Shown: in pieces, positions 1-64,000 of the stretch
Layout of the letters: each line of letters begins with the position of its first letter
How positions within the stretch are numbered: the first letter of the stretch is position 1
Source of the DNA: Tychonema bourrellyi FEM_GT703
Lineage (GTDB): Bacteria; Cyanobacteriota; Cyanobacteriia; Cyanobacteriales; Microcoleaceae
Assembly (NCBI RefSeq): GCF_002412335.2
Contig: NZ_NXIB02000003.1
Coordinates: 5,741-69,740 of the forward strand
Length of the DNA: 64,000 nucleotides
Reading direction: 5' to 3'
Notes under the pieces: model-generated
Told to the model about the DNA's origin: nothing
What the model saw: the letters and a program-made list of their open reading frames with translations, nothing else
Databases searched by the model: none
Made by a program: the position numbers and the translations under genes

Positions 1-816
1 GAGTCAGAGTCACAACCGGAGTTGGAGTCGGAGTTACCACCGGAGACTCAGTTACTACCGGAATTGGAGTCGGAGTCACACTCGGAGTCGGAGTCACACT
101 CGGAATTGGAGTTGGAGTTACACTCGGAGTCGGAGTCACACTCGGAGTTGGAGTTACACTCGGAGTCGGAGTCACACTTGGAGTTGGAGTTGGAGTCGGA
201 GTCACACTTGGAGTTGGAGTTGGAGTCACACTCGGAGTTGGAGTCACACTCGGAGTCGGAGTCACACTTGGAGTTGGAGTCGGAGTCACACTCGGAGTTG
301 GAGTCACACTTGGAGTTGGAGTCACACTCGGAGTCGGAGTCACACTTGGAGTTGGAGTCGGAGTCACACTCGGAGTTGGAGTCACACTTGGAGTTGGAGT
401 CACACTCGGAGTCGGAGTCACACTTGGAGTTGGAGTCGGAGTCACACTCGGAGTTGGAGTCACACTTGGAGTTGGAGTCACACTCGGAGTCGGAGTCACA
501 CTTGGAGTTGGAGTCGGAGTCACACTCGGAGTTGGAGTCACACTTGGAGTTGGAGTTGGAGTCACACTCGGAGTCGGAGTCACACTTGGAGTTGGAGTTG
601 GAGTCACACTCGGAGTCGGAGTTACACTCGGAGTTGGAGTTACACTCGGAGTCGGAGTCACACTTGGAGTCGGAGTTGGAGTTGGAGTTGGCGTTGCGTT
701 ATCAGTCGCGATCGCAATATTTCCCACATTATCAGAACCTGGAAACGACTGCGATTGAATCGTAGATTGTCCAGTTGTAATTGCAGCAGCCGTGCCATTG
801 ATAGTAGCACCCCCCC
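1..816 (-). CDS. Thr/Pro-repeat C-terminal continuation of the haemagglutinin-like gene (shifted frame, partial)
   Basis: Downstream of the 8-G tract at 810-817 the minus strand stays open to the window edge in a frame one base off the upstream gene. It first continues the Gly/Ala/Thr-rich style of the upstream protein (begins [15 protein letters not shown]), then becomes a low-complexity run of Thr-Pro pairs broken by Ser-Val ([10 protein letters not shown] type). All repeat steps are multiples of 6 bp, so this frame is preserved through about 640 bp with no stop. The true C-terminus lies outside the window. Such linkers commonly join an exported passenger to a surface-anchoring or effector domain; which one follows cannot be seen. 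Confidence 0.6.
61..693. repeat. Low-complexity 6-bp-based repeat (GGAGTC/GGAGTT with CACACT insertions)
   Basis: About 630 bp are built almost wholly from 6-bp steps GGAGTC or GGAGTT, with GGAGTCACACTC or GGAGTTACACTC blocks. Higher-order units of roughly 54-66 bp recur between 240 and 560. On the minus strand they encode the Thr-Pro/Ser-Val linker. The plus-strand translation (Glu-Ser-His-rich) is the antisense shadow. Length variation between strains is expected. Confidence 0.9.
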
Positions 817-3800
817 CACCACAAAGGGTTGAATGGGCGCGCCACCATCGCCTCCAGCGTGTGTAATTGTGATATTTCCACCACCGGTGCCGCCAGCAGT
901 AGAAATGCTAGCAAATCCCGTCGGTGACAAACTTGTTGGGAAAGAATCTGTAGCGCCGAAAAATCCCCCTGTGGATGAAATAGAAACATCGCCACCGGTG
1001 CCGCTAGTGCCGCCTTGGGCATTGATGAAACCGACTTGAATATCGCCGATCGGATCTAAGGAAACATTACCACCATTTCCGACTGTAGCACTAGAGTTGA
1101 TTTGTCCGGCTGTAATTGAATTTTTAGCTACAACGGTGATGTTACCGCCAATATTTCCCGATGTATTCAAATTTCTCACATTCACTGTGCCCGCTGGACT
1201 CAAAAGTGCGATCGATCCTCCATTTCCCGAATTAGAAGCAGTAACATCTCCCAAAAGATTGATATTTCCCGTACTATTTACTTCCAAGTTTTGGGCGTTA
1301 ATTGTCGAATTGGCTGTCACATTGCCAGCATTTGCGATCGTCAGATTTCCTAGCTGTCTCGTAGCGCCCACTGGTGCGCCGAAAGTAACGCTGCCACTAC
1401 CTGCTGCCAGATTTAGATCGAAACTGCCATTAATACTGTCGATCGCCCCTCCAAAGGCAATATTTCCCCCTCCAGAACTCAATTTCGCATTTTGGCTTAA
1501 CCCCAAAGCGCTGTTAATAGTAATCTCCCCGTTATTCGTGGTAACATTACCACCTAAATTAGTATTTGAAGCAGTAACATTCAAACCAGAAAGTGCTGTA
1601 GTTTGTCCGATATTTCCTTGTAGCAGCACATTACCTTTACCAGCATCAATGTTTAAGCGCCGATCGCCGTCGATCGCACCTGTTACACTAACATTACCTG
1701 CACCACTACTGATCGCAACATCATTGCCGACTTTGACATTACCATTAATAGCGATATTATTAGTTGTACTGATGCCACCGTTCAGACTCAACGTGGGAGC
1801 ATTAAGAGTGATGCTGCTGTTGTCATTTCCGGTAATATTGCCGCTAAGTGCGATCGAACCAGTTTTCGTTTGAATATTTACCGGATCGGAAAAAGTGAGA
1901 TTATTAGGAATAGTAATATTCCCGGTACTATCCGATCGCCCAATAGTAATCGAACTAAATCCATTTTGAATCAAATTCATTTCCGATGCGGTCAAATCCA
2001 AAGCCACAGTATTATTGTCAGTCCCACCAACAACAATATTTTGTCCTGCGGTTGCGGGTTGCAGCGTTAGCGCATTAGTACCAGAAACTTGCCCAGAAAA
2101 ATCAATTTCGCCTGCGGTGAGACTCAGCGCATTATTTCCGGCGGCTAAAGTTGAACCGAAAGCAATCTTTGCATTTCCCAGTCCAAAAGTGACAGGAGCA
2201 TTTAATGTCACCGGGCCACTAAAACTAATATTATCATTAGTTGTATTAATATTTCCATTCAGTGCCACACTTCCCGCGCCATTTTGAATAAAAGCACCGT
2301 CTAAATTGAGATTATTTGAAATATTGAGATTACCAGTATTGCTAAGAGTTAGCGTACCGTTATTCGTGGTGGTTAAAGTCTGTTGTAAATTAATAGTATC
2401 ACCGGAAATGCCGACATTGCCAGCTACGTTAACCGCTGAATTAGCATTGATAATTTTTCCGCTAATTTGCAGCCCGCTTACAGAACTAGAATTGCCGATC
2501 GCACCTGTGAATGTAACATTACCACTTCCCCCATTTACAGTCAAATTGCTATTGCCATTAACTGTATTATCAAAAGTAATACCGTTACCTGCAAGAGTCG
2601 GATTGTTGGCAATTGTGACTGCATCTCCGTAAGTTTGAGTGCTGGTGGTTGTGACATTACCATTCAGTTGAGTTGTACCGCCAGCATTAGTGGTTAAACT
2701 GTTAGCGGTGACAGCATTAAATGTAGTTGTACCAGAAGTATTGGCGGTGAGATTTCCTAATGCGGTGGTGTTGCCGATCGCACCTGTGAACGTAACATTA
2801 CCAGTACCCGCGTTCAGAGTCAAATTGCTATTGCCATTAACTGTATCATTAAAACTAATAACATTACCTGCAATAGTCGGATTGTTGGCAATTGTGACTG
2901 CATCTCCGTAAGTCTGATTGCTTGTTGTTGTGACATTACCATTCAGTTGAGTTGTACCGCCAGCATTAGTGGTTAAACTGTTAGCGGTGACAGCATTAAA
3001 TGTAGTTGTACCAGAAGTATTGGCGGTGAGATTTCCTAATGCGGTGGTGTTGCCGATCGCACCTGTGAACGTAACATTACCAGTACCCGCGTTCAGAGTC
3101 AAATTGCTATTGCCATTAACTGTATCATTAAAACTAATAACATTACCTGCAATAGTCGGATTGTTGGCAATTGTGACTGCATCTCCGTAAGTCTGATTGC
3201 TTGTTGTTGTGACATTACCATTCAGTTGAGTTGTACCGCCAGCATTAGTGGTTAAACTGTTAGCGGTGACAGCATTAAATGTAGTTGTACCAGAAGTATT
3301 GGCGGTGAGATTTCCTAATGCGGTGGTGTTGCCGATCGCACCTGTGAACGTAACATTACCAGTACCCGCGTTCAGAGTCAAATTGCTATTGCCATTAACT
3401 GTATCATTAAAACTAATAACATTACCTGCAATAGTCGGATTGTTGGCAATTGTGACTGCATCTCCGTAAGTCTGAGTGCTCGTTGTTGTGACATTACCAT
3501 TCAGTTGAGTTGTACCGCCAGCATTGGTGGTTAAACTTTGGGAATTGACAGCATTAAATGTAGTTGTACCAGAAGTGTTTACGGTGAGATTTCCTAATGC
3601 GGTTGTGTTGCCGATCGCACCTATCACATCAATCTTTCCATTACCTGTTTCTAAGGTGAGATTGCCGCCGCCGTTAATGTTATTATTAAACAGAATATTG
3701 CCGCCTGCTGAATTACCAGTTCCCACCAAGACATTATTACCAACTATGGCATTGCCGTTAATTGTGATATTTTGAGATAGGGTGTTAATATTGCCATTTA

Positions 3801-6800
3801 GGTTATTAGTTGTAGCATTGAGAGTAATCGAAGCATTATCAGTTCCCGAAATCGATTGATTAGACTTGACAAAAATAGTGCCTTGAGTATTGAAAGTCAC
3901 AGGATCTTTAAAAGATGCTGGCAAATTCTCTACAGTGATATTGCCTGTAGTAGTGTTCCCTCCGAAAACAATCGCACTAAATCCATTACGCAATGAGGAT
4001 AAAAACGGTGCTCCTAAATCGATCGCCTGCGGATCATCAGCAAGTGCAGCCTGGAAGCGAATTCCGACATTTGGTGAAAACGGCCCAATTGACAAAGTAC
4101 CTTGACTCTTGACGGAATCTACTCCTCCCGAAAAGCCCATCTCATTGCCGCTAATGCTAATATTTCCAGTACCGGGCAATCCATTTGCATCAATCACATT
4201 TGCCCCAACTTGATTGGGAGTTGCGATCGCAATATCTCCGGCACTACCAGAACTAGAACTAGAGTTCCAAATTGCTCCTGGGGTTGCCAGAATGTCGCCA
4301 GTATTGCCAGTGAGGGTAATTTTTCCGCCATTGCCAGCAGTGGAACTAGAATTAAGATTACCAGCGTTAATCTTGTTGGCACTGAGTGCGATCGGACCTC
4401 CATTTCCGGTAGTAGAATTTGTATCGATCGCCCCTGTTGCACTCGTCGTAATCGTACCATTAGTGCTGGTAAGGGCGATCGCCCTTCCGGGATTTGTCGT
4501 ATCGCCAGTAGTAAGATCGCCTGTAGTTGTAATCGCGATCGCGATCGGACTGGTAACATTGAGAGAATTGGCTATTTTCAGGGAACCCAAAGGCACTGTC
4601 CCCCCAATTGCCCCGTTGAGATTAATAATCCCTGTTCCCGTAGTCAAAGTTAGATTACCGCCACCGTCAACAGTTCCCCCAAAATTAATATCGCCTGCAT
4701 TCATTAACCCAGTATTGAGGGTGACATTAGAATTGTTAGCCAGAGAGACTTTGCCACCAAAATTAATCTTCTGTTCATTAGTGGCAATATTTGCATTTAA
4801 GTTAGTCGTTGGAGCATTAAAAGTAATTGAAGCGTTGTTTAAACCTGTAATGTTTCCATTGACTGCAATTGTGCCAGCTTGCATGGTGACGGGGAAATTA
4901 AAAGTAACACCAGGGGGGTCAATTGCGATCGCACCAGTGCCATTTGTACGCCCGATAATCATTTGGGAAAACCCATTCAATACGGGAGGTGCGAGTTCCG
5001 CTGCACTGAGATTCAAACGGGCGTCCGCAGTATTACCACCCACAGTAATATCTAAACTGGGAGTAAGCGGCTGCAACTGAATAGTCCCAATACCATTAAC
5101 TTTGCTTGTTCCTGACAGTTGAATTTCATCGCCAGTCAAAGTGACATTGCCGCCTAAATTCGCATCAATCGTACCGCTGGTAAGGTTAATTGGAATGGAA
5201 TTGTTGTTAGCCTTTCCCGTGAGGCTAATATTACCCGTTCCCGTAGCTTGCACGATCGGCGTGCCCGTGCCGAAGTGAATGCCGTCATTGCTAGTTGATG
5301 TCCCTACACCAGTACCGGTTAAAGCAATATCTCCATTCTGCGATTTTACCGTGCCTGAGTTGAGCCAGATCCCGGAATTAGTCGCCGTCCCTGCACTCCC
5401 AGTCCCCGTCAACGTCACTTTTCCCAAGCCTGCGGTTTGGATTGTAGCGCCACTATCTACATATATACCCTCGTTCACAAACCCAGTCCCGCCACCAGTA
5501 CCAGTCAAACTGACATTTCCAGAGAGCGAACTCACTGTGCCCGCCCCAACTTGTATGCCTTGATTGCTATCAGTCCCATTGCCGCCAACACCGCTCAGAG
5601 TCACATTCCCGGCGCCTGTGGACTCAACCGTCCCTGCGGTTGCAATGCCCCTGTTGTTGCCCACGGTTCCCTTGCCTGTTCCAGTTAGGGTGATATCTCC
5701 ATTCAGCGATTTTACAGTGCTGGGATTATCAATACTTATCCCTTCATTGCTACCTGTCCCATTTCCCCCCGTCCCGGTGATGGTGACAGTCCCATTCCCC
5801 GGCGTTGACTGCACTGTAGAGTTGTTTATTGTAACGCCGGTGTTTTGGGTTAAAGTTCCAGCACCAGTACCAGTCAGGTTGATATTTCCCCCAGCCGATC
5901 GCACTATGCTGCTATCAATAGATATCCCTGCATTATTAAATGTCCCGTTCCCACCGGTACCGTTGAGAGTAATATTCCCTGCCCCGGTCGATTCCACTGT
6001 GCTGGTGTTACCAATAGATATCCCTGCATTATTAGATGTCCCGTTCCCACCGGTACCGTTGAGAGTAATATTCCCTGCCCCGGTCGATCGTACTGTGCTG
6101 GTAGCATTAATCTTAATTCCGGTGTTGTCGCTTCCAGTTCCGTTTCCAGTACCTTTGAGGCTAATATTTCCATTGAGCGATCGAACTGTGCTGTCACTAT
6201 CGACAAATATCCCTATATTGCTACTTGTGCCATTCACACCAGTGCCCGTCATGGTAATACTACCTGTTCCCGTGGATTCCACCACACCACTCGATAACAG
6301 ATAAATACCTTCTCCAATCCCGTTGCCGCTACCAGTCAAAGTAATATCGCCATTCACTGAACTTATCGTAGGCCCCCGCAAAACTATTCCTGAACTATTA
6401 AGACTACTACCACCAGTTCCATTGAGAGTAATATTCCCGCTTCCAGTAGTTTGCAATTTGCTAGCACTATCCATAGAAATACCTATGTTGCCAGCCGTAT
6501 TTCCTGCAACACCATTCAGGTTAATGTTCCCACCTCCGGCATTAATTGTGCTGCCCTGGATCGCGATTCCAGTCCGCAAAACAGCATTCCCCCGACCATT
6601 TACTAGAAAATTTCCCCCGTTTGTATTAATCGTCGAACTCAGGATACTGAGACGACCACCATTGAGATTATCACTATCAGCATTCAGAGTGATCTTGCCT
6701 CCCAGAGTTGTGATATTATTATTATTAATATCAATATTATTATTAGCATTCAGAGTCAGGGAATTATTAGTAGCCCAAGATATCGGAGCGCTGACTGTAA

Positions 6801-8265
6801 TATCGCCTTGATTCGCAAAAGCCGACGCAGTAGAAATAGTCACATTTCCCAAACCTAGCTGTGTTTGCAGCGTCGTATTTTTAATCGTAGAAGTAGCAGC
6901 CGAGGGCGTAAATACTCCCCCTAATGTGCCGTCTGCATCCGCACCTGCACTAATAGTAATATCAGTAGGATCTAATAATAAGGTTCCAGCAATTCCAAAA
7001 GGCGATCGCAAATCAACTAATCCTTGAAAATCCAGCGCTTGCTTTCCCGACACTTCCACAAAGCCGCCATTCCCAGAAAACAAACCACCTCTCGCCGTAA
7101 TATTCCCATTAAAACGAGTAGTTTCATCAGCCCAAACTATGACTCGCCCGCCATTCCCATTACTCACAGCATCAGCATTAATAGTCGAGTCCCCACTCAC
7201 AAAAGTCCGCGCAGCATTGGGCACACTCCCCAAGCCCTGATAATCTCCGCCAATCAGTACAGTACCGCCGCCGTTAATCCCAGAAGCATTGATATTGCCC
7301 GCAATAATACCTACTTTGTCGCCTAAAATACTTACAGTACCGCCAGTGTTATCGGAAACGTTGAGATTACCAGAGGCGATCGCACTTCCCGCAGCCACCG
7401 GCACCGCCATACCCCCCGTCAACACCACCTCACCATTCGGATTTACCACCAAACCCGTAGCCTGTTCCACACCTTTCCCAGTCAGCAACTCCGGCAAAGA
7501 TAACACCGGTTGCGTCAAATTATTCGGCAACGAACCCTGATTAGCCGTCGGCTGTACTTCCAGACTCAACAAATTCCCAGTTTGAGATATCCGCACCAAA
7601 TTTTGACCAGGTACTGCTGCGATCGTAATCTGACCACCGGGCGCATTTAACTGACCAGTATTAATAACACTACCGCCCATTAAAGTTAAACTTTGACCGA
7701 GTGGAACAGTCAAATTTCCCGTATTAACAATACTTCCCGGCTGCAAATTGGTAAAAGCAAAAGAATTCGGAGCCCCAACTAAACTTGTCCAATTATTATT
7801 GCCGATCGCACTAAACCACTGATTCCCCGCAAAACCAATCCCCGTCGCCGTAGTAGCACTAAAAGAACCAGGCACATTCAGCGTCGCATTCTGACCGAAA
7901 ATTATCCCGGACGGATTCATTAAAAACAAATTAGAATTGCCACCAGTCACTTGAATCAATCCATTGATTAACGAAGGATTCCCACCATTAATCCGTCCCA
8001 GAATATTTTGAATATTAGGATTAGTCAAAAAATTAGCAATTTGACCCTCACTGAGATTGAACTGAGTAAAGCTATGAAAAAGATTAGCCTTGTCTCCATT
8101 CAAAGCTCCCCCAGAAATATCGTAGCGATTGCCACTGGGAGTTACCAGCGTATTCGTACCATCCACTGCTGGAGTGATTGGTTGCCCATTGGCCGGCAAA
8201 GTTACTGCACTGAGCCACGCAATCGTCAATAACCATCCGAGCAAAGTTAATCTATTATTTGTCAT
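658..8265 (-). CDS. Filamentous haemagglutinin-like exported protein (TPS domain)
   Basis: A 2535-residue open frame beginning with a Sec signal peptide (about residues 1-28, hydrophobic [18 protein letters not shown]). A haemagglutinin-activity/TPS domain follows (about 30-260), with the family blocks [14 protein letters not shown] and [15 protein letters not shown]. The rest is a very long Asn/Gly/Thr-rich beta-helix of [11 protein letters not shown]-type strands, including four copies of a 93-residue unit near residues 1545-1920. Family knowledge: such proteins are secreted by a TpsB/Omp85-like partner and act at the cell surface in adhesion or competition. No TpsB gene lies in the window. 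The last about 50 residues before the stop (basic, Leu/Arg/Gln-rich) are out of character and result from a one-base shift at the 8-G tract 810-817; the authentic protein probably continues in the other frame to the left edge. Confidence 0.9.
2495..3630 (-). repeat. 279-bp tandem repeat inside the haemagglutinin-like gene
   Basis: Near-identical 279-bp units (93 codons) begin near 2650, 2929 and 3208, with a more diverged copy from 3487 and a partial one before 2640. Each encodes the segment around [16 protein letters not shown] and [11 protein letters not shown]. Nucleotide identity is much higher than needed to keep the protein motif, so the expansion is recent or maintained by gene conversion. 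Confidence 0.9.
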
Positions 8266-8683
8266 AATAGTTTAGTTGTTATAGTTAGTTTAACTCAATT
8301 AAATTAATACCAGCATAACTCAAGTTTCAAGTATTGTCAATAGTTGCCATTTTGCAACAATTGACATTAAAAAAATATCAAAAAATACGATTATTTTGCT
8401 AGTTCATATAGCTGCAAATTTCTCATTCCTATTCAATCAAATTTGTAGCCAATTAAATTGATTTTAGATTTGAGAATTTGGTAATTTGTAATTGGGTTAT
8501 ACCAATTTAATGTGAAGTTGCACATATTCCGATCCCCCTAAATCCCCCTTAAGAAGGGGGACTTTGATTGGACTCTTGTCCCCCCCTTCTTAAGGGGGGT
8601 TAGGGGGGATCGAATTCTATGCAGCTTCATAAAAAATTGGTATTAAATAAACCTGCCCCCAGCGACTACCAACCCAACATTAT
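8266..8683. other. Gap with A/T-rich upstream region and a large palindromic element
   Basis: The 418-bp gap holds no ORF that resembles a gene. Its right part is the inverted-repeat element at 8499-8642. The A/T-rich left part (8266-8490) lies directly upstream of the haemagglutinin-like gene and should carry its promoter, though no convincing -35/-10 pair stood out. Confidence 0.6.
8499..8642. repeat. MITE-like palindrome with 81-bp core shared with 43289-43369
   Basis: Outer arms (ATACCAATTTAATGTGAAG at 8499 and its imperfect complement ending at 8642) flank an 81-bp core, 8531-8611. In the core GATCCCCCTAAATCCCCCTT pairs with the GGGGGGTTAGGGGGGATC end, and the centre contains two AAGAAGGGGG/CCCCCTTCTT pairs. 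The same core occurs in inverse orientation at 43289-43369 with only a few differences, which shows a dispersed family. No coding capacity. Confidence 0.85.
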
Positions 8684-10051
8684 CTAAAGTTGCACAAAAT
8701 CTGGTCGAGAAATATCGCTGACAGATACACCCATAACAGTAGCAAGAATTTCACCAGTAATCGGAATACTAATTAAAGCTCCATCAGCACTTTGACTAAT
8801 TCTAATCTGAGCAAAAGTTAGACCTCGCGACAGTCCAATTAAATCTTGAGAGTCTTCAAAATCTACAATCACATCCCCTCCGCCGCCAGATTCTAATACA
8901 AAACGATCGCGTCCTTTACCACCAATTAAAATATCGTTTCCCAACTCCCCAGCAATCAAATCATCTCCGTCGTCGCCGTTCAAATAATCGTTGTTTCTGC
9001 CGCCGTACAAGAAATCATCTGCACCACCGCCAGTGATGCTGTCGTTACCTCTATTACCTCTGAGAGTATCGTTACCGCCGTTGCCGATAATGGTATCATC
9101 TCCGCCGCCACCAGTAGCTGCATTATTGCGATCGTCTCCTGATAAATAGTTTGCTTGTAGGGGAGCTAAACCAACTTGCATTTCTTTGATTAATCCCACA
9201 AAAGAGAATTCTGGAGCTGTTCTCAAACTCTCCGCACCTGCTCTTGTTCTGATTGCTATTGATACCTCTGGTAGGGCAAAGTTCATGGCAGCTATAAATT
9301 CATTAAAGTCCGAGTCATTGTTATAAGTAAACTCTGGACTATTTAAGTCTTCGACAGAGATTTGCCTTTGGAAAAAACCTACGGGTGGATTCGTTAATAG
9401 CTTTTCTGAGCGCTGTTTAGCTAAGATAATTAGCGGGTCAATATTGGGGTCTGTAAAAGTCTGAATAAATGCTCTCCCTGGCAAAAAAGCTTCTCCAAAT
9501 AGGCTGACAAAATCTCCGCTGACGATGTAATGATTGGCAGTTTTGTTGGGGGTTATGCTGAGATTACGCCGGAAAGTGTTGACTGTAGTTTTCGAGACTC
9601 CAGGAGAGTTGAAAGTAAATATATTGCCAGTAATCAAGTTCGACTCAGTAGCGACTATTTGCGCGATCGCACCGCCCACACTATGACCGATCACATCCGG
9701 TAATAACAAATTCGGATTTTGACCATAATTTGTACCGATTTGTTTCAGCCAGTTGTCGATCGCATCTTTATTATTCTCAAATTCGGGAAAACCAATGTTC
9801 CGCGAGTCGGCAAATATAGCATCATTGCCGATAAAGTCTGTGCCACGGAATACTAGAACGGGCGGGTTCTGGGGATCGGTTGCACCGAAGCCGATCGCAT
9901 AAAAACCAGTTCGCTGATCGTCGAAAATGCGATCGATATAATAGCCATTAGTATCGAGAAAACGCGAAACTATATTTTGCGAATCTGGTCGATCGTTCAA
10001 ATAAACGATTGACTTAGCTAGAACTTCATAAACCGCAGGAGATACAGTCAT
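8684..10051 (-). CDS. Lipase (class 3)-like protein with C-terminal RTX calcium-binding repeats
   Basis: 455 residues. The N-terminal two thirds is an alpha/beta hydrolase with the lipase elbow GHSVGGA, nucleophile Ser124, preceded by VLVFRGTD, which resembles the oxyanion-hole strand of class 3 lipases. Residues about 310-410 carry nonapeptide RTX repeats (GGGGDDTIIGNGGNDTLRG, LNGDDGDDLIAGELGNDIL) and then a short tail with DVIVDFEDSQDLIGL, a layout typical of type I-secreted calcium-folded proteins. No signal peptide is visible, as expected for type I secretion; no HlyB/HlyD genes are nearby. The substrate is unknown. The domain call is firm; true lipase activity is an inference. Confidence 0.88.
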   Translation of the reverse strand: MTVSPAVYEVLAKSIVYLNDRPDSQNIVSRFLDTNGYYIDRIFDDQRTGFYAIGFGATDPQNPPVLVFRGTDFIGNDAIFADSRNIGFPEFENNKDAIDNWLKQIGTNYGQNPNLLLPDVIGHSVGGAIAQIVATESNLITGNIFTFNSPGVSKTTVNTFRRNLSITPNKTANHYIVSGDFVSLFGEAFLPGRAFIQTFTDPNIDPLIILAKQRSEKLLTNPPVGFFQRQISVEDLNSPEFTYNNDSDFNEFIAAMNFALPEVSIAIRTRAGAESLRTAPEFSFVGLIKEMQVGLAPLQANYLSGDDRNNAATGGGGDDTIIGNGGNDTLRGNRGNDSITGGGADDFLYGGRNNDYLNGDDGDDLIAGELGNDILIGGKGRDRFVLESGGGGDVIVDFEDSQDLIGLSRGLTFAQIRISQSADGALISIPITGEILATVMGVSVSDISRPDFVQL

Positions 10052-10188
10052 AATATTATGTTTTGTGTTTGTTGATATTGATGGCCGCCCAGTCAGCGAT
10101 CTAATTATGCGTTTGAGGCAATTATAACCGATCGCATTTATATGGTATACTTAAAATTATCAACTCCGAAATTAAGATTTTTGCAGTT

Positions 10189-10392
10189 ATGAGTATCATT
10201 CGTCAATACATTGCTCCATTGATCGCGATATTAGTATTTTTCGTAGCCCTCGTAGCAGTCAGCGCTCGCATCTTTTTGCCCGCTGACATGGCCGCCCCAG
10301 CACCGATTGAGGAAGTGACTCCAGAAAAACAAGCAGCCACCGTAAATCCGATTTTCTTGGGGCTAAATTATTCCCCTAACCGTGTCGGCTAA
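10189..10392 (+). CDS. Small single-pass membrane protein, conserved hypothetical
   Basis: 67 residues: a short basic N-terminus (MSIIRQY), one strong transmembrane helix (about 8-30, IAPLIAILVFFVALVAVSA), then a Pro/Glu-rich segment likely outside the membrane or in the lumen. No family was recognised. Its stop overlaps a possible GTG start of the next gene (10382) and lies 4 bp before that gene's ATG, so the two are probably co-transcribed. There is no clear Shine-Dalgarno sequence. The gene call rests on composition, the TM helix and tight spacing. Confidence 0.65.
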   Translation: MSIIRQYIAPLIAILVFFVALVAVSARIFLPADMAAPAPIEEVTPEKQAATVNPIFLGLNYSPNRVG

Positions 10393-10396
10393 TCTG

Positions 10397-10930
10397 ATGT
10401 CGGATTTGATACCGGGCTATTCGTTGCGATCGGGCTCTGGACTCGATCGCGCACAACTGGTAAAGTTTATGCACCGGACATACGGAGAGCTTTACCCTGA
10501 TGGGGAATTTGGACATTTGGCTCAAACTGTTGAGCAGTATTTTGCCAACCAAACACCGCTTTGGTTCGTGGAGTGCCAGAAAAATCGGGAGCAAGAGAAA
10601 GCAATTTTGTCGGCACTTCCATCTTCTGATCCCAGTCTCAAATCTCAAGTTCACAATCTCAAATCCACTATTGGATGTTTGTGGTTGGGAAATGCGATCG
10701 ACCAAGGTACCGGAGAACGGCACGCTCACATTTTTCTGCTCTATGTAGCACCGGAACATCGACGTTTGGGAATCGGTAGATATTTAGTTATTCATGCAGA
10801 AAATTGGGCAAAAAAAAGAGGCGATCGGCAAATTGGTTTGCAAGTATTTCTGAATAATCAGCCAGCCTTGAATCTCTATCAAAAATTAGGATATCAAAGT
10901 CATTCCGTCTCGATGATAAAATATCTATGA
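10397..10930 (+). CDS. GNAT family N-acetyltransferase
   Basis: 177 residues from the ATG at 10397 (182 from an overlapping GTG at 10382). The C-terminal half shows the acetyl-CoA-binding motif A, FLLYVAPEHRRLGIGRYL, with the RRLGIG loop, followed by NQPALNLYQKLGYQ, the usual GNAT motif B ending. The middle contains WLGNAIDQGTGERHAHIF, the substrate-side strands. The acceptor cannot be predicted; RimI-like protein acetylation and small-molecule acetylation both fit. Coupled to the small membrane protein upstream. Confidence 0.82.
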   Translation: MSDLIPGYSLRSGSGLDRAQLVKFMHRTYGELYPDGEFGHLAQTVEQYFANQTPLWFVECQKNREQEKAILSALPSSDPSLKSQVHNLKSTIGCLWLGNAIDQGTGERHAHIFLLYVAPEHRRLGIGRYLVIHAENWAKKRGDRQIGLQVFLNNQPALNLYQKLGYQSHSVSMIKYL

Positions 10931-10989
10931 TTGGTGATAAGTTATGAGTTATGAGTTATTAGTTATTTGCTGCTCATAAATAACAACTG

Positions 10990-11022
10990 CCAACAGTCAA
11001 CCGTCAACAGTCAACCGTCAAC
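10990..11022. repeat. Short tandem heptamer repeat (GTCAACC/GTCAACA)
   Basis: Several 7-bp steps of CAGTCAACCGTCAA type, preceded by TTATGAGTTATGAGTTATTAG. This is the STRR class common in gaps of filamentous cyanobacteria; similar heptamers lie at 18630-18657 and 53692-53745. Confidence 0.8.
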
Positions 11023-11067
11023 AGACTGAGTTACCCAGGAGTATCCTCAGTGCGGTAAAGTTTTTTT

Positions 11068-11814
11068 ATGCACAATAACGACAACCCGATCGCCATTAAT
11101 ACTGACCCAGAACTGGAAAGCCCCTTGGATCAACTCGATGAATCCGAACCCCCGCTGCCAGATCCAGACCAAATGTTACCTTTACTTGAATCGCCCGAAG
11201 CTCAGCACCGGATGATTGCTGCGCGGGCTTTTTGCGAACTGCAAGACGATCGAGCAATTGGGCCTTTAATTAATTTGTTGAGAGACGTCTGCCCCTTGGT
11301 GCGGGTGAGCGCGGCTTATGCTTTGGGGCGAAATCCGAGTCCCGATGCTGTCGAACCGTTGATCCAGCAGCTAAACCGCGATTGGAACGGTTACGTTCGG
11401 AAAGGAGTAGTTTGGGCCCTGGGAAATTGCCGGGATCATCGCGCTTTAGTACCTTTAATTGATGCTTTGAAAACTGATATTTCGGCCGTGCGTTTGTGGG
11501 CCGCCAGTTCCCTTGGTCAGATGGCAAAAGTTGGTTACTACGTGGTGATTGCTGCAATTCCGCCATTGATTCAAGCACTGCGCCGAGATGCTGTGTCTGC
11601 TGTGCGAAGTAACTCCGCTTGGGCGATCGGGCAACTAGCCCGCGAATTGCCGAATAATGTAGTGTACGCCGGCGCGATCGATGCTCTGATTGAAGCCTTA
11701 GAAGAAGACGAAGATATGGGCGTGCGGGAAGACGCTAAATCTTCACTTTTACGAGTTGGCGACCCGCGCGGATTGCAGATAATTGAAGATTTAGAGATGG
11801 AAGGAATTTTGTGA
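11068..11814 (+). CDS. HEAT-repeat protein
   Basis: 248 residues. An acidic, proline-rich N-terminus (about 1-45) is followed by five to six HEAT/PBS-lyase-type helical repeats. Their pattern is AARAFCELQDDRAIGPLINLL, VRVSAAYALGRNP, VRKGVVWALGNC and VRLWAASSLGQM, roughly one per 31 residues. In cyanobacteria this fold occurs in phycobilin lyases (CpcE/F) and NblB-like proteins as well as general scaffolds; nothing here decides among them, and no phycobilisome genes are near. It is probably soluble and binds a partner protein. Confidence 0.8.
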   Translation: MHNNDNPIAINTDPELESPLDQLDESEPPLPDPDQMLPLLESPEAQHRMIAARAFCELQDDRAIGPLINLLRDVCPLVRVSAAYALGRNPSPDAVEPLIQQLNRDWNGYVRKGVVWALGNCRDHRALVPLIDALKTDISAVRLWAASSLGQMAKVGYYVVIAAIPPLIQALRRDAVSAVRSNSAWAIGQLARELPNNVVYAGAIDALIEALEEDEDMGVREDAKSSLLRVGDPRGLQIIEDLEMEGIL

Positions 11815-11855
11815 TATAATTACCATCATTAAACATCATTTACTAATTACCCATT

Positions 11856-12899
11856 ATGAATTTCATCAACCCTAAGACAGATTTTGGTTTCAAAAAAATC
11901 TTTGCTTCGCCCCAGAGTAAAGAAGTTTTGATGAGCTTCCTCAATGCTATGCTCTACAACGGAGAGCCAACAATTCAAGACTTAGAAATCATCGATCCCT
12001 ATGCTGCACCTGCCATTACTGGATTAAAAGACACTTACCTGGATGTCAAAGCAAAAATTACGGGTGGCATAACTGTAATTATTGAAATGCAGGTCATCAA
12101 CGTAGAAGCTTTTACGAAGCGCGTCATCTATAATGCAGCCAAAACCTACGCAACTCAACTCAAACCAAGAGAAGGCTACTCAAAATTAGTTCCTCTAATC
12201 GCTCTGACGATTACAGATTTTGTCTTGTTTGAAAATACCGAGAAATTTCTGTCACATTTCGTCTTCAAAGAAGTAGAAGAAAACTTCGAGTATTATAGAG
12301 AAATAGAGTTAGTGTTTCTCGAACTCCCTAAATTTCACAAAAGATTAGAAGAAGTTGAAAATCTGATTCAAAGCTGGGTTTATTTTATCAAAAATGCTCC
12401 AGATCTAGATCAAATACCGGATAAATTGGCATCAGTACCCGAAATTCAAACAGCTTTTAACATCGCTAACAGATCTAGCTTAAACCTTGACGAGTTACAA
12501 GCATTAGAAAAGCGCGAAATGTTCTTTGAAGACCAGCGGGGTGCTGTTATTAAAGGGATACGAGAAGGTCTCCAAGCAGGTCGCCAAGAAGGTCTCCAAG
12601 CAGGTCGCCAAGAAGGTCGCCAAGAAGGGATACAAGAAGGTCGCCAAGAAGGGATACAAGAAGGTCGCCAAGAAGGTCGCCAAGAAGGTCGCCAAGAAGG
12701 TCGCCAAGAAGGTCTAATTGAGGGGCAAACAGGATTAATCCTGCGTCAAATCGCGCGGCGCACTGGTGAAATTTCACCAGAAATTCAAACTCGCATCCAG
12801 CAGTTATCTCCTCAACAATTAGATAATTTAGGAGAAGTTTTGCTAGATTTTACCAGTCAGGAAGATGTGATAGCTTGGTTGGAGTCAGTGTCAGCATAA
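11856..12899 (+). CDS. Rpn family PD-(D/E)XK nuclease / putative transposase
   Basis: 347 residues. The N-terminal signature (PKTDFGFKKIFAS) and the core YLDVKAKITGGITVIIEMQ place it in the Rpn/PDDEXK_2 family. Probable catalytic residues are Asp63, Glu77 and Gln79. Family knowledge: Rpn proteins promote RecA-independent recombination and are metal-dependent DNases; many cyanobacterial copies are annotated as transposases but are not IS-borne. Residues about 235-287 are a tandem GRQEG/GIQEG/GLQAG tract encoded by 12-bp DNA repeats. A conserved C-terminal helix (RQIARRTGEISPEIQTRIQQ) follows. No inverted repeats or target duplications were found. Confidence 0.88.
   Translation: MNFINPKTDFGFKKIFASPQSKEVLMSFLNAMLYNGEPTIQDLEIIDPYAAPAITGLKDTYLDVKAKITGGITVIIEMQVINVEAFTKRVIYNAAKTYATQLKPREGYSKLVPLIALTITDFVLFENTEKFLSHFVFKEVEENFEYYREIELVFLELPKFHKRLEEVENLIQSWVYFIKNAPDLDQIPDKLASVPEIQTAFNIANRSSLNLDELQALEKREMFFEDQRGAVIKGIREGLQAGRQEGLQAGRQEGRQEGIQEGRQEGIQEGRQEGRQEGRQEGRQEGLIEGQTGLILRQIARRTGEISPEIQTRIQQLSPQQLDNLGEVLLDFTSQEDVIAWLESVSA
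12562..12714 (+). repeat. 12-bp tandem repeat (GGTCGCCAAGAA and variants) within the Rpn gene
   Basis: About a dozen 12-bp steps, GGTCGCCAAGAA alternating with GGTCTCCAAGCA and GGGATACAAGAA, encode the Gly-x-Gln-Glu helix-prone linker. Each step is in frame, so gain or loss changes linker length without disrupting the gene. Confidence 0.9.
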
Positions 12900-12924
12900 T
12901 TTTTTTAATCTAATCATAATTAAG

Positions 12925-13120
12925 TTCGTAGTGAGGACTTTAGTCCTCTCTTTCATAAAACTTACCCATCGGGGCTTAGAAACCGGGTTTTTTGAGGAAA
13001 ATAATTCGTAGTCACCAACAGGTTAGATAAAAAACCCGGTTTCTTTGTCGAAGTGCGTAAGTCCTTTGTTTGATTTTAGGAATAAGGACTCTTCGTCCTT
13101 ACTACAAAAAGGTTTTATTG
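12925..13120. repeat. Clustered imperfect palindromes between convergent genes
   Basis: Two nested inverted repeats: GTAGTGAGGACTTTAGTCCT with AAGGACTCTTCGTCCTTACT at the outer ends, and GAAACCGGGTTTTTT pairing with AAAAAACCCGGTTTC inside. The outer motif recurs at 20862-21050. The cluster lies between the 3' ends of convergent genes and may double as a bidirectional terminator. Confidence 0.7.
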
Positions 13121-13134
13121 TCGGTTACAAACAG

Positions 13135-13908
13135 CTAATCTAACAAGTCAGGTTCCCGACGCACTATCATGTCATAAAGCGGTTGAAAGCTAAACCATCC
13201 CATGCGGTGCGAACCTACTTGCTGCTGTGTCAAACGCGCGCATTCCGGTTTAATCGAAATAGGTTTTCCCGCTGCTTCGGCCATCAACTGCGCTTGACAA
13301 GAACGTTCCATTGCAATAAACCACCAAGCCGCTTCATCTACAGTTTCACCTACTGTTAAAAGTCCGTGATTTTGTAAAATTATCGCTTTTTTGTCACCTA
13401 AAGTTTTGGCAATGCGCTTGGCTTCTTCTATTTCCAAAACTACTCCAGTGTAATCATCAAATAAAGCGTGATTTTCGTAAAAAGAACAAGCATCTTGAGT
13501 CAGCGGGTCTAGCAGGCGACCCAAACTCGACCAACTTTTACCGTAGGGAGAATGGGCGTGGGCGGCTGCTATTACGTCGGGGCGGGCGGCGTGGACTTGG
13601 GAATGAATGGCAAAAGCTGCTTCGTTGACAGGTTTGTTTCCTTCCACAACTTCGCCTTTGTGGTTGACTAAAATTAGATCGCTGACTCGAATTAAACTAA
13701 AGTGCATTCCAAAAGAATTAACCCAGAAATGATCGAGGAGTTCGGGGTCACGAACTGTAATATGTCCGGCAATTCCTTCGCTGAAACCAAACTTGCCAAA
13801 TAATCTTAAAGCAGCGGCTAGACGCTCTTTTCGGTGGCGACGTTCTTCTTCTATCGAGTTGAATGTCAGTGGTTTAATAACGACTTTCGGAACTTTTATG
13901 TCAATCAT
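13135..13908 (-). CDS. Class II aldolase/adducin family protein
   Basis: 257 residues covering the whole family fold. The zinc ligands are visible: His117 and His119 in AAHAHSPYG and His181 in ILQNHGLLTVG; Glu96 in PVNEAAF is the likely catalytic acid. FGFSEGIAGHITVRDP is the family N-terminal block binding substrate phosphate or carboxylate. Members include fuculose- and ribulose-phosphate aldolases and MtnB; the longer form with the SFGMHFSLIRVSDLILV block matches the adducin-like sugar aldolase group of unknown substrate. An mtnD gene lies 18 kb away, but there is no direct linkage to methionine salvage. Confidence 0.9.
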   Translation of the reverse strand: MIDIKVPKVVIKPLTFNSIEEERRHRKERLAAALRLFGKFGFSEGIAGHITVRDPELLDHFWVNSFGMHFSLIRVSDLILVNHKGEVVEGNKPVNEAAFAIHSQVHAARPDVIAAAHAHSPYGKSWSSLGRLLDPLTQDACSFYENHALFDDYTGVVLEIEEAKRIAKTLGDKKAIILQNHGLLTVGETVDEAAWWFIAMERSCQAQLMAEAAGKPISIKPECARLTQQQVGSHRMGWFSFQPLYDMIVRREPDLLD

Positions 13909-13980
13909 AATTGGTAATTACTAAGGTAATTTGCAAAGGTTAAATTATGCTTCTTCCTTCTTCCTTCTTCCTTCATACTA

Positions 13981-15228
13981 TCATTTGCCGATCGCGATCC
14001 CGGCCAACCACGCTGTAGTCCAAGCACTTTGGAAGTTGAAGCCGCCTGTCACGCCATCGATATCCAAGATTTCGCCAGCAAAATAAAGTCCGGGACAGTG
14101 GCGACTTTCCATTGTCTTGAAATCGACTTCTTTTAAGTTAACGCCGCCGCAGGTGACGAATTCTTCTTTGAATGCGCCTTTTCCGGCGATTTGATATTCA
14201 CCTTGGACGAGCTCTTGCAGGAGTTTATCGAGGGTTTTGTTGGGGATGTCCGCCCAGCGTTTTGGCTCGTCAATACCGATCGCACTTGTCAAACGTTCCC
14301 ACAGGCGGCGCGGAATCGGAAACGGACAACTAGAGACAACCAATCGCTGGGACAACTGGGACTTCACCCCTAGCAATTGCTGGCGCAAAACTTCTGGATT
14401 GTACTGGGGGAGCCAATTAATTAAGACAGATGTTTGATAATGGCGATCGTGCAAAAATCTCGCACCCCAAGCCGAAAGTTTGAGTACAGCAGGCCCGCTC
14501 AAACCCCAATGAGTAATTAGCAAAGGCCCGCTTTGTTCTAATTTTGCCGCTGGCAATTTTACCTTAGCATTAGCAACAGAAACTCCGGCTAAATCTTGAA
14601 TTCTGCGATCGGAAATGTTAAAAGTAAATAGAGAAGGAACAGGCGGTTCCACGGTATGACCTAAATCTTTTGCCCACTTGAAACCAGAGGGATTGCTACC
14701 AGTAGCGAGGATGAGGCGATCGCACTTTAATTGCTCCCCCGACTTAAACACAATTTCAAACGTAGGGGCGGTGCCCCCGTGCCCGCCCTCCCCGATATCC
14801 GATGTTAATTTCTTGACTGAAACTACCGCATCACCAGTGCGAATTTGCACACCAGCATCCTCCGCGGCCCGGATCAAACAGTTAACAATTGTCGCGGAAT
14901 CGTCGGTAACAGGAAACATTCGTCCGTCTGCTTCTGTTTTCAATATAACAGAATGACTGGCAAACCATTCGACAGTATCACGAGGTTGAAATCTAGTAAA
15001 AGCACCGCGCAGAGCTTTCCCTCCTCTGGGGTAATTCTGCACTAAAATAGCGGGGTCAAAACAAGCGTGAGTGGCGTTACAGCGCCCGCCACCAGAGATG
15101 CGAACTTTTGCCAGAACTTGCCGGCCAGCTTCTAGTAAAGTGACGCGGGCTTGCGGGTAAGTTTGAGCACAAGTAATTGCACTAAAAAAACCCGCAGCAC
15201 CGCCGCCTATGACTGTAATTTTGAGCAT
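13981..15228 (-). CDS. NAD(P)/FAD-dependent oxidoreductase, BaiN/HI0933-like
   Basis: 415 residues from the ATG at 15228; an in-frame GTG at 15252 directly abuts the rubredoxin stop. The N-terminus is a dinucleotide-binding fold (ITVIGGGAAGFFSAI) and the middle has the family block KVRISGGGRCNATHA. The C-terminal CPGLYFAGEILDIDGVTGGFNFQSAW closes the FAD site. Family members are flavoproteins of mostly unknown substrate (one bacterial member reduces bile-acid intermediates). The rubredoxin immediately upstream in the same direction suggests that it supplies or takes electrons. Confidence 0.9.
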   Translation of the reverse strand: MLKITVIGGGAAGFFSAITCAQTYPQARVTLLEAGRQVLAKVRISGGGRCNATHACFDPAILVQNYPRGGKALRGAFTRFQPRDTVEWFASHSVILKTEADGRMFPVTDDSATIVNCLIRAAEDAGVQIRTGDAVVSVKKLTSDIGEGGHGGTAPTFEIVFKSGEQLKCDRLILATGSNPSGFKWAKDLGHTVEPPVPSLFTFNISDRRIQDLAGVSVANAKVKLPAAKLEQSGPLLITHWGLSGPAVLKLSAWGARFLHDRHYQTSVLINWLPQYNPEVLRQQLLGVKSQLSQRLVVSSCPFPIPRRLWERLTSAIGIDEPKRWADIPNKTLDKLLQELVQGEYQIAGKGAFKEEFVTCGGVNLKEVDFKTMESRHCPGLYFAGEILDIDGVTGGFNFQSAWTTAWLAGIAIGK

Positions 15229-15252
15229 TCGATCGGACAAATTATTTCTCAC

Positions 15253-15414
15253 TTATTCTTCTGGTTCAAAATCGGATTTTTCCACCCCGCAAGTGGGACA
15301 AACCCAATCGTCGGGAATCTCTTCAAAGGGAGTACCCGCCGGTATTCCCCCGTCGGGGTCGCCTTCTTCCGGGTCGTAGACGTAAGCGCAAACCGTACAG
15401 ACGTATTTTTGCAT
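15253..15414 (-). CDS. Rubredoxin (53 residues)
   Basis: A complete small ORF, ATG at 15414 and TAA at 15253-15255. Two CxxC pairs, [17 protein letters not shown] and [14 protein letters not shown], give the four-cysteine FeS4 site; the [18 protein letters not shown] block between them is diagnostic. There is no membrane anchor, unlike the photosystem-associated cyanobacterial RubA, so this is the soluble type. It is the first gene of a two-gene unit with the BaiN-like flavoprotein, whose alternative GTG touches its stop codon. A plausible -10/-35 lies at 15450-15478. Confidence 0.95.
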
Positions 15415-15449
15415 TTGAAAAATCCACTTTCAATATTGTAAGCCTCTAG

Positions 15450-15478
15450 ATTGTACTTGACAACGCAACTTAGTGCAA
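15450..15478 (-). promoter_or_regulatory. Candidate sigma-70-type promoter for rubredoxin-flavoprotein unit
   Basis: On the minus strand TTGCAC (15473-15478) and TACAAT (15450-15455) are separated by 17 bp, close to consensus. The leader to the rubredoxin ATG would be about 30 nt. Sequence match only. Confidence 0.5.
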
Positions 15479-15581
15479 TACCGATTTCAAAAAATTACCC
15501 TTTTTTAGGAAAGTTCCAAACTATTAGAGATTCAGTCTTTTACAATCTAAAATCTAAAATCTAAAATCCAAAATAGCACAA

Positions 15582-15607
15582 GCCTCTAGAACCAAAATTC
15601 TAGAGGC
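15582..15607. terminator. Strong hairpin GCCTCTAGAA/TTCTAGAGGC
   Basis: A perfect 10-bp inverted repeat with a 6-nt loop, downstream of the remnant at 15679-15834. Neither side has a long T-run, so its role as a terminator is uncertain. A partial copy of one arm (AGCCTCTAGA) also occurs near 15441. Confidence 0.5.
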
Positions 15608-15678
15608 TGGATTCTATCTTTTATGAGTTTACCACTTTCTAGCAACAGTTGAAATTCGCCAGTTCTGTCGGCTGGAAA

Positions 15679-15834
15679 TTATGCGATCGCCAGAAATTCC
15701 CCTGCTTCGACGCGGGTTTGATAGATGGTTGCTTTGTCTTCGGGCATTCCCAAAGCGACTAAAGCCGAAACTAAACCAGCACCAGCCGAACCTGTGATCG
15801 CACCTTTATTTCCAGTTATTAACCCAATTCTCAA
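15679..15834 (-). pseudogene. C-terminal remnant of a glycine-rich general-stress-protein-like gene
   Basis: The minus strand reads [19 protein letters not shown] then [20 protein letters not shown] followed by a stop. This matches the glycine-zipper plus 'P-E-E/D...Y...V..G..L' C-terminus of general-stress/DUF1269-like proteins of cyanobacteria. Upstream in this frame comes a TAA just before 15838, and no ATG opens the frame, so only about 50 residues survive. The rest of the gene is absent between here and the SLH gene, indicating deletion. Family assignment is from memory of the motif. Confidence 0.5.
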
Positions 15835-15926
15835 AAATGAGTATTAGATTTGATTGGAATACCTGATATTATGTAAACCGGGCGTAAGTTTCGATCGCAA
15901 ATTCGCACTCTAAAGGAGGCTGTTGT

Positions 15927-17408
15927 ATGGTTCGATCGCAAAAATGGCAAACTTTCATCGCTTTAGTGGTAGCCTTGGGCATCATCCTCGGAAATTGGGT
16001 CTTCCCAGGGCTGAATACAGGGCCCGCATTTGCTCAAGCTAAATTTAAGGATGTGAAAGACCATTGGGCTCAAGCTTGTATTGAAGAATTGGCGGAGAAA
16101 AAAATCATCACTGGCTACTATGAAGACGGCAGTTTTCGGCCGAGTCGCCCCGTCAGTCGTGCTGAGTTTGCGGCGATGCTTCGCAAGGCTTTTCCAGATG
16201 CCAAAACCGTCCGCAATCCGATTAGTTTTGTGGATATCCCTACGACTTATTGGGGTTTCAAAGTGATTCGAGAAGCTTATCAAACAGGTTTTCTGTCCGG
16301 TTACAGCGGCAGTATTTTTAACCCGACTTTAAATATACCTCGCTGGCAGGTTTTGGTAGCTTTAAGCAGCGGATTGAAGTATTCCCCTGCGGGGCAGGCG
16401 GCTGAGATTTTGGATGCGACTTTTGAGGATGCGCGGGCAATTCCCGAACTGGCCAGAAATGCGATCGCCGCCGCCGCAGAAAAACAACTTGTAGTCAATT
16501 ATCCCGCAGTCAAACAACTCGAGCCCACACGCAATGCGACTCGCGCCGAAGTAGCAACTTTCCTCTGTCAAGCAATCGCCAAACCGGGACAAACAGCCTT
16601 AGTTCCTTCTCAATATATCGCGCAAGTTCCGCCGGATATGGGGCTACCGAAAACTACAGAAATCTCGGAATCCGGTAAAATCAGGGCGGAAGTTTCTTTC
16701 GTGAAGGAAGAAGAAAATGCTAAAAATATCCGCATTAAAATTATCCGAGATGGTCAAGCTTCATTGGAAGAAACCGTGCTGATTCCGACTCGTTCTCTAG
16801 TAGACAACCCGGACAAAAAAGCCAGCGAGGAAGTTTCGGAAGGGCGTTTGTTATCGCTGCGAGTCCGCGATTTGGACGGCGACAAAGAGCCGGAAGTGCT
16901 CGCAGATTTAGTGTCAACAAAAAGTGGTGTCCGCTGCTGCAATTATTCATTTATTTATCGCTACGAACCTGCGACCAAGAAATATACTCACATTAAGCAT
17001 TTTTGGGGCAATGTGAGTTACGAAATTGTCGATTACGGCAAAAATGATCTCCCGAAATTCAAGAGCTTAGACGGGCGATTTTCCGAGGCTTTTACGAATT
17101 ATGCTGATTCTCGGTTGCCGCTGCAAATTTGGCAGTATCGCCAAGGTAAAATGCTGAATGTAACTAAGCAGTATCCGGTGCAAGTATATACGAATTCCTG
17201 TGAACTTTGGCTGGAATCTAACAAGCGTTTGAGTGAAGATGGGGAGGCAAAAGGGGTGTTGGCGGCTTACATGGCGAACCAGTATGTATTGGGGCAAGAG
17301 ATGGAAAGTTGGCAGTTATTGGAGAGGGTTTACCAAGCAGCAGATCGCACTCAATTTTTTGGGCAACTGCGGGAGTTTTTGGTAAGTACGGGTTATGCTA
17401 GTAAGTAG
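15927..17408 (+). CDS. S-layer homology (SLH) domain protein, exported
   Basis: 493 residues with a Sec signal peptide (about 1-36, ending GPAFAQA). Three SLH domains follow: FKDVKDHWAQACIEELAEK (about 40-85), FVDIPTTYWGFKVIREAYQ (about 100-145) and a third near 165-215 with LEPTRNATRAEVATFLCQA. SLH domains bind peptidoglycan-linked polymer in the periplasm. The C-terminal half (about 230-493) lacks the OprB porin barrel seen in many cyanobacterial SLH proteins; instead it has a small mixed domain with RVRDLDGDKEPEVLADL. A strong Shine-Dalgarno AAAGGAGG (15913-15920) fixes the start. Confidence 0.88.
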   Translation: MVRSQKWQTFIALVVALGIILGNWVFPGLNTGPAFAQAKFKDVKDHWAQACIEELAEKKIITGYYEDGSFRPSRPVSRAEFAAMLRKAFPDAKTVRNPISFVDIPTTYWGFKVIREAYQTGFLSGYSGSIFNPTLNIPRWQVLVALSSGLKYSPAGQAAEILDATFEDARAIPELARNAIAAAAEKQLVVNYPAVKQLEPTRNATRAEVATFLCQAIAKPGQTALVPSQYIAQVPPDMGLPKTTEISESGKIRAEVSFVKEEENAKNIRIKIIRDGQASLEETVLIPTRSLVDNPDKKASEEVSEGRLLSLRVRDLDGDKEPEVLADLVSTKSGVRCCNYSFIYRYEPATKKYTHIKHFWGNVSYEIVDYGKNDLPKFKSLDGRFSEAFTNYADSRLPLQIWQYRQGKMLNVTKQYPVQVYTNSCELWLESNKRLSEDGEAKGVLAAYMANQYVLGQEMESWQLLERVYQAADRTQFFGQLREFLVSTGYASK

Positions 17409-17463
17409 ATTTGGAGGTTTTTAACCGCAGATGAAAGCGGATTAACGCGGATTGCGATTTGTC

Positions 17464-17535
17464 GTTGGGTGGGGGCGGGTTTATCTAGATTGTTGGTCAT
17501 TGTTATATATGGTTGGTGAACCCGCCCCTACAGAA
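17464..17535. repeat. Dispersed palindromic element (GGGGGCGGGTTTA...AACCCGCCCCTACAGAAT)
   Basis: Arms GGGGGCGGGTTTA and TGAACCCGCCCCTAC enclose an A/T-rich loop. Very similar elements lie at 61226-61292, and related ones at 44813-44933 and 62078-62165. Non-coding. Confidence 0.8.
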
Positions 17536-17670
17536 TTCAAATATAAATCACTTAAAATGTTATATCCACGTGCACCTTGGAAGTTGCAAGGGTACGCGAT
17601 CGCAACTTGACAATTGGTAGTAGGGACTACGATTCAGCGCACCCTACATATCGCAGAGTGCGCTGCTGAG

Positions 17671-18600
17671 TTAAGATTCTGTTTGATTGTTAGGGTCAAA
17701 ACGAGCTAGTAATTGCGATCGATCGAGCAGCATAATCAGCCGCGTGCGATCGAGGGGTTCTAGTTGAATCAAAGGCTCGATTATTTGGGCTAGTTCTTCA
17801 TCAATCTCACTAAATTTTACTTGTAGCAGATTCTCAACCATCAGGCGTTGAGCGCGCTGAATACCTTCCTGGATACCTTGCTGCATACCTCGTTGAGTTG
17901 CATCTTCCAGTCGTTGCAAGTAAAGGGGTGACAGTTCCATAATTAACTCCCGATCTTCTCGATCTATGTCTTGGCGGACTTCTAAAATCGTTCGCAAGTT
18001 GTACAACAATTCTAACGCATTCAAGCGAAACACATTATCTGAGGGTAATTCTCTCAATTCGGCAACAGCTTGCTTCTGCACGTTTCCTTTCCCTAAAACT
18101 CTCAGCCACAGCGTTTCTGGAGTGCGGGGGAGTTGGTGAATGACAACGATTGCTGCTTTCAGAGACGGGCCCAGGAAATAAACTCCATTTACCCAATTTT
18201 CCGGTTCGGAAATTGCTCGAAATCCAGCTAGCAGAGGATCGGAAACAGTCGGCGACAGTATCCACAATTGGGGCAAGTCTGCCTCTGCAATTCTGGTATT
18301 TTCTCTAGCTGCGATGCGTTCAAATTCGGCGTGGAGGTCAAAGAGTTTCCCCAGACAACTGCGAATTTCTCCGGGTTGGACTGGACTGCGGAATGGTTCA
18401 AATACAGCGGGTTTTGCTGCGATTTGACCCAGAAGGCCAAGGGCTGTTGCTTCGATTTCCGGTTCCGCTTTCGGGGAAAATAAAACATCAAGCTGTCTCA
18501 CTTCTCCAGCAATGTCGCGGCTGGTTTCTACATTACCGAGAGGAGTTAATAGTTCTTTGAGATACTGTTTGGCAAATTGGTCGTGGATGAATCGGGTCAT
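17671..18600 (-). CDS. Cyanobacterial PD-(D/E)XK-like protein of the Rpn/DUF4351-type group
   Basis: 309 residues from the ATG at 18600; the frame extends 11 codons further without a better start. The opening TRFIHDQFAKQYLKELL and EVRQLDVLFSP are typical of a large cyanobacterial paralogue family, often mislabelled flagellar assembly protein H. This family has a nuclease-like N-terminal core and a charged coiled tail (here GMQQGIQEGIQRAQRLMVEN, about 260-280, short Gly-x-x repeats as in Rpn proteins). In the core the Asp of QLDVLF is a plausible catalytic residue; the E-x-K partner is not obvious, so activity is doubtful. There is no link to flagella. Confidence 0.7.
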   Translation of the reverse strand: MTRFIHDQFAKQYLKELLTPLGNVETSRDIAGEVRQLDVLFSPKAEPEIEATALGLLGQIAAKPAVFEPFRSPVQPGEIRSCLGKLFDLHAEFERIAARENTRIAEADLPQLWILSPTVSDPLLAGFRAISEPENWVNGVYFLGPSLKAAIVVIHQLPRTPETLWLRVLGKGNVQKQAVAELRELPSDNVFRLNALELLYNLRTILEVRQDIDREDRELIMELSPLYLQRLEDATQRGMQQGIQEGIQRAQRLMVENLLQVKFSEIDEELAQIIEPLIQLEPLDRTRLIMLLDRSQLLARFDPNNQTES

Positions 18601-18629
18601 GCAATTTTCGATTTTCGATTTTAAAACTA

Positions 18630-18657
18630 TCAACTGTCAACTGTCAACTGTCAACTG
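18630..18657. repeat. Heptamer repeat CAACTGT
   Basis: Four steps of TCAACTG. The last codons of the neighbouring hypothetical gene (ending TVDS) are encoded inside it, so the C-terminus of that protein is set by the repeat. Confidence 0.8.
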
Positions 18658-19038
18658 TTTGCAGCATTTACCTTCACAGTTGCGCTGACTGCGAATGCAG
18701 CCGTACTCCTCAAAACGCTGGCTGTGTTTCCGAACAGTAGGATAGGCCAGTAAATTTAAAGGAACTCCGGTTAGTTTGTAAAACAATCGCCCAGCAGCAT
18801 GAAGAATATCCCAAATTTCACTCAAACTAGGTTCTGAAACAAACTCTCCTATTTCATCTGTTAAGGCAACCCACTGCGATCGCACGGTAGAATTGTGACA
18901 ATCATCAAATACTGACATACCTTTTTGGTAGTTTTGCAACATTTTATTTATATATTCAATCAAATTAGCCTTAGCTCTGATAATATCATAGCTTAATCTG
19001 AGATTACAATCATCCGGTATTTTAAGGAAATTAGCCAT
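18637..19038 (-). CDS. Hypothetical protein divergent to proS
   Basis: 133 residues, no family recognised. It has a helical N-terminal half ([21 protein letters not shown]), a conserved-looking middle ([16 protein letters not shown]) and a basic Cys-containing C-terminus ([16 protein letters not shown]). The given ATG (19038) overlaps the proS ATG in the palindrome CATG, so its upstream signals would lie inside proS. The next in-frame Met is at residue 33. The middle part looks like a real protein; the start is uncertain. Confidence 0.6.
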
Positions 19039-20842
19039 GCGACTCTCTCAAATGCTTTTCGTCACCCTGCGGGAAGATCCAGCAGAAGCAGAAATTCCCA
19101 GCCACAAACTATTACTCCGTGCGGGATACATCCGCCGCATCGGTAGCGGGATTTACGCTTATCTGCCCTTAATGTGGCGTGTCCTCAAAAAAGTCTCCCA
19201 AATTGTGCGCGAAGAAATGGATGCTACTGGCGCTCAAGAATGCCTCCTACCGCAACTACAACCTGCCGATTTGTGGCGGGAATCGGGCCGCTGGGATACC
19301 TACACTCAAGCTGAAGGTATCATGTTTGCTCTCACAGATCGTCGCGATACAGAATTGGGATTGGGCCCAACTCACGAAGAAGTAATTACGACAATTGCTA
19401 AAGATATGATTCGTTCTTATCGGCAATTGCCTACACATTTGTATCAAATTCAAACTAAATTTCGGGATGAAATTCGTCCGCGTTTTGGCTTAATGCGCGG
19501 TCGTGAATTCATTATGAAAGATGGCTATTCTTTCCACACAAACGAAGAAAGCCTGAAAAAAACTTATCAGGATATGGCTCAAGCTTACAGCAATATGCTA
19601 CGCCGTTCTGGTTTGCAATTCCGAGCAGTAGATGCAGATTCGGGAGCAATTGGTGGCTCTGGTTCCCAAGAGTTTATGGTGTTGGCGGAAGCGGGGGAAG
19701 ATGAAGTTCTTTACACCGAAGATGGTCAATATGCTGCTAATTTAGAAAAGGCTGTCTCAATACCTGCTGATGCGGAAACCTCGCCCTTTGCAAGTTTTGA
19801 AAAGCGGGAAACACCGGGGACTGAAACTATTGAGAAACTCTGCAAATTTTTCAAGTGTTCTCCTACTCAAGTTGTCAAAAATGTGCTTTATCAGGCAGTT
19901 TATGACAGTGGCATCACTGTTCTGGTGCTGGTAAGCATTCGTGGCGACCAAGATGTCAATCAGGTAAAATTGCTGAATGAATTAACCAAATTAGCGGGAA
20001 ATTATCAAGGCAAAACAATCCTATTTTTGACAGTGCCTGATGCGGAAGCTCAGCAAAAATGGGCATCTAAGTCTTTACCTCTGGGTTATATGGCTCCCGA
20101 TGTTGCTGATGATTACATTGCTGGTAGCAAGGAAGTAAATTCTAAGTTTTTGCGTTTGGTCGATCGCACCGCAGTCGATCTCACCAACTTTGTCACTGGC
20201 TCTAACGAATCAGGATACCACGTTGTGGGAGCCAATTGGGGCAAAGAATTTCCCCTACCGAGTTTAGCAGTAGATGTCAGGAAGGCCAAAAAGGGCGATC
20301 GGGCTGTTCACAATCCCGAACAAACCTTGCAAACCGCCAGAGGAATTGAAGTCGGACACATCTTCCAATTAGGCACAAAATATTCCCAAGCAATGGGCGC
20401 CACCTACACCAACGAACAAGGCGAAGAAATGCCTTTAGTTATGGGTTGCTACGGTGTTGGTGTATCGCGTCTAGCCCAATCTGCCGTAGAACAATCCTAC
20501 GACAAAGACGGGATAATTTGGCCAGTGGCGATCGCCCCCTATCATGTCATCATTAGCATCCCCAATATTTCCGACGCCCAACAAGTAGAAGTCGCCGAAA
20601 AACTCTACACAGAACTCAATCAATCTGGCATTGAAACTCTGTTAGATGACCGCGATGAACGTGCAGGAGTTAAATTCAAAGATGCCGATTTAATTGGCAT
20701 TCCCTATCGCATTGTTCCCGGTCGTTCCCTGAAAGCAGGCAAAGTCGAAGTCGTGGAAAGAGCAACTCACAAATCACAAGAAATCCCCATTGATGAAGTC
20801 AATTCTACCTTGAAAAATTGGATTGAAGCAGCCATCAAATAA
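19037..20842 (+). CDS. proS: Prolyl-tRNA synthetase
   Basis: 601 residues, the bacterial-type ProRS length. Class II motif 2 is visible ([21 protein letters not shown] split around residue 140-155), followed by DGYSFH. The middle insertion (about 225-385) is the YbaK-like editing domain that clears Ala-tRNA(Pro), with the VGANW block. The C-terminal anticodon-binding domain contains [20 protein letters not shown] and ends near the [10 protein letters not shown] strand. It charges tRNA(Pro) in the cytosol. A Shine-Dalgarno-like AAGGAAA precedes the ATG. Transcription starts within or before the divergent hypothetical gene. Confidence 0.98.
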
Positions 20843-20861
20843 TATATTTTCATCTGGGTTA

Positions 20862-21055
20862 AGTTTCGTAGTAAGGACTTCAGTCCTTTCATATTAGGAT
20901 TGATAGGACTAAATTCCTCACTACAAACGATATTTTCGTCTTGGTTAAGGTTCGTCATTAAAATTATAAAACTTAGGTGGATCTAGAATCATACAAAAAA
21001 TCCTGACTACTAACCTAAAAAAAGTTTGTAGTCAGGACAGTAGTCCTTTTTTTTG
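20862..21055. repeat. Imperfect palindromes related to those at 12925-13120
   Basis: GTAGTAAGGACTTCAGTCCT with a distant complement GACTAAATTCCTCACTAC, then CCTGACTACTAACC with GTTTGTAGTCAGG and AGTCCTTTTTTTT. The last hairpin plus T-run on the plus strand could terminate proS. Confidence 0.6.
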
Positions 21056-21067
21056 CCGATAAGTTTC

Positions 21068-21304
21068 TTACATCTTGTACAAGTTAATTCCAGCTTCCTT
21101 AGCCATAATTTCCAAACCCTTGTGTTGCAAGGTTTTAATTGCCTTTGTAGAAAGATGCAATCTTACCCAGCGTTTCTCCTGCGGCCACCAAACCCGCTTC
21201 CACTGTAAATTTGCTTCTTGCAACTTGTGAGTGCGGTGGTGCGAGTGAGAAACTGCAAAACCGTTATTCGCCTTCTTCCCCGTTAGCTGACATTTCCGTG
21301 ACAT
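21068..21304 (-). CDS. rpmB: 50S ribosomal protein L28
   Basis: 78 residues, normal length. It starts [20 protein letters not shown], the conserved L28 opening, then [18 protein letters not shown] and the [17 protein letters not shown]-like end. Large-subunit component near the E site. Convergent with proS; its promoter must lie in 21305-21400. Confidence 0.98.
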
Positions 21305-21683
21305 ATTGCCCTCCAGATTACTGTTTTTTTTGCGTGCAGCCTTTTACTGTAATACATTTTGAGATTTTACGCATCCTGTGCGATCGCCGCCACCAATTCC
21401 TTGAACAGCATTTTTATTGCTTTAGTGGCCACGCGCTGGCATGAGCTTTACCGGATGGCTGGCTGTTTCAGCGTCAATCATCTCCCCCAGACGAAAACCA
21501 GTCTCGTTTGGGAGTCGTCGCTACTTAGGTTCGATTCCGGTAAATCTCCACTGTCAAAGAGCTTTCGGGCAAAGCCCGCTCCAAGTTTGGTAGTGTTCAT
21601 AACTCATTTAGGATTGCTATAGTGTGGTTCGATCGCACACTGCAAAAAATCCCTAGCAAAACCTTCCCAGGAGCCACAAAAAC
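21305..21683. other. Gap with structured, partly tRNA-like sequence
   Basis: 379 bp without a credible ORF. On the plus strand GAGCTTTACCGG (21443-21454) pairs with CCGGTAAATCTC (21537-21548), 11 of 12 bases, and the 3' side reads GGTTCGATTCC...CCA, like a tRNA T-arm and end. Between them an internal hairpin CTCCC(CC)AGACGA / TCGTTTGGGAG (about 21481-21513) forms. The span is too long and the T-stem too poorly paired for a working tRNA. A further CGGGCAAAGCCCG hairpin lies near 21568. It could be a small structured RNA or a decayed tRNA. Confidence 0.35.
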
Positions 21684-21902
21684 ATGACCAATGACGGGAA
21701 TCACAAAGCTGAAGCACCAGAAAGCCCCGATTCAAAAAATTTGGACAGTATGGCTAAAGCCTTTCTGGTGAGCATGGCTTGGTCTTATGCCAAGGCCCTA
21801 GAGCAAACTAAACGATCGGAAAATCAACAGCAACCAGCGCCGGAATCAGAATCAGAATCAAAGATAGAACAAGTCGATCGCAATTCTGAAACTAATCAAT
21901 AA
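21684..21902 (+). CDS. Small conserved hypothetical protein
   Basis: 72 residues. It starts after a good Shine-Dalgarno (CCAGGAGCC, 21667-21675). Its central amphipathic helix, LDSMAKAFLVSMAWSYAKALE, is flanked by acidic, low-complexity ends (PESESESKIE). No family recognised. The helix and the ribosome site support a real gene; function unknown. Confidence 0.65.
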   Translation: MTNDGNHKAEAPESPDSKNLDSMAKAFLVSMAWSYAKALEQTKRSENQQQPAPESESESKIEQVDRNSETNQ

Positions 21903-21912
21903 AACTTTTTGT

Positions 21913-22000
21913 GGAACAGACAAGATGCCTGTTCTTAAGATTGGTGGAACAGACAAGATGCCTGTTAAGCGAGATTGGTGGAACAGGCATCTTGCCTGTT
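21913..22000. repeat. Three copies of the AACAGGCAAGATGCCTGTT palindrome family
   Basis: Copies at 21913-21934, 21946-21967 and 21980-22000, the last in the inverted form (GGAACAGGCATCTTGCC). They are separated by TTAAGCGAGATTGGT-like spacers. The same family lies at 29672-29756, 31426-31641, 32683-32705 and 35152-35173. Confidence 0.9.
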
Positions 22001-22083
22001 AAGCGAGATTAGTCTAAGATGCGCGATCGAACCTAAGACTGCTACAATCCACCTAACATCCCCTGAATCCTTGTCATAGACCC

Positions 22084-24084
22084 ATGAGTGAAACCGTCCT
22101 AGAAGTTCGTAACCTGCGGGTTGAATTTGGATCTGCTGATGCTGGCGATGCCTCTGCAACAGTCAAAGCAGTTGACGACATTTCCTTTGAGGTGAAGCGA
22201 GGCCAAACCCTAGGAATCGTCGGAGAATCCGGGTCAGGGAAATCCGTCACTTCCCTCGCTATCATGGGTTTACTGTCGAGTGTGTCAACTCAAATTTCAG
22301 GGGAAATTTGGTTCTCTTCAACCAAAGACGGCGCTAGCAAAGAACCAGTGAATTTACTGGAAATGCCGTCCCAGGAAAAACAAATATATCGCGGTAGCCA
22401 GATGGCGACCATTTTTCAAGAGCCAATGAGTTCGCTAAATCCAGTTTTCACCATTGGATTTCAACTGACGGAAGCGATTTGTCTGCACCAAAATGTATCC
22501 CAAATTGCCGCACGACGCCAGGCTGCTTCTCTGTTGCAAGAGGTGAAGTTACTACCGGATGATGAGGAACTTAAGCAGCGGTGTTTGTTCCAAAAGCAGC
22601 AGGATTTTTCCGCAGATGGGCCCGATGGGACGACAGACGATCGCGATTTAATGCAGCTCATCAACGACCAAAAACAGGCTATGCTCGATCGCTACCCCCA
22701 TCAATTATCAGGTGGTCAAATCCAGCGGGTGATGATTGCAATGGCTATTTCTTGCAATCCGACTTTATTAATTGCAGACGAACCGACAACCGCCTTAGAT
22801 GTCACCGTACAAGCAACTATCTTGGCTTTGCTGCGGGAATTGCGGGACTCTAGAGGCATGGCAATGATTTTTATTACCCACGACTTGAGCGTCATTGCGG
22901 AAATTGCTGATGTGGTGGCAGTGATGTACCGAGGTAAAATTGTGGAATGCGGTGCGATCGAACAAATTTTTAGTAATCCCCAACATCCTTACACAAAAGG
23001 TCTGTTAGCTTGTCGCCCAACTCTGGAAAAGCAGTTGCGCCGCTTGCCCACAGTTTCTGATTTTATGGATGTCACCACAAATGCTAGCGGTGAATTAGTA
23101 ATTGTCGAAAAAGATGTCGATTTAGATAGTGACAGCAGCAGCGGATTGTCCGCTTTTGCCACAGGAAAAGCGCCACGATTACCAAATCTTGGTGCTCCTT
23201 TGTTGACAGTGAACAACTTGCGAGTCGGTTTCCCAGTACAGGGAGTATTTGGAGAAACTAAACGCCTGTTTATGGCGGTGAATGATATTTCTTTTGAGGT
23301 TTACCCTGGGGAAACTTTGGGTTTAGTCGGCGAGTCTGGTTGTGGCAAGTCTACTTTGGCAAGATCTTTGTTACAATTAATTCCGATTTCTAGCGGTCAA
23401 GTGTTTTTTGAAGGTCAAGAAATTACGCCTCCTGCTTACAATATTTCTCAATGGCGATGGATGGCTAATTATCGGATACAAAAAGAGTATGCCCGCAAGT
23501 TGCGGTGGCTGCGCCGGGATCTGCAAATCATTTTTCAAGACCCTTTTAGTTCTCTCGATCCACGGATGAATGTTGGGGCGGCGGTGATGGAACCGATGGT
23601 GATTCACAGCGTGGGGAAAAATCAGCAGGAACAACGCGATCGCGCAGCTTATTTGTTGGATAGGGTAGGTTTGAATCCCGATTTCATGGGGCGCTATCCT
23701 CACGAGTTTTCTGGCGGTCAGCGCCAGCGAATTTGTATTGCTAGGGCTTTGGCTTTGAATCCTAAGTTTATTATTTGCGATGAGTCGGTTTCAGCATTGG
23801 ATGTGTCGGTACAGGCGCAAGTTTTAAATTTGTTGAAGGAGTTGCAGACAGAGTTGGGATTGACTTATATGTTTATTTCTCACGATTTGAGTGTGGTGAA
23901 GTTTATGAGCGATCGCGCGATCGTCATGAACCAAGGTAAAATCGAGGAAATTGGCACGGCAGAACGCATTTACAGGCAGCCACAGCAAGTTTACACGCGA
24001 CAACTGATTGCTGCTATTCCGGCGGGCAATTTGGAACGAATTCGGCAGCAACAATTAGGGCGCAATACTTCTTTTAGGTCGTAA
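22084..24084 (+). CDS. Fused dipeptide/oligopeptide-type ABC transporter ATPase (two ATPase domains)
   Basis: 666 residues, two complete ABC ATPases in tandem (DppD-like then DppF-like). Domain 1: Walker A GESGSGKS (47-54), signature HQLSGGQIQRV (about 206-216), Walker B LLIADEPTTALD and the switch His in ITHDLSV. Domain 2: Walker A GESGCGKS (about 415-422), signature EFSGGQRQRI, Walker B FIICDESVSALD and ISHDLSV. After each domain comes the PYTKGLL/VYTRQLI oligopeptide-transporter tail. An unusual charged insertion (about 155-200, ending in DRDLMQLINDQKQAML) precedes the first signature. No permease or binding protein is adjacent; they must be encoded elsewhere. Substrate is not certain (peptides, or other solutes as in GsiA). 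Confidence 0.93.
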   Translation: MSETVLEVRNLRVEFGSADAGDASATVKAVDDISFEVKRGQTLGIVGESGSGKSVTSLAIMGLLSSVSTQISGEIWFSSTKDGASKEPVNLLEMPSQEKQIYRGSQMATIFQEPMSSLNPVFTIGFQLTEAICLHQNVSQIAARRQAASLLQEVKLLPDDEELKQRCLFQKQQDFSADGPDGTTDDRDLMQLINDQKQAMLDRYPHQLSGGQIQRVMIAMAISCNPTLLIADEPTTALDVTVQATILALLRELRDSRGMAMIFITHDLSVIAEIADVVAVMYRGKIVECGAIEQIFSNPQHPYTKGLLACRPTLEKQLRRLPTVSDFMDVTTNASGELVIVEKDVDLDSDSSSGLSAFATGKAPRLPNLGAPLLTVNNLRVGFPVQGVFGETKRLFMAVNDISFEVYPGETLGLVGESGCGKSTLARSLLQLIPISSGQVFFEGQEITPPAYNISQWRWMANYRIQKEYARKLRWLRRDLQIIFQDPFSSLDPRMNVGAAVMEPMVIHSVGKNQQEQRDRAAYLLDRVGLNPDFMGRYPHEFSGGQRQRICIARALALNPKFIICDESVSALDVSVQAQVLNLLKELQTELGLTYMFISHDLSVVKFMSDRAIVMNQGKIEEIGTAERIYRQPQQVYTRQLIAAIPAGNLERIRQQQLGRNTSFRS

Positions 24085-24099
24085 TTTAAACTCCACAGC

Positions 24100-24201
24100 G
24101 TAGGGTGCGTAGGGGCGAATGGCCATTCGCCCCTACAAGGTTTTCCCATGTATAGTAGGGGCGAATGGCCATTCGCCCGTACAAGGCTGACGCACCCTAC
24201 T
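24100..24201. repeat. Nested palindromes, GGGGCGAATGGCCATTCGCCCC
   Basis: Two copies of a near-perfect palindrome, GGGCGAATGGCCATTCGCCC, lie inside an outer inverted repeat, GTAGGGTGCGT/ACGCACCCTAC. The remainder of the 24085-24401 gap is A/T-rich and presumably holds the promoter of the histidine kinase gene. Confidence 0.85.
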
Positions 24202-24401
24202 AGCCTCGTTACTGCTTTAAATGGAGAACAGCTTATCACTTCCAAAATCGGCAAATATACTGAAATCTCTTGAATGAGTGCGTAAATTTACCCAAAATGT
24301 CAAAAATTAGATTTCACAAGCGAGAAAAAATTGACAATATTTAAACATTTTGATTGCAGTTTGTGAATCAGTAAAAATCGACCAAAATTCAGACTAAAAT
24401 C

Positions 24402-27400
24402 ATGAAAGATAGCCAATACATAGAAAATTCACTATTAGAAAGTATACTTGAAAGCACCGCAGACTTGATTTTTGTCAAGGATACTCAGGGTCGATATGTC
24501 TCGCTAAACTCCAAAACAGCCGCTTTTTTTGGCAAATCAAAAGCAGAGGTCATCGGCAAAACAGACACAGATTTTTTTTCACCGGAAATCGTTGCTAAAC
24601 TTGTAGAGATAGACCGCCGAGTTATCCAATCTGGCATTGAAGAAACAGTCGAAGAAGTAGTAGAAGACATTGACGGCAACCTTCAGACATATCTAGCAAC
24701 TAAAAGTCCGTGGCGAGACAGAGAAGGTAATATAATAGGTGTGGTAGGAGTTACTCGCAATATTAGCGATCGCAAAATCGCAGAAGAACAACTGCGACAG
24801 AAAGAAGAATTTTTGCGTAGCATCTATGACAGTGTGGATTACAGCATTTTCGTAATAGATGTCGGCGCAGACGGAGAGTTTCGCTACGCCGGCTGGAACC
24901 AAGCAGCAGAGTTACTCGGTAACATCAGCAGCGAGTTCGGGTGTGGCAAAACTCCAGAAGAGCTTTTTCCAGGGCCTACCGCAGCGTTTTTGCTACAAAA
25001 ATTAAGAGAATGTCTGCAAAAAAATAGCTCAATTTCCTACGAAGAAGCTGTTAGTTTTGACACGATAGAAGTATGGTTTCTAATAACTCTGAATCCGCTG
25101 CGAGACGAATCGGGTAAAATTTTTCGCATTGTTGGTAGTGCTACCGAAATTACATATCGCAAAAAAGCCGAACAAGCTTTAGCAGAACAATTGAAACTTT
25201 CTGTATTCAGAGCAGATGTGGGAATTGCTCTGACAGACAACCAAATTTTACCTGTAATTTTGCAAAAGTGCTGCGATGCAGTTGTGCGCCACTTGGATGC
25301 TGCTTTTGCTCGGATTTGGACGCTGAATGAAGACGAAAATGTATTGGAACTGGAAGCAAGCGCGGGGATGTACACTCATATTAACGGCGATCACAGCCAC
25401 ATTCCTGTCGGTCAATTTAAGATTGGTTTAATAGCTAAAGAGCGAAAACCCCACCTGACTAATGCTGTTATGGAAGATCCCCGTGTCAGCAACAAAGAAT
25501 GGGCGGAACGAGAGGGAATGGTAGCTTTTGCCGGATATCCGCTGATTGTTGACAATCAGTTAGTAGGAGTAATTGCGATGTTTTCTCGCCACGAGTTGAA
25601 CGAATTAACGCTGATTGCTTTAGCATCCATAGCGGATGTGATCGCCCTGGGAATTAAACGCAAACAAATAGAAGTTGCTCTAGCGAAACAAAAGCAAACT
25701 TTGAGGGGAATTATTGACAATGCTCCCATCTGGGTATGGATGACCAATATTAACGGGCGGATGTTATTAGTTAACAAAACTTTTTGCGAAGATGTTGCTA
25801 TTCCTGAAGATAAATTTTTGGCAGCAACTCACTATTCCGAAGTTTTGGGAGTAGAAGCATCTGCTAACTACATGGCATCTGACTTGCAAGCGTGGAGTCA
25901 AGATACTCCGTCTTATTCTGAGGAAGTTATGCAACTTGCTGACGGTGAAGAACATTATTTAGAGACAATAAAAACTCAGGTAAAAGATGCTTATGGCAAT
26001 GCGATCGGCTTGATCGGTTTGGGTTTGGATGTGACGCAGGAAAGAGAAGCTCAAAAAAGATTGCAAGAGTCGGAAGCGAGATTCCGCAAATTAGCTGAGC
26101 AGGAAGCGCTGCTGAACCAACTAGCGAGTAATATCCGCGCTTCTCTAGATTTGGATACTATTTTAGCAACTACTGTGCGCCAGGTTCGCGAGTTGCTGCA
26201 AGTCGATCGGTGTCTATTTGTTTGGTATGAACCCGACGCTTCGCCGCCGGTTTGGAATGTGACATACGAGGCAAAAAATCCTGATTTGCCCTCGCTTTTA
26301 GGTTTATATCCTACCGAGGCGACTGGTTCTCACGCTGCACTGATTGCCAATTTGGAAATAATTCGGATCGATGATTTTGATACTGTTACCGCTTCGGTAG
26401 AACGGGATTTTTTTATCTCTATAGGATTCAATTCTCTGCTGGACATTCCGATTCAGACACTTTCGAGTCAAATTGGCCTGATTTGCTGCACTACTTGCGG
26501 CGTCCCGCGGCACTGGAGTGACGATGAAGTCGAACTGTTAGTGGCAGTGGGGAATCAATTAACTATTGCGATTAACCAAGCAGAACTCTACACTCAAAGT
26601 CTTGATTCAGCGCGGATAGCGAGAGAACAAGCTGCTAAATTAGAAACGACATTGTGCGAACTCCAGCAAGCTCAAACTCAGCTAGTTCAGGCAGAAAAAA
26701 TGTCTAGTCTCGGTCAGATGGTAGCAGGAATTGCTCACGAAATCAATAATCCGGTCAGCTTTATTTTCGGCAATATTAGCTATATAAAGGAATACACCAG
26801 AAGTCTCATTAAATTGCTGGAAATGTATCGAGATGAATTCCCAGAAGCACCGCCAGCGATTCAGTCAGAAATGGATGCGTTAGAACTAGATTTCTTGCTG
26901 GATGACTTGCCGAAAATACTGTCTTCTATGAAGGTGGGAGCGATTCGCATTCGGGATATTGTGCGGAGTTTGCGGAGTTTTTCTCGTCTCGATGAATCTG
27001 CCATGAAAAGTGTTAACCTTCACGAAGGTATCGACAGCACTTTGATGATTTTAGAACACCGACTTAAAGCTCAGTCCGATAGCCCACTAATTCAAGTTGT
27101 TAAAGAATACGGAGAATTGCCGCTTGTGGAATGCTACGCCGGACAGTTAAATCAGGTGTTTATGAATATTATCGCTAATGCTATTGACGCTGTAGAAGAA
27201 CAGAAGTCAAATCCGGGAATCATCCGCATTCGTACAGAGGTAGAAGGTACTTTTGTGGCGATCGCGATTTCTGACAACGGTACAGGGATGACAGATCAAG
27301 TCAAGCAGCGGATATTTGACCCATTTTTTACTACAAAGGCGATCGGTTCGGGGACTGGAATGGGTTTGGCGATTTCCCATTCAATTATTGTGGAAAAACA

Positions 27401-27485
27401 TAAAGGTGAAATCAAGTGTTTCTCGGTGGTGGGGAAAGGCACTGAATTTATAATCGAGATTCCGATTAAAAGGACAGAAGCTTAA
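24402..27485 (+). CDS. Multi-sensor hybrid-less histidine kinase (PAS-PAS-GAF-PAS-GAF-HisKA-HATPase)
   Basis: 1027 residues, no membrane segments, so cytosolic. PAS1 about 10-125 (ends VGVTRNISDRK), PAS2 about 135-255 (VGSATEITYRKKAE), GAF1 about 265-425, PAS3 about 435-555 (LGLDVTQEREAQ), GAF2 about 570-735. A coiled segment leads to the phospho-acceptor His779 in GIAHEINNPVSF. The ATPase domain has the N box NIIANAIDA, G1 ISDNGTGM and G2 GSGTGMGLAIS. GAF2 lacks an obvious bilin-binding Cys-His pair, so it is not a clear phytochrome. There is no receiver domain and no adjacent response regulator: an orphan kinase. Signal unknown. Confidence 0.93.
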   Translation: MKDSQYIENSLLESILESTADLIFVKDTQGRYVSLNSKTAAFFGKSKAEVIGKTDTDFFSPEIVAKLVEIDRRVIQSGIEETVEEVVEDIDGNLQTYLATKSPWRDREGNIIGVVGVTRNISDRKIAEEQLRQKEEFLRSIYDSVDYSIFVIDVGADGEFRYAGWNQAAELLGNISSEFGCGKTPEELFPGPTAAFLLQKLRECLQKNSSISYEEAVSFDTIEVWFLITLNPLRDESGKIFRIVGSATEITYRKKAEQALAEQLKLSVFRADVGIALTDNQILPVILQKCCDAVVRHLDAAFARIWTLNEDENVLELEASAGMYTHINGDHSHIPVGQFKIGLIAKERKPHLTNAVMEDPRVSNKEWAEREGMVAFAGYPLIVDNQLVGVIAMFSRHELNELTLIALASIADVIALGIKRKQIEVALAKQKQTLRGIIDNAPIWVWMTNINGRMLLVNKTFCEDVAIPEDKFLAATHYSEVLGVEASANYMASDLQAWSQDTPSYSEEVMQLADGEEHYLETIKTQVKDAYGNAIGLIGLGLDVTQEREAQKRLQESEARFRKLAEQEALLNQLASNIRASLDLDTILATTVRQVRELLQVDRCLFVWYEPDASPPVWNVTYEAKNPDLPSLLGLYPTEATGSHAALIANLEIIRIDDFDTVTASVERDFFISIGFNSLLDIPIQTLSSQIGLICCTTCGVPRHWSDDEVELLVAVGNQLTIAINQAELYTQSLDSARIAREQAAKLETTLCELQQAQTQLVQAEKMSSLGQMVAGIAHEINNPVSFIFGNISYIKEYTRSLIKLLEMYRDEFPEAPPAIQSEMDALELDFLLDDLPKILSSMKVGAIRIRDIVRSLRSFSRLDESAMKSVNLHEGIDSTLMILEHRLKAQSDSPLIQVVKEYGELPLVECYAGQLNQVFMNIIANAIDAVEEQKSNPGIIRIRTEVEGTFVAIAISDNGTGMTDQVKQRIFDPFFTTKAIGSGTGMGLAISHSIIVEKHKGEIKCFSVVGKGTEFIIEIPIKRTEA

Positions 27486-27539
27486 ACTATTTGTCGGCAA
27501 AAATACTAAGGTACGTCAGTTAAAATTGATATGATATTA

Positions 27540-27563
27540 AAAATCTAAAATCTAAAATCTAAA
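27540..27563. repeat. AAAATCT octamer-like tandem repeat in leader
   Basis: Three to four 8-bp steps of TAAAATCT run straight into the ATG of the P450 gene. The same repeat sits at 15544-15571 and near 29650. It replaces a Shine-Dalgarno sequence here. Confidence 0.75.
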
Positions 27564-28868
27564 ATGGCATTACCTCCCGGCAGTTTCGGTTTACCACTCA
27601 TCGGCGATACCCTCAACTTTTTGCGAGATTCGCAATTTGCCAAAAAACGCCACCAGCAGTACGGAAATATTTTCAAAACCAGCATTTTCGGACAGCCTAC
27701 AGTCTTTATGTGCGGTCAGGAGGCGAATTTGTTTGTTTTAAGCCATGAAAATCAATATTTTGTGGTGAGTTGGCCTCCCAGCACGAAAGCACTTTTAGGG
27801 CCACTTTCCTTGGCGCTGCAAACTGGTGCTGACCACCAAAATAGGCGCAAGTTGCTATACCAAGCATTTCAACCACGGGCCCTGGCTGGGTACATTGAGG
27901 CTATGGAAGATATCACTCAGCGCTATTTGGAAAAATGGGCACAAATGAGCGAGTTCGCCTGGTATCCAGAACTGAGAAATTATACTTTTGATGTGGCGTG
28001 TAAGTTGTTGGTTGGGATAGATAGTGGTTCCGAAATGCCGCTGGGACATTATTTTAAAACTTGGTGTAAGGGTTTATTTTCTATTCCTTTTGATGTGCCT
28101 TGGACTCTGTTTGGTAAAGCTAAGAATAGCAGAAAATTAATGTTGGCGGAACTGGAAAAGATTATTCGCGATCGCCAACAAGGAATCCCCGGTGGCAATG
28201 ATGCTCTAGGTTTGCTAATTTCGGCTCGCGATGATGAGGGAAATAGTTTGAGTGTGGAGGAGTTAAAAGACCAAGTGCTGCTGCTGTTGTTTGCGGGACA
28301 CGAAACTCTAACTTCGGCGATCGCCTCTTTTTGTCTTCTGGTAGCTCAACACCCCGACGTGATGGCAAAAGTGCGAGCCGAACAACAGCAGTTCCCCCCT
28401 ACAGAACCGCTAACCTTAGAGCAACTCAAACAAATGACCTATTTAGAACAGGTACTGCGAGAAGTCCTGCGTTTGGTGCCACCAGTGGGAGGTGGTTTTC
28501 GGACAGTAATTAATGCTTGTGAGTTCGGCGGCTATGAAATTCCTAAAGGTTGGAGCGTACTTTATCAAATCAATCAAACCCATCAAGATGCCACAGTTTA
28601 TCCTGAACCCGATCGCTTCAATCCCGACCGATTTAACTCCGAGCGATCGGCTAAACCTTTCAGCTACGTGCCATTTGGCGGCGGTTTGCGAGAATGTTTG
28701 GGCAAAGAATTTGCCAGATTAGAAATGAAATTGTTTGCAGCAAGGATGATTCGGGAGTGCGACTGGGAGCTTTTACCAAATCAAGATTTGAATTTAATCA
28801 GAGTACCAACTCCCCATCCCCGCGACGGTTTGCGAGTGAAATTTCAGCGAACAACTATAAATAAGTAG
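27564..28868 (+). CDS. Cytochrome P450 (CYP120-like)
   Basis: 434 residues. Heme-binding loop PFGGGLRECLGKEFARLEM with the cysteine ligand at about residue 378. The I-helix oxygen-activation motif is LLFAGHETLTSA (about 240-250), the K-helix ExxR is VLREVLRL, and the PERF region is PDRFNPDRF. The N-terminus begins PPGSFGLPLIGDTLNF with no membrane anchor, so it is soluble. Overall style matches the CYP120/CYP26 branch found in cyanobacteria, where a characterised member hydroxylates retinoids; substrate here is an inference. No ferredoxin or reductase partner adjoins. Confidence 0.92.
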   Translation: MALPPGSFGLPLIGDTLNFLRDSQFAKKRHQQYGNIFKTSIFGQPTVFMCGQEANLFVLSHENQYFVVSWPPSTKALLGPLSLALQTGADHQNRRKLLYQAFQPRALAGYIEAMEDITQRYLEKWAQMSEFAWYPELRNYTFDVACKLLVGIDSGSEMPLGHYFKTWCKGLFSIPFDVPWTLFGKAKNSRKLMLAELEKIIRDRQQGIPGGNDALGLLISARDDEGNSLSVEELKDQVLLLLFAGHETLTSAIASFCLLVAQHPDVMAKVRAEQQQFPPTEPLTLEQLKQMTYLEQVLREVLRLVPPVGGGFRTVINACEFGGYEIPKGWSVLYQINQTHQDATVYPEPDRFNPDRFNSERSAKPFSYVPFGGGLRECLGKEFARLEMKLFAARMIRECDWELLPNQDLNLIRVPTPHPRDGLRVKFQRTTINK

Positions 28869-28993
28869 AACACCCAGAACCCCGACCTATCTTCCTCTTC
28901 TTCTTTGTGTCCTTCGCGTCTTCGCGGTCGCTCAAACAAGGAAGTTAGGTCAACGGATTTGATCTAACAAGGAGCTCTAAGAGCGATCGCATT

Positions 28994-29602
28994 TTATGAA
29001 TCAACATCCAATTGCATCGGCCCCAAATACTTAGTTAAATAAGGAGAAAACACCTCATAAATCAGAGTCAGTGGCTTACCATGATGCCAAAACAAATAGT
29101 GTCGCCCCCAAAAAGGCCCCGGCTGTTCAAAGGCTGATTCTAAAGCAGTCGAATTACCCAAATAAATGCCTTGCACATCTCGATACAATTCCGTCCGCAG
29201 CCGCGCTAAACTTGCCCAAATTGGCAAAGATTTATTTTGCAAATATTCGTCAACGTGACTCGCTTCCCACCAAGAAGTAGCATAGGCCAAACGCTGTCCA
29301 GAAGCAGTCCGCAGCCACACTTGTCGGCGTAGGTGCGGCCCCGGAACCACGACAATCTGTTCAGGCGCGCCGTCTGCGTCTGCACCCACTAAGGACATAT
29401 CGATGACATCAACTTCTGTGGGTTCCGTCGTCAGCAGTTGCAGGTGACGGGTGGGGGAACCGTCGCCCAGGAGCAGTATTTGCCATGCTGGTGCTAGCTT
29501 GGTGTGGGGTAAACCCTTCTGTACTGCGTCTTCTGCTCCTTGCCATAGGGGGCTCAGAGCGTGCCAGGTGAGGCTATTTTTGGGTGTGAGTGTTGCAGTC
29601 AA
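28994..29602 (-). CDS. Chorismate pyruvate-lyase-like protein (UbiC/DUF98)
   Basis: 202 residues. The block LRRQVWLRTASGQRLAYATS, then LPIWASLARLRTELYRDVQG and GPFWGRHYLFWHHGKPLTLIY, fits the cyanobacterial DUF98 chorismate lyase. That enzyme removes pyruvate from chorismate to give 4-hydroxybenzoate, the ring precursor of plastoquinone. The conserved Arg in the RRQVW strand and the late Glu in IYEVFSPYL are candidate active-site residues by analogy with UbiC. It is probably cytosolic and stands alone here; no prenyltransferase is near. Confidence 0.75.
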   Translation of the reverse strand: MTATLTPKNSLTWHALSPLWQGAEDAVQKGLPHTKLAPAWQILLLGDGSPTRHLQLLTTEPTEVDVIDMSLVGADADGAPEQIVVVPGPHLRRQVWLRTASGQRLAYATSWWEASHVDEYLQNKSLPIWASLARLRTELYRDVQGIYLGNSTALESAFEQPGPFWGRHYLFWHHGKPLTLIYEVFSPYLTKYLGPMQLDVDS

Positions 29603-29671
29603 GGGTATTTACAAAACTTAATTTTTTGTTTATGATAACGCTTCTCTAATCTAAAATCTATAATCTGTTTA

Positions 29672-29756
29672 GAAACGGGCAAGATGCCCGTTCCACCAAG
29701 ATGCCCGTTCCACAATAAAATAGAGTTTTTGTGGAACAGGCATCTTGCCTGTTCTT
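29672..29756. repeat. AACAGGC-palindrome family, two to three diverged copies
   Basis: GAAACGGGCAAGATGCCCGT, a half copy AGATGCCCGTTCCAC, then the inverted GGAACAGGCATCTTGCC ending just before the next gene. A compensated change (GCCTGTT to GCCCGTT with the matching arm) keeps the hairpin. Confidence 0.85.
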
Positions 29757-29764
29757 AAATAAAT

Positions 29765-31381
29765 ATGTTAAGAGTAACTGAAATAAAACTCCCCCTCGAT
29801 CATCCAGTAGATACGATCGCGACTGCCATTCTCAAAAAGCTACAAATTCCCCCCGAAGAATTGATCGGCTATTCCATCTTCAAGCGCAGCTACGATGCTC
29901 GTAAAAAACCAGAAATCCTGCTTGTCTATATTGTGGATGTGGAAACGACACAAGAAAAGCAAATTTTGGCGCGCTTCACAAAAGATCCTCATGTGATAGT
30001 CACACCAGACATGAGTTATCGCTATGTAGCCGAAGCTCCCAGAAATTTGACGATTCAGCCCATTGTGATTGGTACAGGGCCTTGTGGGATGTTTGCAGGG
30101 CTAATGCTGGCACAAATGGGGTTTCGCCCTATCCTTTTAGAACGTGGTAAAGCTGTGCGCGATCGCACGGTTGATACCTTTGGATTTTGGAAGAAAAAAA
30201 CCGAATTCAACCCAGAATCAAATGCCCAGTTTGGGGAAGGAGGCGCGGGTACTTTTTCCGATGGGAAACTCTACAGTCAAGTTAAAGATCCCCAACATTA
30301 TGGACGCAAGGTGCTGACGGAACTTGTGAATGCGGGAGCTTCAACGGAAATTTTATATATCAATAAACCCCATATCGGCACTTTTAAACTGGTGGGAATT
30401 GTCCAAAGTATGCGGGCTAAAATAGAATCTTTGGGCGGTGAAATTCGGTTTCAAACTCGTGTAGCAGATATTCACATCGAAAATGGAAAAGTCCAGGGAC
30501 TTACCACCGCTAGTGGAGAATATATTGCTAGTAATTATATAGTTCTGGCGGTGGGACACAGCGCCCGCGATACTTTTGAAATGTTGTTTTCGCGCGGGGT
30601 TTACATCGAAGCAAAACCGTTTTCTATTGGTTTTCGGGTGGAACATCCCCAAAGTATTATCGATCGCTGTCGTTTTGGCGATCGCGCCAGCCATAAACTT
30701 TTGGGTGCCGCCGATTACAAACTGGTTCACCATTGCCAAAATGGTCGTTCTGTCTATAGCTTCTGTATGTGTCCCGGTGGATTGGTGGTGGCTGCGGCCT
30801 CAGAACCGGGGCGACTTGTTACTAATGGGATGAGTCAATATTCTCGCAATGAACGCAATGCTAACAGCGGAATTGTGGTGGGGATTACGCCGGAGGATTA
30901 TCCCGGTCATCCCTTGGCGGGAATTGAGTTTCAACGTCGCTTAGAAGAGCGGGCATTTGAGTTAGGAGGTGGCACTTACAATGCGCCAGGACAGCTTGTC
31001 GGGGATTTTTTGGCAAATCGACCCTCGACGGCGCTTGGCGCTGTGCAGCCCTCTTATACGCCGGGAGTTGTGATGACTGATTTGAGCGAAAGTTTGCCGG
31101 ATTATGCGATCGCAGCCATCCGCGAAGCACTTCCGGCTTTTGACAAACAGATTAAAGGATTTGCGATGGATGATGCGGTTTTGACTGGGGTGGAAACGCG
31201 CACTTCTTCACCGATTCGGATTAAACGCAAGGAGGATTATCAAAGTTTAAATACTGATGGCCTTTATCCGGCTGGGGAAGGTGCGGGATATGCGGGTGGT
31301 ATTCTGTCGGCGGGAATTGATGGGATTAAGGTGGCGGAGGCGGTGGCTTTGAGTATTTTGCGAGAAAATCACAAAGTTTGA
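29765..31381 (+). CDS. FAD-dependent dehydrogenase-like protein (COG2509)
   Basis: 538 residues. An N-terminal ferredoxin-like domain (about 1-95) precedes the FAD fold VIGTGPCGMFAGLMLAQMG (about 102-120). The family block NAQFGEGGAGTFSDGKL and the closing LYPAGEGAGYAGGILSAG complete the COG2509 pattern. Family members are uncharacterised flavoproteins of bacteria and plastids. The Cys in GPCGM and the CMCPGG motif are common in this family and may be redox-active. Preceded by the AACAGGC repeats and no obvious ribosome site. Substrate unknown. Confidence 0.88.
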   Translation: MLRVTEIKLPLDHPVDTIATAILKKLQIPPEELIGYSIFKRSYDARKKPEILLVYIVDVETTQEKQILARFTKDPHVIVTPDMSYRYVAEAPRNLTIQPIVIGTGPCGMFAGLMLAQMGFRPILLERGKAVRDRTVDTFGFWKKKTEFNPESNAQFGEGGAGTFSDGKLYSQVKDPQHYGRKVLTELVNAGASTEILYINKPHIGTFKLVGIVQSMRAKIESLGGEIRFQTRVADIHIENGKVQGLTTASGEYIASNYIVLAVGHSARDTFEMLFSRGVYIEAKPFSIGFRVEHPQSIIDRCRFGDRASHKLLGAADYKLVHHCQNGRSVYSFCMCPGGLVVAAASEPGRLVTNGMSQYSRNERNANSGIVVGITPEDYPGHPLAGIEFQRRLEERAFELGGGTYNAPGQLVGDFLANRPSTALGAVQPSYTPGVVMTDLSESLPDYAIAAIREALPAFDKQIKGFAMDDAVLTGVETRTSSPIRIKRKEDYQSLNTDGLYPAGEGAGYAGGILSAGIDGIKVAEAVALSILRENHKV

Positions 31382-31425
31382 ACTGGGATTAACTGAGATT
31401 TTGCACCAATGTCAATTAGCTTTTT

Positions 31426-31641
31426 ATGAACAGGCAAGATGCCTGTTCCACAAAGATTAAATTTCTTGTGGAACAGGCATCTTGCCTGTTGCTGTTGATG
31501 AACAGGCAAGATGCCTGTTCCACAAAGATTAAATTTCTTGTGGAACAGGCATCTTGCCTGTTGCTGTTGATGAACAGGCAAGATGCCTGTTCCACAAAGA
31601 TTAAATTTCTTGTGGAACAGGCATCTTGCCTGTTGCTGTTG
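31426..31641. repeat. Three perfect tandem copies of a 72-bp palindromic unit
   Basis: Units start at 31426, 31498 and 31570. Each contains AACAGGCAAGATGCCTGTT, a CCACAAAGATTAAATTTC spacer, and the inverted GGAACAGGCATCTTGCC arm. The copies look identical, so amplification is very recent. Short ORFs predicted on both strands are repeat translations. The array separates the COG2509 gene from convergent xisI. Confidence 0.95.
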
Positions 31642-31656
31642 ATGTAAAATCTCAGA

Positions 31657-31995
31657 TCAACCAACTGCAAATTCGGTGTATTTTCGGACATGAGGTGCAT
31701 GATAGGCCAGCACAATTTCCTGGGATGGGACACCTCGTGCTATTAATTGATTAGCGATCGCCTCTTCTGTCCCGTCATACTGTACCCAAATTTTGCCATC
31801 TTTAATATCTACATGAATTATGCAGCCATAAATGCGAGTGTTACTATCTTTCCAGCCCACATGAACCAGTTGATAGCGATCGCTTACCCGATCGAAAATC
31901 GTCTCGCTGGAAACTGGATCTTTGGGCGATCGCCTCTCGGCCCGTTCAGTTAGCAATTCCTGAATATATTGACGATAGAAACTTACTTTATCCAT
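31657..31995 (-). CDS. xisI: XisI family protein (fdxN element excision controlling factor-like)
   Basis: 112 residues, full family length. It shows the XisI pattern YRQYIQELLTERAE, YQLVHVGWKDSNTRIYGCI and EEAIANQLIARGVPSQEIVL, ending with HAPHVRKYTEFA. In heterocystous cyanobacteria XisH and XisI assist excision of the fdxN element, but most copies, as here, are not near nif genes. The usual overlapping XisH partner is missing: upstream lies mtnD. Likely an orphan copy with a different, unknown role. Confidence 0.9.
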   Translation of the reverse strand: MDKVSFYRQYIQELLTERAERRSPKDPVSSETIFDRVSDRYQLVHVGWKDSNTRIYGCIIHVDIKDGKIWVQYDGTEEAIANQLIARGVPSQEIVLAYHAPHVRKYTEFAVG

Positions 31996-32040
31996 TGCAA
32001 ATACTGGCTTTTAATGTCCTTGAATAACTGCAAACAATTT

Positions 32041-32592
32041 TCAAACAGCAGCTAAGCCCGATCGAATTTGAGTATTCGTGTATTCCGGTGTCCAGCCAGT
32101 CGTAGTGGTAAAATATCGCACAGCTTTAATTTTCCGTGTTCCTGTCAAATAAAACCAGTGTTCTGTATTCGCCGGCACGTTGATAAATTCTTCAGGCTGC
32201 ACAGTCACTTCCACTTGACTACCGTCGGGGCGCACAAAACCGAAAATGCCTTCTCCTGCTACGATATAGCGCACTTCATCGTCAGCGTGAATGTGACACT
32301 TGTCGAATTTGGAGAGCAGAGTGTCGAGGTTGGGAATGTCTGGGTGTAGTACAATTAAGTCGCGGGATTGATAGCCTGCGCTTTCCTTGAGTTGTTGAAA
32401 GTAGCCGTCGAGGGCTTGCAGGACTTGTTCTTTTTGATTGTCGTCGATCGCATCTTTAGCCAGCAATTCCTGAATTTCTGGGTTGTCTCCCACGGGCCAA
32501 CTGTTGAGTTGAATGTTCAAAGGAGCAAGTTCGCGGGTAATATCGCTCAGTTGAGTGTAGGTGGTACCGTTTTCGAGTCGCAGGATAGCCAT
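32041..32592 (-). CDS. mtnD: Acireductone dioxygenase (cupin)
   Basis: 183 residues, standard ARD length. The metal site HxHxxxxE is seen in KCHIHADDEVRYIV (His100, His102, Glu106) with the fourth ligand His145 in NTEHWF. It oxidises 1,2-dihydroxy-3-keto-5-methylthiopentene in methionine salvage; Fe and Ni forms give different products. Cytosolic. No other mtn gene is adjacent, which is common in cyanobacteria. Confidence 0.92.
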   Translation of the reverse strand: MAILRLENGTTYTQLSDITRELAPLNIQLNSWPVGDNPEIQELLAKDAIDDNQKEQVLQALDGYFQQLKESAGYQSRDLIVLHPDIPNLDTLLSKFDKCHIHADDEVRYIVAGEGIFGFVRPDGSQVEVTVQPEEFINVPANTEHWFYLTGTRKIKAVRYFTTTTGWTPEYTNTQIRSGLAAV

Positions 32593-32682
32593 TTTTGCAC
32601 GTTCCTATTTTTGATAAACAGACACAGCGAAGGACGCTGGTCGATCGCGCCTGTACAAGAAGTACAATTTTAACTTGAATAT

Positions 32683-32705
32683 GAACAGGCAAGATGCCTG
32701 TTCCA
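32683..32705. repeat. Single AACAGGCAAGATGCCTGTT palindrome
   Basis: One intact copy upstream of mtnD and 105 bp before the M48 gene, in the shared intergenic space of this divergent pair. Confidence 0.9.
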
Positions 32706-32809
32706 CAATAGTTCAATATTTGTCACAATAGGATTGATAAGTCAGGCGCCAGCTAGCAGTCGCAGCGATCGGCAATACTGATGTTTTAGATGTAACTTTT
32801 GCAACAACT

Positions 32810-33769
32810 ATGCCGACTTATACTGGAATTTCTAGCGAAGCTTTTCAGCATCCCCTCGATCGCCAAGCCGAAGCAGCATTACGCAGCGTACCTGGATTTG
32901 ACTTAATTGCCAGCAAATTTGTAGAATTTGTCTACGAACGCCCGCAATTCATTTACCTAATGGGAAATAGCATTCAAGTCGGGCCGCGCCAATATGCCAG
33001 CATTTATCACATTTTTCGGGAGTGCGTGCAGGCTTTAGATGTTTTTCCCGAACCCGGTTTGTTTGTGTCTCAAAATCCCTCAGTCAACAGCTACGCCCTG
33101 GGAAAAAACCAGCCTTATGTAGTATTAAATACTGGTCTTTTAGACTTATTGGATGAGGCAGAAATTCGGGTGGTACTGGCTCACGAGTTGGGACACATTA
33201 AATGCGGTCATCCAACTTTAAATCAAATGGCGATGTGGGCGATGAGCGTTGCTTCGACGATTGGCGAGATGACTTTCGGTTTGGGAAATATGGTCGGCAG
33301 CGGTTTAATTTACGCTTTTTACGAGTGGCGGCGCAAGGCGGAATTATCGGCAGATCGGGCGGCTTTGTTAGTGACAGATGATTTAAATAGTGTGATGAAA
33401 ACGATGATGAAACTGGCGGGAGTTAGTAGTAAATATGCTAGTGAATGCAGTTTGCAAGAGTTTATCCGCCAGTCTGATAATTATCAAGAGCTCGATCGCG
33501 ACAACCTCAATCAAGTGTATAAATTTTTACTTTACAACGGCGGTTCTGGCGCGATGCTGAGTCACCCGTTTCCGGTGGAGCGCCTGCGGTATTTGCGAGA
33601 CTGGGAAAGTTCCGAGGAATATCGCCAAATCAAGCTGGGGAACTACAAACGGGCGGTATCTGAGGGTGCTGTTGATGTGAAGTCTCAAACACCTAACAGT
33701 GAAGCCGAGGCTCTGCGGCGTCAGATTGAGGAGTTGCAGCGGGAGATCGATCGGCGTAAATCGCGCTGA
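32810..33769 (+). CDS. M48 family metallopeptidase
   Basis: 319 residues. Zinc motif HELGH (His125, Glu126, His129) in VLAHELGHIKCGHP; the third ligand lies in the ELSADRAALL helix. The N-terminal region (FQHPLDRQAEAALRSVPGF) is the form found in small cyanobacterial M48 proteins. No strong transmembrane helices as in HtpX; one weak hydrophobic stretch (about 140-175) after the zinc site. A C-terminal coiled tail (EALRRQIEELQREIDRRK) may mediate oligomerisation. Likely a cytosolic or membrane-associated protease; substrates unknown. Confidence 0.88.
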   Translation: MPTYTGISSEAFQHPLDRQAEAALRSVPGFDLIASKFVEFVYERPQFIYLMGNSIQVGPRQYASIYHIFRECVQALDVFPEPGLFVSQNPSVNSYALGKNQPYVVLNTGLLDLLDEAEIRVVLAHELGHIKCGHPTLNQMAMWAMSVASTIGEMTFGLGNMVGSGLIYAFYEWRRKAELSADRAALLVTDDLNSVMKTMMKLAGVSSKYASECSLQEFIRQSDNYQELDRDNLNQVYKFLLYNGGSGAMLSHPFPVERLRYLRDWESSEEYRQIKLGNYKRAVSEGAVDVKSQTPNSEAEALRRQIEELQREIDRRKSR

Positions 33770-33785
33770 ATGGTCGTTCCAATGC

Positions 33786-33818
33786 GTAAGGGCAATCCCC
33801 CCGTGGTTGCCCTCTTAC
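33786..33818 (+). terminator. Hairpin after the M48 gene
   Basis: GTAAGGGCAA pairs with TTGCCCTCTTAC (two-base bulge) 17 bp after the stop. There is no clear T-run, so strength is uncertain. Confidence 0.5.
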
Positions 33819-33927
33819 TCGCAACTCACCTCCAATCTCAAAACTGTCCTCTCCTTTCTGAAATCTGTTTCCGAGAAGTGTAGTTTAAATGAAGATAAGC
33901 TTATAACTCAACCGGGCTAGGTAACAA

Positions 33928-34353
33928 ATGATTATTGATAAAGCAATGAATACTAACAACTCAACCTCTAAATTTTTCGGCAATGTGGGCAAAGTTGCGA
34001 TCGCCCTAACTCTACTAGCCGCCGGTATGGCATTCACCAATCCTGGTAGAGACAAATACCTAACTTATGCTTCTGGCAAACTGCAAACGGAACTGGAAAA
34101 CACTGTGTGTAAAGATTCTCGCGTGCCGAAAGCTTTGAGCGGTATTACAGATACTTTGATCGGCAGTTGCAAGAATTTACTGACTTCGCAGCGGAGTACG
34201 ATCGAACAATTGCTCGACAATACAACCCAGCGTCAAAATTTAGGTGTTGTCAGTATTTACACCACTGAAGTAGGCAAAAAAAGCTATCAAACTGTGGGAG
34301 CTTTTGGTAACTTTGTTACCCTACCGCCTGCTGCAAAAGATGCTCAAAATTAG
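33928..34353 (+). CDS. DUF4359 family protein
   Basis: 141 residues (135 from an alternative ATG at 33946). One hydrophobic segment near residues 22-38 (VAIALTLLAAGMAF) acts as signal or anchor and is followed by the family start TNPGRDKYLTYAS. Two cysteines (VCKDSR, GSCKNL) could form a disulfide outside the cytosol. The end shows the family strand SIYTTEVGKKSYQTVGAFG. Function of DUF4359 is unknown; it is widespread in cyanobacteria. Confidence 0.8.
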   Translation: MIIDKAMNTNNSTSKFFGNVGKVAIALTLLAAGMAFTNPGRDKYLTYASGKLQTELENTVCKDSRVPKALSGITDTLIGSCKNLLTSQRSTIEQLLDNTTQRQNLGVVSIYTTEVGKKSYQTVGAFGNFVTLPPAAKDAQN

Positions 34354-34374
34354 GATTCAATTAAGTTGAACCAT

Positions 34375-34399
34375 CAGGACACGGCAGTGCCGTGTCCTG
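34375..34399 (+). terminator. Perfect palindrome GGACACGGCAGTGCCGTGTCC region
   Basis: A 12-bp-arm inverted repeat (CAGGACACGGCA / TGCCGTGTCCTG) begins 22 bp after the DUF4359 stop. Related GACACGGCA-type arms occur near 43170-43230, so it may be a mobile palindrome that serves as a terminator. Confidence 0.5.
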
Positions 34400-34552
34400 A
34401 ATTGCCGTATCCGGGATTGCCTATCATCTCCAAGAGTGCAACCGGAATTGATATTAGATGGAATATGTTAAATTTCATTAAAAATCCCAAATTATTGTGC
34501 CACTTAACATTAAGATTAGCAGTATAAAATTTTAGGCTTGACAAATAAGCAG

Positions 34553-35119
34553 ATGGCTATGCAATTAACTAAAGGTGCGAGATTTAATCTCTCTAAAGAA
34601 GCGCCGGATTTAAAAAAAATGGCGATCGCCCTCGGTTGGCAGGTGACAGAAGCAGGACAAAGTTACGACATTGATGTTTCCGCATTTATGCTAGGTGCTG
34701 ACGGCAAAATACCCAACGATCAATATTTTATCTTTTACAATAATCTGCAATCCTATGACAGTTCGGTACTGCAATCAATTCCTGACAAAAACAACCGAAG
34801 TCAAGAAAATAAGACGATTTACGGCATTATCTTAGAAAGAGTTAATCCTGAAATTGAGGAAATAACTTTTGTTGTCACTATTCACGAAGCAGATAAAATT
34901 AAGGCAAATTTTAGCAATATCAAAAATGCTTTTATCAAAATTTCCAATTTGGATACAGGAAGCGAACTTGTGCGGTATGAATTAACAGAGAATTTTTCGC
35001 GAGAGACTGCTGTAGAATTTGGTCGTTTGTATAGAAAGAGTGGAGAGTGGAGATTTCAGGCGGTAGGAGAAGGATATCAGGCAGGATTGCAGAGTTTTGT
35101 TGACAAGTATTGCAGCTAA
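34553..35119 (+). CDS. TerD-like protein with degenerate calcium site
   Basis: 188 residues from the ATG at 34553; an in-frame TTG at 34538 is less likely because TerD proteins start with the strand MxLxKGxxxxL, here MQLTKGARFNLSK. The fold pattern is clear: GWQVTEAGQSYDIDVSAFML, then QYFIFYNNLQSYDSS and RLYRKSGEWRFQAVGEGYQ. Canonical TerD has an acidic calcium-binding loop (about GDGDDE) after NxxxxxDGS; here it is replaced by IPDKNNRSQENKTI, so metal binding may be lost. There are no other ter genes nearby. Stress-response role is inferred from family only. Confidence 0.85.
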   Translation: MAMQLTKGARFNLSKEAPDLKKMAIALGWQVTEAGQSYDIDVSAFMLGADGKIPNDQYFIFYNNLQSYDSSVLQSIPDKNNRSQENKTIYGIILERVNPEIEEITFVVTIHEADKIKANFSNIKNAFIKISNLDTGSELVRYELTENFSRETAVEFGRLYRKSGEWRFQAVGEGYQAGLQSFVDKYCS

Positions 35120-35151
35120 ATTTGATTCGGACTTGTATGATGTTAAATTTT

Positions 35152-35173
35152 GAACAGGCAGGATGCCTGTTCC
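35152..35173. repeat. AACAGGC palindrome copy with one mismatch
   Basis: GAACAGGCAGGATGCCTGTT between the convergent TerD-like and glycosyltransferase genes. Confidence 0.85.
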
Positions 35174-35180
35174 ACAAGAA

Positions 35181-36368
35181 TTATGCCAGATGTCTAATAG
35201 AGGACAAAATCTCCTGGTAAGAATCAATGGTTTGTTGGGCGATCGCCTCCCAATTATAATGCTTTTTGGCATACTCTTGGCCGTTCAATCCCCGCCGCTG
35301 TCGCTCCTCTGGATTCAGAAGTGCTGATTTGATCAAAGATGCGATCGCATCTACTTCCAAAGGCCCCACCCAACCAGCTTCTGCTTGCTGTATGTCTTCC
35401 GCAATGTGAATGCGATCGGAAATTGCCACAGGTACACCAGCAGCCATCGCTTCCGCCACAGCAATCCCAAAGTTTTCGTAATAGGAAGGTAATACAAATA
35501 AGTCAGCATTTGTCAATAGTTCATTTTTTAAATCCCCGCCCACAAACCCAGTGATTGTTGTATATTTTGCCAAAATTGAATTCTGTATTTTTAGTTTTAT
35601 GCCTGTTTCATAATCAGCATCTTGGGGATTTGAACCAGCTAAAATAAACTGAAACTCTATTCCCGCTTCTAAAATACTTTCTAATGCTGGAACTAGCAAA
35701 TCAAGCCCTTTTTTAGGTTCAATTCGCGACATAAATAAGATGATTGGCACTTGAGATTTTCGCAATCTCTGAGGAAAAAAACCTGCTGTCACCCCCAATG
35801 GAATCACCAAATCCTGTGGCACAGACATCTTGCTTGTGCAGTCCAAACCAAATCTTTCTGAGATTTTAGCCTCTTCTTTGCTTGTGAAATGAATTGCGGC
35901 TGCACCTGCTAAATTAGGGCCTTCTAAAACAGTACCATAAATCTGTTTTAACAGCTTTTTTTTCTGTAAATCAGCCGGATCGAGCATACCGCAGGGACGG
36001 ATAATGTAGGGCAAATTGTGCCCTCTGGCAATAGTAGCAGCGAGGGTAGTTACTGGTGAGAAAAGAGCGTGAATGTGAGCGAGGTCAAATTGCCCTGCAT
36101 TTTGATTTAACCAATGCAATAACGAGAGTGAAAATTTATATCTGCGCCAGGGAGAACAGCGGAAATAAATAATCTGATAGCCGTTTTGTTGTATTGGTTG
36201 ATTTAGAGGCACATCTAAGGGAAGTTGACCGATATCTCCGTTAGAATTTGTGGTGATAATTGTCACATCAATGTTTTTGGCCGCGAGGGCGGCTGAAAGT
36301 CCGAGTACCATTTGACTTGGCCCGCCGTAGACGAGGGAAATTGAGGGGATAATTTGGATAATTCGCAT
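35181..36368 (-). CDS. Glycosyltransferase family 4 protein
   Basis: 395 residues from the ATG at 36368, which begins the expected MRIIQIIPSISLVYGGPSQM (GT-B N-terminal Rossmann fold with the acceptor-side Gly-Gly). The nucleotide-sugar half has ILFMSRIEPKKGLDLLVPAL and the E-x7-E block FGIAVAEAMAAGVPVAISD. It transfers a sugar from a nucleotide donor in a polysaccharide or glycan pathway; the specific sugar is unknown. It belongs with the two other minus-strand transferases (38379-40584), from which it is split by the ATPase-RloB pair. Confidence 0.92.
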   Translation of the reverse strand: MRIIQIIPSISLVYGGPSQMVLGLSAALAAKNIDVTIITTNSNGDIGQLPLDVPLNQPIQQNGYQIIYFRCSPWRRYKFSLSLLHWLNQNAGQFDLAHIHALFSPVTTLAATIARGHNLPYIIRPCGMLDPADLQKKKLLKQIYGTVLEGPNLAGAAAIHFTSKEEAKISERFGLDCTSKMSVPQDLVIPLGVTAGFFPQRLRKSQVPIILFMSRIEPKKGLDLLVPALESILEAGIEFQFILAGSNPQDADYETGIKLKIQNSILAKYTTITGFVGGDLKNELLTNADLFVLPSYYENFGIAVAEAMAAGVPVAISDRIHIAEDIQQAEAGWVGPLEVDAIASLIKSALLNPEERQRRGLNGQEYAKKHYNWEAIAQQTIDSYQEILSSIRHLA

Positions 36369-36467
36369 GATTAGCACTTGGTGTTAGCTGAGGTAGCTGG
36401 TTGTGTTATCATAGAAAGAATTGCAAAATTTGCACGTTATACTAATTTAGGCGATCGGAGGCAAGTT

Positions 36468-37745
36468 ATGCTGATTGGATTCAGCGTCGGTAACTACAAA
36501 TCTTTTAAAGAAACTGTCACTCTTAGCATGGTAGCTTCATCAATTACGGAAGAGGAAAAAGAGCTTGATGCAAATAATCTCTTTGAAATTAATCATAAAT
36601 TAAACTTGCTTAAAAGTGCTGCTATTTATGGAGCAAATTCTAGTGGCAAAAGCAATCTGATCGCTGCTATTAACTTTATGAAGTGGTTTGTCCTCAACTC
36701 ATCTAAAGAAACGCAAGTTTCAGAGGCGATAGATGTTGAAGCATTCAGGCTAAGTACCGAGACAGAAAAAGAGCCGTCTTTCTTTGAAATCGTTTTTCTA
36801 CTTGAAGGCAAAACTTTTAGGTACGGTTTTGAGGTGAACGCGCGGGAAGTTGTTTCTGAGTGGCTATCTCAAGCTGATGACAGTGAAGAAAAAATGCTTT
36901 TTGAACGGGATTTTGATAAGTGTATATTAGGTGATTTCCCAGAGGGACAAGGCATTAGCGATAAAACCAGAAGTAATGCTTTATTTCTTTCTGTAGTCGC
37001 ACAATTTAATGGTAAAATTTCAGGCAAAATATTGCTGTGGTTCAGTAAAACTTTGCAATTGATATCAGGATTGCAAGATAGACAATACCGCAAGGAAACT
37101 TTAGAGTCTTTTGAGAACGATCGCCACAGGCATGATATTATTGAATTCATCAAAAAATTAGACTTGGGTATTGCTGATATCCAAATCACAAATCAACCTG
37201 CATTTATTATTTCAAATAATAAGGCATTATATGCTAGATCCTACGGCGGTAGTTTATATCTTAATTCTGAAAGCAAACCAACCGTAAAAACAATTCACCC
37301 CAAATATGATGCTGACGGTAAGCAGACTGCTATCGAATTATTCGATATCGAAAAGCATGAATCTGAGGGGACAAACAAACTATTTGCATTGGCAGGTATT
37401 CTGCTGGATACTTTAAGGATAGGAAAAATTTTATTAATTGATGAACTTGATGCCAGACTTCATCCGTTGATTACTCGCGAATTAATCTACTTATTCAATT
37501 CTAACGTGACTAATCCGCACAACGCACAGCTTATATTTACGACACACGACACAAACTTGCTCAGCAGCAAGACTTTTCGCAAGGATCAAATATGGTTTAC
37601 TGAAAAGGATAACAAGGGCGCTACTGATTTCTATTCTTTGGTAGAGTATAAAGTCGGAAAAAATGCCTCATTTGAAGACGATTATATTATCGGCAAGTAT
37701 GGCGCTATCCCTTTTATTGGTAATTTCAAAGAACTAATAGGTTAA
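36468..37745 (+). CDS. AAA15-type ATPase, RloA-like (candidate defence ATPase)
   Basis: 425 residues from the ATG at 36468, chosen because GGAGG (36457-36461) sits 6 bp upstream and because the protein then opens MLIGFSVGNYKSFKE, the SMC/RecF-like start. Walker A GANSSGKS (55-62), Walker B LLIDELDARLHP (about 322-333), switch His360 in IFTTHDTNLLSS; the segment EGTNKLFALAG is the likely signature helix. Family: AAA15/OLD-type ABC ATPases paired with a nuclease. The next gene, 4 bp away, is RloB; together they match RloAB pairs and resemble the ATPase-Toprim pairs of PARIS and Gabija. Role in phage defence is an inference. Confidence 0.9.
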   Translation: MLIGFSVGNYKSFKETVTLSMVASSITEEEKELDANNLFEINHKLNLLKSAAIYGANSSGKSNLIAAINFMKWFVLNSSKETQVSEAIDVEAFRLSTETEKEPSFFEIVFLLEGKTFRYGFEVNAREVVSEWLSQADDSEEKMLFERDFDKCILGDFPEGQGISDKTRSNALFLSVVAQFNGKISGKILLWFSKTLQLISGLQDRQYRKETLESFENDRHRHDIIEFIKKLDLGIADIQITNQPAFIISNNKALYARSYGGSLYLNSESKPTVKTIHPKYDADGKQTAIELFDIEKHESEGTNKLFALAGILLDTLRIGKILLIDELDARLHPLITRELIYLFNSNVTNPHNAQLIFTTHDTNLLSSKTFRKDQIWFTEKDNKGATDFYSLVEYKVGKNASFEDDYIIGKYGAIPFIGNFKELIG

Positions 37746-37749
37746 CTTG

Positions 37750-38382
37750 ATGAGTAAAAAAAGTTCGTCTCGAAGCAAGATTGATTACTACAATCGAAAA
37801 GATAAAACTAGAAGATGGTTTTTAATAGTGTGTGAAGGTGAGAAAACAGAACCAAACTATTTTAAAAAATTCCCGGTAGATCCAAGGGTAATCAATCTTG
37901 ATATCAAGGGAGAAGGGAAAAACACGAGGAGTTTAGTAGAAAAAGCTATTGAGTTAAAAAATAAGGATAAATACGATGAAAACGATCGATTTTGGTGTGT
38001 CTTCGATCGCGATATTAACGGTAGAAATTCTAACGACGCGCAAAATTTTAATGCAGCTATGACTCTTGCCAAAAATAACGGCATTAAAGTAGCATACTCC
38101 AATGATGCTTTTGAACTTTGGTATTTACTACACTTCCACTTTTATAATACGGGAATTTCTCGCCAGAATTATCAACAGAAGTTAACCAAGTTATTGGGAC
38201 ACGAATATCAGAAAAACAGCGAAAAAATTTATGAGGAACTTAAAGATAGACAGCAGGATGCAATTAAACACGCAAAACGGCTTTTACAGAAATATGATGT
38301 CTCTAATCCTGAAACTGATAATCCTTCAACAACAGTACATTTGTTAGTAGAAGAACTTAACAGCTTTATTCCTAAATCTTAA
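37750..38382 (+). CDS. RloB family Toprim-like protein
   Basis: 210 residues, ATG at 37750 just after the ATPase stop. After a basic N-terminus comes the Toprim Glu in LIVCEGEKTEPNYF (Glu29 with Glu31/Glu34 near), then the acidic pair WCVFDRDIN (Asp86, Asp88), and the RloB hallmark DAFELWYLLHFHF (about 119-131). Toprim folds of this type act as metal-dependent nucleases when released or activated by a partner ATPase, e.g. AriB in PARIS. The C-terminus is helical (DAIKHAKRLLQKYD). Its stop codon overlaps the stop of the convergent glycosyltransferase in the palindrome TTAA at 38379-38382. Confidence 0.9.
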   Translation: MSKKSSSRSKIDYYNRKDKTRRWFLIVCEGEKTEPNYFKKFPVDPRVINLDIKGEGKNTRSLVEKAIELKNKDKYDENDRFWCVFDRDINGRNSNDAQNFNAAMTLAKNNGIKVAYSNDAFELWYLLHFHFYNTGISRQNYQQKLTKLLGHEYQKNSEKIYEELKDRQQDAIKHAKRLLQKYDVSNPETDNPSTTVHLLVEELNSFIPKS

Positions 38383-39551
38383 GCCAATAACTCTTTATAA
38401 AACTCCAGCAATTGTTCAGCTAAAGCTTTATTTGTATAGTTATTCATAACTCGATGATAACCGCGTTTGCCAAAATCTGCCACCAACTCCGGCCGCTCCA
38501 TCAATTCATCCAAACACTCTCGCAATTTCTCTGCATTTCCTTCGGGAAATATTAAGCCCGCATCTCCGATGACGTGGGGGATTTCTCCGCAGTCGGAACC
38601 GATAACCGGAATTTTACACGCCATCGCTTCGATTAAAACATGGCCAAATTGTTCTTTCCAACCGACAGTCGTTAAAGTTTTGAATTTATAACTTGTTTGC
38701 GATGGCAATACCAAACAATCCATCAAGTTAATATATGGGGGAACGTCTTCGTGGGAAACGCTTTCTACCCAGATTATTCTGTCGCTGATGCCCCACTCAA
38801 TAGATTTTTCGGCAATTTGCGATCGCAATTTTCCTTGCCCTACTAACAGCCATTTCCAAGGAAGTTTTTTGAAACCTGCTAAAGCTTTAGCCAAAGTTAG
38901 CAGTCCTTTTTCTTCGACAAACCGCCCCACATATCCTACCACAAAATCTGTAGGTTGAATGCCGAATTTTCGAGATAAATCAGCGTCTTTAGAAGTACGA
39001 TAAAACAAAGTTTCATCTACTCCCAATTGTGGCATGACTTTCAGGGTATTTTGATACCCGCGCTGTCGTAAAATTTCAGCCCCATCTAGGTTTCCTGTAA
39101 TGATTCCATCGGTGTGTTTAAGATTACAATCTTCTAAAAAAGAAACAGGCCATTTCAATTCATAAGATAAGTTCCACCAGGTAAATAATATATTTTTTGC
39201 TTTAAGTTTGAGCAATTTATTTAGTAAAATTAACTGGGCATAAGCTAGGGATTTTGAACCTTGTTCTACTTGGATAATCTGCGGTCTAAATTCATGCAAA
39301 AGTTTAATTATATCTGTGCCAAATGTTAGCAATCCTTGATTGTTTTGACTAAAATTGGAGATGGGAACTACTTTAAATGAGCCTGATTGACAAAATTGCG
39401 TTTCTATAATTTTATTTTGTACGCCTCCGGGTTTCCAACGCTGCGGCACTACAATTGTTACTTCAATGCCTGGTTCTAGGTTCGCTAAAATCTTGAATTT
39501 TTGGCGATTTATGTCTACAATGTAGGTATGGCTGACAACGAGGATTCTCAT
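38379..39551 (-). CDS. Glycosyltransferase family 4 protein
   Basis: 390 residues, GT-B fold. N-terminus MRILVVSHTYIVDINRQKF; donor-site half VGYVGRFVEEKGLLTLAKAL and then the E-x7-E motif FGHVLIEAMACKIPVIGSD with GEIPHVIGDAGLIFPEG. It probably transfers a sugar from a nucleotide donor in surface-polysaccharide assembly. It precedes the 35181 transferase in transcription order but the ATPase-RloB pair lies between; the GT2 gene is 58 bp upstream, so those two are likely co-transcribed. Confidence 0.92.
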   Translation of the reverse strand: MRILVVSHTYIVDINRQKFKILANLEPGIEVTIVVPQRWKPGGVQNKIIETQFCQSGSFKVVPISNFSQNNQGLLTFGTDIIKLLHEFRPQIIQVEQGSKSLAYAQLILLNKLLKLKAKNILFTWWNLSYELKWPVSFLEDCNLKHTDGIITGNLDGAEILRQRGYQNTLKVMPQLGVDETLFYRTSKDADLSRKFGIQPTDFVVGYVGRFVEEKGLLTLAKALAGFKKLPWKWLLVGQGKLRSQIAEKSIEWGISDRIIWVESVSHEDVPPYINLMDCLVLPSQTSYKFKTLTTVGWKEQFGHVLIEAMACKIPVIGSDCGEIPHVIGDAGLIFPEGNAEKLRECLDELMERPELVADFGKRGYHRVMNNYTNKALAEQLLEFYKELLA

Positions 39552-39609
39552 CTATTGGAAATTGGGCATTGGGCATTGGGGATTGGGCATGGGGAATTGC
39601 AAATAACAA

Positions 39610-40584
39610 TTATTTAGGGTTAATGTTGTCTTGATTGGTGTAAATTTGTCCGTCATTCCACAGGGATTGAATTGTTGTATTTATAGCACTTATAAAACCA
39701 AGGATATAAAAAGCAAATCTAGTGATGATCTTAATGGGCGATCGCGTTTTATAGCAAGGTGGATTTCCCAAAACGTGGCAGTCAAACAGTTTGGCGAAAA
39801 ATCGTAGGCATTGAAAGACGGTTAAATTTTTTAATCCCATCAGGAAGTGGTTGTGATAAAATGTGACTTGATATTCGATCGATCGCGTGCTGACATCGTG
39901 ACACCCGCCACTCTCTTCGCCCAAATGAACTAAACAGGCATTGGGATCGTACCAAATTTTAAAACCAGTCGATCGCAACTTCAAACAAAAATCCGACTCT
40001 TCCCGCACCGCACTCCCCGCAAACCGCTCATCGAAACTCAAACCGTGCTCAGTAAAAACCTGCTTGCGAAAGGACATATTGCAGCCCCTAGCCGAGAGCA
40101 CTTGCTGTGGTTTGACTGTGTGTACTAAATCTATAAAATACCAAGCAATCCCGGCATCCATTGCTTCAGGTGGCAAATATTCGATCGCCAAATCGCCTCC
40201 AGAAAGATCCAATTTCATTCTGTCAAAAACCCTGCCCGCGACACATCCCACATCCGGTTTTTCTAAATAGTTGCTAGCATGAGCAGTCAAAAAACCCTTT
40301 GGTAACTCTACATCATCATCAATAAATAAAATAATATCTCCAACTGCCCGCCGCACTGCAAAATTCCGAGCTCCCGGCAAATTCGCCCAATTTACCCGAA
40401 ACCATCGAATCTGATTGCTATTTGCCAATAGCTCTAAATAAACTTGGGTTTCTGATTCATGGATGCGAGTTTGATCGATTACCAAAATTTCAAGATTTGG
40501 GTAATCTTGCGCGACTGCATTTGCCAATGTCTCTCGCAGGGTTTGCTCGCGGTTATAGGTTGGTATCACAACAGAAATCATCAT
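39610..40584 (-). CDS. Glycosyltransferase family 2 protein
   Basis: 324 residues, GT-A fold: MISVVIPTYNREQTLRETL, the DxD metal motif in IILFIDDDVELP (about 88-99), and the acceptor-side block REESDFCLKLRSTGFKIWYDP. A hydrophobic C-terminal stretch (IKIITRFAFYILGFISAI, about 285-302) suggests membrane attachment. It uses a nucleotide sugar to extend a surface glycan; specificity unknown. First gene of the glycosyltransferase run. Confidence 0.93.
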   Translation of the reverse strand: MMISVVIPTYNREQTLRETLANAVAQDYPNLEILVIDQTRIHESETQVYLELLANSNQIRWFRVNWANLPGARNFAVRRAVGDIILFIDDDVELPKGFLTAHASNYLEKPDVGCVAGRVFDRMKLDLSGGDLAIEYLPPEAMDAGIAWYFIDLVHTVKPQQVLSARGCNMSFRKQVFTEHGLSFDERFAGSAVREESDFCLKLRSTGFKIWYDPNACLVHLGEESGGCHDVSTRSIEYQVTFYHNHFLMGLKNLTVFQCLRFFAKLFDCHVLGNPPCYKTRSPIKIITRFAFYILGFISAINTTIQSLWNDGQIYTNQDNINPK

Positions 40585-40609
40585 TTTGAATCGAATTTAC
40601 CAAATTAGT

Positions 40610-40805
40610 AATGGAGAATAGAGAATTGGTAATTGGGAATTGGGAATGGGGAATTGGTAATGGGGAATTGGTAATTGATATAAATCAGAAACGGGGAAAG
40701 CAAACTGGGAAGAGGAAGATAATTCCCGATGCCCTATGCCCGATGCCCGATGCCCAATTCCCTATGCCCTATTCCCCATGCCCCATGCCCCATGCCCAAT
40801 TCCCA
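40610..40805. repeat. Simple repeats (GGGAATTGG... and ...CCCGATGCCC)
   Basis: Tracts of 7-8-bp steps, GAATTGGGAATTGGG at the left and their opposite-strand relatives CCCGATGCCCGATGCCC at the right. They form a loose inverted repeat between the GT2 and glmM genes. Similar tracts at 44170-44215, 45515-45555, 46460-46490 and 49672-49808. Confidence 0.85.
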
Positions 40806-42266
40806 TCAAATAGTTTGGTATTTCTGAACTGCCAAAACTAAATTTTCAGTCCAAAAATTAGCCAATTCATGGCTGGAAGCTTCCACCATAACTCGGATCA
40901 AAGGTTCAGTACCAGAAGCACGGACTAGCACCCGTCCTTCTTCTCCCATTGCAGTTTTAGCACGCCCGATCGCCCCTTGCAAAGTCTCGCAATCGTGCCA
41001 TTTTAGGCGTTTTTCCCGATCGTCCACACGGACATTTCGCAGCAATTGCGGGTAAGTTTCAAAGCTGCTATCCACCAATTGTGCCAGAGATTCTCCCGAC
41101 TCGCGCACCAGGGAAGCCATATGCAAAGCAGTCAACAAACCATCACCGCTGATACCATAATGAGGACAAAGAATGTGTCCTGATTGTTCGCCTCCCAACA
41201 TCGAACCGGTGCGTTCCATTTCAGCATGAACGTGCTGATCTCCCACCGAAGTTCTAATTAATTTGCCGCCCAATTCTTCCCAAGCTCTCTCAAAGCCGAG
41301 GTTAGCCATTACAGTAGAAATAATTAAATTGTCCGGCAATTTTTCTCTGTGGCGCAAATGCCGGCCCCACAGATAAAGAATATAATCGCCATCAATCGAT
41401 CGACCTTTGTTGTCAACACCCAAAACTCGATCGGCATCGCCGTCAAAAGCAAATCCCAAATCAGCATTGTGTTCCAAAAGCGCCGCTTGCAAACTGTTAA
41501 GATGAGTAGAACCGCAATTGACATTAATGCGATCGCCATCAGGAGAGTTGTGCAAACAGATCACATTCGCCCCCATTTGCTCGAACACAGCCGGGCCCAA
41601 GCGCGCCGCAGCCCCCCAAGCCAAATCCAAAACTATCCGCATTCCGCGTAAATTCACCCCTTGCAGTGAACCCTCCAGGGAAGCGGCATAATCTTTAACC
41701 AACTCCGGGCGGTGGTAGTGATGTCCGCAAATAGTGCTACTAATCGGAACCTTGGTACCCCGAATTCCGGCTTCGATTTGCTCCTGCAACTGCTGGGACA
41801 GTTTGGAGCCGTTTGAGCCGAAAAACTTGATTCCGTTGTCTTCAGGAGGATTGTGGCTAGCGGAAATCATTACTCCGCCGACGGACTCGGAAACACTTGC
41901 CAGATAAGCAACGCAGGGAGTGGGGCACAATCCCAAATTCCAGACTTCTAAACCGGCGGCTGTCAAACCGGCTGATAGTGCCATTGCTAGCATATCGCTG
42001 GAATTTCTGCTGTCTTGTCCCAGAATCACGGGCCCTTGGTTGGGGCAATTTTGGCGTAGAACTTGTCCTGCCCAGAAGCCAATTTGGGTTGCTAGCGGTG
42101 CATTCAGCAATTCTCCGACTTTTCCACGAATGCCGTCTGTACCGAATAGTTTGGTATTTGGCAGGGAGAGATTATTTCCTACCAGAATACTATCGCGTTT
42201 GGCTGGCTGTACTGAGTTAGCAGCCTGAAATTCGCTGCCGCGATGGCGCGAAGGTGTCTGAACCAT
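40806..42266 (-). CDS. glmM: Phosphoglucosamine mutase
   Basis: 486 residues from the ATG at 42266, supported by a strong Shine-Dalgarno AAAGGAG 5 bp upstream; the frame runs 17 codons further but without such a site. Active-site serine loop [17 protein letters not shown], metal loop [14 protein letters not shown], sugar-binding GEQSGH and phosphate-binding [12 protein letters not shown] are all present. It converts glucosamine-6-phosphate to glucosamine-1-phosphate for UDP-GlcNAc. The N-terminal 45 residues before LFGTDGIRG exceed the usual family start. Confidence 0.97.
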
Positions 42267-42434
42267 ATTCACTCCTTTAGGAATATTCACACTCACACTT
42301 TGCAGTTTATGGTACAACTGAAAGTCTTTTTTTTCAGCATTAAGTCGATTTATTTCTGGGATGGCTCCAGCAACCTGACATTTAACATTACCCTGAGCAA
42401 ATTTTGACCATCAGGAAATAAAGTCCTCTTGAGA

Positions 42435-42525
42435 ATTTCGCAGGGGGAGAATGGGAGGGGGAGAGGGGGAGAATGGGAGAATGGGAGAATGGGAGAATGG
42501 GAGAGGGGGAGAGGGGGAGAAAGAG
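42435..42525. repeat. GGGAGAAT/GGGAGAGG tandem repeat
   Basis: Purine-rich 7-8-bp steps (GGGGGAGAATGGGAGAATGG type) downstream of rsmD and upstream of glmM. Strong strand asymmetry; low coding value. Confidence 0.85.
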
Positions 42526-42531
42526 TTTCTT

Positions 42532-43089
42532 TTATTTGTGATGGGTGTCGGAACAGCTAGTATAAAAGGTTAGGGCTGTATTGCCATATACTTTCTGGCG
42601 ACAAATTTCTAGCCCGACAATTGGTTGAGCCGATCGCCCGCAGCTATGTTCGATCGCGATTTCGCCATTGGGTGCTAACATTTCTTGGCTGGCGATCGCA
42701 TTTAACACAGGTTCATACAAGTCGCTGGCGTAGGGTGGATCGAAGTAAATGCGATCGAACTGCTGTGTCGATAATGAAGCTAATTTCGCGATCGCACTTC
42801 CCCGCAATATCTGAAATTCTTGGGACGAATTTGCCACTTGTTCCCAATTTTGTTGGATAATTGCACAAGCTTTCGCCGACTGTTCAATGCCCGTCACACT
42901 AGCAGCTTGACGACACAAAGCTTCTGCACCCATCGATCCACTACCGGTACAAATGTCAAGCCATCTACAATTTGCGATCGTCCCTTGCCAAATGTTAAAT
43001 AAAGCTTCTCTAACTCGCGAAGGTGTGGGGCGAGTTTCGAGTCCCGGTAGCGTTTTTATTTGGCGGTTTCCACAGATTCTTAAACTCAT
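42532..43089 (-). CDS. rsmD: 16S rRNA (guanine(966)-N(2))-methyltransferase
   Basis: 185 residues. It opens LRICGNRQIKTLPG then TRPTPSRVREALFNIW, the RsmD signature. The SAM loop is LDICTGSGSMGAEALCR and the catalytic motif IYFDPPYAS. It methylates G966 in helix 31 of 16S rRNA on assembled 30S particles. The C-terminus (TSCSDTHHK) is slightly diverged. Confidence 0.95.
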   Translation of the reverse strand: MSLRICGNRQIKTLPGLETRPTPSRVREALFNIWQGTIANCRWLDICTGSGSMGAEALCRQAASVTGIEQSAKACAIIQQNWEQVANSSQEFQILRGSAIAKLASLSTQQFDRIYFDPPYASDLYEPVLNAIASQEMLAPNGEIAIEHSCGRSAQPIVGLEICRQKVYGNTALTFYTSCSDTHHK

Positions 43090-43220
43090 TTAATTAGAAG
43101 AAGGAAGTTCGGCAACGGATTATGTAACGGATTTAACGGATGTAACGGATGTAACGGATGTGAGTAATCGAGGACACGGCAATGCCGTTTCCCTACCCCA
43201 AAATAATCATGTAGGGACAC

Positions 43221-43435
43221 GGCATTGCCCATTGGTGTCAACTTAAGCTAAAACCCAGTTACAGACTGCTGTTTGACGATTAAGGCCAGATCCCCCCTAA
43301 CCCCCCTTAAGAAGGGGGGGACAGGAGTCCGATCAAAGTCCCCCTTCTTAAGGGGGATTTAGGGGGATCTAGACTTAGGTAAAGGCTAGAGATACCAAGG
43401 ATTTTAGGCTTAAGTTGACACCTATGGGCATTGCC
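43221..43435. repeat. 215-bp nested palindrome containing the 81-bp dispersed core
   Basis: Outer arms GGCATTGCCCATTGGTGTCA and the complement ending GGGCATTGCC match at about 26 of 28 positions through ACTTAAGC/GCTTAAGT. Inside lies the 81-bp core (43289-43369) that also occurs, inverted, at 8531-8611. The rest of the gap 43090-43448 has GTAACGGAT nonamer repeats (43120-43160) and a GACACGGCA half palindrome. No ORF. Confidence 0.85.
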
Positions 43436-43448
43436 GTCTCCTCACTTC

Positions 43449-44081
43449 TTAAACAGCAACTTTTCCCCTAACCTGCATCACAAAATTTGACAGCATTTGT
43501 AATCCCGTACTCGAAGACTTTTCTGGGTGAAATTGTACAGCCATCAGATTATCCTTCGCGATCGCCGCCGTCACATTTTGGCTACCGTGAGTCACAATAG
43601 CCGATCGCACTTTTGGATCAACAGGATCGACATAATAAGAATGCACAAAATAAACCCAAGGTTCAGCAGGTAAATTTTGCCACAGCGCCAAATCCTGAGC
43701 AAATTGCAACTGATTCCATCCCATATGTGGAATCGTCAACCCAGGTTCCGAACGAAACCGTCGCACAGTACCAGGAATCACCCCCAATCCCGGTTCTACA
43801 CCTTCTTCGGAACTTTCAAACAGGATTTGCAAACCCAAACAGATACCTAAAAAAGGTTTTCCAGAGGCGATCGCATTTTTGATCGGTTCTATCAAATTGC
43901 GCGATCGTAAATTCTGCATCGCCGGGTCAAAAGAACCCACACCCGGCAAAACTACAGCATCAGCCTGCTCAATTATCGCAGGAGAATCCGTAATTTTTGG
44001 CACTGCACCCACATTTTCCAAGCCTTTACAGACCGAGTGCAGATTGCCCATGTCATAGTCCACTACTGCAATGACAGACAT
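43449..44081 (-). CDS. hisH: Imidazole glycerol phosphate synthase, glutamine amidotransferase subunit
   Basis: 210 residues. Class I amidotransferase triad: Cys81 in FLGICLGLQILF, His and Glu in VQFHPEKSS. The start AVVDYDMGNLHSVCKGLE is diagnostic of HisH. It makes ammonia for HisF, which closes the imidazole ring in histidine synthesis. hisF is not adjacent, as usual in cyanobacteria. Confidence 0.97.
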   Translation of the reverse strand: MSVIAVVDYDMGNLHSVCKGLENVGAVPKITDSPAIIEQADAVVLPGVGSFDPAMQNLRSRNLIEPIKNAIASGKPFLGICLGLQILFESSEEGVEPGLGVIPGTVRRFRSEPGLTIPHMGWNQLQFAQDLALWQNLPAEPWVYFVHSYYVDPVDPKVRSAIVTHGSQNVTAAIAKDNLMAVQFHPEKSSSTGLQMLSNFVMQVRGKVAV

Positions 44082-44222
44082 TGACTTACTTGCCTTATAT
44101 AATCAATATGACTATTATTGCATACAATTAGTCAGTTGTTATTGGTTATTGGTTATTGGTTATTTGTTACCTCCAATGCCCAATGCCCAATGCCCAATGC
44201 CCCATTCCCCAAAATATTTATC

Positions 44223-44744
44223 ATGCCCAAATTTTTATTAACGTCATTTGACACTTGGCAACCCCATCAAAAATCTAACTCTTCTGACGACTTATTAGCC
44301 AGAATTTCCCAGATAAAATCTTGGCCTTACTCCCTCACTTTTTTGCGGAAACTGCCCGTTGATGCTGAACAAGCAGCGATTTTGGCGATCGCCAAAATCA
44401 ACGAACTCCAACCAGACACCATCATCTGCGGCGGCATGGCAGAAAGCAGGCAAAAATTAACCGTAGAATCCTGCGCTTGTTGCGATAACAACATTCTCCA
44501 AACAGCAGTTAATCTCGCAGATCTCATTGCTGATTTACCCACTATCAAAATTAGCAATGATGCCGGGAAATTTGTTTGTGAATCGCTTTATTACGCAGTT
44601 TTAAAACACCTTGCCGACTCTCAACTTAGCACCAAATGTATTTTCGTACACGTACCAATTTTGACAGCAGAAAATACCGACCAAATTCTCGCAGATTTTT
44701 CATTGGTTATACGCCGCCTGGCTAGAGATGAAACTAACAAGTGA
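44223..44744 (+). CDS. Peptidase C15 (pyroglutamyl peptidase I)-like protein
   Basis: 173 residues from the ATG at 44223; upstream in-frame codons are only translated simple repeats. The C15 triad is recognisable: Glu82 in KLTVESCA, Cys119 in NDAGKFVCESLYY and His143 in IFVHVP. The N-terminal loop, normally GFxPF in C15, is SFDTWQPH, so the substrate pocket differs from true pyroglutamyl peptidases and the protein is shorter than the usual about 210. Activity on pyroglutamyl ends is uncertain. Confidence 0.8.
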   Translation: MPKFLLTSFDTWQPHQKSNSSDDLLARISQIKSWPYSLTFLRKLPVDAEQAAILAIAKINELQPDTIICGGMAESRQKLTVESCACCDNNILQTAVNLADLIADLPTIKISNDAGKFVCESLYYAVLKHLADSQLSTKCIFVHVPILTAENTDQILADFSLVIRRLARDETNK

Positions 44745-44812
44745 AAAAAGAAGGAGAAGGGAAGAATAGTTTTGATTTGTAGGTAAAAATCCCCACAGTT
44801 ACTTATAACTCA

Positions 44813-44933
44813 CATCTTGCACCATTCGCAATTAGCTGTAGGGGCGGGCGATGCCCTGAGCGTAGTCGAAGGGTTCACCAACAATCAAAAAGGTTGCAAA
44901 CAGGTTAAATAAACCCGCCCTCCCCCGCTTCTT
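44813..44933. repeat. Dispersed element ending ACCCGCCCTCCCCC, related to 62078-62165
   Basis: Starts CATCTTGCACCATTCGCAAT then GTAGGGGCGGGC, with the far arm TAAATAAACCCGCCCTCCCC. The 62-kb copy shares both ends and the internal TTGCA-ACAG-TTAAATAAA stretch; the internal CCCTGAGCGTAGTCGAAGGG insert is present only here. Part of the 17-kb/61-kb palindrome family. Confidence 0.8.
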
Positions 44934-44955
44934 CCTTCTTCCTTCTTCCTTCGTT

Positions 44956-45438
44956 CTAGCCGCCGTAATTCCAGCCAGTGCTTTCTAACAGCAAAGGTTC
45001 ACCCTCCCGGTGAATACCGGCACCAACAACTTCACCGACATACACCGTATGATCGCCGTGTTCCACCGCACCAACCACTCTACACTCCACGTAACCCAAA
45101 GTGTCCGAAATAATCGGACAACCAGTTTCAGGCCCGGTATAAAATTCTACATCCTCAAATTTATTACCAACTCGGCGCTGCTGTTTAAAGAATTTCATAG
45201 CTAACTCTTTTTGTCCTGCTTCCAAGAAACTCAAAGCAAAGACACCGCTAGCTTTAATCATGGCGTGGGACTTGGAATCTTGCTTAACGCAGTTCACCAC
45301 CAAGGGAGGGGTAAAGGAAGATTGCATCACCCAGCTAGCGGTGAATCCGTTGACTTCCTCGCCGTCTTTGACACCGCAGATGTATAGTCCATGAGGGATT
45401 TTGCGGAGGATGGTCTTTTTCGCTTGTTCGTCTAGCAC
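44956..45438 (-). CDS. Flavin reductase family protein
   Basis: 160 residues with a GTG start at 45438. FMN-binding split-barrel pattern: KIPHGLYICGVKDGEEVNGF, TASWVMQSSFTPPLVVNCV and SHAMIKASGVFALSFL. It likely binds FMN and transfers electrons (flavoredoxin-like); in cyanobacteria similar domains also occur fused in flavodiiron proteins. No partner adjoins. The end GEPLLLESTGWNYGG is typical for this small family. Confidence 0.9.
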   Translation of the reverse strand: MLDEQAKKTILRKIPHGLYICGVKDGEEVNGFTASWVMQSSFTPPLVVNCVKQDSKSHAMIKASGVFALSFLEAGQKELAMKFFKQQRRVGNKFEDVEFYTGPETGCPIISDTLGYVECRVVGAVEHGDHTVYVGEVVGAGIHREGEPLLLESTGWNYGG

Positions 45439-45610
45439 GGGCTTACCTGTTCGATCGATAACTCTACACAGCCCAGTTTAGCTTTTGGAGGGCCAACAAA
45501 CCAACTATCTAGGAGATAATAGGGCATTGGGCATTGGGCATTGGGCATTGGGCATAGTCGAACCAATTTCTTGATAACTATTCAACTCAAAAGTGACATA
45601 CTCACAAATA

Positions 45611-46447
45611 TCATGCAACCCCATACTTTTTAAACCAATCTTGCAGCCGCTTCCAAGCATCATTGGCTTCTTTTTCCCGGTAAGTCGGGCGATAGTCGGC
45701 ATTGAAACCGTGGGGGGTATCTGGATAAAGGATGATTTCCGAACCACTACTGCCAGTTTTGAGAACTTGCTGCATTTTCTCGACTGTATCATTGGGAATT
45801 AACTCGTCTTTGCCACCGTAAAGCCCCAATACAGGCACTTTGAAAGTTGGTGCAAGGTCGATCGCGCCTTTCGGAGTCAAAGCCGTAGAATCGCCAACCA
45901 AACGCCCGTACCAAGCCACTCCCGCCTTAACTTTCGGGTTGTGGGCGGCGTACAGCCAAACAATTCTGCCTCCCCAGCAAAATCCTGTAATTCCCAACTG
46001 ATTAATATTGCCTTTTCCAGACTTTTGGACCCAATCTACCGTAGCATCTAAATCGGACATAACTTGAGCATCGGGCACTTGAGAAACTACTTTGCTGATA
46101 ATTTCTTGAATGTCGGTGATTTTAGAAACATCGCCTTGACGGGCAAACATTTCTGGGGCGATCGCTAAATAACCTAATTTAGCAAAACGGCGGCAAATGT
46201 CTTGAATGTGTGCATGAACTCCGAAGATTTCTTGAATTACCAGAACCACGGGAAAATTGCTACCATTAGCAGGCATTGCTCTGTAGGCTGGAATTTCCCC
46301 ATCTTTGACAGGAATCTTGACTTCACCTGCTACTAAACCGTTAGTATCAGTGGTAATAGTTGCCGCAGCAATAGGATGAACTGCTAGGGCAAATCCGGCG
46401 GTTAATGCGGTGACAGCGATAAATTGTCTGCGAGTTAAGTCTTTCAT
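45611..46447 (-). CDS. Dienelactone hydrolase family protein, Tat-exported
   Basis: 278 residues from the ATG at 46447; the longer frame upstream is repeat translation. A twin-arginine signal [19 protein letters not shown] (about 5-23) suggests export. Alpha/beta hydrolase core with catalytic Cys in [10 protein letters not shown], Asp in [12 protein letters not shown] and His in [12 protein letters not shown]: the Cys-His-Asp triad of dienelactone hydrolases. Substrate unknown; a periplasmic ester or lactone hydrolase is likely. Confidence 0.92.
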
Positions 46448-46542
46448 ATTTTTTTGGGGTACGGGGCATGGGGCATTGGGCATTGGGCAGCAACAAATAA
46501 CCAATAACCAATAACCAATAACAAATAACAAATAACCAATAA

Positions 46543-47322
46543 CTACTGACGAAACAGCCGATCGTGCTCTGGATGATAAAGACGCGATCGCCCTTCAACC
46601 TCATTTCCCAACGCCGGACTAATTACATACATAGTCGTTCTAATCAAATTATTTTCGCGGGTAGCAACAGCCATTTTGTCAAGAGGAACCAGCAAAATCT
46701 TTTCATCAGGCCAGCCCAAGCGATAACAAATCGCCACAGGCAAATCGGCTGGGTAATGTTCCATCAATTTAGCTTGAGCCTGTTCCACATGGCGAGCACT
46801 CAAATACAAGCACAAACTCGCTTGATGAGCCGCTAAACTGGCCAATTCTTCCCGTTGGGGCACTTCAGTTCTGCCACTAATTCGGGTTAAAATAATTGTC
46901 TGCACAATTCCCGGCACTGTCAACTCAATTTTCAGTTTAGCAGCCGCCAATTGGAAAGCACTAATTCCCGGTATCACCTCAAAATTAATTCCCGCAGCGG
47001 CCAAACCTTGCATTTGTTCACCGACAGCCCCGTAGAGACAGGGATCGCCTGAATGAAGGCGGACGACGCTTTTGCGATCGCGCACCCGTTCCACCATCAA
47101 AGGTACAATCTCTTCCAGCGTCTTATCCGCAGTCTGGATAACTTCAGCATCCGCGCGCACACCCTGCAAAATTTGCTCAGGTACTAACGAATCAGCAAAC
47201 AATATCACATCGGCCACAGCCAGTAATTTTTGAGCCTTCACGGTCAATAAATCCGGGTCTCCTGGCCCTGCACCCACAATATATACCCCTGGCATCAGAG
47301 ATTTAGCCTTTGTTAAACTCAT
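46543..47322 (-). CDS. cobM: Precorrin-4 C(11)-methyltransferase
   Basis: About 259 residues from the ATG at 47322 (another ATG at 47295; a GTG at 47367 is the farthest option). Opening [20 protein letters not shown], then [19 protein letters not shown] and [15 protein letters not shown] are the SAM-dependent tetrapyrrole methylase motifs of CobM/CbiF. It methylates C-11 of precorrin-4 in cobalamin synthesis. No other cob genes adjoin and no cobalamin riboswitch was recognised upstream. Confidence 0.95.
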
Positions 47323-47411
47323 GACTACTAAAAAATTTGCTAAATTTGCCCGCTTTTCCTGATGCACCTCTTTCGGCTAGAACAAAGGGATGGTAGATGC
47401 ACCCTGGTTTG

Positions 47412-47443
47412 AACCCTAGAGATTAATCTCTGGGGTTTTTTAT
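47412..47443 (+). terminator. Canonical intrinsic terminator in plus orientation, between two minus-strand genes
   Basis: AACCCTAGAGA / TCTCTGGGGTT forms an 11-bp stem (one G-U) with a TTAA loop, followed by TTTTTTATT on the plus strand. Both neighbours, lgt and cobM, are on the minus strand, and lgt's stop lies at 47440-47442. The T-run therefore points the wrong way for lgt; the hairpin may still serve lgt, or may end an unseen plus-strand transcript. Confidence 0.7.
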
Positions 47444-48333
47444 TGATCTTCAGGAGACTGCTGAGGGAGTTCTGCCCGATCGCATTTAGGGGAAACAACA
47501 TCAGGCAAAGCGCGATCGAAATAATAAAGCCAAGCCAACCCACCCAATCCTAAAACAATCCCAGTCAAGCTTACCATCTGTGCTGTTCGCAGCGGCCCAA
47601 ACATCAAACTGTCAGTTCGCAACCCTTCAATCCAGACTCTACCTGAACTGTAAGCCGTCAAATAAACCAAAAATAAACTACCGATTTTCAAGCGAATTTT
47701 ACCCTGCAAATCACTGAAAAACAAAGTTAGCAGCAACCCAAATACTGTCAAATTCCACAGGGATTCGTAGAGAAATGTGGGGTGAAAATATTCAAAATTG
47801 GCGTAGGGCTGCGGTCGATGTTCTAGAGGAATATACAGTTTCCAAGGTAAATCTGTAGGACGGCCAAAAGCTTCGGAGTTAAAGAAATTTCCCCAGCGTC
47901 CGATTGCTTGACCAAGAATTGCCGAAGGCGCGACTAAATCTGCCAATTTCCAAAAAGAAACTTGCTGGATTTTCGCAAAAATTAAAGCAGCCATCGCGCC
48001 GCCCAACATCGCCCCATGAATCGCAATTCCGCCTTTCCAAATCGCCATAATATCTTCTGGGCGCTGGGCGTATTGCTGCCACTCGAAAGCAACGTAATAA
48101 ATTCTGGCACAAGGAATAGCGCCCACAACCAGCCAGATTGCCAAGTCGCCCAGCAATTCTGGGTTGACGCGACGCTTGGCCGCTAAATATTGAGAAAGAC
48201 TGACCCCAATCAAGACAGCAGAAGCAATCAATAAGCCATACCAGCGAACCGCTAGAGGGCCTAGTTGAAAGATAATCGGGCCGGGGGATGTAAATTGAAA
48301 CCCGATCGGCAGCGTGAAAATATTTAGCACCAT
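47440..48333 (-). CDS. lgt: Prolipoprotein diacylglyceryl transferase
   Basis: 297 residues, polytopic membrane protein of about seven helices. Lgt signature [13 protein letters not shown] is present, with the essential HGAMLGG loop (His in [11 protein letters not shown]) and a C-terminal [12 protein letters not shown] block. It transfers diacylglycerol from phosphatidylglycerol to the lipobox cysteine of prolipoproteins in the inner membrane. The cytosolic tail ([13 protein letters not shown]) is variable. Confidence 0.97.
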
Positions 48334-48559
48334 GAAAGTTGCATTAATTTTTGTGGAAAGCAGTTAAATGTACATACCCTTGAACAAACTACAGAGTTTA
48401 TTTTAGGTGGCTGTGGTCATTTAGATGCAATTTTTCGGGAATTTAGCCAAAAATTAACTTTGTGGGCATTTCTGTTGAATTTTGCCTGATTCAGGATCGA
48501 CGGCAGCTTTGGTCGAGAAGTTTTAAGATAGAGGGTAGCTTAAAATTTTTTGATGACCT

Positions 48560-49669
48560 ATGTCTCCTACTTCCGTTTCTGTTGTGTACTCTTCTGGTAA
48601 TTCCAAGGGTGCGAATCAGTCTGACAAGACTGGTGCTTTTGCTGTTGAGTCTAGTAAAATTCCACCCTTGTTGGGGGCGAGTTTGGCTGAGTTAACGGAG
48701 TGGGTGCAGCAACATGGGCAACCTGCTTATCGTGGAAAGCAGTTGTACCAGTGGATTTATGAGAGAGGCGCACGATCGCTTTCTGAGATTTCTGTATTCT
48801 CGAAACAGTGGCGCGAGACTGTTGCGGATATTCCGATCGGGCGATCGACTATTCACTATCGATCGGTCGCACCAGACTCCACCATCAAGTATCTCTTAAA
48901 ATTAGCAGACGGTCAAATCATTGAAACAGTCGGCATTCCCACCGAAAAACGACTGACTGTGTGCGTCTCAGCCCAAGTTGGCTGCGCGATGGGCTGCGAC
49001 TTTTGCGCTACAGGCAAAGGCGGTTTTAAGCGCAATTTAGAAGTACACGAAATCGTCGATCAAGTCTTGACAGTACAGCAAGATTTCGGGCGTAGAGTCA
49101 GCCACATCGTATTTATGGGAATGGGCGAACCCCTGCTGAATTTCGATAATGTTGTAACTGCTGTCAAGTGTTTGAATGAAGATGTGGGAATTGGACAGCG
49201 AAACATTACGATTTCCACAGTGGGAATTCGCAATCGCATCCGCAAATTAGCCGAACATCACTTGCAAGTTACTCTAGCCGTCAGTCTCCACGCTTCCAAT
49301 CAAAGATTGCGGGAAGAATTAATTCCTAGTGCCCAGCCTTATCCTTTGGATGAGTTAATCGCCGAATGCCGGGAATATGTTCAATCCACGGGGCGCAGAT
49401 TGAGTTTTGAATATGTGCTTTTAGCTAATGTGAATGATTTGCCAGAACACGCGGCAGAGTTAGCTGGCAGGTTGCGTGGTTTTCAGTGTCATGTCAATTT
49501 AATTCCTTACAATCCGATTCAGGAAGCTGAATATCAGCGGCCGACTCCCAATCGAATTAACGGTTTTGTTACGGTTTTGAAAGAGAAGAAAATTGCAGTT
49601 AGCGTGCGGTATTCTCGCGGGTTAGAGGCAGATGCCGCCTGCGGACAATTGCGGGCTTCGGAGGTTTGA
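48560..49669 (+). CDS. rlmN: 23S rRNA (adenine(2503)-C(2))-methyltransferase (radical SAM)
   Basis: 369 residues. Radical-SAM cluster [11 protein letters not shown] (Cys142, Cys146, Cys149), [12 protein letters not shown] and the SAM-binding [12 protein letters not shown]. The methyl-carrying Cys near residue 362 lies in [10 protein letters not shown]. It methylates A2503 of 23S rRNA and A37 of some tRNAs. The first about 35 residues (Ser-rich, [17 protein letters not shown]) are an N-terminal extension; an internal start is possible but no better ribosome site was seen. Confidence 0.96.
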
Positions 49670-49671
49670 CT

Positions 49672-49808
49672 TTGGGAATTGGGAATTGGGAATTGTGAAT
49701 TGGGAATTGGGAATTGGTTAGTTGTTATTTGTTATTTGTTGCCAATGACCAATGCCCAGTGCCCGATGCCCGATGCCCGATGCCCGATGCCCGATCCCCG
49801 ATGCCCGT
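49672..49808. repeat. GGGAATT and CCCGATG simple repeats
   Basis: Left half GGGAATTGGGAATTG steps, right half GCCCGATGCCCGATGCCC steps, with TTGTTATTTG steps between. Same tract families as at 40610-40805. Confidence 0.85.
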
Positions 49809-49813
49809 ATATG

Positions 49814-50668
49814 TCAACTACCAATTAAATAGTCTAATTCCTCTTGCATTTGATTGGTAACTAAATCGAAACAAGCATCAACATAATCGCGATCGCGTGC
49901 CGCCTCCGAACCGTACTTTTCAAATACAATCGGTTTGCACACGCGAGTCCGAATTTGCATCGGCAAAGGCAGATGGGGCAAAGGCCCAATACTCAATCCC
50001 CAAGGCAATCCTAAATACACCGGAAATACCACCGGATCGATGCCAAATAACCACGGCATCCCCCATTCATGTAATTGCTTTACTTCCTGGTAAAAATCTC
50101 CCAGTACCATCAAAGTATCGTGAGCACCGTGGGAAATAATTGGTACAATGGGAACTTCCTCTCGCAGTGCTAATTTAATAAATCCTTTGCGCCCTGCAAA
50201 ATAAATTTTATCCCGCAAGTGATGGGGACGAAAAGTATCTTCTGCGCCGCCGGGATAGACGAGAACAGGGTAATCTTTTCGCAAAGCTGCGATCGCCATT
50301 TTAGGATGGGCCTTGATCGCACCACACTGAACTGCCATGCTAGCAAGCTCAGGAGAAACCTTCCAAACCGTCGGGTGCATTAATCCATAGGCTAACCTTT
50401 CGGTGCCGTACCTGTGGAACCATTCGTATAGGAACATAAACATATCAGGTGCGACGATTCCCCCGTTGTGAGAACCGACAAACAGCATTTTCCCGCTAGC
50501 GGGGATGTGTTGCCAACCGTCGCTTTCTACGCGAAAATAGTAGCGGTACAGCCACTCCCACAGCGGCAGCATCAGTTGAATGAATTCGGGATTGCGATCG
50601 TCTAAAGATAAACCATCAAAGCGAGAGGTTTTGCTATTGCTGATCGGACTGGATGCAGAATATTTCAT
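49814..50668 (-). CDS. Lysophospholipid/diacylglycerol acyltransferase-like protein
   Basis: 284 residues. Acyltransferase motif I appears as FVGSHNGGIVAPD with the catalytic His, motif III as VLVYPGGAEDTFRPHH, and RKGFIKLALREEVPIVPI follows, as in plsC/DGAT2-type enzymes. The spacing His-to-Asp (8) differs from the HX4D of PlsC, nearer to the HN-type DGAT/ELT group found in cyanobacteria. No clear transmembrane helix; it probably associates with membranes. Acyl acceptor unknown (lysolipid, diacylglycerol or plastoquinol). Confidence 0.85.
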   Translation of the reverse strand: MKYSASSPISNSKTSRFDGLSLDDRNPEFIQLMLPLWEWLYRYYFRVESDGWQHIPASGKMLFVGSHNGGIVAPDMFMFLYEWFHRYGTERLAYGLMHPTVWKVSPELASMAVQCGAIKAHPKMAIAALRKDYPVLVYPGGAEDTFRPHHLRDKIYFAGRKGFIKLALREEVPIVPIISHGAHDTLMVLGDFYQEVKQLHEWGMPWLFGIDPVVFPVYLGLPWGLSIGPLPHLPLPMQIRTRVCKPIVFEKYGSEAARDRDYVDACFDLVTNQMQEELDYLIGS

Positions 50669-50804
50669 TGCTTGGTGTTTGGATGCGATCGGCAGTAAAA
50701 AAGATAATTTTTAATATAGAGTTAAATTATCATATTTTGCCAAATCTGAGTTAAATTAGAACAAAAACTGATTCGTCTGCCAAATCTGAAAAATAGAGAA
50801 TACT

Positions 50805-51032
50805 GTGTCACATACTATCGTTACGAATATTTGCGAAGGAGTTGCCGATTGCGTCGGCGCTTGTCCAGTTGCTTGTATCCAACCCGGCCCTGAAAAAAAC
50901 GTCAAGGGTACAGATTGGTTTTGGATTGACTTTGATACCTGCATTGACTGTGGGATTTGTTTACAGGTGTGTCCTGTCGAAGGTGCGATCGTCGCCGATG
51001 AGCGGCCTGAGTTACAACAAACTCCCACTTGA
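50805..51032 (+). CDS. 2[4Fe-4S] ferredoxin, bacterial type
   Basis: 75 residues with GTG start at 50805. Cluster motifs: CEGVADCVGACPVACI in the first half and CIDCGICLQVCPVEGAI in the second. The first has a five-residue spacing between its first two cysteines, as in Azotobacter-type ferredoxins with one 3Fe and one 4Fe cluster, so the first cluster may be 3Fe-4S. A low-potential electron carrier of the cytosol; its partner is not evident from neighbours. Confidence 0.95.
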   Translation: MSHTIVTNICEGVADCVGACPVACIQPGPEKNVKGTDWFWIDFDTCIDCGICLQVCPVEGAIVADERPELQQTPT

Positions 51033-51230
51033 TTAAATTGTACACTCTGCATTAACTCTTCCTTCCCCCTTCTCTTCTCTTCCTTTGTGTCCTTCGCGCC
51101 TTCGCGGTTCGTTAAAATTCCATATAAACTTTTTTTTGCCAACCACAGAGGGCGCAGAGAACACAGAGAAAAAAGTGAGAAATATCAAAACAATGTAACA
51201 TTTAGATATCTTAAGTGCAGGTAATTAATT

Positions 51231-51827
51231 ATGCTACTTTTAGATCCAAAAACTCTCGCTCCAGCCACCGAACAGCGCGTCATCCTATATGATGTAACTT
51301 GGGAACAATATGTGCAACTTTCAGATATGTTTGTCGATGATTTTCCCAGAATGACCTACTTGGAAGGAACCTTAGAAATTATTATGACAACTTCCCCAGA
51401 ACACGAAAGGCTCAAAACAATTATAGCCCGTTTGATAGAAACCTATGCGGTTGAAAAGCTAATTAATCTCAACGGTTACGGTAGTGCTACATTTCGCCGC
51501 GAAGCTGTGAGACGGGGTGCGGAACCCGATGAGTGTTACTGCTTGGGTACACTGGCAGAAATTCCCGATATTGCGATCGAAATTGCTCTGACTAGCGGTG
51601 GTATTGACAAGCTGGAAGTCTATGAAGGTTTGCAGGTTCCTGAAGTCTGGTTTTGGGTGAACAATCAGTTTTCTGTTTACCACTTGCGAGAAGAAGGTTA
51701 TGAGTTAATTTCAAGGAGTGATTTTTTGCCAGAGTTAGATTTATCTGTATTGAGTCAATATGTTGGATATATTAATCAGACTGAAGCTGTTATTGCCTAT
51801 AGAACTGTTTTACAAACACCTAAGTAG
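51231..51827 (+). CDS. Uma2 family (DUF820) PD-(D/E)XK protein
   Basis: 198 residues. Family blocks: VTWEQYVQLSDMF, PRMTYLEGTLEIIMTTSPEH and the core IPDIAIEIALTSGGIDKLEVY. The catalytic-type Asp and Glu lie in DIAIEI with the Lys of DKLEVY, and VPEVWFWVNNQFSVYHL follows. These are highly expanded in cyanobacteria; nuclease activity is inferred from the fold and roles are unknown. A second member is at 61419. Confidence 0.9.
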   Translation: MLLLDPKTLAPATEQRVILYDVTWEQYVQLSDMFVDDFPRMTYLEGTLEIIMTTSPEHERLKTIIARLIETYAVEKLINLNGYGSATFRREAVRRGAEPDECYCLGTLAEIPDIAIEIALTSGGIDKLEVYEGLQVPEVWFWVNNQFSVYHLREEGYELISRSDFLPELDLSVLSQYVGYINQTEAVIAYRTVLQTPK

Positions 51828-51839
51828 CTCAACTTAATT

Positions 51840-51938
51840 AACAAATAACCCTTCGACTACGCTCAGGGTACTGTAAATAACCAATAGCAAATAACCAATA
51901 ACCAATAGCAAATAACCAATAACAAATAACCAATAACC
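51840..51938. repeat. TAACCAATAACAAA-type heptamer repeat
   Basis: Repeated AACCAATAACAAATAACC steps running into the ATG of the JAMM gene, also at 46493-46541. Includes a CCCTTCGACTACGCTCAGGG palindrome at 51848-51867, whose complement-type core occurs within 44850-44875. Confidence 0.85.
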
Positions 51939-51939
51939 A

Positions 51940-52401
51940 ATGCAGCCGATCGCACTTTCCGACTCTCACATCTTATCCATCCGCACCCACGCCGAAAACA
52001 CCTACCCCGAAGAGTGCTGCGGTTTGTTGTTAGGTACGATCGCAAGTAATATTAAAACCTTAGTAGAAGTCTGGCCAACTAAAAATGCCTGGAGTGCCGA
52101 AGCTGAACATAACTGGCCAGAACAAAAAGTATTGACAGAAAAACGTAGATATGCTATATCACCAGCAGATATGCTGAAGGCGATGAAAGATGCGCGCGAT
52201 CGCAATTTAGAAATTATCGGCATCTACCATTCTCACCCAGATTGTGCAGCAGTGCCCTCAGAGTGCGATCGAACCCTAGCCTGGCCACAATACTCCTACA
52301 TCATCGTCTCCGTTCAACAAGGCCGTTCAGAAGACCTCCGCAGTTGGAGTCTTGACACAGAAAGCAACTTCCAAGCCGAGGAAATTCTCAGAGTAGATTA
52401 A
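51940..52401 (+). CDS. M67 (JAMM/MPN) family metallopeptidase
   Basis: 153 residues. The JAMM zinc site is complete: Glu in YPEECCGLLLG, then IYHSHPDCAAVPSECD with the two His, Ser and Asp. In bacteria such proteins (Mec+ type) trim a C-terminal residue from ThiS/MoaD-like sulfur carriers. The next gene, 86 bp downstream, is a MoeB-rhodanese E1-like enzyme, supporting this role. The carrier gene itself is not in the window. Confidence 0.93.
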   Translation: MQPIALSDSHILSIRTHAENTYPEECCGLLLGTIASNIKTLVEVWPTKNAWSAEAEHNWPEQKVLTEKRRYAISPADMLKAMKDARDRNLEIIGIYHSHPDCAAVPSECDRTLAWPQYSYIIVSVQQGRSEDLRSWSLDTESNFQAEEILRVD

Positions 52402-52487
52402 GAAATCAATAGTAAAAATAACAAACACGCAAAACTGCGAAAGATTCAGATAAGATATAATTCAAAATTGGCACTATACAGAATATC

Positions 52488-53660
52488 ATGCTAAATCCTA
52501 ATCTGGACGAGATCCAGCTCAACAAAGAAGAATACGAACGCTACTCTCGCCACCTCATCCTCCCAGAAGTAGGATTGGATGGACAGAAGCGCCTCAAAGC
52601 AGCCAGCGTACTCTGCATCGGTACAGGAGGACTCGGTTCGCCACTACTGCTGTATTTAGCCGCCGCAGGGATTGGTCGCATTGGGATTGTAGACGACGAT
52701 GTTGTAGACCATTCCAATTTGCAACGCCAAGTAATTCACGGCACATCTTGGGTAGGTAAACCGAAGATTGAATCGGCTAAAAATCGGATTTTAGAAATTA
52801 ATCCTTTTTGCCAAGTTGACCTGTACGAAACTCGTATTAGTTCCGAAAATGCGATCGCAATTACCACACCCTACGACATCGTAATCGACGGCACCGACAA
52901 CTTCCCGACTCGCTATTTGATGAACGACGTTTGCGTGCTTTTAAATAAGCCCAACGTCTACGGTTCCATCTTCCGATTTGAAGGACAAGCCACCGTTTTC
53001 AACTACGAAGGTGGCCCGAATTACCGAGATTTGTACCCAGAACCACCACCTCCGGGAATGGTACCTTCTTGTGCAGAAGGCGGCGTTTTAGGCGTTTTGT
53101 GCGGAATTATAGGCACTATCCAAGCCACAGAAGCAATCAAAATTATCTTGGGTCAAGGCACTACTTTGAGCGGTAGACTGTTGCTTTATAATGCCTTAGA
53201 TATGACATTCCGACAATTGAAATTGCGGCCGAATCCAGTACGTCCAGTAATTGAAAAGCTGGTCGATTATGAACAATTCTGCGGAATTCCTCAAGCAAAA
53301 GCACAGGAAGCAAATCAGCAAATGCAAATTCCTGAAATGACCGTCACGGAACTTAAGGAATTAATCGATAGCGGTGCGAAAGATTTCGTATTGTTAGATG
53401 TTCGCAATCCTAACGAATATCAAATTGCTCAAATTCCTGGGTCAGTATTAGTACCATTACCGGATATTGAAAACGGCAATGGTATTGAGAAAGTCAAAGA
53501 ATTGTTGAATGGCCACCGATTGATTGCACATTGCAAAATGGGCGGACGTTCTGCGAAAGCCTTGGGAATTTTGAAGGAAGCTGGAATTGAGGGGATTAAT
53601 GTTAAAGGCGGAATTACGGCTTGGAGTCAAGAAGTAGATCCGTTAGTACCTCAATATTAA
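52488..53660 (+). CDS. moeB: Molybdopterin-synthase adenylyltransferase MoeB with rhodanese domain
   Basis: 390 residues. The E1-like domain (about 1-265) has the ATP loop IGTGGLGSPLLLYLAAAG, the DDDVVDHSNLQRQ block and the adenylation Arg nearby. The rhodanese domain (about 285-388) has the active Cys in AHCKMGGRSAKAL. It activates the C-terminal Gly of MoaD or ThiS-like carriers by adenylation and then sulfurates them, as in Uba4/MOCS3. The short zinc-binding CxxC motifs of classical MoeB are not all visible. Operon-like with the JAMM peptidase. Confidence 0.94.
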   Translation: MLNPNLDEIQLNKEEYERYSRHLILPEVGLDGQKRLKAASVLCIGTGGLGSPLLLYLAAAGIGRIGIVDDDVVDHSNLQRQVIHGTSWVGKPKIESAKNRILEINPFCQVDLYETRISSENAIAITTPYDIVIDGTDNFPTRYLMNDVCVLLNKPNVYGSIFRFEGQATVFNYEGGPNYRDLYPEPPPPGMVPSCAEGGVLGVLCGIIGTIQATEAIKIILGQGTTLSGRLLLYNALDMTFRQLKLRPNPVRPVIEKLVDYEQFCGIPQAKAQEANQQMQIPEMTVTELKELIDSGAKDFVLLDVRNPNEYQIAQIPGSVLVPLPDIENGNGIEKVKELLNGHRLIAHCKMGGRSAKALGILKEAGIEGINVKGGITAWSQEVDPLVPQY

Positions 53661-53691
53661 GTCCTATCAATTCCCGTTACACAGTCAGGTG

Positions 53692-53745
53692 ACTGTTGAC
53701 TGTTGACTGTTGACTGTTGACTGTTGACTGTTGACTGTTGACTGT
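53692..53745. repeat. Heptamer repeat TGTTGAC, about seven copies
   Basis: Uninterrupted ACTGTTGACTGTTGACTG steps after moeB. Same heptamer as at 18630 on the opposite strand. Confidence 0.9.
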
Positions 53746-53791
53746 TTGAACAATACCGATGCAACCGGAAACGATAGTCAAATCTTCTCGT

Positions 53792-54110
53792 CGTATTGAG
53801 ATCAAAAATAAGGACACAACATTGTTGTGTCCCTACCCAATATTTGTATTGCGATCAAAAATAAGGACACAACATTGTTGTGTCCCTACCCAATATTTGT
53901 ATTGCGATCAAAAATAAGGACACAACATTGTTGTGTCCCTACCCAATATTTGTATTGCGATCAAAAATAAGGACACAACATTGTTGTGTCCCTACCCAAT
54001 ATTTGTATTGCGATCAAAAATAAGGACACAACATTGTTGTGTCCCTACCCAATATTTGTATTGCGATCAAAAATAAGGACACAACATTGTTGTGTCCCTA
54101 CTCAATATTT
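53792..54110. repeat. Six tandem copies of a 53-bp palindromic unit
   Basis: GCGATCAAAAATAAGG recurs at 53851, 53904, 53957, 54010 and 54063, exactly 53 bp apart, plus a GAGATC variant at 53798. Each unit carries the perfect palindrome GACACAACATTGTTGTGTC and ends CCTACCCAATATTTGTATT. A diverged palindrome (GACACAGCACTGCTGTGTC) follows at about 54122-54142. No unique spacers, so not CRISPR. Located between the 3' ends of convergent moeB and clpC. Confidence 0.95.
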
Positions 54111-54149
54111 GTATTCGGTAGGGACACAGCACTGCTGTGTCCTTCTCGA

Positions 54150-56615
54150 TTAAACGCTCAAAGCGAGTTCAGGTAATTTGGGTTCCGATGAATCACCGGG
54201 TAACACCTTCACCACACCGTTTTCATCCACATCCACGATCGCACTTTGGCCTTCTTTCAGCTTACCAGACAACATTTCCTCAGCCAGTACATCCTCCAGC
54301 AATCGCATAATTGCGCGTCGCAAAGGCCTCGCACCATAACTGGGATTGTAGCCTTCTTTAACTAACAGTTCCTTGAATGCTTCTGTCACAGACAAGGTAA
54401 TATCCTGTTCCGTTAAGCGGGTGAAAAGCTGCTGCAACATGATATCCGCAATCTGCTTAACTTCTTCCTTATTCAACTGGCGGAAGACGATAATTTCATC
54501 CAAGCGGTTGAGGAATTCGGGACGGAAGAACTGTTTTAATTCTTCGTTTACCAAGTTCCGAACGCGGTTGTATTGACCATCTGCGGCATCTTCAGTAAAC
54601 TCAAAACCGAGACCACCGCCGCCTTTTTCAATCACTCGCGAACCGAGGTTGGAAGTCATAATCAGTAGCGTATTCTTGAAGTCAACTGTCCGACCTTTGG
54701 CATCAGTCAATCGGCCGTCTTCTAGGATTTGCAGCATCATGTTGAAGACATCCGGGTGCGCTTTTTCGATTTCGTCGAATAAGACTACTGTGTAAGGACG
54801 ACGACGGACTGCTTCTGTTAGTTGGCCGCCTTCATCGTAGCCCACGTAACCCGGAGGTGAACCGATCAGTTTGGAAACCGTGTGGCGTTCCATATACTCG
54901 GACATATCTAACCGAATCATCGCGTCTTCGGAACCGAAGAAATAAGTTGCTAAAGCTTTTGTTAGTTCGGTTTTGCCGACGCCTGTGGGGCCGGAAAAGA
55001 TGAAACTGGCGATCGGGCGATTGGGATTTTTCAACCCTACCCGCGCGCGACGGATGGCCTTAGAAACTGCGGTGACAGCTTCTTCTTGACCGATTAAACG
55101 CTGGTGCAAAGTGTCTTCCATGTGCAGCAGCAATTCCGATTCCGATTCTGTCAGTTTGCTGACTGGTACTCCCGTCCAATTCGCCACGATGTGGGCGATG
55201 TCTTCTTCGGTGACGATGGGAGAGATTCTGACTTGGCTTTTGTTGATTGTCGCTTCGGCGATTTCGGCTTCAATTGCTAATTCGCGATCGCGCAATTTGC
55301 TAGCTTTCTCGAAGTCTTGTTCCCGAACAGCGATATCCTTTTCTTTGGTGACAGCCGGCAGTCGTTTTTTGAGTTCTTTAACTTCTGGCGGGGTTTGCGA
55401 ATTCAGCACATGAACGCGGGAACCTGCTTCGTCAATTAAGTCGATCGCCTTGTCGGGCAAAAATCGATCGTTAATGTATCTGTCTGACAGTGTAGCCGCT
55501 GCTTCTAAGGCTGCATCGGAAATCGTCAATTTATGATGTTGTTCGTAAGCCGATCGCAAACCATACAATATTTCGATCGTTTCAGCCACACTCGGTTCGC
55601 CAACTTTTATCGGTTGGAAACGCCGTTCTAGGGCTGCATCACGTTCGATATACTTCCGATATTCATCAAGCGTAGTAGCGCCAACACACTGCAATTCGCC
55701 TCTGGCAAGTGCTGGTTTAAGCATATTGGAGGCATCCATACTGCCTTGAATAGCTCCTGCACCAACTAAAGTATGAATTTCATCAATTACCAGAATGATG
55801 TTGCCTGCTGCGCGAATTTCCGCCATGATTTTCGTCAGGCGTTCTTCAAATTCCCCACGGAATTTTGTCCCTGCAATCAGCGAACCCATATCGAGGCTGA
55901 TTACTTGTTTGTCTTCCAAAATTTCCGGGACGTTTCTGTTGACAATCCGCTGGGCGAGTCCTTCGGCGAGGGCAGTTTTGCCTACTCCCGGTTCGCCGAC
56001 TAGCACGGGGTTATTCTTGGTGCGACGGCCGAGCACTTGAATGACGCGCTCGATTTCGTTTTCGCGGCCCACGACTGGATCGAGTTTACCTTGGGCGGCT
56101 AACTTCGTGAGGTTTGTGCCAAATTCTTCTAAAGTCGGGATTTTGCGATCGCTACTTTGACGGCCTCCTGAAACCGCCGCCACTTCTCCCACGGCACGAA
56201 TTACCTGGGTGCGGACTCTAGAGCGATCGATCCCCAAGTTTTGTAGCACTTTAGCGGCGACACCTTCATCGTCCTGAATCAGTCCCAACAAGATATGTTC
56301 AGTGCCGATGTAATTGTGGCCCAACTGCCGCGCTTCATTCAGCGCCGTCTCAAAAATCCGCTTAACGCGAGGCGTAAACGGAATTTCAGGCGGTAGAAAA
56401 CCCGATCCCCTACCGATGATATTTTCGATTTCATTGCGCGCCTCTTTCAAGTTGAGGCCCATTTCCAGTAAGACTTTTGCAGCGATGCCAGTGCCTTCGC
56501 CCACAAGTCCCAACAGGATTTGCTCAGTGCCCACAAAATTATGGCCGAGGCGACGCGCTTCCTCTTGGGCTAGCATTATTGCTTTAATGGCTTGTTCTGT
56601 AAAGCGTTCAAACAT
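54150..56615 (-). CDS. clpC: ATP-dependent Clp protease ATP-binding subunit ClpC
   Basis: 821 residues from the ATG at 56615, giving the standard [20 protein letters not shown] start; the frame runs 22 codons upstream. Two Clp-N repeats (about 1-150), AAA1 with [15 protein letters not shown], a UVR-like middle ([12 protein letters not shown]), AAA2 with [16 protein letters not shown]. The last domain ends in [23 protein letters not shown]100 unfoldase that feeds ClpP in cyanobacteria and plastids; the adaptor-interacting M segment is present. Monocistronic in this window. Confidence 0.97.
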
Positions 56616-56984
56616 ATTTTTTACCATCCTACTGAGTTGGCGAGGGCTGTATCGCTGCTGGTGAGGAGCGATTTGGAACAATACACAAATTATATATGTA
56701 AATTTTTGTGTATTTCCTACAATCTAATTTATCGCTGCTGATGATATGCCGACAATGAGGATAGCCGAATAGTCGAGGTGTGGTTGCCGTCCGACACAAA
56801 TATACACTGATTGAGGTTAAGTTGTCACCCGCGATCGGTAACAAACGCCCTTTTCAAATTGTACCGGATCAAAGGCGCTGTCAAGATTAACTGTTGTTTC
56901 CGCTCCGCCTAAAAATAAGTAGCCGTTAGGCCGTAACACTTGTCGCATCCTTACATTTGCGTACATCTGCGGTTTTACTCTTCT
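56616..56984. other. Gap upstream of clpC with a CheR remnant
   Basis: 369 bp: the clpC leader (56616-56815, A/T-rich, contains TATATATG and TACAATC sequences that may be promoter elements on the minus strand) and the CheR-like fragment at 56817-56948. No complete gene. Confidence 0.6.
56817..56948 (-). pseudogene. C-terminal remnant of a CheR-type methyltransferase gene
   Basis: The minus strand reads MRQVLRPNGYLFLGGAETT, then NLDSAFDPVQFEKGVCYRSR and a stop. This is the end of the CheR SAM-methyltransferase fold (Gly-Tyr-Leu-Phe-Leu-Gly strand before the final helix and strand). About 43 residues remain; the frame is closed upstream by a TAA near 56975, next to the M56 gene stop. The N-terminal 230 residues are missing, so it is a deletion relic, not a small gene. 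Confidence 0.65.
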
Positions 56985-57980
56985 TTATTCCCCATAGTTT
57001 TCGCCAGCAACCTTACCCCGAAACACAACATAGTTATAGATGTTGTATAAAATCATAATCGAGATCGGAATGCCAATAAGCACGATCGTAAATACCAGAG
57101 CGCTGGGAGCCGCTGGATACATCGTGATTTGTGTGGGAATAATGTTGTGAAACGGAACAGTTACTAAAGGTAAAAGCGTTAAAACCAACCAAATCAAAAA
57201 CCACTTATTCGGTTTTGGTGGCGTTTCTGGTTCTGCCAAAAGCGCCTCTATTCTCTCTCCCAACCTATTTGGCAATCCGACAGCCCCAACCACGCAATCT
57301 ATCTCAAAATAGTGGTGCGGATAACTCGCGACTAACAGCAAAGCTTCTGCTAATAATAAAGAATCGACGCCCGCCGCAGCTTTGGCATCAGCCCGCAATT
57401 CCCGCAGCGTCAATAACTCTTCCCACAAAGCCTGAGTATTCGGCAGCCAAGCTGTGATTTGCCGCAGCCATCCCAACCAAAAAAAAACGAATGTATCGCG
57501 ATAATAATAGTGCGCTTGCTCGTGGGCAATAACTGCTTCGAGATGAACTCGATCCAAGGTTTGTAACAACCCCATACTGACTACAAATTCGGGCGACCAA
57601 AAGCCAATTATAGCAGAAAACAAAGCTGGGGTATCCATAATCTTGACGGTGGTTCCAGCTATTTTTTGCTGAGGATAATCGCGAATTTTATTGACCAATA
57701 AACGGCCGTCTACCGCTAGCCTGATGCCTGAAAATGTGGCTTTTCCTAAAAAAGCTGCGGCTAACAAATAGCTCAACCATCCGTCCCAGAATCCTACCAT
57801 TTGTCCTTTAGTTCCCATGCTAAAAACTGCGATGGATGTTACGAGCAATAGCAGTGGGGAAAATAGAAATAACAAGAGCGATCGCTGCCAGCGCTGGGCC
57901 CAATTTCCTGTAGGATCGGACCAGGTGATTCTGAGATAGCAACCGAGACTTAGTGCAACTGTAATTAGGATTAAGTGCAT
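56985..57980 (-). CDS. M56 (BlaR1/PetP-like) membrane metallopeptidase with CydB-like C-terminal tail
   Basis: 331 residues. Transmembrane helices at about 1-15, 33-55 and 68-88; zinc motif HEQAH (His153, Glu154, His157) in AVIAHEQAHYYYRDT. Further helices (about 255-280) precede an unusual tail, residues 280-331, ending LYNIYNYVVFRGKVAG. This tail matches the last 54 residues of the adjacent CydB at about 39 of 52 positions by eye, so the gene carries a fused copy of the cydB 3' end. Overlaps the BlaI stop by one base (TAATG). In Synechocystis the equivalent BlaI-M56 pair (PetR/PetP) controls the plastocyanin/cytochrome c6 switch by repressor cleavage. Confidence 0.9.
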   Translation of the reverse strand: MHLILITVALSLGCYLRITWSDPTGNWAQRWQRSLLLFLFSPLLLLVTSIAVFSMGTKGQMVGFWDGWLSYLLAAAFLGKATFSGIRLAVDGRLLVNKIRDYPQQKIAGTTVKIMDTPALFSAIIGFWSPEFVVSMGLLQTLDRVHLEAVIAHEQAHYYYRDTFVFFWLGWLRQITAWLPNTQALWEELLTLRELRADAKAAAGVDSLLLAEALLLVASYPHHYFEIDCVVGAVGLPNRLGERIEALLAEPETPPKPNKWFLIWLVLTLLPLVTVPFHNIIPTQITMYPAAPSALVFTIVLIGIPISIMILYNIYNYVVFRGKVAGENYGE

Positions 57981-58408
57981 TATTGCTGCTCCTCCCTAGC
58001 TTGGCGAACTGCTTGAATGCGAAGAGCAATCTCTGCTAATTGTTCGACGGTTGCTTGGTCAAGACTGTCAGCAAATGCTGCTACGATATCGGGGTTTCCT
58101 ACTGCTAGGAATTTCTGCAAGCGATCGCAAGCAAAAATTGCTTGAGCTTGTTCGCGAGAAACTAAAGGTTGCCAAACAAATGTCCGCTCTGTTTTGTCGC
58201 ACACCAGCCAACCTTTGTCTGTCAAGCGTCGCAGCACTGTTGTTACTGAAGCGTAAGCCAATTCGCGATCGGGATCTGACAAAATGCGATCGTGCACGTC
58301 TTTGACTGTAGCACAGCTTAGTTCCCAAACAATATTCAAAATCTCTGCTTCCAAAGGGCCGAGAGAAAGTTGTTTGGGACGGTAATTGGGCAGAGGATTC
58401 ATAGGCAA
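57980..58408 (-). CDS. BlaI/MecI/CopY family transcriptional repressor (PetR-like)
   Basis: 142 residues. Winged-helix block LSLGPLEAEILNIVWELSCA, TVKDVHDRIL, AYASVTTVLRRLTDKGWLV, typical of BlaI. The C-terminal dimerisation half includes FLAVGNPDIVAAFADSLDQ. It lies directly before and overlaps the M56 gene, the arrangement of protease-inactivated repressors. Likely targets are its own promoter and electron-transport genes by analogy with PetR; cydBA lies immediately upstream on the same strand, 171 bp away, so a regulatory tie is possible but unproven. Confidence 0.9.
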   Translation of the reverse strand: MPMNPLPNYRPKQLSLGPLEAEILNIVWELSCATVKDVHDRILSDPDRELAYASVTTVLRRLTDKGWLVCDKTERTFVWQPLVSREQAQAIFACDRLQKFLAVGNPDIVAAFADSLDQATVEQLAEIALRIQAVRQAREEQQ

Positions 58409-58579
58409 TTAACAATTTCAATCTTTGTAGTAAGGATTTCAGTGCTTAAAAGTAATTTTCGGAGTGCCACCCTAACTGCAAATTTTCTTTTAGATTCTTA
58501 ACAGTGGAACGGGCCGGAGAGCCCGTTCTTGAAAATGGTGCAAGATGTGAGTTCAAATGCAAAACAGCTTATCCTTCCC

Positions 58580-59593
58580 TTATTCGCCGTAGTGCCCCCC
58601 AGCAACTTTACCCCGAAACACAACATAATTGTAGATGTTGTAGAAAATCATAATCGGGATGAGAAAGCCAATGAACACAATCATAAATACCAGGGCGCTG
58701 GGCGAAGCTGCGGCTTGGTAAATCGTGACTTGCGAGGGAATAATGTAGGGAAAAACAATCAATCCCAAGCCGATGAAAGTGAGCAAGAAAATCAAAATTG
58801 TCCAGACAAACGGCGTGCGTTCTTCTTGGCGATCGAGACTTCTAAGCAATAGTCCAATTAACAGCACTCCCAGCAAAGGAATCGCCGCAAAGACATAAAC
58901 TAGCGGTTTCTCGAACAACCTGGATCTAGCACTTTCATAAAAAATCGGAGTGGCGATCGTAATTAAGATTGCTCCGATTAACGTCGTCACCGCCGCAATT
59001 TTAGCCGTGCGATAGTGAGTTGTCTGTAGTTCCCCCTGAGTCTTCATAATCAGATAGGTTGAACCAATCAAAACGTAACCTTGAACTAGCGTCAAAGCAA
59101 CTAATATCGATCGCCAATCCAGCCAATCCCAAGTAGTACCGACAAAATGCCCAGTTGCATCAACAGCAATGCCTTCGAGCACCGCACCCAGCGCAAATCC
59201 TTGAGCTAAAGCTGCCAAAAAACTGCCGGCACCGAAGGCATAATTCCAAAATAACTTCCGATTAGAATGCTCGCGAAATTCAAAAGCTACAGCCCGAAAT
59301 ATCAAGCCAAAAAGCATCATCATAATCGGGATATACAAGGCCGTTAAAATCGTGCCATAAGCGAGGGGAAATGCGCCAAATAAAGCGCCTCCCATCAACA
59401 CTAACCAAGTTTCGTTAGCATCCCAAACATTGCCCAAACTGGTCATTAAAATGCCCCTGCGTTCGTCGTCTGAGGCAGTCAGAGATAAGATTCCTACGCC
59501 TAAGTCAAAACCGTCTAGCATGACGTAGAGCAATAGAAACAAAGCCAAAATTACAAACCAAACTTGCGGGAGAAAATGCTCCAAAGCTTGCAT
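58580..59593 (-). CDS. cydB: Cytochrome bd quinol oxidase subunit II
   Basis: 337 residues, about nine transmembrane helices. Opens LEHFLPQVWFVILALFLLLY then VMLDGFDLGVGILS, the CydB signature, with NVWDANETWLVLMGG following. The end (about 284-337) is the segment duplicated into the M56 gene. With CydA it oxidises plastoquinol or ubiquinol-type quinol and reduces oxygen in the thylakoid or cytoplasmic membrane. 8 bp downstream of cydA. Confidence 0.96.
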   Translation of the reverse strand: MQALEHFLPQVWFVILALFLLLYVMLDGFDLGVGILSLTASDDERRGILMTSLGNVWDANETWLVLMGGALFGAFPLAYGTILTALYIPIMMMLFGLIFRAVAFEFREHSNRKLFWNYAFGAGSFLAALAQGFALGAVLEGIAVDATGHFVGTTWDWLDWRSILVALTLVQGYVLIGSTYLIMKTQGELQTTHYRTAKIAAVTTLIGAILITIATPIFYESARSRLFEKPLVYVFAAIPLLGVLLIGLLLRSLDRQEERTPFVWTILIFLLTFIGLGLIVFPYIIPSQVTIYQAAASPSALVFMIVFIGFLIPIMIFYNIYNYVVFRGKVAGGHYGE

Positions 59594-59601
59594 AAAATCT
59601 C

Positions 59602-61044
59602 CTATTGTTGTGCTTCTGCGGGACGGCGATCGGGAATGTGCTCTGCGGGTTCAGTTTCGATTGCTGGTTGATTGTCTAAACCAGGAATCGGCAGATTTAA
59701 ATTAGGGCCTTTGCGGATAATTCTGCTGCCAAAATACAAGGCGCAAATAAACAAAAAGCTGTAAACAACTGCAAAGAAACTGAGGGAAGTTAAAACATTG
59801 CTAGCGGGGATGTTTGACACTGCGTCAGCCGTGCGAATTTGCCCGTATAAAGCCCAGGGCTGTCTGCCGACACAGCGGACAATCCAACCCGATTCTACAG
59901 CAATATATCCCAGTGGCGCTGCTAATATCCAAGCGCGCATCAGCCAAGGTTGAGTGCTAATATTTTCAGCGGAAAGTTTGCCTCGACTCCACTGAATTAT
60001 ACTAAATAGCATCAATCCTACAAAGAAGAATCCAATGCCGGACATGATGCGGAAAGAATAGTAGATTAAACCGACCATCCTGGGTCGATCTTCGGGTTTC
60101 CACTCTTTTAGTCCGAGGACTGGTTCGGAGAGTTTTTGTTTGAATTCTAGAACGTATCCTAAGCCATTAGGTACGGTGATTTCCCAGTCGTTTTTTTGAG
60201 CTTTTTCATTAGGTAAAGCCATTAAAGTCCAATCTGCTGAACTTCCCGCTGGGGAGGTTTCCCATTTAGCTTCGATGGCGGCTAATTTTGTCGGCTGATA
60301 GTGATAGACTTGTTCGGCGCTCAAATGTCCGATGAATATCTGCAAGGGTGCAACTGCGATCGCCGTTGCTATGGCAATCTTTAAAGATTTGGAAAAAAAG
60401 GATTCGTTGCGTTTATTCAGAATGTACCAAGCGCTAATTCCTCCAATCACAAACAAGGAAGTTTCTAGCGTCGCAAAAAACATATGGAGAATGCTGTTTA
60501 ATGCGAAGGGGTTCATAATTGCTTGAAAGTAATCGCTGACAATAAACTTGCCATTAACCATTTCTCCGCCGGCGGGAGTTTGCAGCCAAGAGTTAGCGAC
60601 TAGAATCCAGACGGTTGATAGGTTTGCGCCGAAGGCTACCATGATTGTAGCGAAATAATGGACGATCGGGTGAACGCGCTCCCAACCAAACAACATAATT
60701 CCTAAAAAGCCTGCTTCTAGCATAAATGCCATTGAAGCTTCAAAGCCTAAAATGCTGCCAAAAAAGTCACCAACAGCTTCGGAAAATGGCGCCCAATTTG
60801 TGCCAAATTGAAATTCCATTGGAATGCCGGAAGCTACCCCAATGCCGAAGTTTAGGACATAGAGTTTAGACCAAAAACGAGCATGATGGTAATAGTCAGG
60901 ATTGCGAGTTTTCAGCCACATTCCTTCAACAATTACCAGATAAATTCCCATTCCAGTAGTCAAAACTGGCCACAGCATATGAAATATGGCGGTTAGCGCA
61001 AATTGCATCCGGGATAACGCCAGGGTGTTAGATAAGATATCCAT
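59602..61044 (-). CDS. cydA: Cytochrome bd quinol oxidase subunit I
   Basis: 480 residues, about nine helices. Heme-ligand His in SRMQFALTAIFHMLWPVL; GRQPWALYGQIRT is the CydA signature near the b595/d site. A short Q loop (about 250-330, containing WETSPAGSSADWTLMALPNE) marks the cyanide-insensitive type. Heads the cydAB unit; a Shine-Dalgarno-like AAAGGAT lies upstream. The C-terminus (PGLDNQPAIETEPAEHIPD) is a variable hydrophilic tail. Confidence 0.96.
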   Translation of the reverse strand: MDILSNTLALSRMQFALTAIFHMLWPVLTTGMGIYLVIVEGMWLKTRNPDYYHHARFWSKLYVLNFGIGVASGIPMEFQFGTNWAPFSEAVGDFFGSILGFEASMAFMLEAGFLGIMLFGWERVHPIVHYFATIMVAFGANLSTVWILVANSWLQTPAGGEMVNGKFIVSDYFQAIMNPFALNSILHMFFATLETSLFVIGGISAWYILNKRNESFFSKSLKIAIATAIAVAPLQIFIGHLSAEQVYHYQPTKLAAIEAKWETSPAGSSADWTLMALPNEKAQKNDWEITVPNGLGYVLEFKQKLSEPVLGLKEWKPEDRPRMVGLIYYSFRIMSGIGFFFVGLMLFSIIQWSRGKLSAENISTQPWLMRAWILAAPLGYIAVESGWIVRCVGRQPWALYGQIRTADAVSNIPASNVLTSLSFFAVVYSFLFICALYFGSRIIRKGPNLNLPIPGLDNQPAIETEPAEHIPDRRPAEAQQ

Positions 61045-61225
61045 GTTTTGTATCCTTTGGTCAGTTCAAGAGATGTTTGTTTGCACGAGTTCAAGAATTG
61101 ACACTGGTTATAATGTAGTATAAAATTTTGTGAGAATTTGCCGATCAAGCAACTTTTAAGGTTTTATACAGATTTGGGTTGTATTTTCTGGTATTTTAAA
61201 AGAGGCAGATTAGGATTTGCGGTTG

Positions 61226-61292
61226 GGTGGGGGCGGGTTTAGGAGATTGTTTGTTTGAGGCGATTATGCTTCGTGAACCCGCCCCTACAGAA
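61226..61292. repeat. Dispersed palindrome GGGGCGGGTTTA...AACCCGCCCCTACAGAAT
   Basis: Same element as 17464-17535. An extra outer pair follows on the right (GGTGCGTCAGG... GACGCACCCTAC, to 61360), recalling the GTAGGGTGCGT arms at 24100. The rest of the 61045-61418 gap upstream of cydA is A/T-rich; no gene seen. Confidence 0.8.
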
Positions 61293-61418
61293 TGTGCGGT
61301 GCGTCAGGATTTAAACTTGCAATTATCCATCGAAAACAGCAACTGACGCACCCTACTACTAATACTTGATGTGCTACAATCGTTAATAAAGGTCGTTTAG
61401 CCACGATAAAATACCGCT

Positions 61419-61994
61419 ATGACTACCCTCACCCTCAACCTCAACCCCATTATTAAGCTGACAGACGATCAGTTTTTCCAACTCTGTCAGGAGAATGAAA
61501 ATATTAGATTGGAACGCACAGCGAAAGGAGAATTAATCATCATGTCACCAGCAGGAGGAGAAACTAGCAACAGGAATGCAGGATTAACAGCACAAATTTG
61601 GAATTGGAATCAGCGAAATAAATTGGGCAAAGTGTTTGATTCCTCAACAGGTTTCAAACTTCCTAATAGTGCAAATAGAGCGCCTGATGCTTCTTGGGTA
61701 AAATTAGAACGCTGGAATGCACTAACTCCCGAACAACAAAAGAAATTCCCCCCGATTTGTCCTGATTTTGTCGTCGAGTTAATGTCTCCCAGCGATAGCT
61801 TGAAAGAAACTCAGGATAAGATGAAAGAGTATCGAGACAATGGTGCACGTTTGGGTTGGTTAATTAATCGCAAATCGCGACAAGTAGAGATTTATCGTCC
61901 GAATCAAGAAGTTGAAGTGTTGGAATCTCCAACCACTGTATCAGGTGAAGATGTTCTCCCCGGATTTGTTTTAAGTCTTGAATCAATCTGGTAA
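61419..61994 (+). CDS. Uma2 family (DUF820) PD-(D/E)XK protein
   Basis: 191 residues. Starts with LTDDQFFQLCQENENIRLER and GELIIMSPAGGETSNRNAGL, core FPPICPDFVVELMSPSDSL and end NGARLGWLINRKSRQVEIYR. The Asp-Phe-Val-Val-Glu segment holds the probable catalytic Asp and Glu. Distinct subfamily from the member at 51231 (longer SPAGG block). Role unknown. Confidence 0.9.
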   Translation: MTTLTLNLNPIIKLTDDQFFQLCQENENIRLERTAKGELIIMSPAGGETSNRNAGLTAQIWNWNQRNKLGKVFDSSTGFKLPNSANRAPDASWVKLERWNALTPEQQKKFPPICPDFVVELMSPSDSLKETQDKMKEYRDNGARLGWLINRKSRQVEIYRPNQEVEVLESPTTVSGEDVLPGFVLSLESIW

Positions 61995-62077
61995 TGTACG
62001 ATCGCCTGTGCGATACAGTAAAATAGAGTTTAAGTACGATCGCACTTAAATTAAATCTGGGTTTGTTATCTCGACAT

Positions 62078-62165
62078 CTTGCACCATTTTCAATAGCCTG
62101 TAGGGGCGGGTTCGCCAATAGCCTTAAAGCTTGCAGACAGATTAAATAAACCCGCCCTCCCCCAC
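62078..62165. repeat. Dispersed element GTAGGGGCGGG...ACCCGCCCTCCCCC
   Basis: Second copy of the element at 44813-44933. It ends 1-2 bp from the stop codon of the STAND gene, so the 3' end of that gene is embedded at its edge. Confidence 0.8.
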
Positions 62166-63544
62166 TAAGAATACTGAGTTTTCACATACTGTTTTAACAC
62201 AGGATTCAAACTAAACAAAGTTATCTTTTCCTGTTCAATTGTATCCAATAAAAACCGACTTCCAAGATATCGCACTGCATTAACTATTTCAGACGGCGAA
62301 AACGGTATTTTATTGAAAAATCGAGACACAGCAACAGGTTCAGGTAGATTAGCCAGGTGAACCATCACCGCCAACTCTGCCGCAGTCAAACGCCCAAAAG
62401 GTTGAGATAATTGAAATTGCAACCCTTCATCTAAAATCGGCATTTCGCACTGCAAAAACTCCGCAACTCTCCCCCCAAATAACTCTCGAATCAGCGTTGC
62501 AGTCAACTCCAACCATAGGGGATTGCCTTGATAAATGTCAATCAAAGTTGACCATGTTTCCTCATCGGTTAACTTTTGGGAGTTCAGAATCTCTTTAGCA
62601 GCTTCTCCCAAACTTCCCAATTCAAAACATCGCACGGGATGATCCTCTTTGGATAATCTGGCAATTTCTCTAGGTTTTTCCCAACTATTCAATATCAAAC
62701 AACTTTGATGACAGACATCGGCAATTAGTTTAAAAAATAACTGATAATCTTCATATCCAGTTTGATATTGTCCCGCTAGTTGTCGGCTGCTGAAAAGCAT
62801 TTGCACGTCATCGAGGACAATCAGACATCGGTACTTTCGCAGGTAATCGAGGAGTTGGGAAATTTTGGTTTCGATGTTTTGGGGAATTTCGGATGGTTGG
62901 GAGAAGATTTGTAGCAGGTTGGTGAGGGTTGCGTCTAGGGTTGGGGAAAAGCGGAGGCTGCGATAGATGACGTAATCGAATTGGGTTTTGATTTGGTTGA
63001 TTAGGCGGAGGGAGAGGGTTGTTTTGCCGATTCCGCTGATTCCGAGGAGGGCGATGAGGCGTGTGCGATCGTGCGTTATCCAGTTTTCGAGGGTGGAGAG
63101 TTCGGATGTGCGATCGAAAAAGGTGAATATTTGGGGTGCGTCGCCTAAGTCTATGTGGAGTTGTTTGGGAGTTGGTTGGGGGTTTGGGGATTCTGTTGGA
63201 CTTCTCGCCCTTTCTTGACAGATATTGAGGTTGTTATTAACTGTTACATTCTCGCTTCCAATAGTTGGTGAAAAATTAGTGTAAAATTTTGCTCTTTCCA
63301 GTATCGCTCTAACATTTACCTTACTAACGTCTTCACCGAAGACATCTGATAGTATCTTCCATAATTCAGAAGCGGCAACCCTAACATAACCATCGCTACA
63401 ATCACGGTCTTGCGCTACTTTTGCTGCATATTTTCGACCTTGGAGGGTTTCTTTTAGAATAGCTTCTTGCAGGTCGTCTAAGTGCTTCCCTGTTTTGGAA
63501 AAAACTTTGTCATCGGCAAATCTTAAGACTTCCTTAAGCTCCAT
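62165..63544 (-). CDS. STAND NTPase with N-terminal vMAP-type helical domain, no C-terminal repeats
   Basis: 459 residues. N-terminal about 1-100: helix-turn-helix-like module (FADDKVFSKTGKHLDDLQEA, YAAKVAQDRDCSDGYVRVA) found at the start of many cyanobacterial NB-ARC proteins. A Pro/Asn-rich linker (about 100-135) precedes the NB-ARC core: P-loop GISGIGKT (168-175), Walker B CLIVLDDVQ (about 257-265), sensor IYQGNPLWLEL. A winged-helix end follows (about 375-455). Normally WD40, TPR or an effector domain comes next; here the protein simply stops. Possibly a sensor kept short or one half of a two-protein system. Confidence 0.88.
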   Translation of the reverse strand: MELKEVLRFADDKVFSKTGKHLDDLQEAILKETLQGRKYAAKVAQDRDCSDGYVRVAASELWKILSDVFGEDVSKVNVRAILERAKFYTNFSPTIGSENVTVNNNLNICQERARSPTESPNPQPTPKQLHIDLGDAPQIFTFFDRTSELSTLENWITHDRTRLIALLGISGIGKTTLSLRLINQIKTQFDYVIYRSLRFSPTLDATLTNLLQIFSQPSEIPQNIETKISQLLDYLRKYRCLIVLDDVQMLFSSRQLAGQYQTGYEDYQLFFKLIADVCHQSCLILNSWEKPREIARLSKEDHPVRCFELGSLGEAAKEILNSQKLTDEETWSTLIDIYQGNPLWLELTATLIRELFGGRVAEFLQCEMPILDEGLQFQLSQPFGRLTAAELAVMVHLANLPEPVAVSRFFNKIPFSPSEIVNAVRYLGSRFLLDTIEQEKITLFSLNPVLKQYVKTQYS

Positions 63545-63848
63545 AGATCGCGTTTGGGGTAATTTTTAGTAATTATAACTGATTTTTTATAACTTTTTAG
63601 ATAACAAAATATAACATTTTCTAACGCGAGTGGGTGGGCGATGAGGAAATGGGGTCGTTGTATGATTTTTGGAGTAGAGGTTGGTTGCACTGAGAGCGAT
63701 CGGGCTGCATCCGGGCTGGTCGATATTTCTGGCATTTGCCGGGTGTCTGGGGTCAGTCCCGACATTTCCGACTTACTCAAAGCTACGATTGCATTGAAAT
63801 ATCATTACAGGTAAGTGCTGAACATAACAAGTACAGAGGAGTATTGAA
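63545..63848. other. Gap between divergent genes
   Basis: 304 bp with an A/T-rich left end (STAND gene upstream region) and no recognised gene. A 57-codon plus-strand frame (63641-63814) starts without a ribosome site and matches nothing known. Confidence 0.5.
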
Positions 63849-64000
63849 ATGGCATACAAATCCGATCATGATTTCAGGACAGGTCTGTTTAAACAAGTAG
63901 TGAAGGGGATGGATGACTATCAAGATAGGCGGTTCCATGATTATTTACGTGATAATTACTCGGACGAAAAAGATAGTATGACCTATCAGATGCTACTGGA
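63849..64000 (+). CDS. Start of an unidentified gene, cut by the window edge
   Basis: ATG at 63849 after a strong Shine-Dalgarno AGAGGAG (63835-63841, 7-bp spacing). The visible 50 residues begin MAYKSDHDFRTGLFKQVV and are rich in charged and aromatic residues. No family recognised. Divergent from the STAND NTPase, so they are not in one operon. Confidence 0.65.
   Translation, partial: MAYKSDHDFRTGLFKQVVKGMDDYQDRRFHDYLRDNYSDEKDSMTYQMLL

Follow-up and report, generated by a model that had tools for sequence, protein, structure and literature searches.

Why should six near-identical copies of a 53-bp palindromic sequence stand between two convergent genes of a cyanobacterium? The window analyzed here, a 64,000-nucleotide stretch of DNA from Tychonema bourrellyi FEM_GT703, contains such an array in the intergenic region between the 3′ ends of a moeB-like gene and clpC. 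The initial annotation had proposed three roles for it: a tandem terminator, a protein-binding array or a mobile repeat. We consider it very probable that the array is the product of a local tandem amplification, in which one half of a tail-to-tail dimer of GTAG-type, RAYT-associated REPs was multiplied. REPs of this type are short hairpins that are thought to be mobilized as single-stranded DNA by RAYT tyrosine transposases.

Tandem Repeats Finder (TRF) places the array at 53793–54115, with a period of 53, 6.1 copies and 99% match, and thereby bears out the six-copy, 53-bp array of the initial annotation. The convergent arrangement also stands: the moeB-like ORF ends at 53660 on the plus strand and clpC at 54150 on the minus strand. 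The period is exact as claimed, but the six units are not identical. Units 2–5 are the same, and the only two point differences in the array are GAGATC instead of GCGATC in unit 1 (A for C) and CTACTC instead of CTACCC in unit 6 (T for C). Beyond unit 6, five extra base pairs (GTATT) correspond to the start of a seventh unit. The same intergenic region holds 8.1 perfect copies of the heptamer TGACTGT (53690–53746). Other heptamer runs are numerous across the window, which also carries long tandem repeats at its start (1–683, period 18/78) and at 2492–3622 (279 bp × 4.1).

Each 53-bp unit comprises one GTAG-REP, half of the spacer of a tail-to-tail dimer and 19 bp of flank. On the minus strand it reads as GTAG plus a hairpin (GTAGGGACACAACAATGTTGTGTCC) with a 9-bp stem and a 3-nt loop (GTAG-GGACACAAC-AAT-GTTGTGTCC). 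The predicted folding energy of a single unit is −13 kcal/mol on the plus strand and −19.9 kcal/mol on the minus strand (z −3.4 and −5.0). The 19-mer that had been called a perfect palindrome is in fact a 9+1+9 inverted repeat, which differs from its own reverse complement at the center. Six exact copies are present; when three mismatches are allowed, the window contains 14 strand-matches against 0.01 in shuffled sequences, none of 100 shuffles reaching 14. The interval first assigned to the array (53792–54110) does cover the six units, but misses a related inverted palindrome at 54118–54142. This seventh REP shares the GTAG tetranucleotide that stands beside the stem in all six units, and forms with copy 6 a dimer that has its GTAG tags inside, an arrangement called tail-to-tail in PMC3733652. 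The 68-nt dimer stretch is predicted to fold at −37.2 (+) and −35.8 (−) kcal/mol (z −7.7 and −8.0).

The proposed link to the HIP1 element did not survive. GCGATC, said to be part of every unit, is present in five of the six; unit 1 has GAGATC, one relative also reads AGATC at this site, and the full octamer GCGATCGC is absent from all six units. The window as a whole has 52 occurrences of GCGATCGC, where base composition predicts 0.6, and an excess of HIP1 is usual in cyanobacteria. Comparison of the array with Rfam gave nothing near a gathering score (best sub-threshold E 0.00014, 33.9 of 70 bits). The sub-threshold list consisted mostly of hairpin-type miRNA and sRNA models, which we took as chance matches. 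No promoters were found in 53400–54500.

Table 1. Features of the moeB-clpC intergenic region and its flanking genes (window coordinates)
Feature	Position	Strand	Remark
moeB-like ORF (ThiF + rhodanese)	52488..53660	+	converges on array
Six tandem 53-bp units	53793..54110	−	REPs point to minus strand
GTATT, left short direct repeat	53793..53797	+	array edge, before GAGATC
TTATTTTT	53804..53811	− (clpC sense)	directly after hairpin; terminator-like U tract, same in every unit
GTAG-REP, unit 1 (GTAGGGACACAACAATGTTGTGTCC)	53812..53836	−	
GTAG-REP, unit 2	53865..53889	−	
GTAG-REP, unit 3	53918..53942	−	
GTAG-REP, unit 4	53971..53995	−	
GTAG-REP, unit 5	54024..54048	−	
GTAG-REP, unit 6	54077..54101	−	left partner of tail-to-tail dimer
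GTATT, right short direct repeat	54111..54115	+	array edge, before CGG
Seventh GTAG-REP (GTAGGGACACAGCACTGCTGTGTCC)	54118..54142	+	right partner of tail-to-tail dimer
clpC ORF	54150..56681	−	converges on array; 3′ end 7 nt from seventh REP

The initial annotation had suggested a search for single copies of the palindrome elsewhere, and this search uncovered a dispersed family. The pattern GTAGGGACACGGCANTGCCGTGTCC matched the host genome 109 times forward and 98 times in reverse with three mismatches allowed, and 93 and 74 times with two; the reversed control gave no match at up to three. These figures include some palindromes scored on both strands, so that the number of elements is below the number of matches. 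Sixty strict tail-to-tail dimers were found (control 0), with tandem copies counted singly. With at most two mismatches, the family is present in all 29 genomes of the genus, with 10–469 forward matches each, and in 28 of 148 sampled genomes of the order, representing 15 of 80 genera. The family form is GTAG + GGACACGGCANTGCCGTGTCC, of which the array carries an AAC/GTT stem variant. The 21-mer with this variant is rare: of 17 places at up to three mismatches, those outside the array include just one exact copy (C120) and one copy with a single mismatch (C129).

The stem appears to be conserved as a structure. Of 81 distinct copies from REP-selected loci, seven were interrupted and were dropped; among the 74 intact copies, nine of the ten stem pairs are Watson-Crick in 93–100%. 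At two of the pairs, joint double changes from G-C to A-T occur (13 and 6 copies), and the AAC/GTT stem of the array is a change of the same sort. Pair 7/21 counts against such conservation, being Watson-Crick in just 68% of the copies.

Elements of this kind have precedents in other bacteria. RAYT transposases have been proposed to move GTAG REPs (PMC8266576, PMC3733652), and the GTAG families GTAG-12, -15 and -16 are reported from filamentous and unicellular cyanobacteria (Di Nocera et al. 2013, PMC3733652). As in that account, the repeats of the host have a terminal GTAG beside a short, small-loop stem and form dimers; the published REPs are mostly intergenic, and the array too lies between genes. 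In the host the family is seen largely as tail-to-tail dimers, and the comparison with the three named families is one of description, not of consensus sequence. The REPs and REPINs of Pseudomonas fluorescens SBW25 also form ordered tandem clusters with flanking sequence, as well as regularly spaced arrays made of one REP type (PMC3116915), whereas the host phylum and the REP sequence differ and the relatives of our organism show a single dimer. Our literature searches found no paper that links REP, RAYT and Microcoleus, no paper that contains the string GTAGGGACACGGC, and nothing relevant for Microcoleus combined with "repetitive extragenic palindromic".

Which enzyme might move this family? 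Among 30 RAYT-like loci of the genus examined in a first survey, family REPs surrounded only one, L217 (G019). A protein search of the genus with L217 returned six genes with 81–100% identity in five genomes (G003, G013, G018, G019 and two genes in G026, one of them with a stop) and 20 more distant homologues with 39–45% identity; 12 further rows were fragments or weak matches and were set aside. Within 1 kb of each of the six closely related genes there are 7–23 family REPs, which lie on both sides of the gene; the 20 distant homologues have none. A few of the stretches fall short of 1 kb on one side. All five aligned copies that lack a stop share, without variation, the HxH motif and a late tyrosine (RQYI), which we take to be the catalytic residues. 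For the L217 clade, the match to Pfam Y1_Tnp reaches 26 bits, above the cut-off of 23. The NCBIfam model REP_Tyr_transpos (NF047646) scores L217, the G018 C45 copy and the G026 C127 copy at 50.9, 53.8 and 53.5 bits. Since all three values are below the cut-off of 80, we call this clade RAYT-like. A PDB search with L217 gave no match.

Judging from this gene neighborhood, the L217 clade is likely to be the mobilizing enzyme of the REP family. The five genomes that carry the clade contain 202–881 REP matches (forward plus reverse) versus 22–243 in the 24 that do not (one-sided Mann-Whitney p 1e-4), a comparison in which the genomes are related and the gene-flanking REPs are themselves included in the totals; we therefore use it as support only. 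One clade-bearing genome, G013, ranks 9th of 29. The order-level survey did not extend the link: among 29 loci at E ≤ 1e-40, several REPs surround only L313, which is the L217 gene itself, two loci (L314 and L317) have REPs in or near the gene, and the other 26 have none. L314 and L317 belong to two genomes of the order and have REP-like palindromes within the RAYT-like gene that was matched (around 1799 and 1714, respectively), possibly as in-frame insertions.

The clade was not detected in the host assembly, which is 92.5% complete; the best match (21.7 bits) was to another RAYT. The family in the host may therefore be a remnant, or the RAYT-like gene may lie in the missing part of the assembly. 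We discarded three other host proteins as mobilizers. The one strong RAYT of the host (C217, 209 bits) has another GTAG hairpin, GTAGGTTGGGTTGAGGAACGAAACCCAAC, in its own flanks, and a Y1_Tnp protein (C68) and an IS200-like protein (C144) have no family REP within ~1.5 kb on each side. The strong-RAYT locus (L049/L190, G000:C217) contains four copies of GTAGGTTGGGTTGAGGAACGAAACCCAAC: a second REP-RAYT pair. Other RAYTs of the genus (L197, L198, L199, L202 and L204) stand beside arrays of GTGGCACAGGCATCTTGCCTGTG, and the window itself contains a 72-bp, 3.1-copy array of a similar palindrome, CAGGCATCTTGCCTGTT, at 31419–31644. REPtron or TnpA-REP systems likewise have GTAG REP hairpins around a Y1 transposase-like gene, and their group 3 REPs are perfect palindromes, near to the host form (PMC8266576). 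Unlike those systems, the L217 clade falls below the NCBIfam cut-off and escapes detection in the host assembly. Overall, these observations favor the mobile repeat among the roles first proposed: the unit holds a GTAG-REP of a dispersed family, and a RAYT-like gene lineage lies in the midst of this family.

We then asked how a REP dimer may have become an array. Three relatives (Microcoleus EPA2, Microcoleus CAWBG506 and the metagenome assembly PH2015_13D; loci L057, L058 and L063 in genomes G017, G018 and G001) carry one dimer directly beside clpC and no array. Their layout is ATCAAAAATAA, a truncated REP, CTAC, spacer, GTAG and a REP. The ATCAAAAATAA flank is as in the host, the spacer is similar, and the left REP lacks its far arm. 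In the nearest relative (L050 in G007, with 96% identical moeB), REP pieces flank an inserted element. Of the five genomes in this group, only the window's genome has the array. Because three relatives carry one dimer without an array, we regard the array as the derived state. The common ancestor would have had one dimer between moeB and clpC; its left REP, truncated in the relatives, would have been intact. The GTATT repeats on either side of the left REP and the spacer could then have mediated slippage in replication, or recombination by short homology, which multiplied the left half of the dimer to six copies. Direct repeats such as GTATT at the edges are expected of either process around a hairpin.

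REPs have formed arrays at other places as well. In the host genome we found REP arrays with periods of 36 bp (6.1 copies, C227), 42 bp (3.5 copies, C234), 63 bp (6.6 copies, C77) and 22 bp (6.2 copies, C6), and another genome has REP arrays with periods of 53 and 40 (G010:C38). Given these arrays, and those described in Pseudomonas (PMC3116915) and in other bacteria (PMC3733652), the formation of arrays is a general tendency of REPs and not peculiar to the moeB-clpC locus.

The element inserted at the moeB-clpC locus of the nearest relative has ends (CATTAGTRTCAACTTAAG) of the kind found on a 197-bp element, which also occurs in the window. Here, the right REP of another dimer from this family (43172–43235) is split by the element (43230–43426), whose ends are CATTRGTGTCAACTTAA, one of them with a mismatch, and whose 9-bp target site, GGCATTGCC, is duplicated. 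When up to one mismatch is allowed, the end sequence matches the host genome 195 times forward and 193 times in reverse (control 0). In host loci that were partly REP-selected, 55 of 79 distinct element ends follow GGCANTGCC, the top of the REP, and a perfect duplication of 9 bp flanks 18 of the 32 complete copies; several other copies sit in other palindromes. The element resembles a MITE that targets REP hairpins, and there are known insertion sequences with REPs as their targets (PMC1525189). An 843-bp relative with similar ends (L155, 1637–2479) contains a 186-aa open piece with a weak match to DDE_Tnp_1 (24.3 bits, cut-off 23), which hints at a parent transposase.

If the array originated by amplification of half a dimer, it could still serve a function. 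The most serious candidate is termination of clpC transcription. On the clpC strand every hairpin, with five G-C pairs, is followed by TTATTTTTGATC, as in the sequence of an intrinsic terminator, whereas the moeB (+) strand has no T run. A standard terminator scan called none in the array, probably because extension of the stem absorbs the T's; a second scan of our own called six. Seven T within 10 nt after the hairpin occur in only four of the 74 intact family copies, two of them from the array, and so the tract is a local feature. We compared the 3′ side of clpC in 27 of the 29 genomes of the genus, as the other two gave matches of 72–74% identity, which we took to be a paralogue. In 21 of the 27, a terminator hairpin (AAACCCGGTT..AACCGGGTTTTT) follows the clpC stop at 32–49 nt. 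The five genomes of the window's group lack this canonical hairpin and instead have a REP 7–19 nt after the stop; one genome has neither. These five are also the only ones of the 27 with moeB within the 1.5-kb clpC flank, which implies that the group differs by a rearrangement, with the REP at the junction. Because the seven-T tail is rare in the family and the terminator of the relatives is absent here, a locus-specific terminator role of the REP at clpC is plausible, as judged from sequence; six copies are unneeded for it. Of the tandem terminator first proposed, only the part that concerns the clpC strand is therefore plausible. Each copy, with its hairpin and TTATTTTT, may serve as a clpC terminator, and the copies beyond the first would probably be redundant and neutral.

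It is a different matter whether the array is kept as a multi-copy terminator, which would have replaced the one lost when clpC was joined to moeB and whose extra copies would cut read-through into antisense moeB. We find this reading rather unlikely: three of the five group members manage with one dimer and one with an insertion, so that many copies seem unneeded, and tandem REP arrays occur at other loci too. A more elaborate course of events, in which clpC and moeB were joined at the REP dimer, the old terminator was lost, the palindrome took over, and tandem growth was then favored by reduced read-through, strikes us as improbable. Improbable to a still greater degree is an assembly artefact, in which one or two copies became six or a larger number collapsed to six. 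The host assembly is a 5.08-Mb draft in 271 contigs, and the 319-bp array exceeds common short reads, so the copy number could be off; however, units 1 and 6 differ from units 2–5, and several REP arrays with other periods exist in the host and in the second genome. We give the least credit to an array of iteron-, operator- or gyrase/IHF-site-like protein-binding sites that organizes DNA at this locus. The regular 53-bp spacing, about five helical turns, and the palindromic units would suit such a role, and REPs of E. coli do bind host proteins. Against it, the array lies between convergent 3′ ends, has no sequence tie to a replication or regulator gene, is built from a unit of a dispersed family and is represented by a single dimer in relatives. 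Amplification of half a REP dimer is the reading that we retain.

The array itself is ordinary for REPs, and the kind of element has already been described in bacteria. What this locus adds is the single-dimer state in relatives, the tie between a RAYT-like clade and the family, and a terminator replacement that can be tested. One locus thus captures the step from a dispersed REP dimer to a tandem array, with relatives that keep the single dimer, and an abundant palindrome family of the Microcoleus group is tied to a specific clade of RAYT-like genes. Whether a protein of the L217 type moves this family, and whether a mobile hairpin has replaced a terminator, are now testable questions in cultivable filamentous cyanobacteria.

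Follow-up and report, generated by a model that had tools for sequence, protein, structure and literature searches.

The PetR/PetP pair, encoded in Synechocystis by slr0240/slr0241, controls petE and petJ in the copper response. PMC7896320 describes the Synechocystis pair as a copper-dependent switch between plastocyanin and cytochrome c6. A probable counterpart lies in the window, by which we mean the whole 64,000-nucleotide stretch of Tychonema bourrellyi FEM_GT703 DNA that was analysed. As in Synechocystis, a BlaI-family repressor gene overlaps a gene for a BlaR1-type membrane protease, and the likeness is strengthened by the copper genes mbnP and mbnH, which adjoin the pair in relatives. 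The copy here differs in that its protease carries a 52-residue CydB-derived extension, and in that the pair, which lies directly behind cydAB, has lost its usual promoter along with the operator-like site. The features of the locus are as follows:

54150..56681, minus strand: clpC, the downstream neighbour (named from sequence and established knowledge)
56820..56947, minus strand: relict of the 3' end of a CheR-like gene (Pfam CheR match below cut-off, E=0.044)
56948..56984, minus strand: cydB 3' flank of about 37 nt (AAACCGCAGAT..), half a hairpin, absent behind the adjacent cydB
56985..57143, minus strand: cydB-derived tail, residues 280-331 plus stop, adding one predicted transmembrane helix (about 292-318)
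57145..57146, minus strand: join of petP and cydB fragment, with few shared bases
57144..57980, minus strand: core of the M56-type protease (probable petP), residues 1-279, with HEQAH zinc motif at 153-157 and conserved PFH end
57980..58402, minus strand: probable petR, a BlaI-family repressor gene that overlaps the start of the protease gene
58418..58579, minus strand: cydB-petR intergenic stretch of 162 nt, replacing the usual petR promoter and containing a dispersed short repeat
58580..59593, minus strand: intact cydB
59602..61044, minus strand: cydA

The probable copper regulator and its lost promoter

The repressor matched the Pfam profile Penicillinase_R with 99 bits, and its gene overlap with the protease gene is the pairing expected of such systems. 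The protease has an HExxH motif, helices in its structure model, and residues H153, E154, H157, E194 and D198 that are invariant in 28 relatives. Its score was below the Pfam cut-off for Peptidase_M56 (23.2 bits against 31) and above that for Peptidase_M48 (27 bits against 20.3), and we therefore call it M56-type by context. It was the only BlaR1-type protease of its kind found in this genome. This uniqueness, the gene pairing and the copper-gene neighbours in relatives suggest that the pair is probably the PetR/PetP copper-responsive regulator.

In relatives, petR and the mbnP-mbnH pair are normally oriented divergently, and the interval between them contains a conserved TGTCAAATGACnGnnTGTCAAA site (L032:2244-3461, L036:4413-5579) that is a candidate PetR operator. 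Here, homology to relatives upstream of petR begins 15 nt before the ATG, and the PetR-type site is absent from the window; a search of the whole genome returned a single two-mismatch site, no better than the control. There was also no match to mbnP in this genome, which is 92.5% complete. The pair here has thus lost both the conserved promoter site and the mbnP/mbnH neighbours, a rearrangement of its upstream side. In one near relative, UBA9251 (G015), a one-mismatch TGTCAAATGACnGnnTGTCAAA copy (L133:2229-2248) immediately precedes a DsbD_2/ferric-reductase-like gene that lies two genes upstream of cydAB, hinting that PetR may control genes adjoining the copper-free oxidase; another near relative, UBA11344 (G014), shares this site. 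A search of the accessible literature found nothing on PetRP together with MbnP and cydAB.

The protease-CydB join

The final 52 residues encoded by the M56 gene (56985-57980, minus strand) match the C-terminus of CydB, encoded 1.5 kb away. The alignment of tail with adjacent cydB that the preliminary description had proposed was run by blastn and gave a single match of 174 nt, with 139/174 positions identical (80%), one in-frame gap of 6 nt and E=3e-42, while blastp of the protease against the adjacent CydB found 46/77 identities across residues 257-331 (E=9e-24). The match of residues 280-331 to the CydB end, the same orientation of the two genes, the stated coordinates (56985-57143) and the roughly 39/52 identities counted by eye were thus all confirmed. 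Similarity had also been said to run through both stop codons, and this is accurate for the adjacent gene, where the alignment terminates on the TAA stop of each copy, but the cydB-like stretch continues about 37 nt further when it is compared with cydB of relatives.

The extension corresponds to the last transmembrane helix and C-terminus of CydB (cytochrome bd subunit II), and its 52 residues are clearly homologous to the CydB end in the genus. It differs in being the last segment only, with nine replacements that are unique to it and a deletion of two residues, and it does not amount to a complete subunit II, covering Pfam profile positions 260-302 of 302 with 9.6 bits against a cut-off of 35.6.

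In every relative that was read, the protease stops at about residue 279-296, and in the nearest species directly after the conserved PFH motif. The two nearest relatives, the MAGs UBA11344 and UBA9251, have proteases that are 89% identical to this one and stop right after PFHS; they match the window from 58417 to 57146 with 91% DNA identity, and this homology ends exactly at 57146. Window position 57145/57146 therefore marks both the end of homology to the M56 genes of relatives and the start of homology to cydB, and the bases held in common with cydB at the join are only TTTC.C.ACATTATTCCC. The tail was sought in 62 genomes of the family and 293 at the level of the order, 232 of the latter with the protease. 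Among the matches listed, a stop-free match to residues 1-331 came from this genome only, and no other M56 gene with a CydB tail was found, so that the fusion, which the preliminary description suggested looking for in related genomes and whose tail on other M56 genes it named as a refutation, was not encountered again. Longer protease alignments in other genomes were rejected as tail cases, having stop codons inside the alignments, and petRP was not found in one relative (G018). Since relatives stop at about residue 279-296 and the sole stop-free match among those listed is the one here, the tail was gained in this lineage, and the proposed extension of an M56 gene end is borne out, with the ancestral end at residue 279. 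An invariant histidine (H278), a possible metal ligand, ends the protease family, often at most one residue from the stop (window 57144-57167).

It is very unlikely, in our estimation, that the join is an assembly chimera absent from the living cell. The genome is a draft of 271 contigs, and assembly N interrupt the cydB 3' end of the near relative G015 (L133:6824-6830), an area that may be hard to assemble. However, the join shares too few bases with cydB to be explained by an ordinary k-mer misjoin, there is no N in the window, the reading frame of the tail is open, and the tail has unique changes absent from the cydB genes of the genus. Apart from the self-match, its sole match in the genome is the adjacent cydB, with 80% identity, so that it has no close counterpart there. 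The join is very probably a real, lineage-specific gene fusion, and it illustrates cleanly how a membrane protein can acquire a helix when its gene reads on into a piece of a gene for another membrane protein.

Origin and fate of the tail

The cydB-derived block is larger than the protease tail, spanning 56948-57145. In several relatives, cydB matches it through the stop and about 37 nt beyond (to 56948), and this flank (AAACCGCAGAT..) corresponds to the first half of a hairpin that follows cydB in those genomes; the adjacent cydB lacks it. The preliminary description derived the tail from a duplication of the adjacent gene's 3' end; this origin, followed by fast divergence, we consider rather unlikely. 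The two copies do lie in the same orientation, 1.5 kb apart and 80% identical, and the flank may have been lost later from the adjacent gene, as G014 and G011 still retain it behind cydB. However, dS between tail and adjacent cydB was 0.60, against 0.11 between the adjacent cydB and that of the nearest species (G014), and at 13 of the 15 synonymous differences between tail and adjacent cydB the tail has a state that other cydB lineages also show, against an expectation of about 52% (p=0.006). At two diagnostic residues, the tail has TQI, as in other lineages, and the G000/G011/G014/G015 group has SQV. The tree from this short alignment left the tail unplaced, and AU tests of its placement all gave values of 0.21 to 0.48, with grouping with the adjacent cydB unrejected (p=0.21). 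Apart from the tail, no second full cydB was found in this genome. The flank, synonymous distance and diagnostic states indicate another cydB lineage, the tree alone being undecided, and the adjacent gene is not supported as template. The tail is thus probably not a fresh copy of its neighbour, and with the tree and AU results as they are, a source in a different cydB lineage is favoured, not proven. The cydB of G014 (G014:C105:4550-5546; L100, L137) gave two overlapping matches with stops between them, possibly because of a frameshift or a misassembly.

On this lineage, the protease core has 12 nonsynonymous and 16 synonymous changes (ratio 0.23), and petR has 6 and 12 (ratio 0.15). The changes specific to the tail number 9 nonsynonymous and 2 synonymous (ratio 1.33), small counts in a tally that leaves out synonymous changes shared with other lineages; core and tail differ in these counts (Fisher p=0.037). 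None of the nine tail replacements occurs in 28 cydB genes of the genus, and the tail is altered at residues that are invariant among genus CydB proteins. In the structure model, pLDDT was mostly 80-90 in the core and mostly <50 in the tail, with a helix at 292-318; hydropathy likewise indicates a hydrophobic helix, so that the added CydB transmembrane helix is predicted, as had been claimed, by hydropathy and a low-confidence model.

That the protease uses this helix to sense the bd oxidase or dock to it, as had also been suggested, strikes us as highly doubtful. The frame is still open despite the 6-nt deletion and about 27 substitutions, the hydrophobic helix is retained, and petRP lies behind cydAB here and at most 3 kb away in several relatives. 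Against such a role stand the replacements just described, with their ratio and their positions at CydB-invariant residues, the absence of purifying selection, the poor model of the tail, and the lack of a second case among the matches listed from the 232 order-level genomes with the protease. We give very little credence to the related idea that a protease with an oxidase helix is tethered to the bd oxidase, or has its C-terminus moved across the membrane, with sensing rewired in one lineage. By sequence, the tail gives no sign of CydB-like constraint. We conclude that the tail is tolerated on a functional core; the fusion resembles a scar left by DNA exchange and now drifting, not a built sensor. 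If the tail were functional, copper sensing would be linked to a copper-free oxidase, and the evidence here is against this.

A proposed seam between exchanged and resident DNA

The two sides of the tail have different closest relatives. The cydBA genes are closest to G015 (95.5%; G018 90.3%), and clpC is closest to G018 (97.1%; G015 90.7%). Because the tail sits between the cydAB-petRP side and the clpC side, we read it as marking a recombination seam. The CheR-like relict in front of clpC is also present in G018, the nearest backbone relative, with 97% identity. In several relatives of the genus, pieces resembling this relict occur within a few kb of clpC. The cydB gene is also found on plasmids of Nostoc, Pseudanabaena and Trichormus, and transfer is therefore plausible.

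We lean, somewhat better than evenly, towards the view that the 3' end of petP was joined to a cydB piece of foreign lineage at such an exchange seam, leaving an extra helix that drifts near neutrality and is tolerated. Illegitimate recombination would have joined the probable petP end, in frame, to the final 52 codons and 3' flank of a cydB from a lineage different from the one now adjoining, and the seam would separate an exchanged cydAB-petRP block from the resident clpC side. Homology-facilitated illegitimate recombination is a mechanism of naturally transformable bacteria. A possible route is transformation with a homology anchor in cydAB and a short-homology join at the other end, for which the name homology-facilitated illegitimate recombination is used (the term occurs in PMC6382021). 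The locus resembles that process in its discordant ancestry on both sides and its short-homology join; it differs in that the mechanism is here inferred from the discordance and the join rather than from donor and recipient states. A single exchange of this kind would explain why the tail is xenologous, why the orientation is shared, why the flank was kept and how petRP arrived. Its product would be a working protease core with one additional membrane helix of nearly neutrally drifting sequence. The end of the ancestral protein already lay just past a membrane helix, which may be why the extension was tolerated.

Several points count against this seam model. The tail is short, has no placement in the tree and gives the AU value noted above for grouping with the adjacent cydB; the cydAB/clpC discordance can come from separate exchange events; and no relative examined has cydB beside clpC. 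As it stands, the locus shows shuffling of petRP, cydAB and copper genes among Microcoleus-like species.
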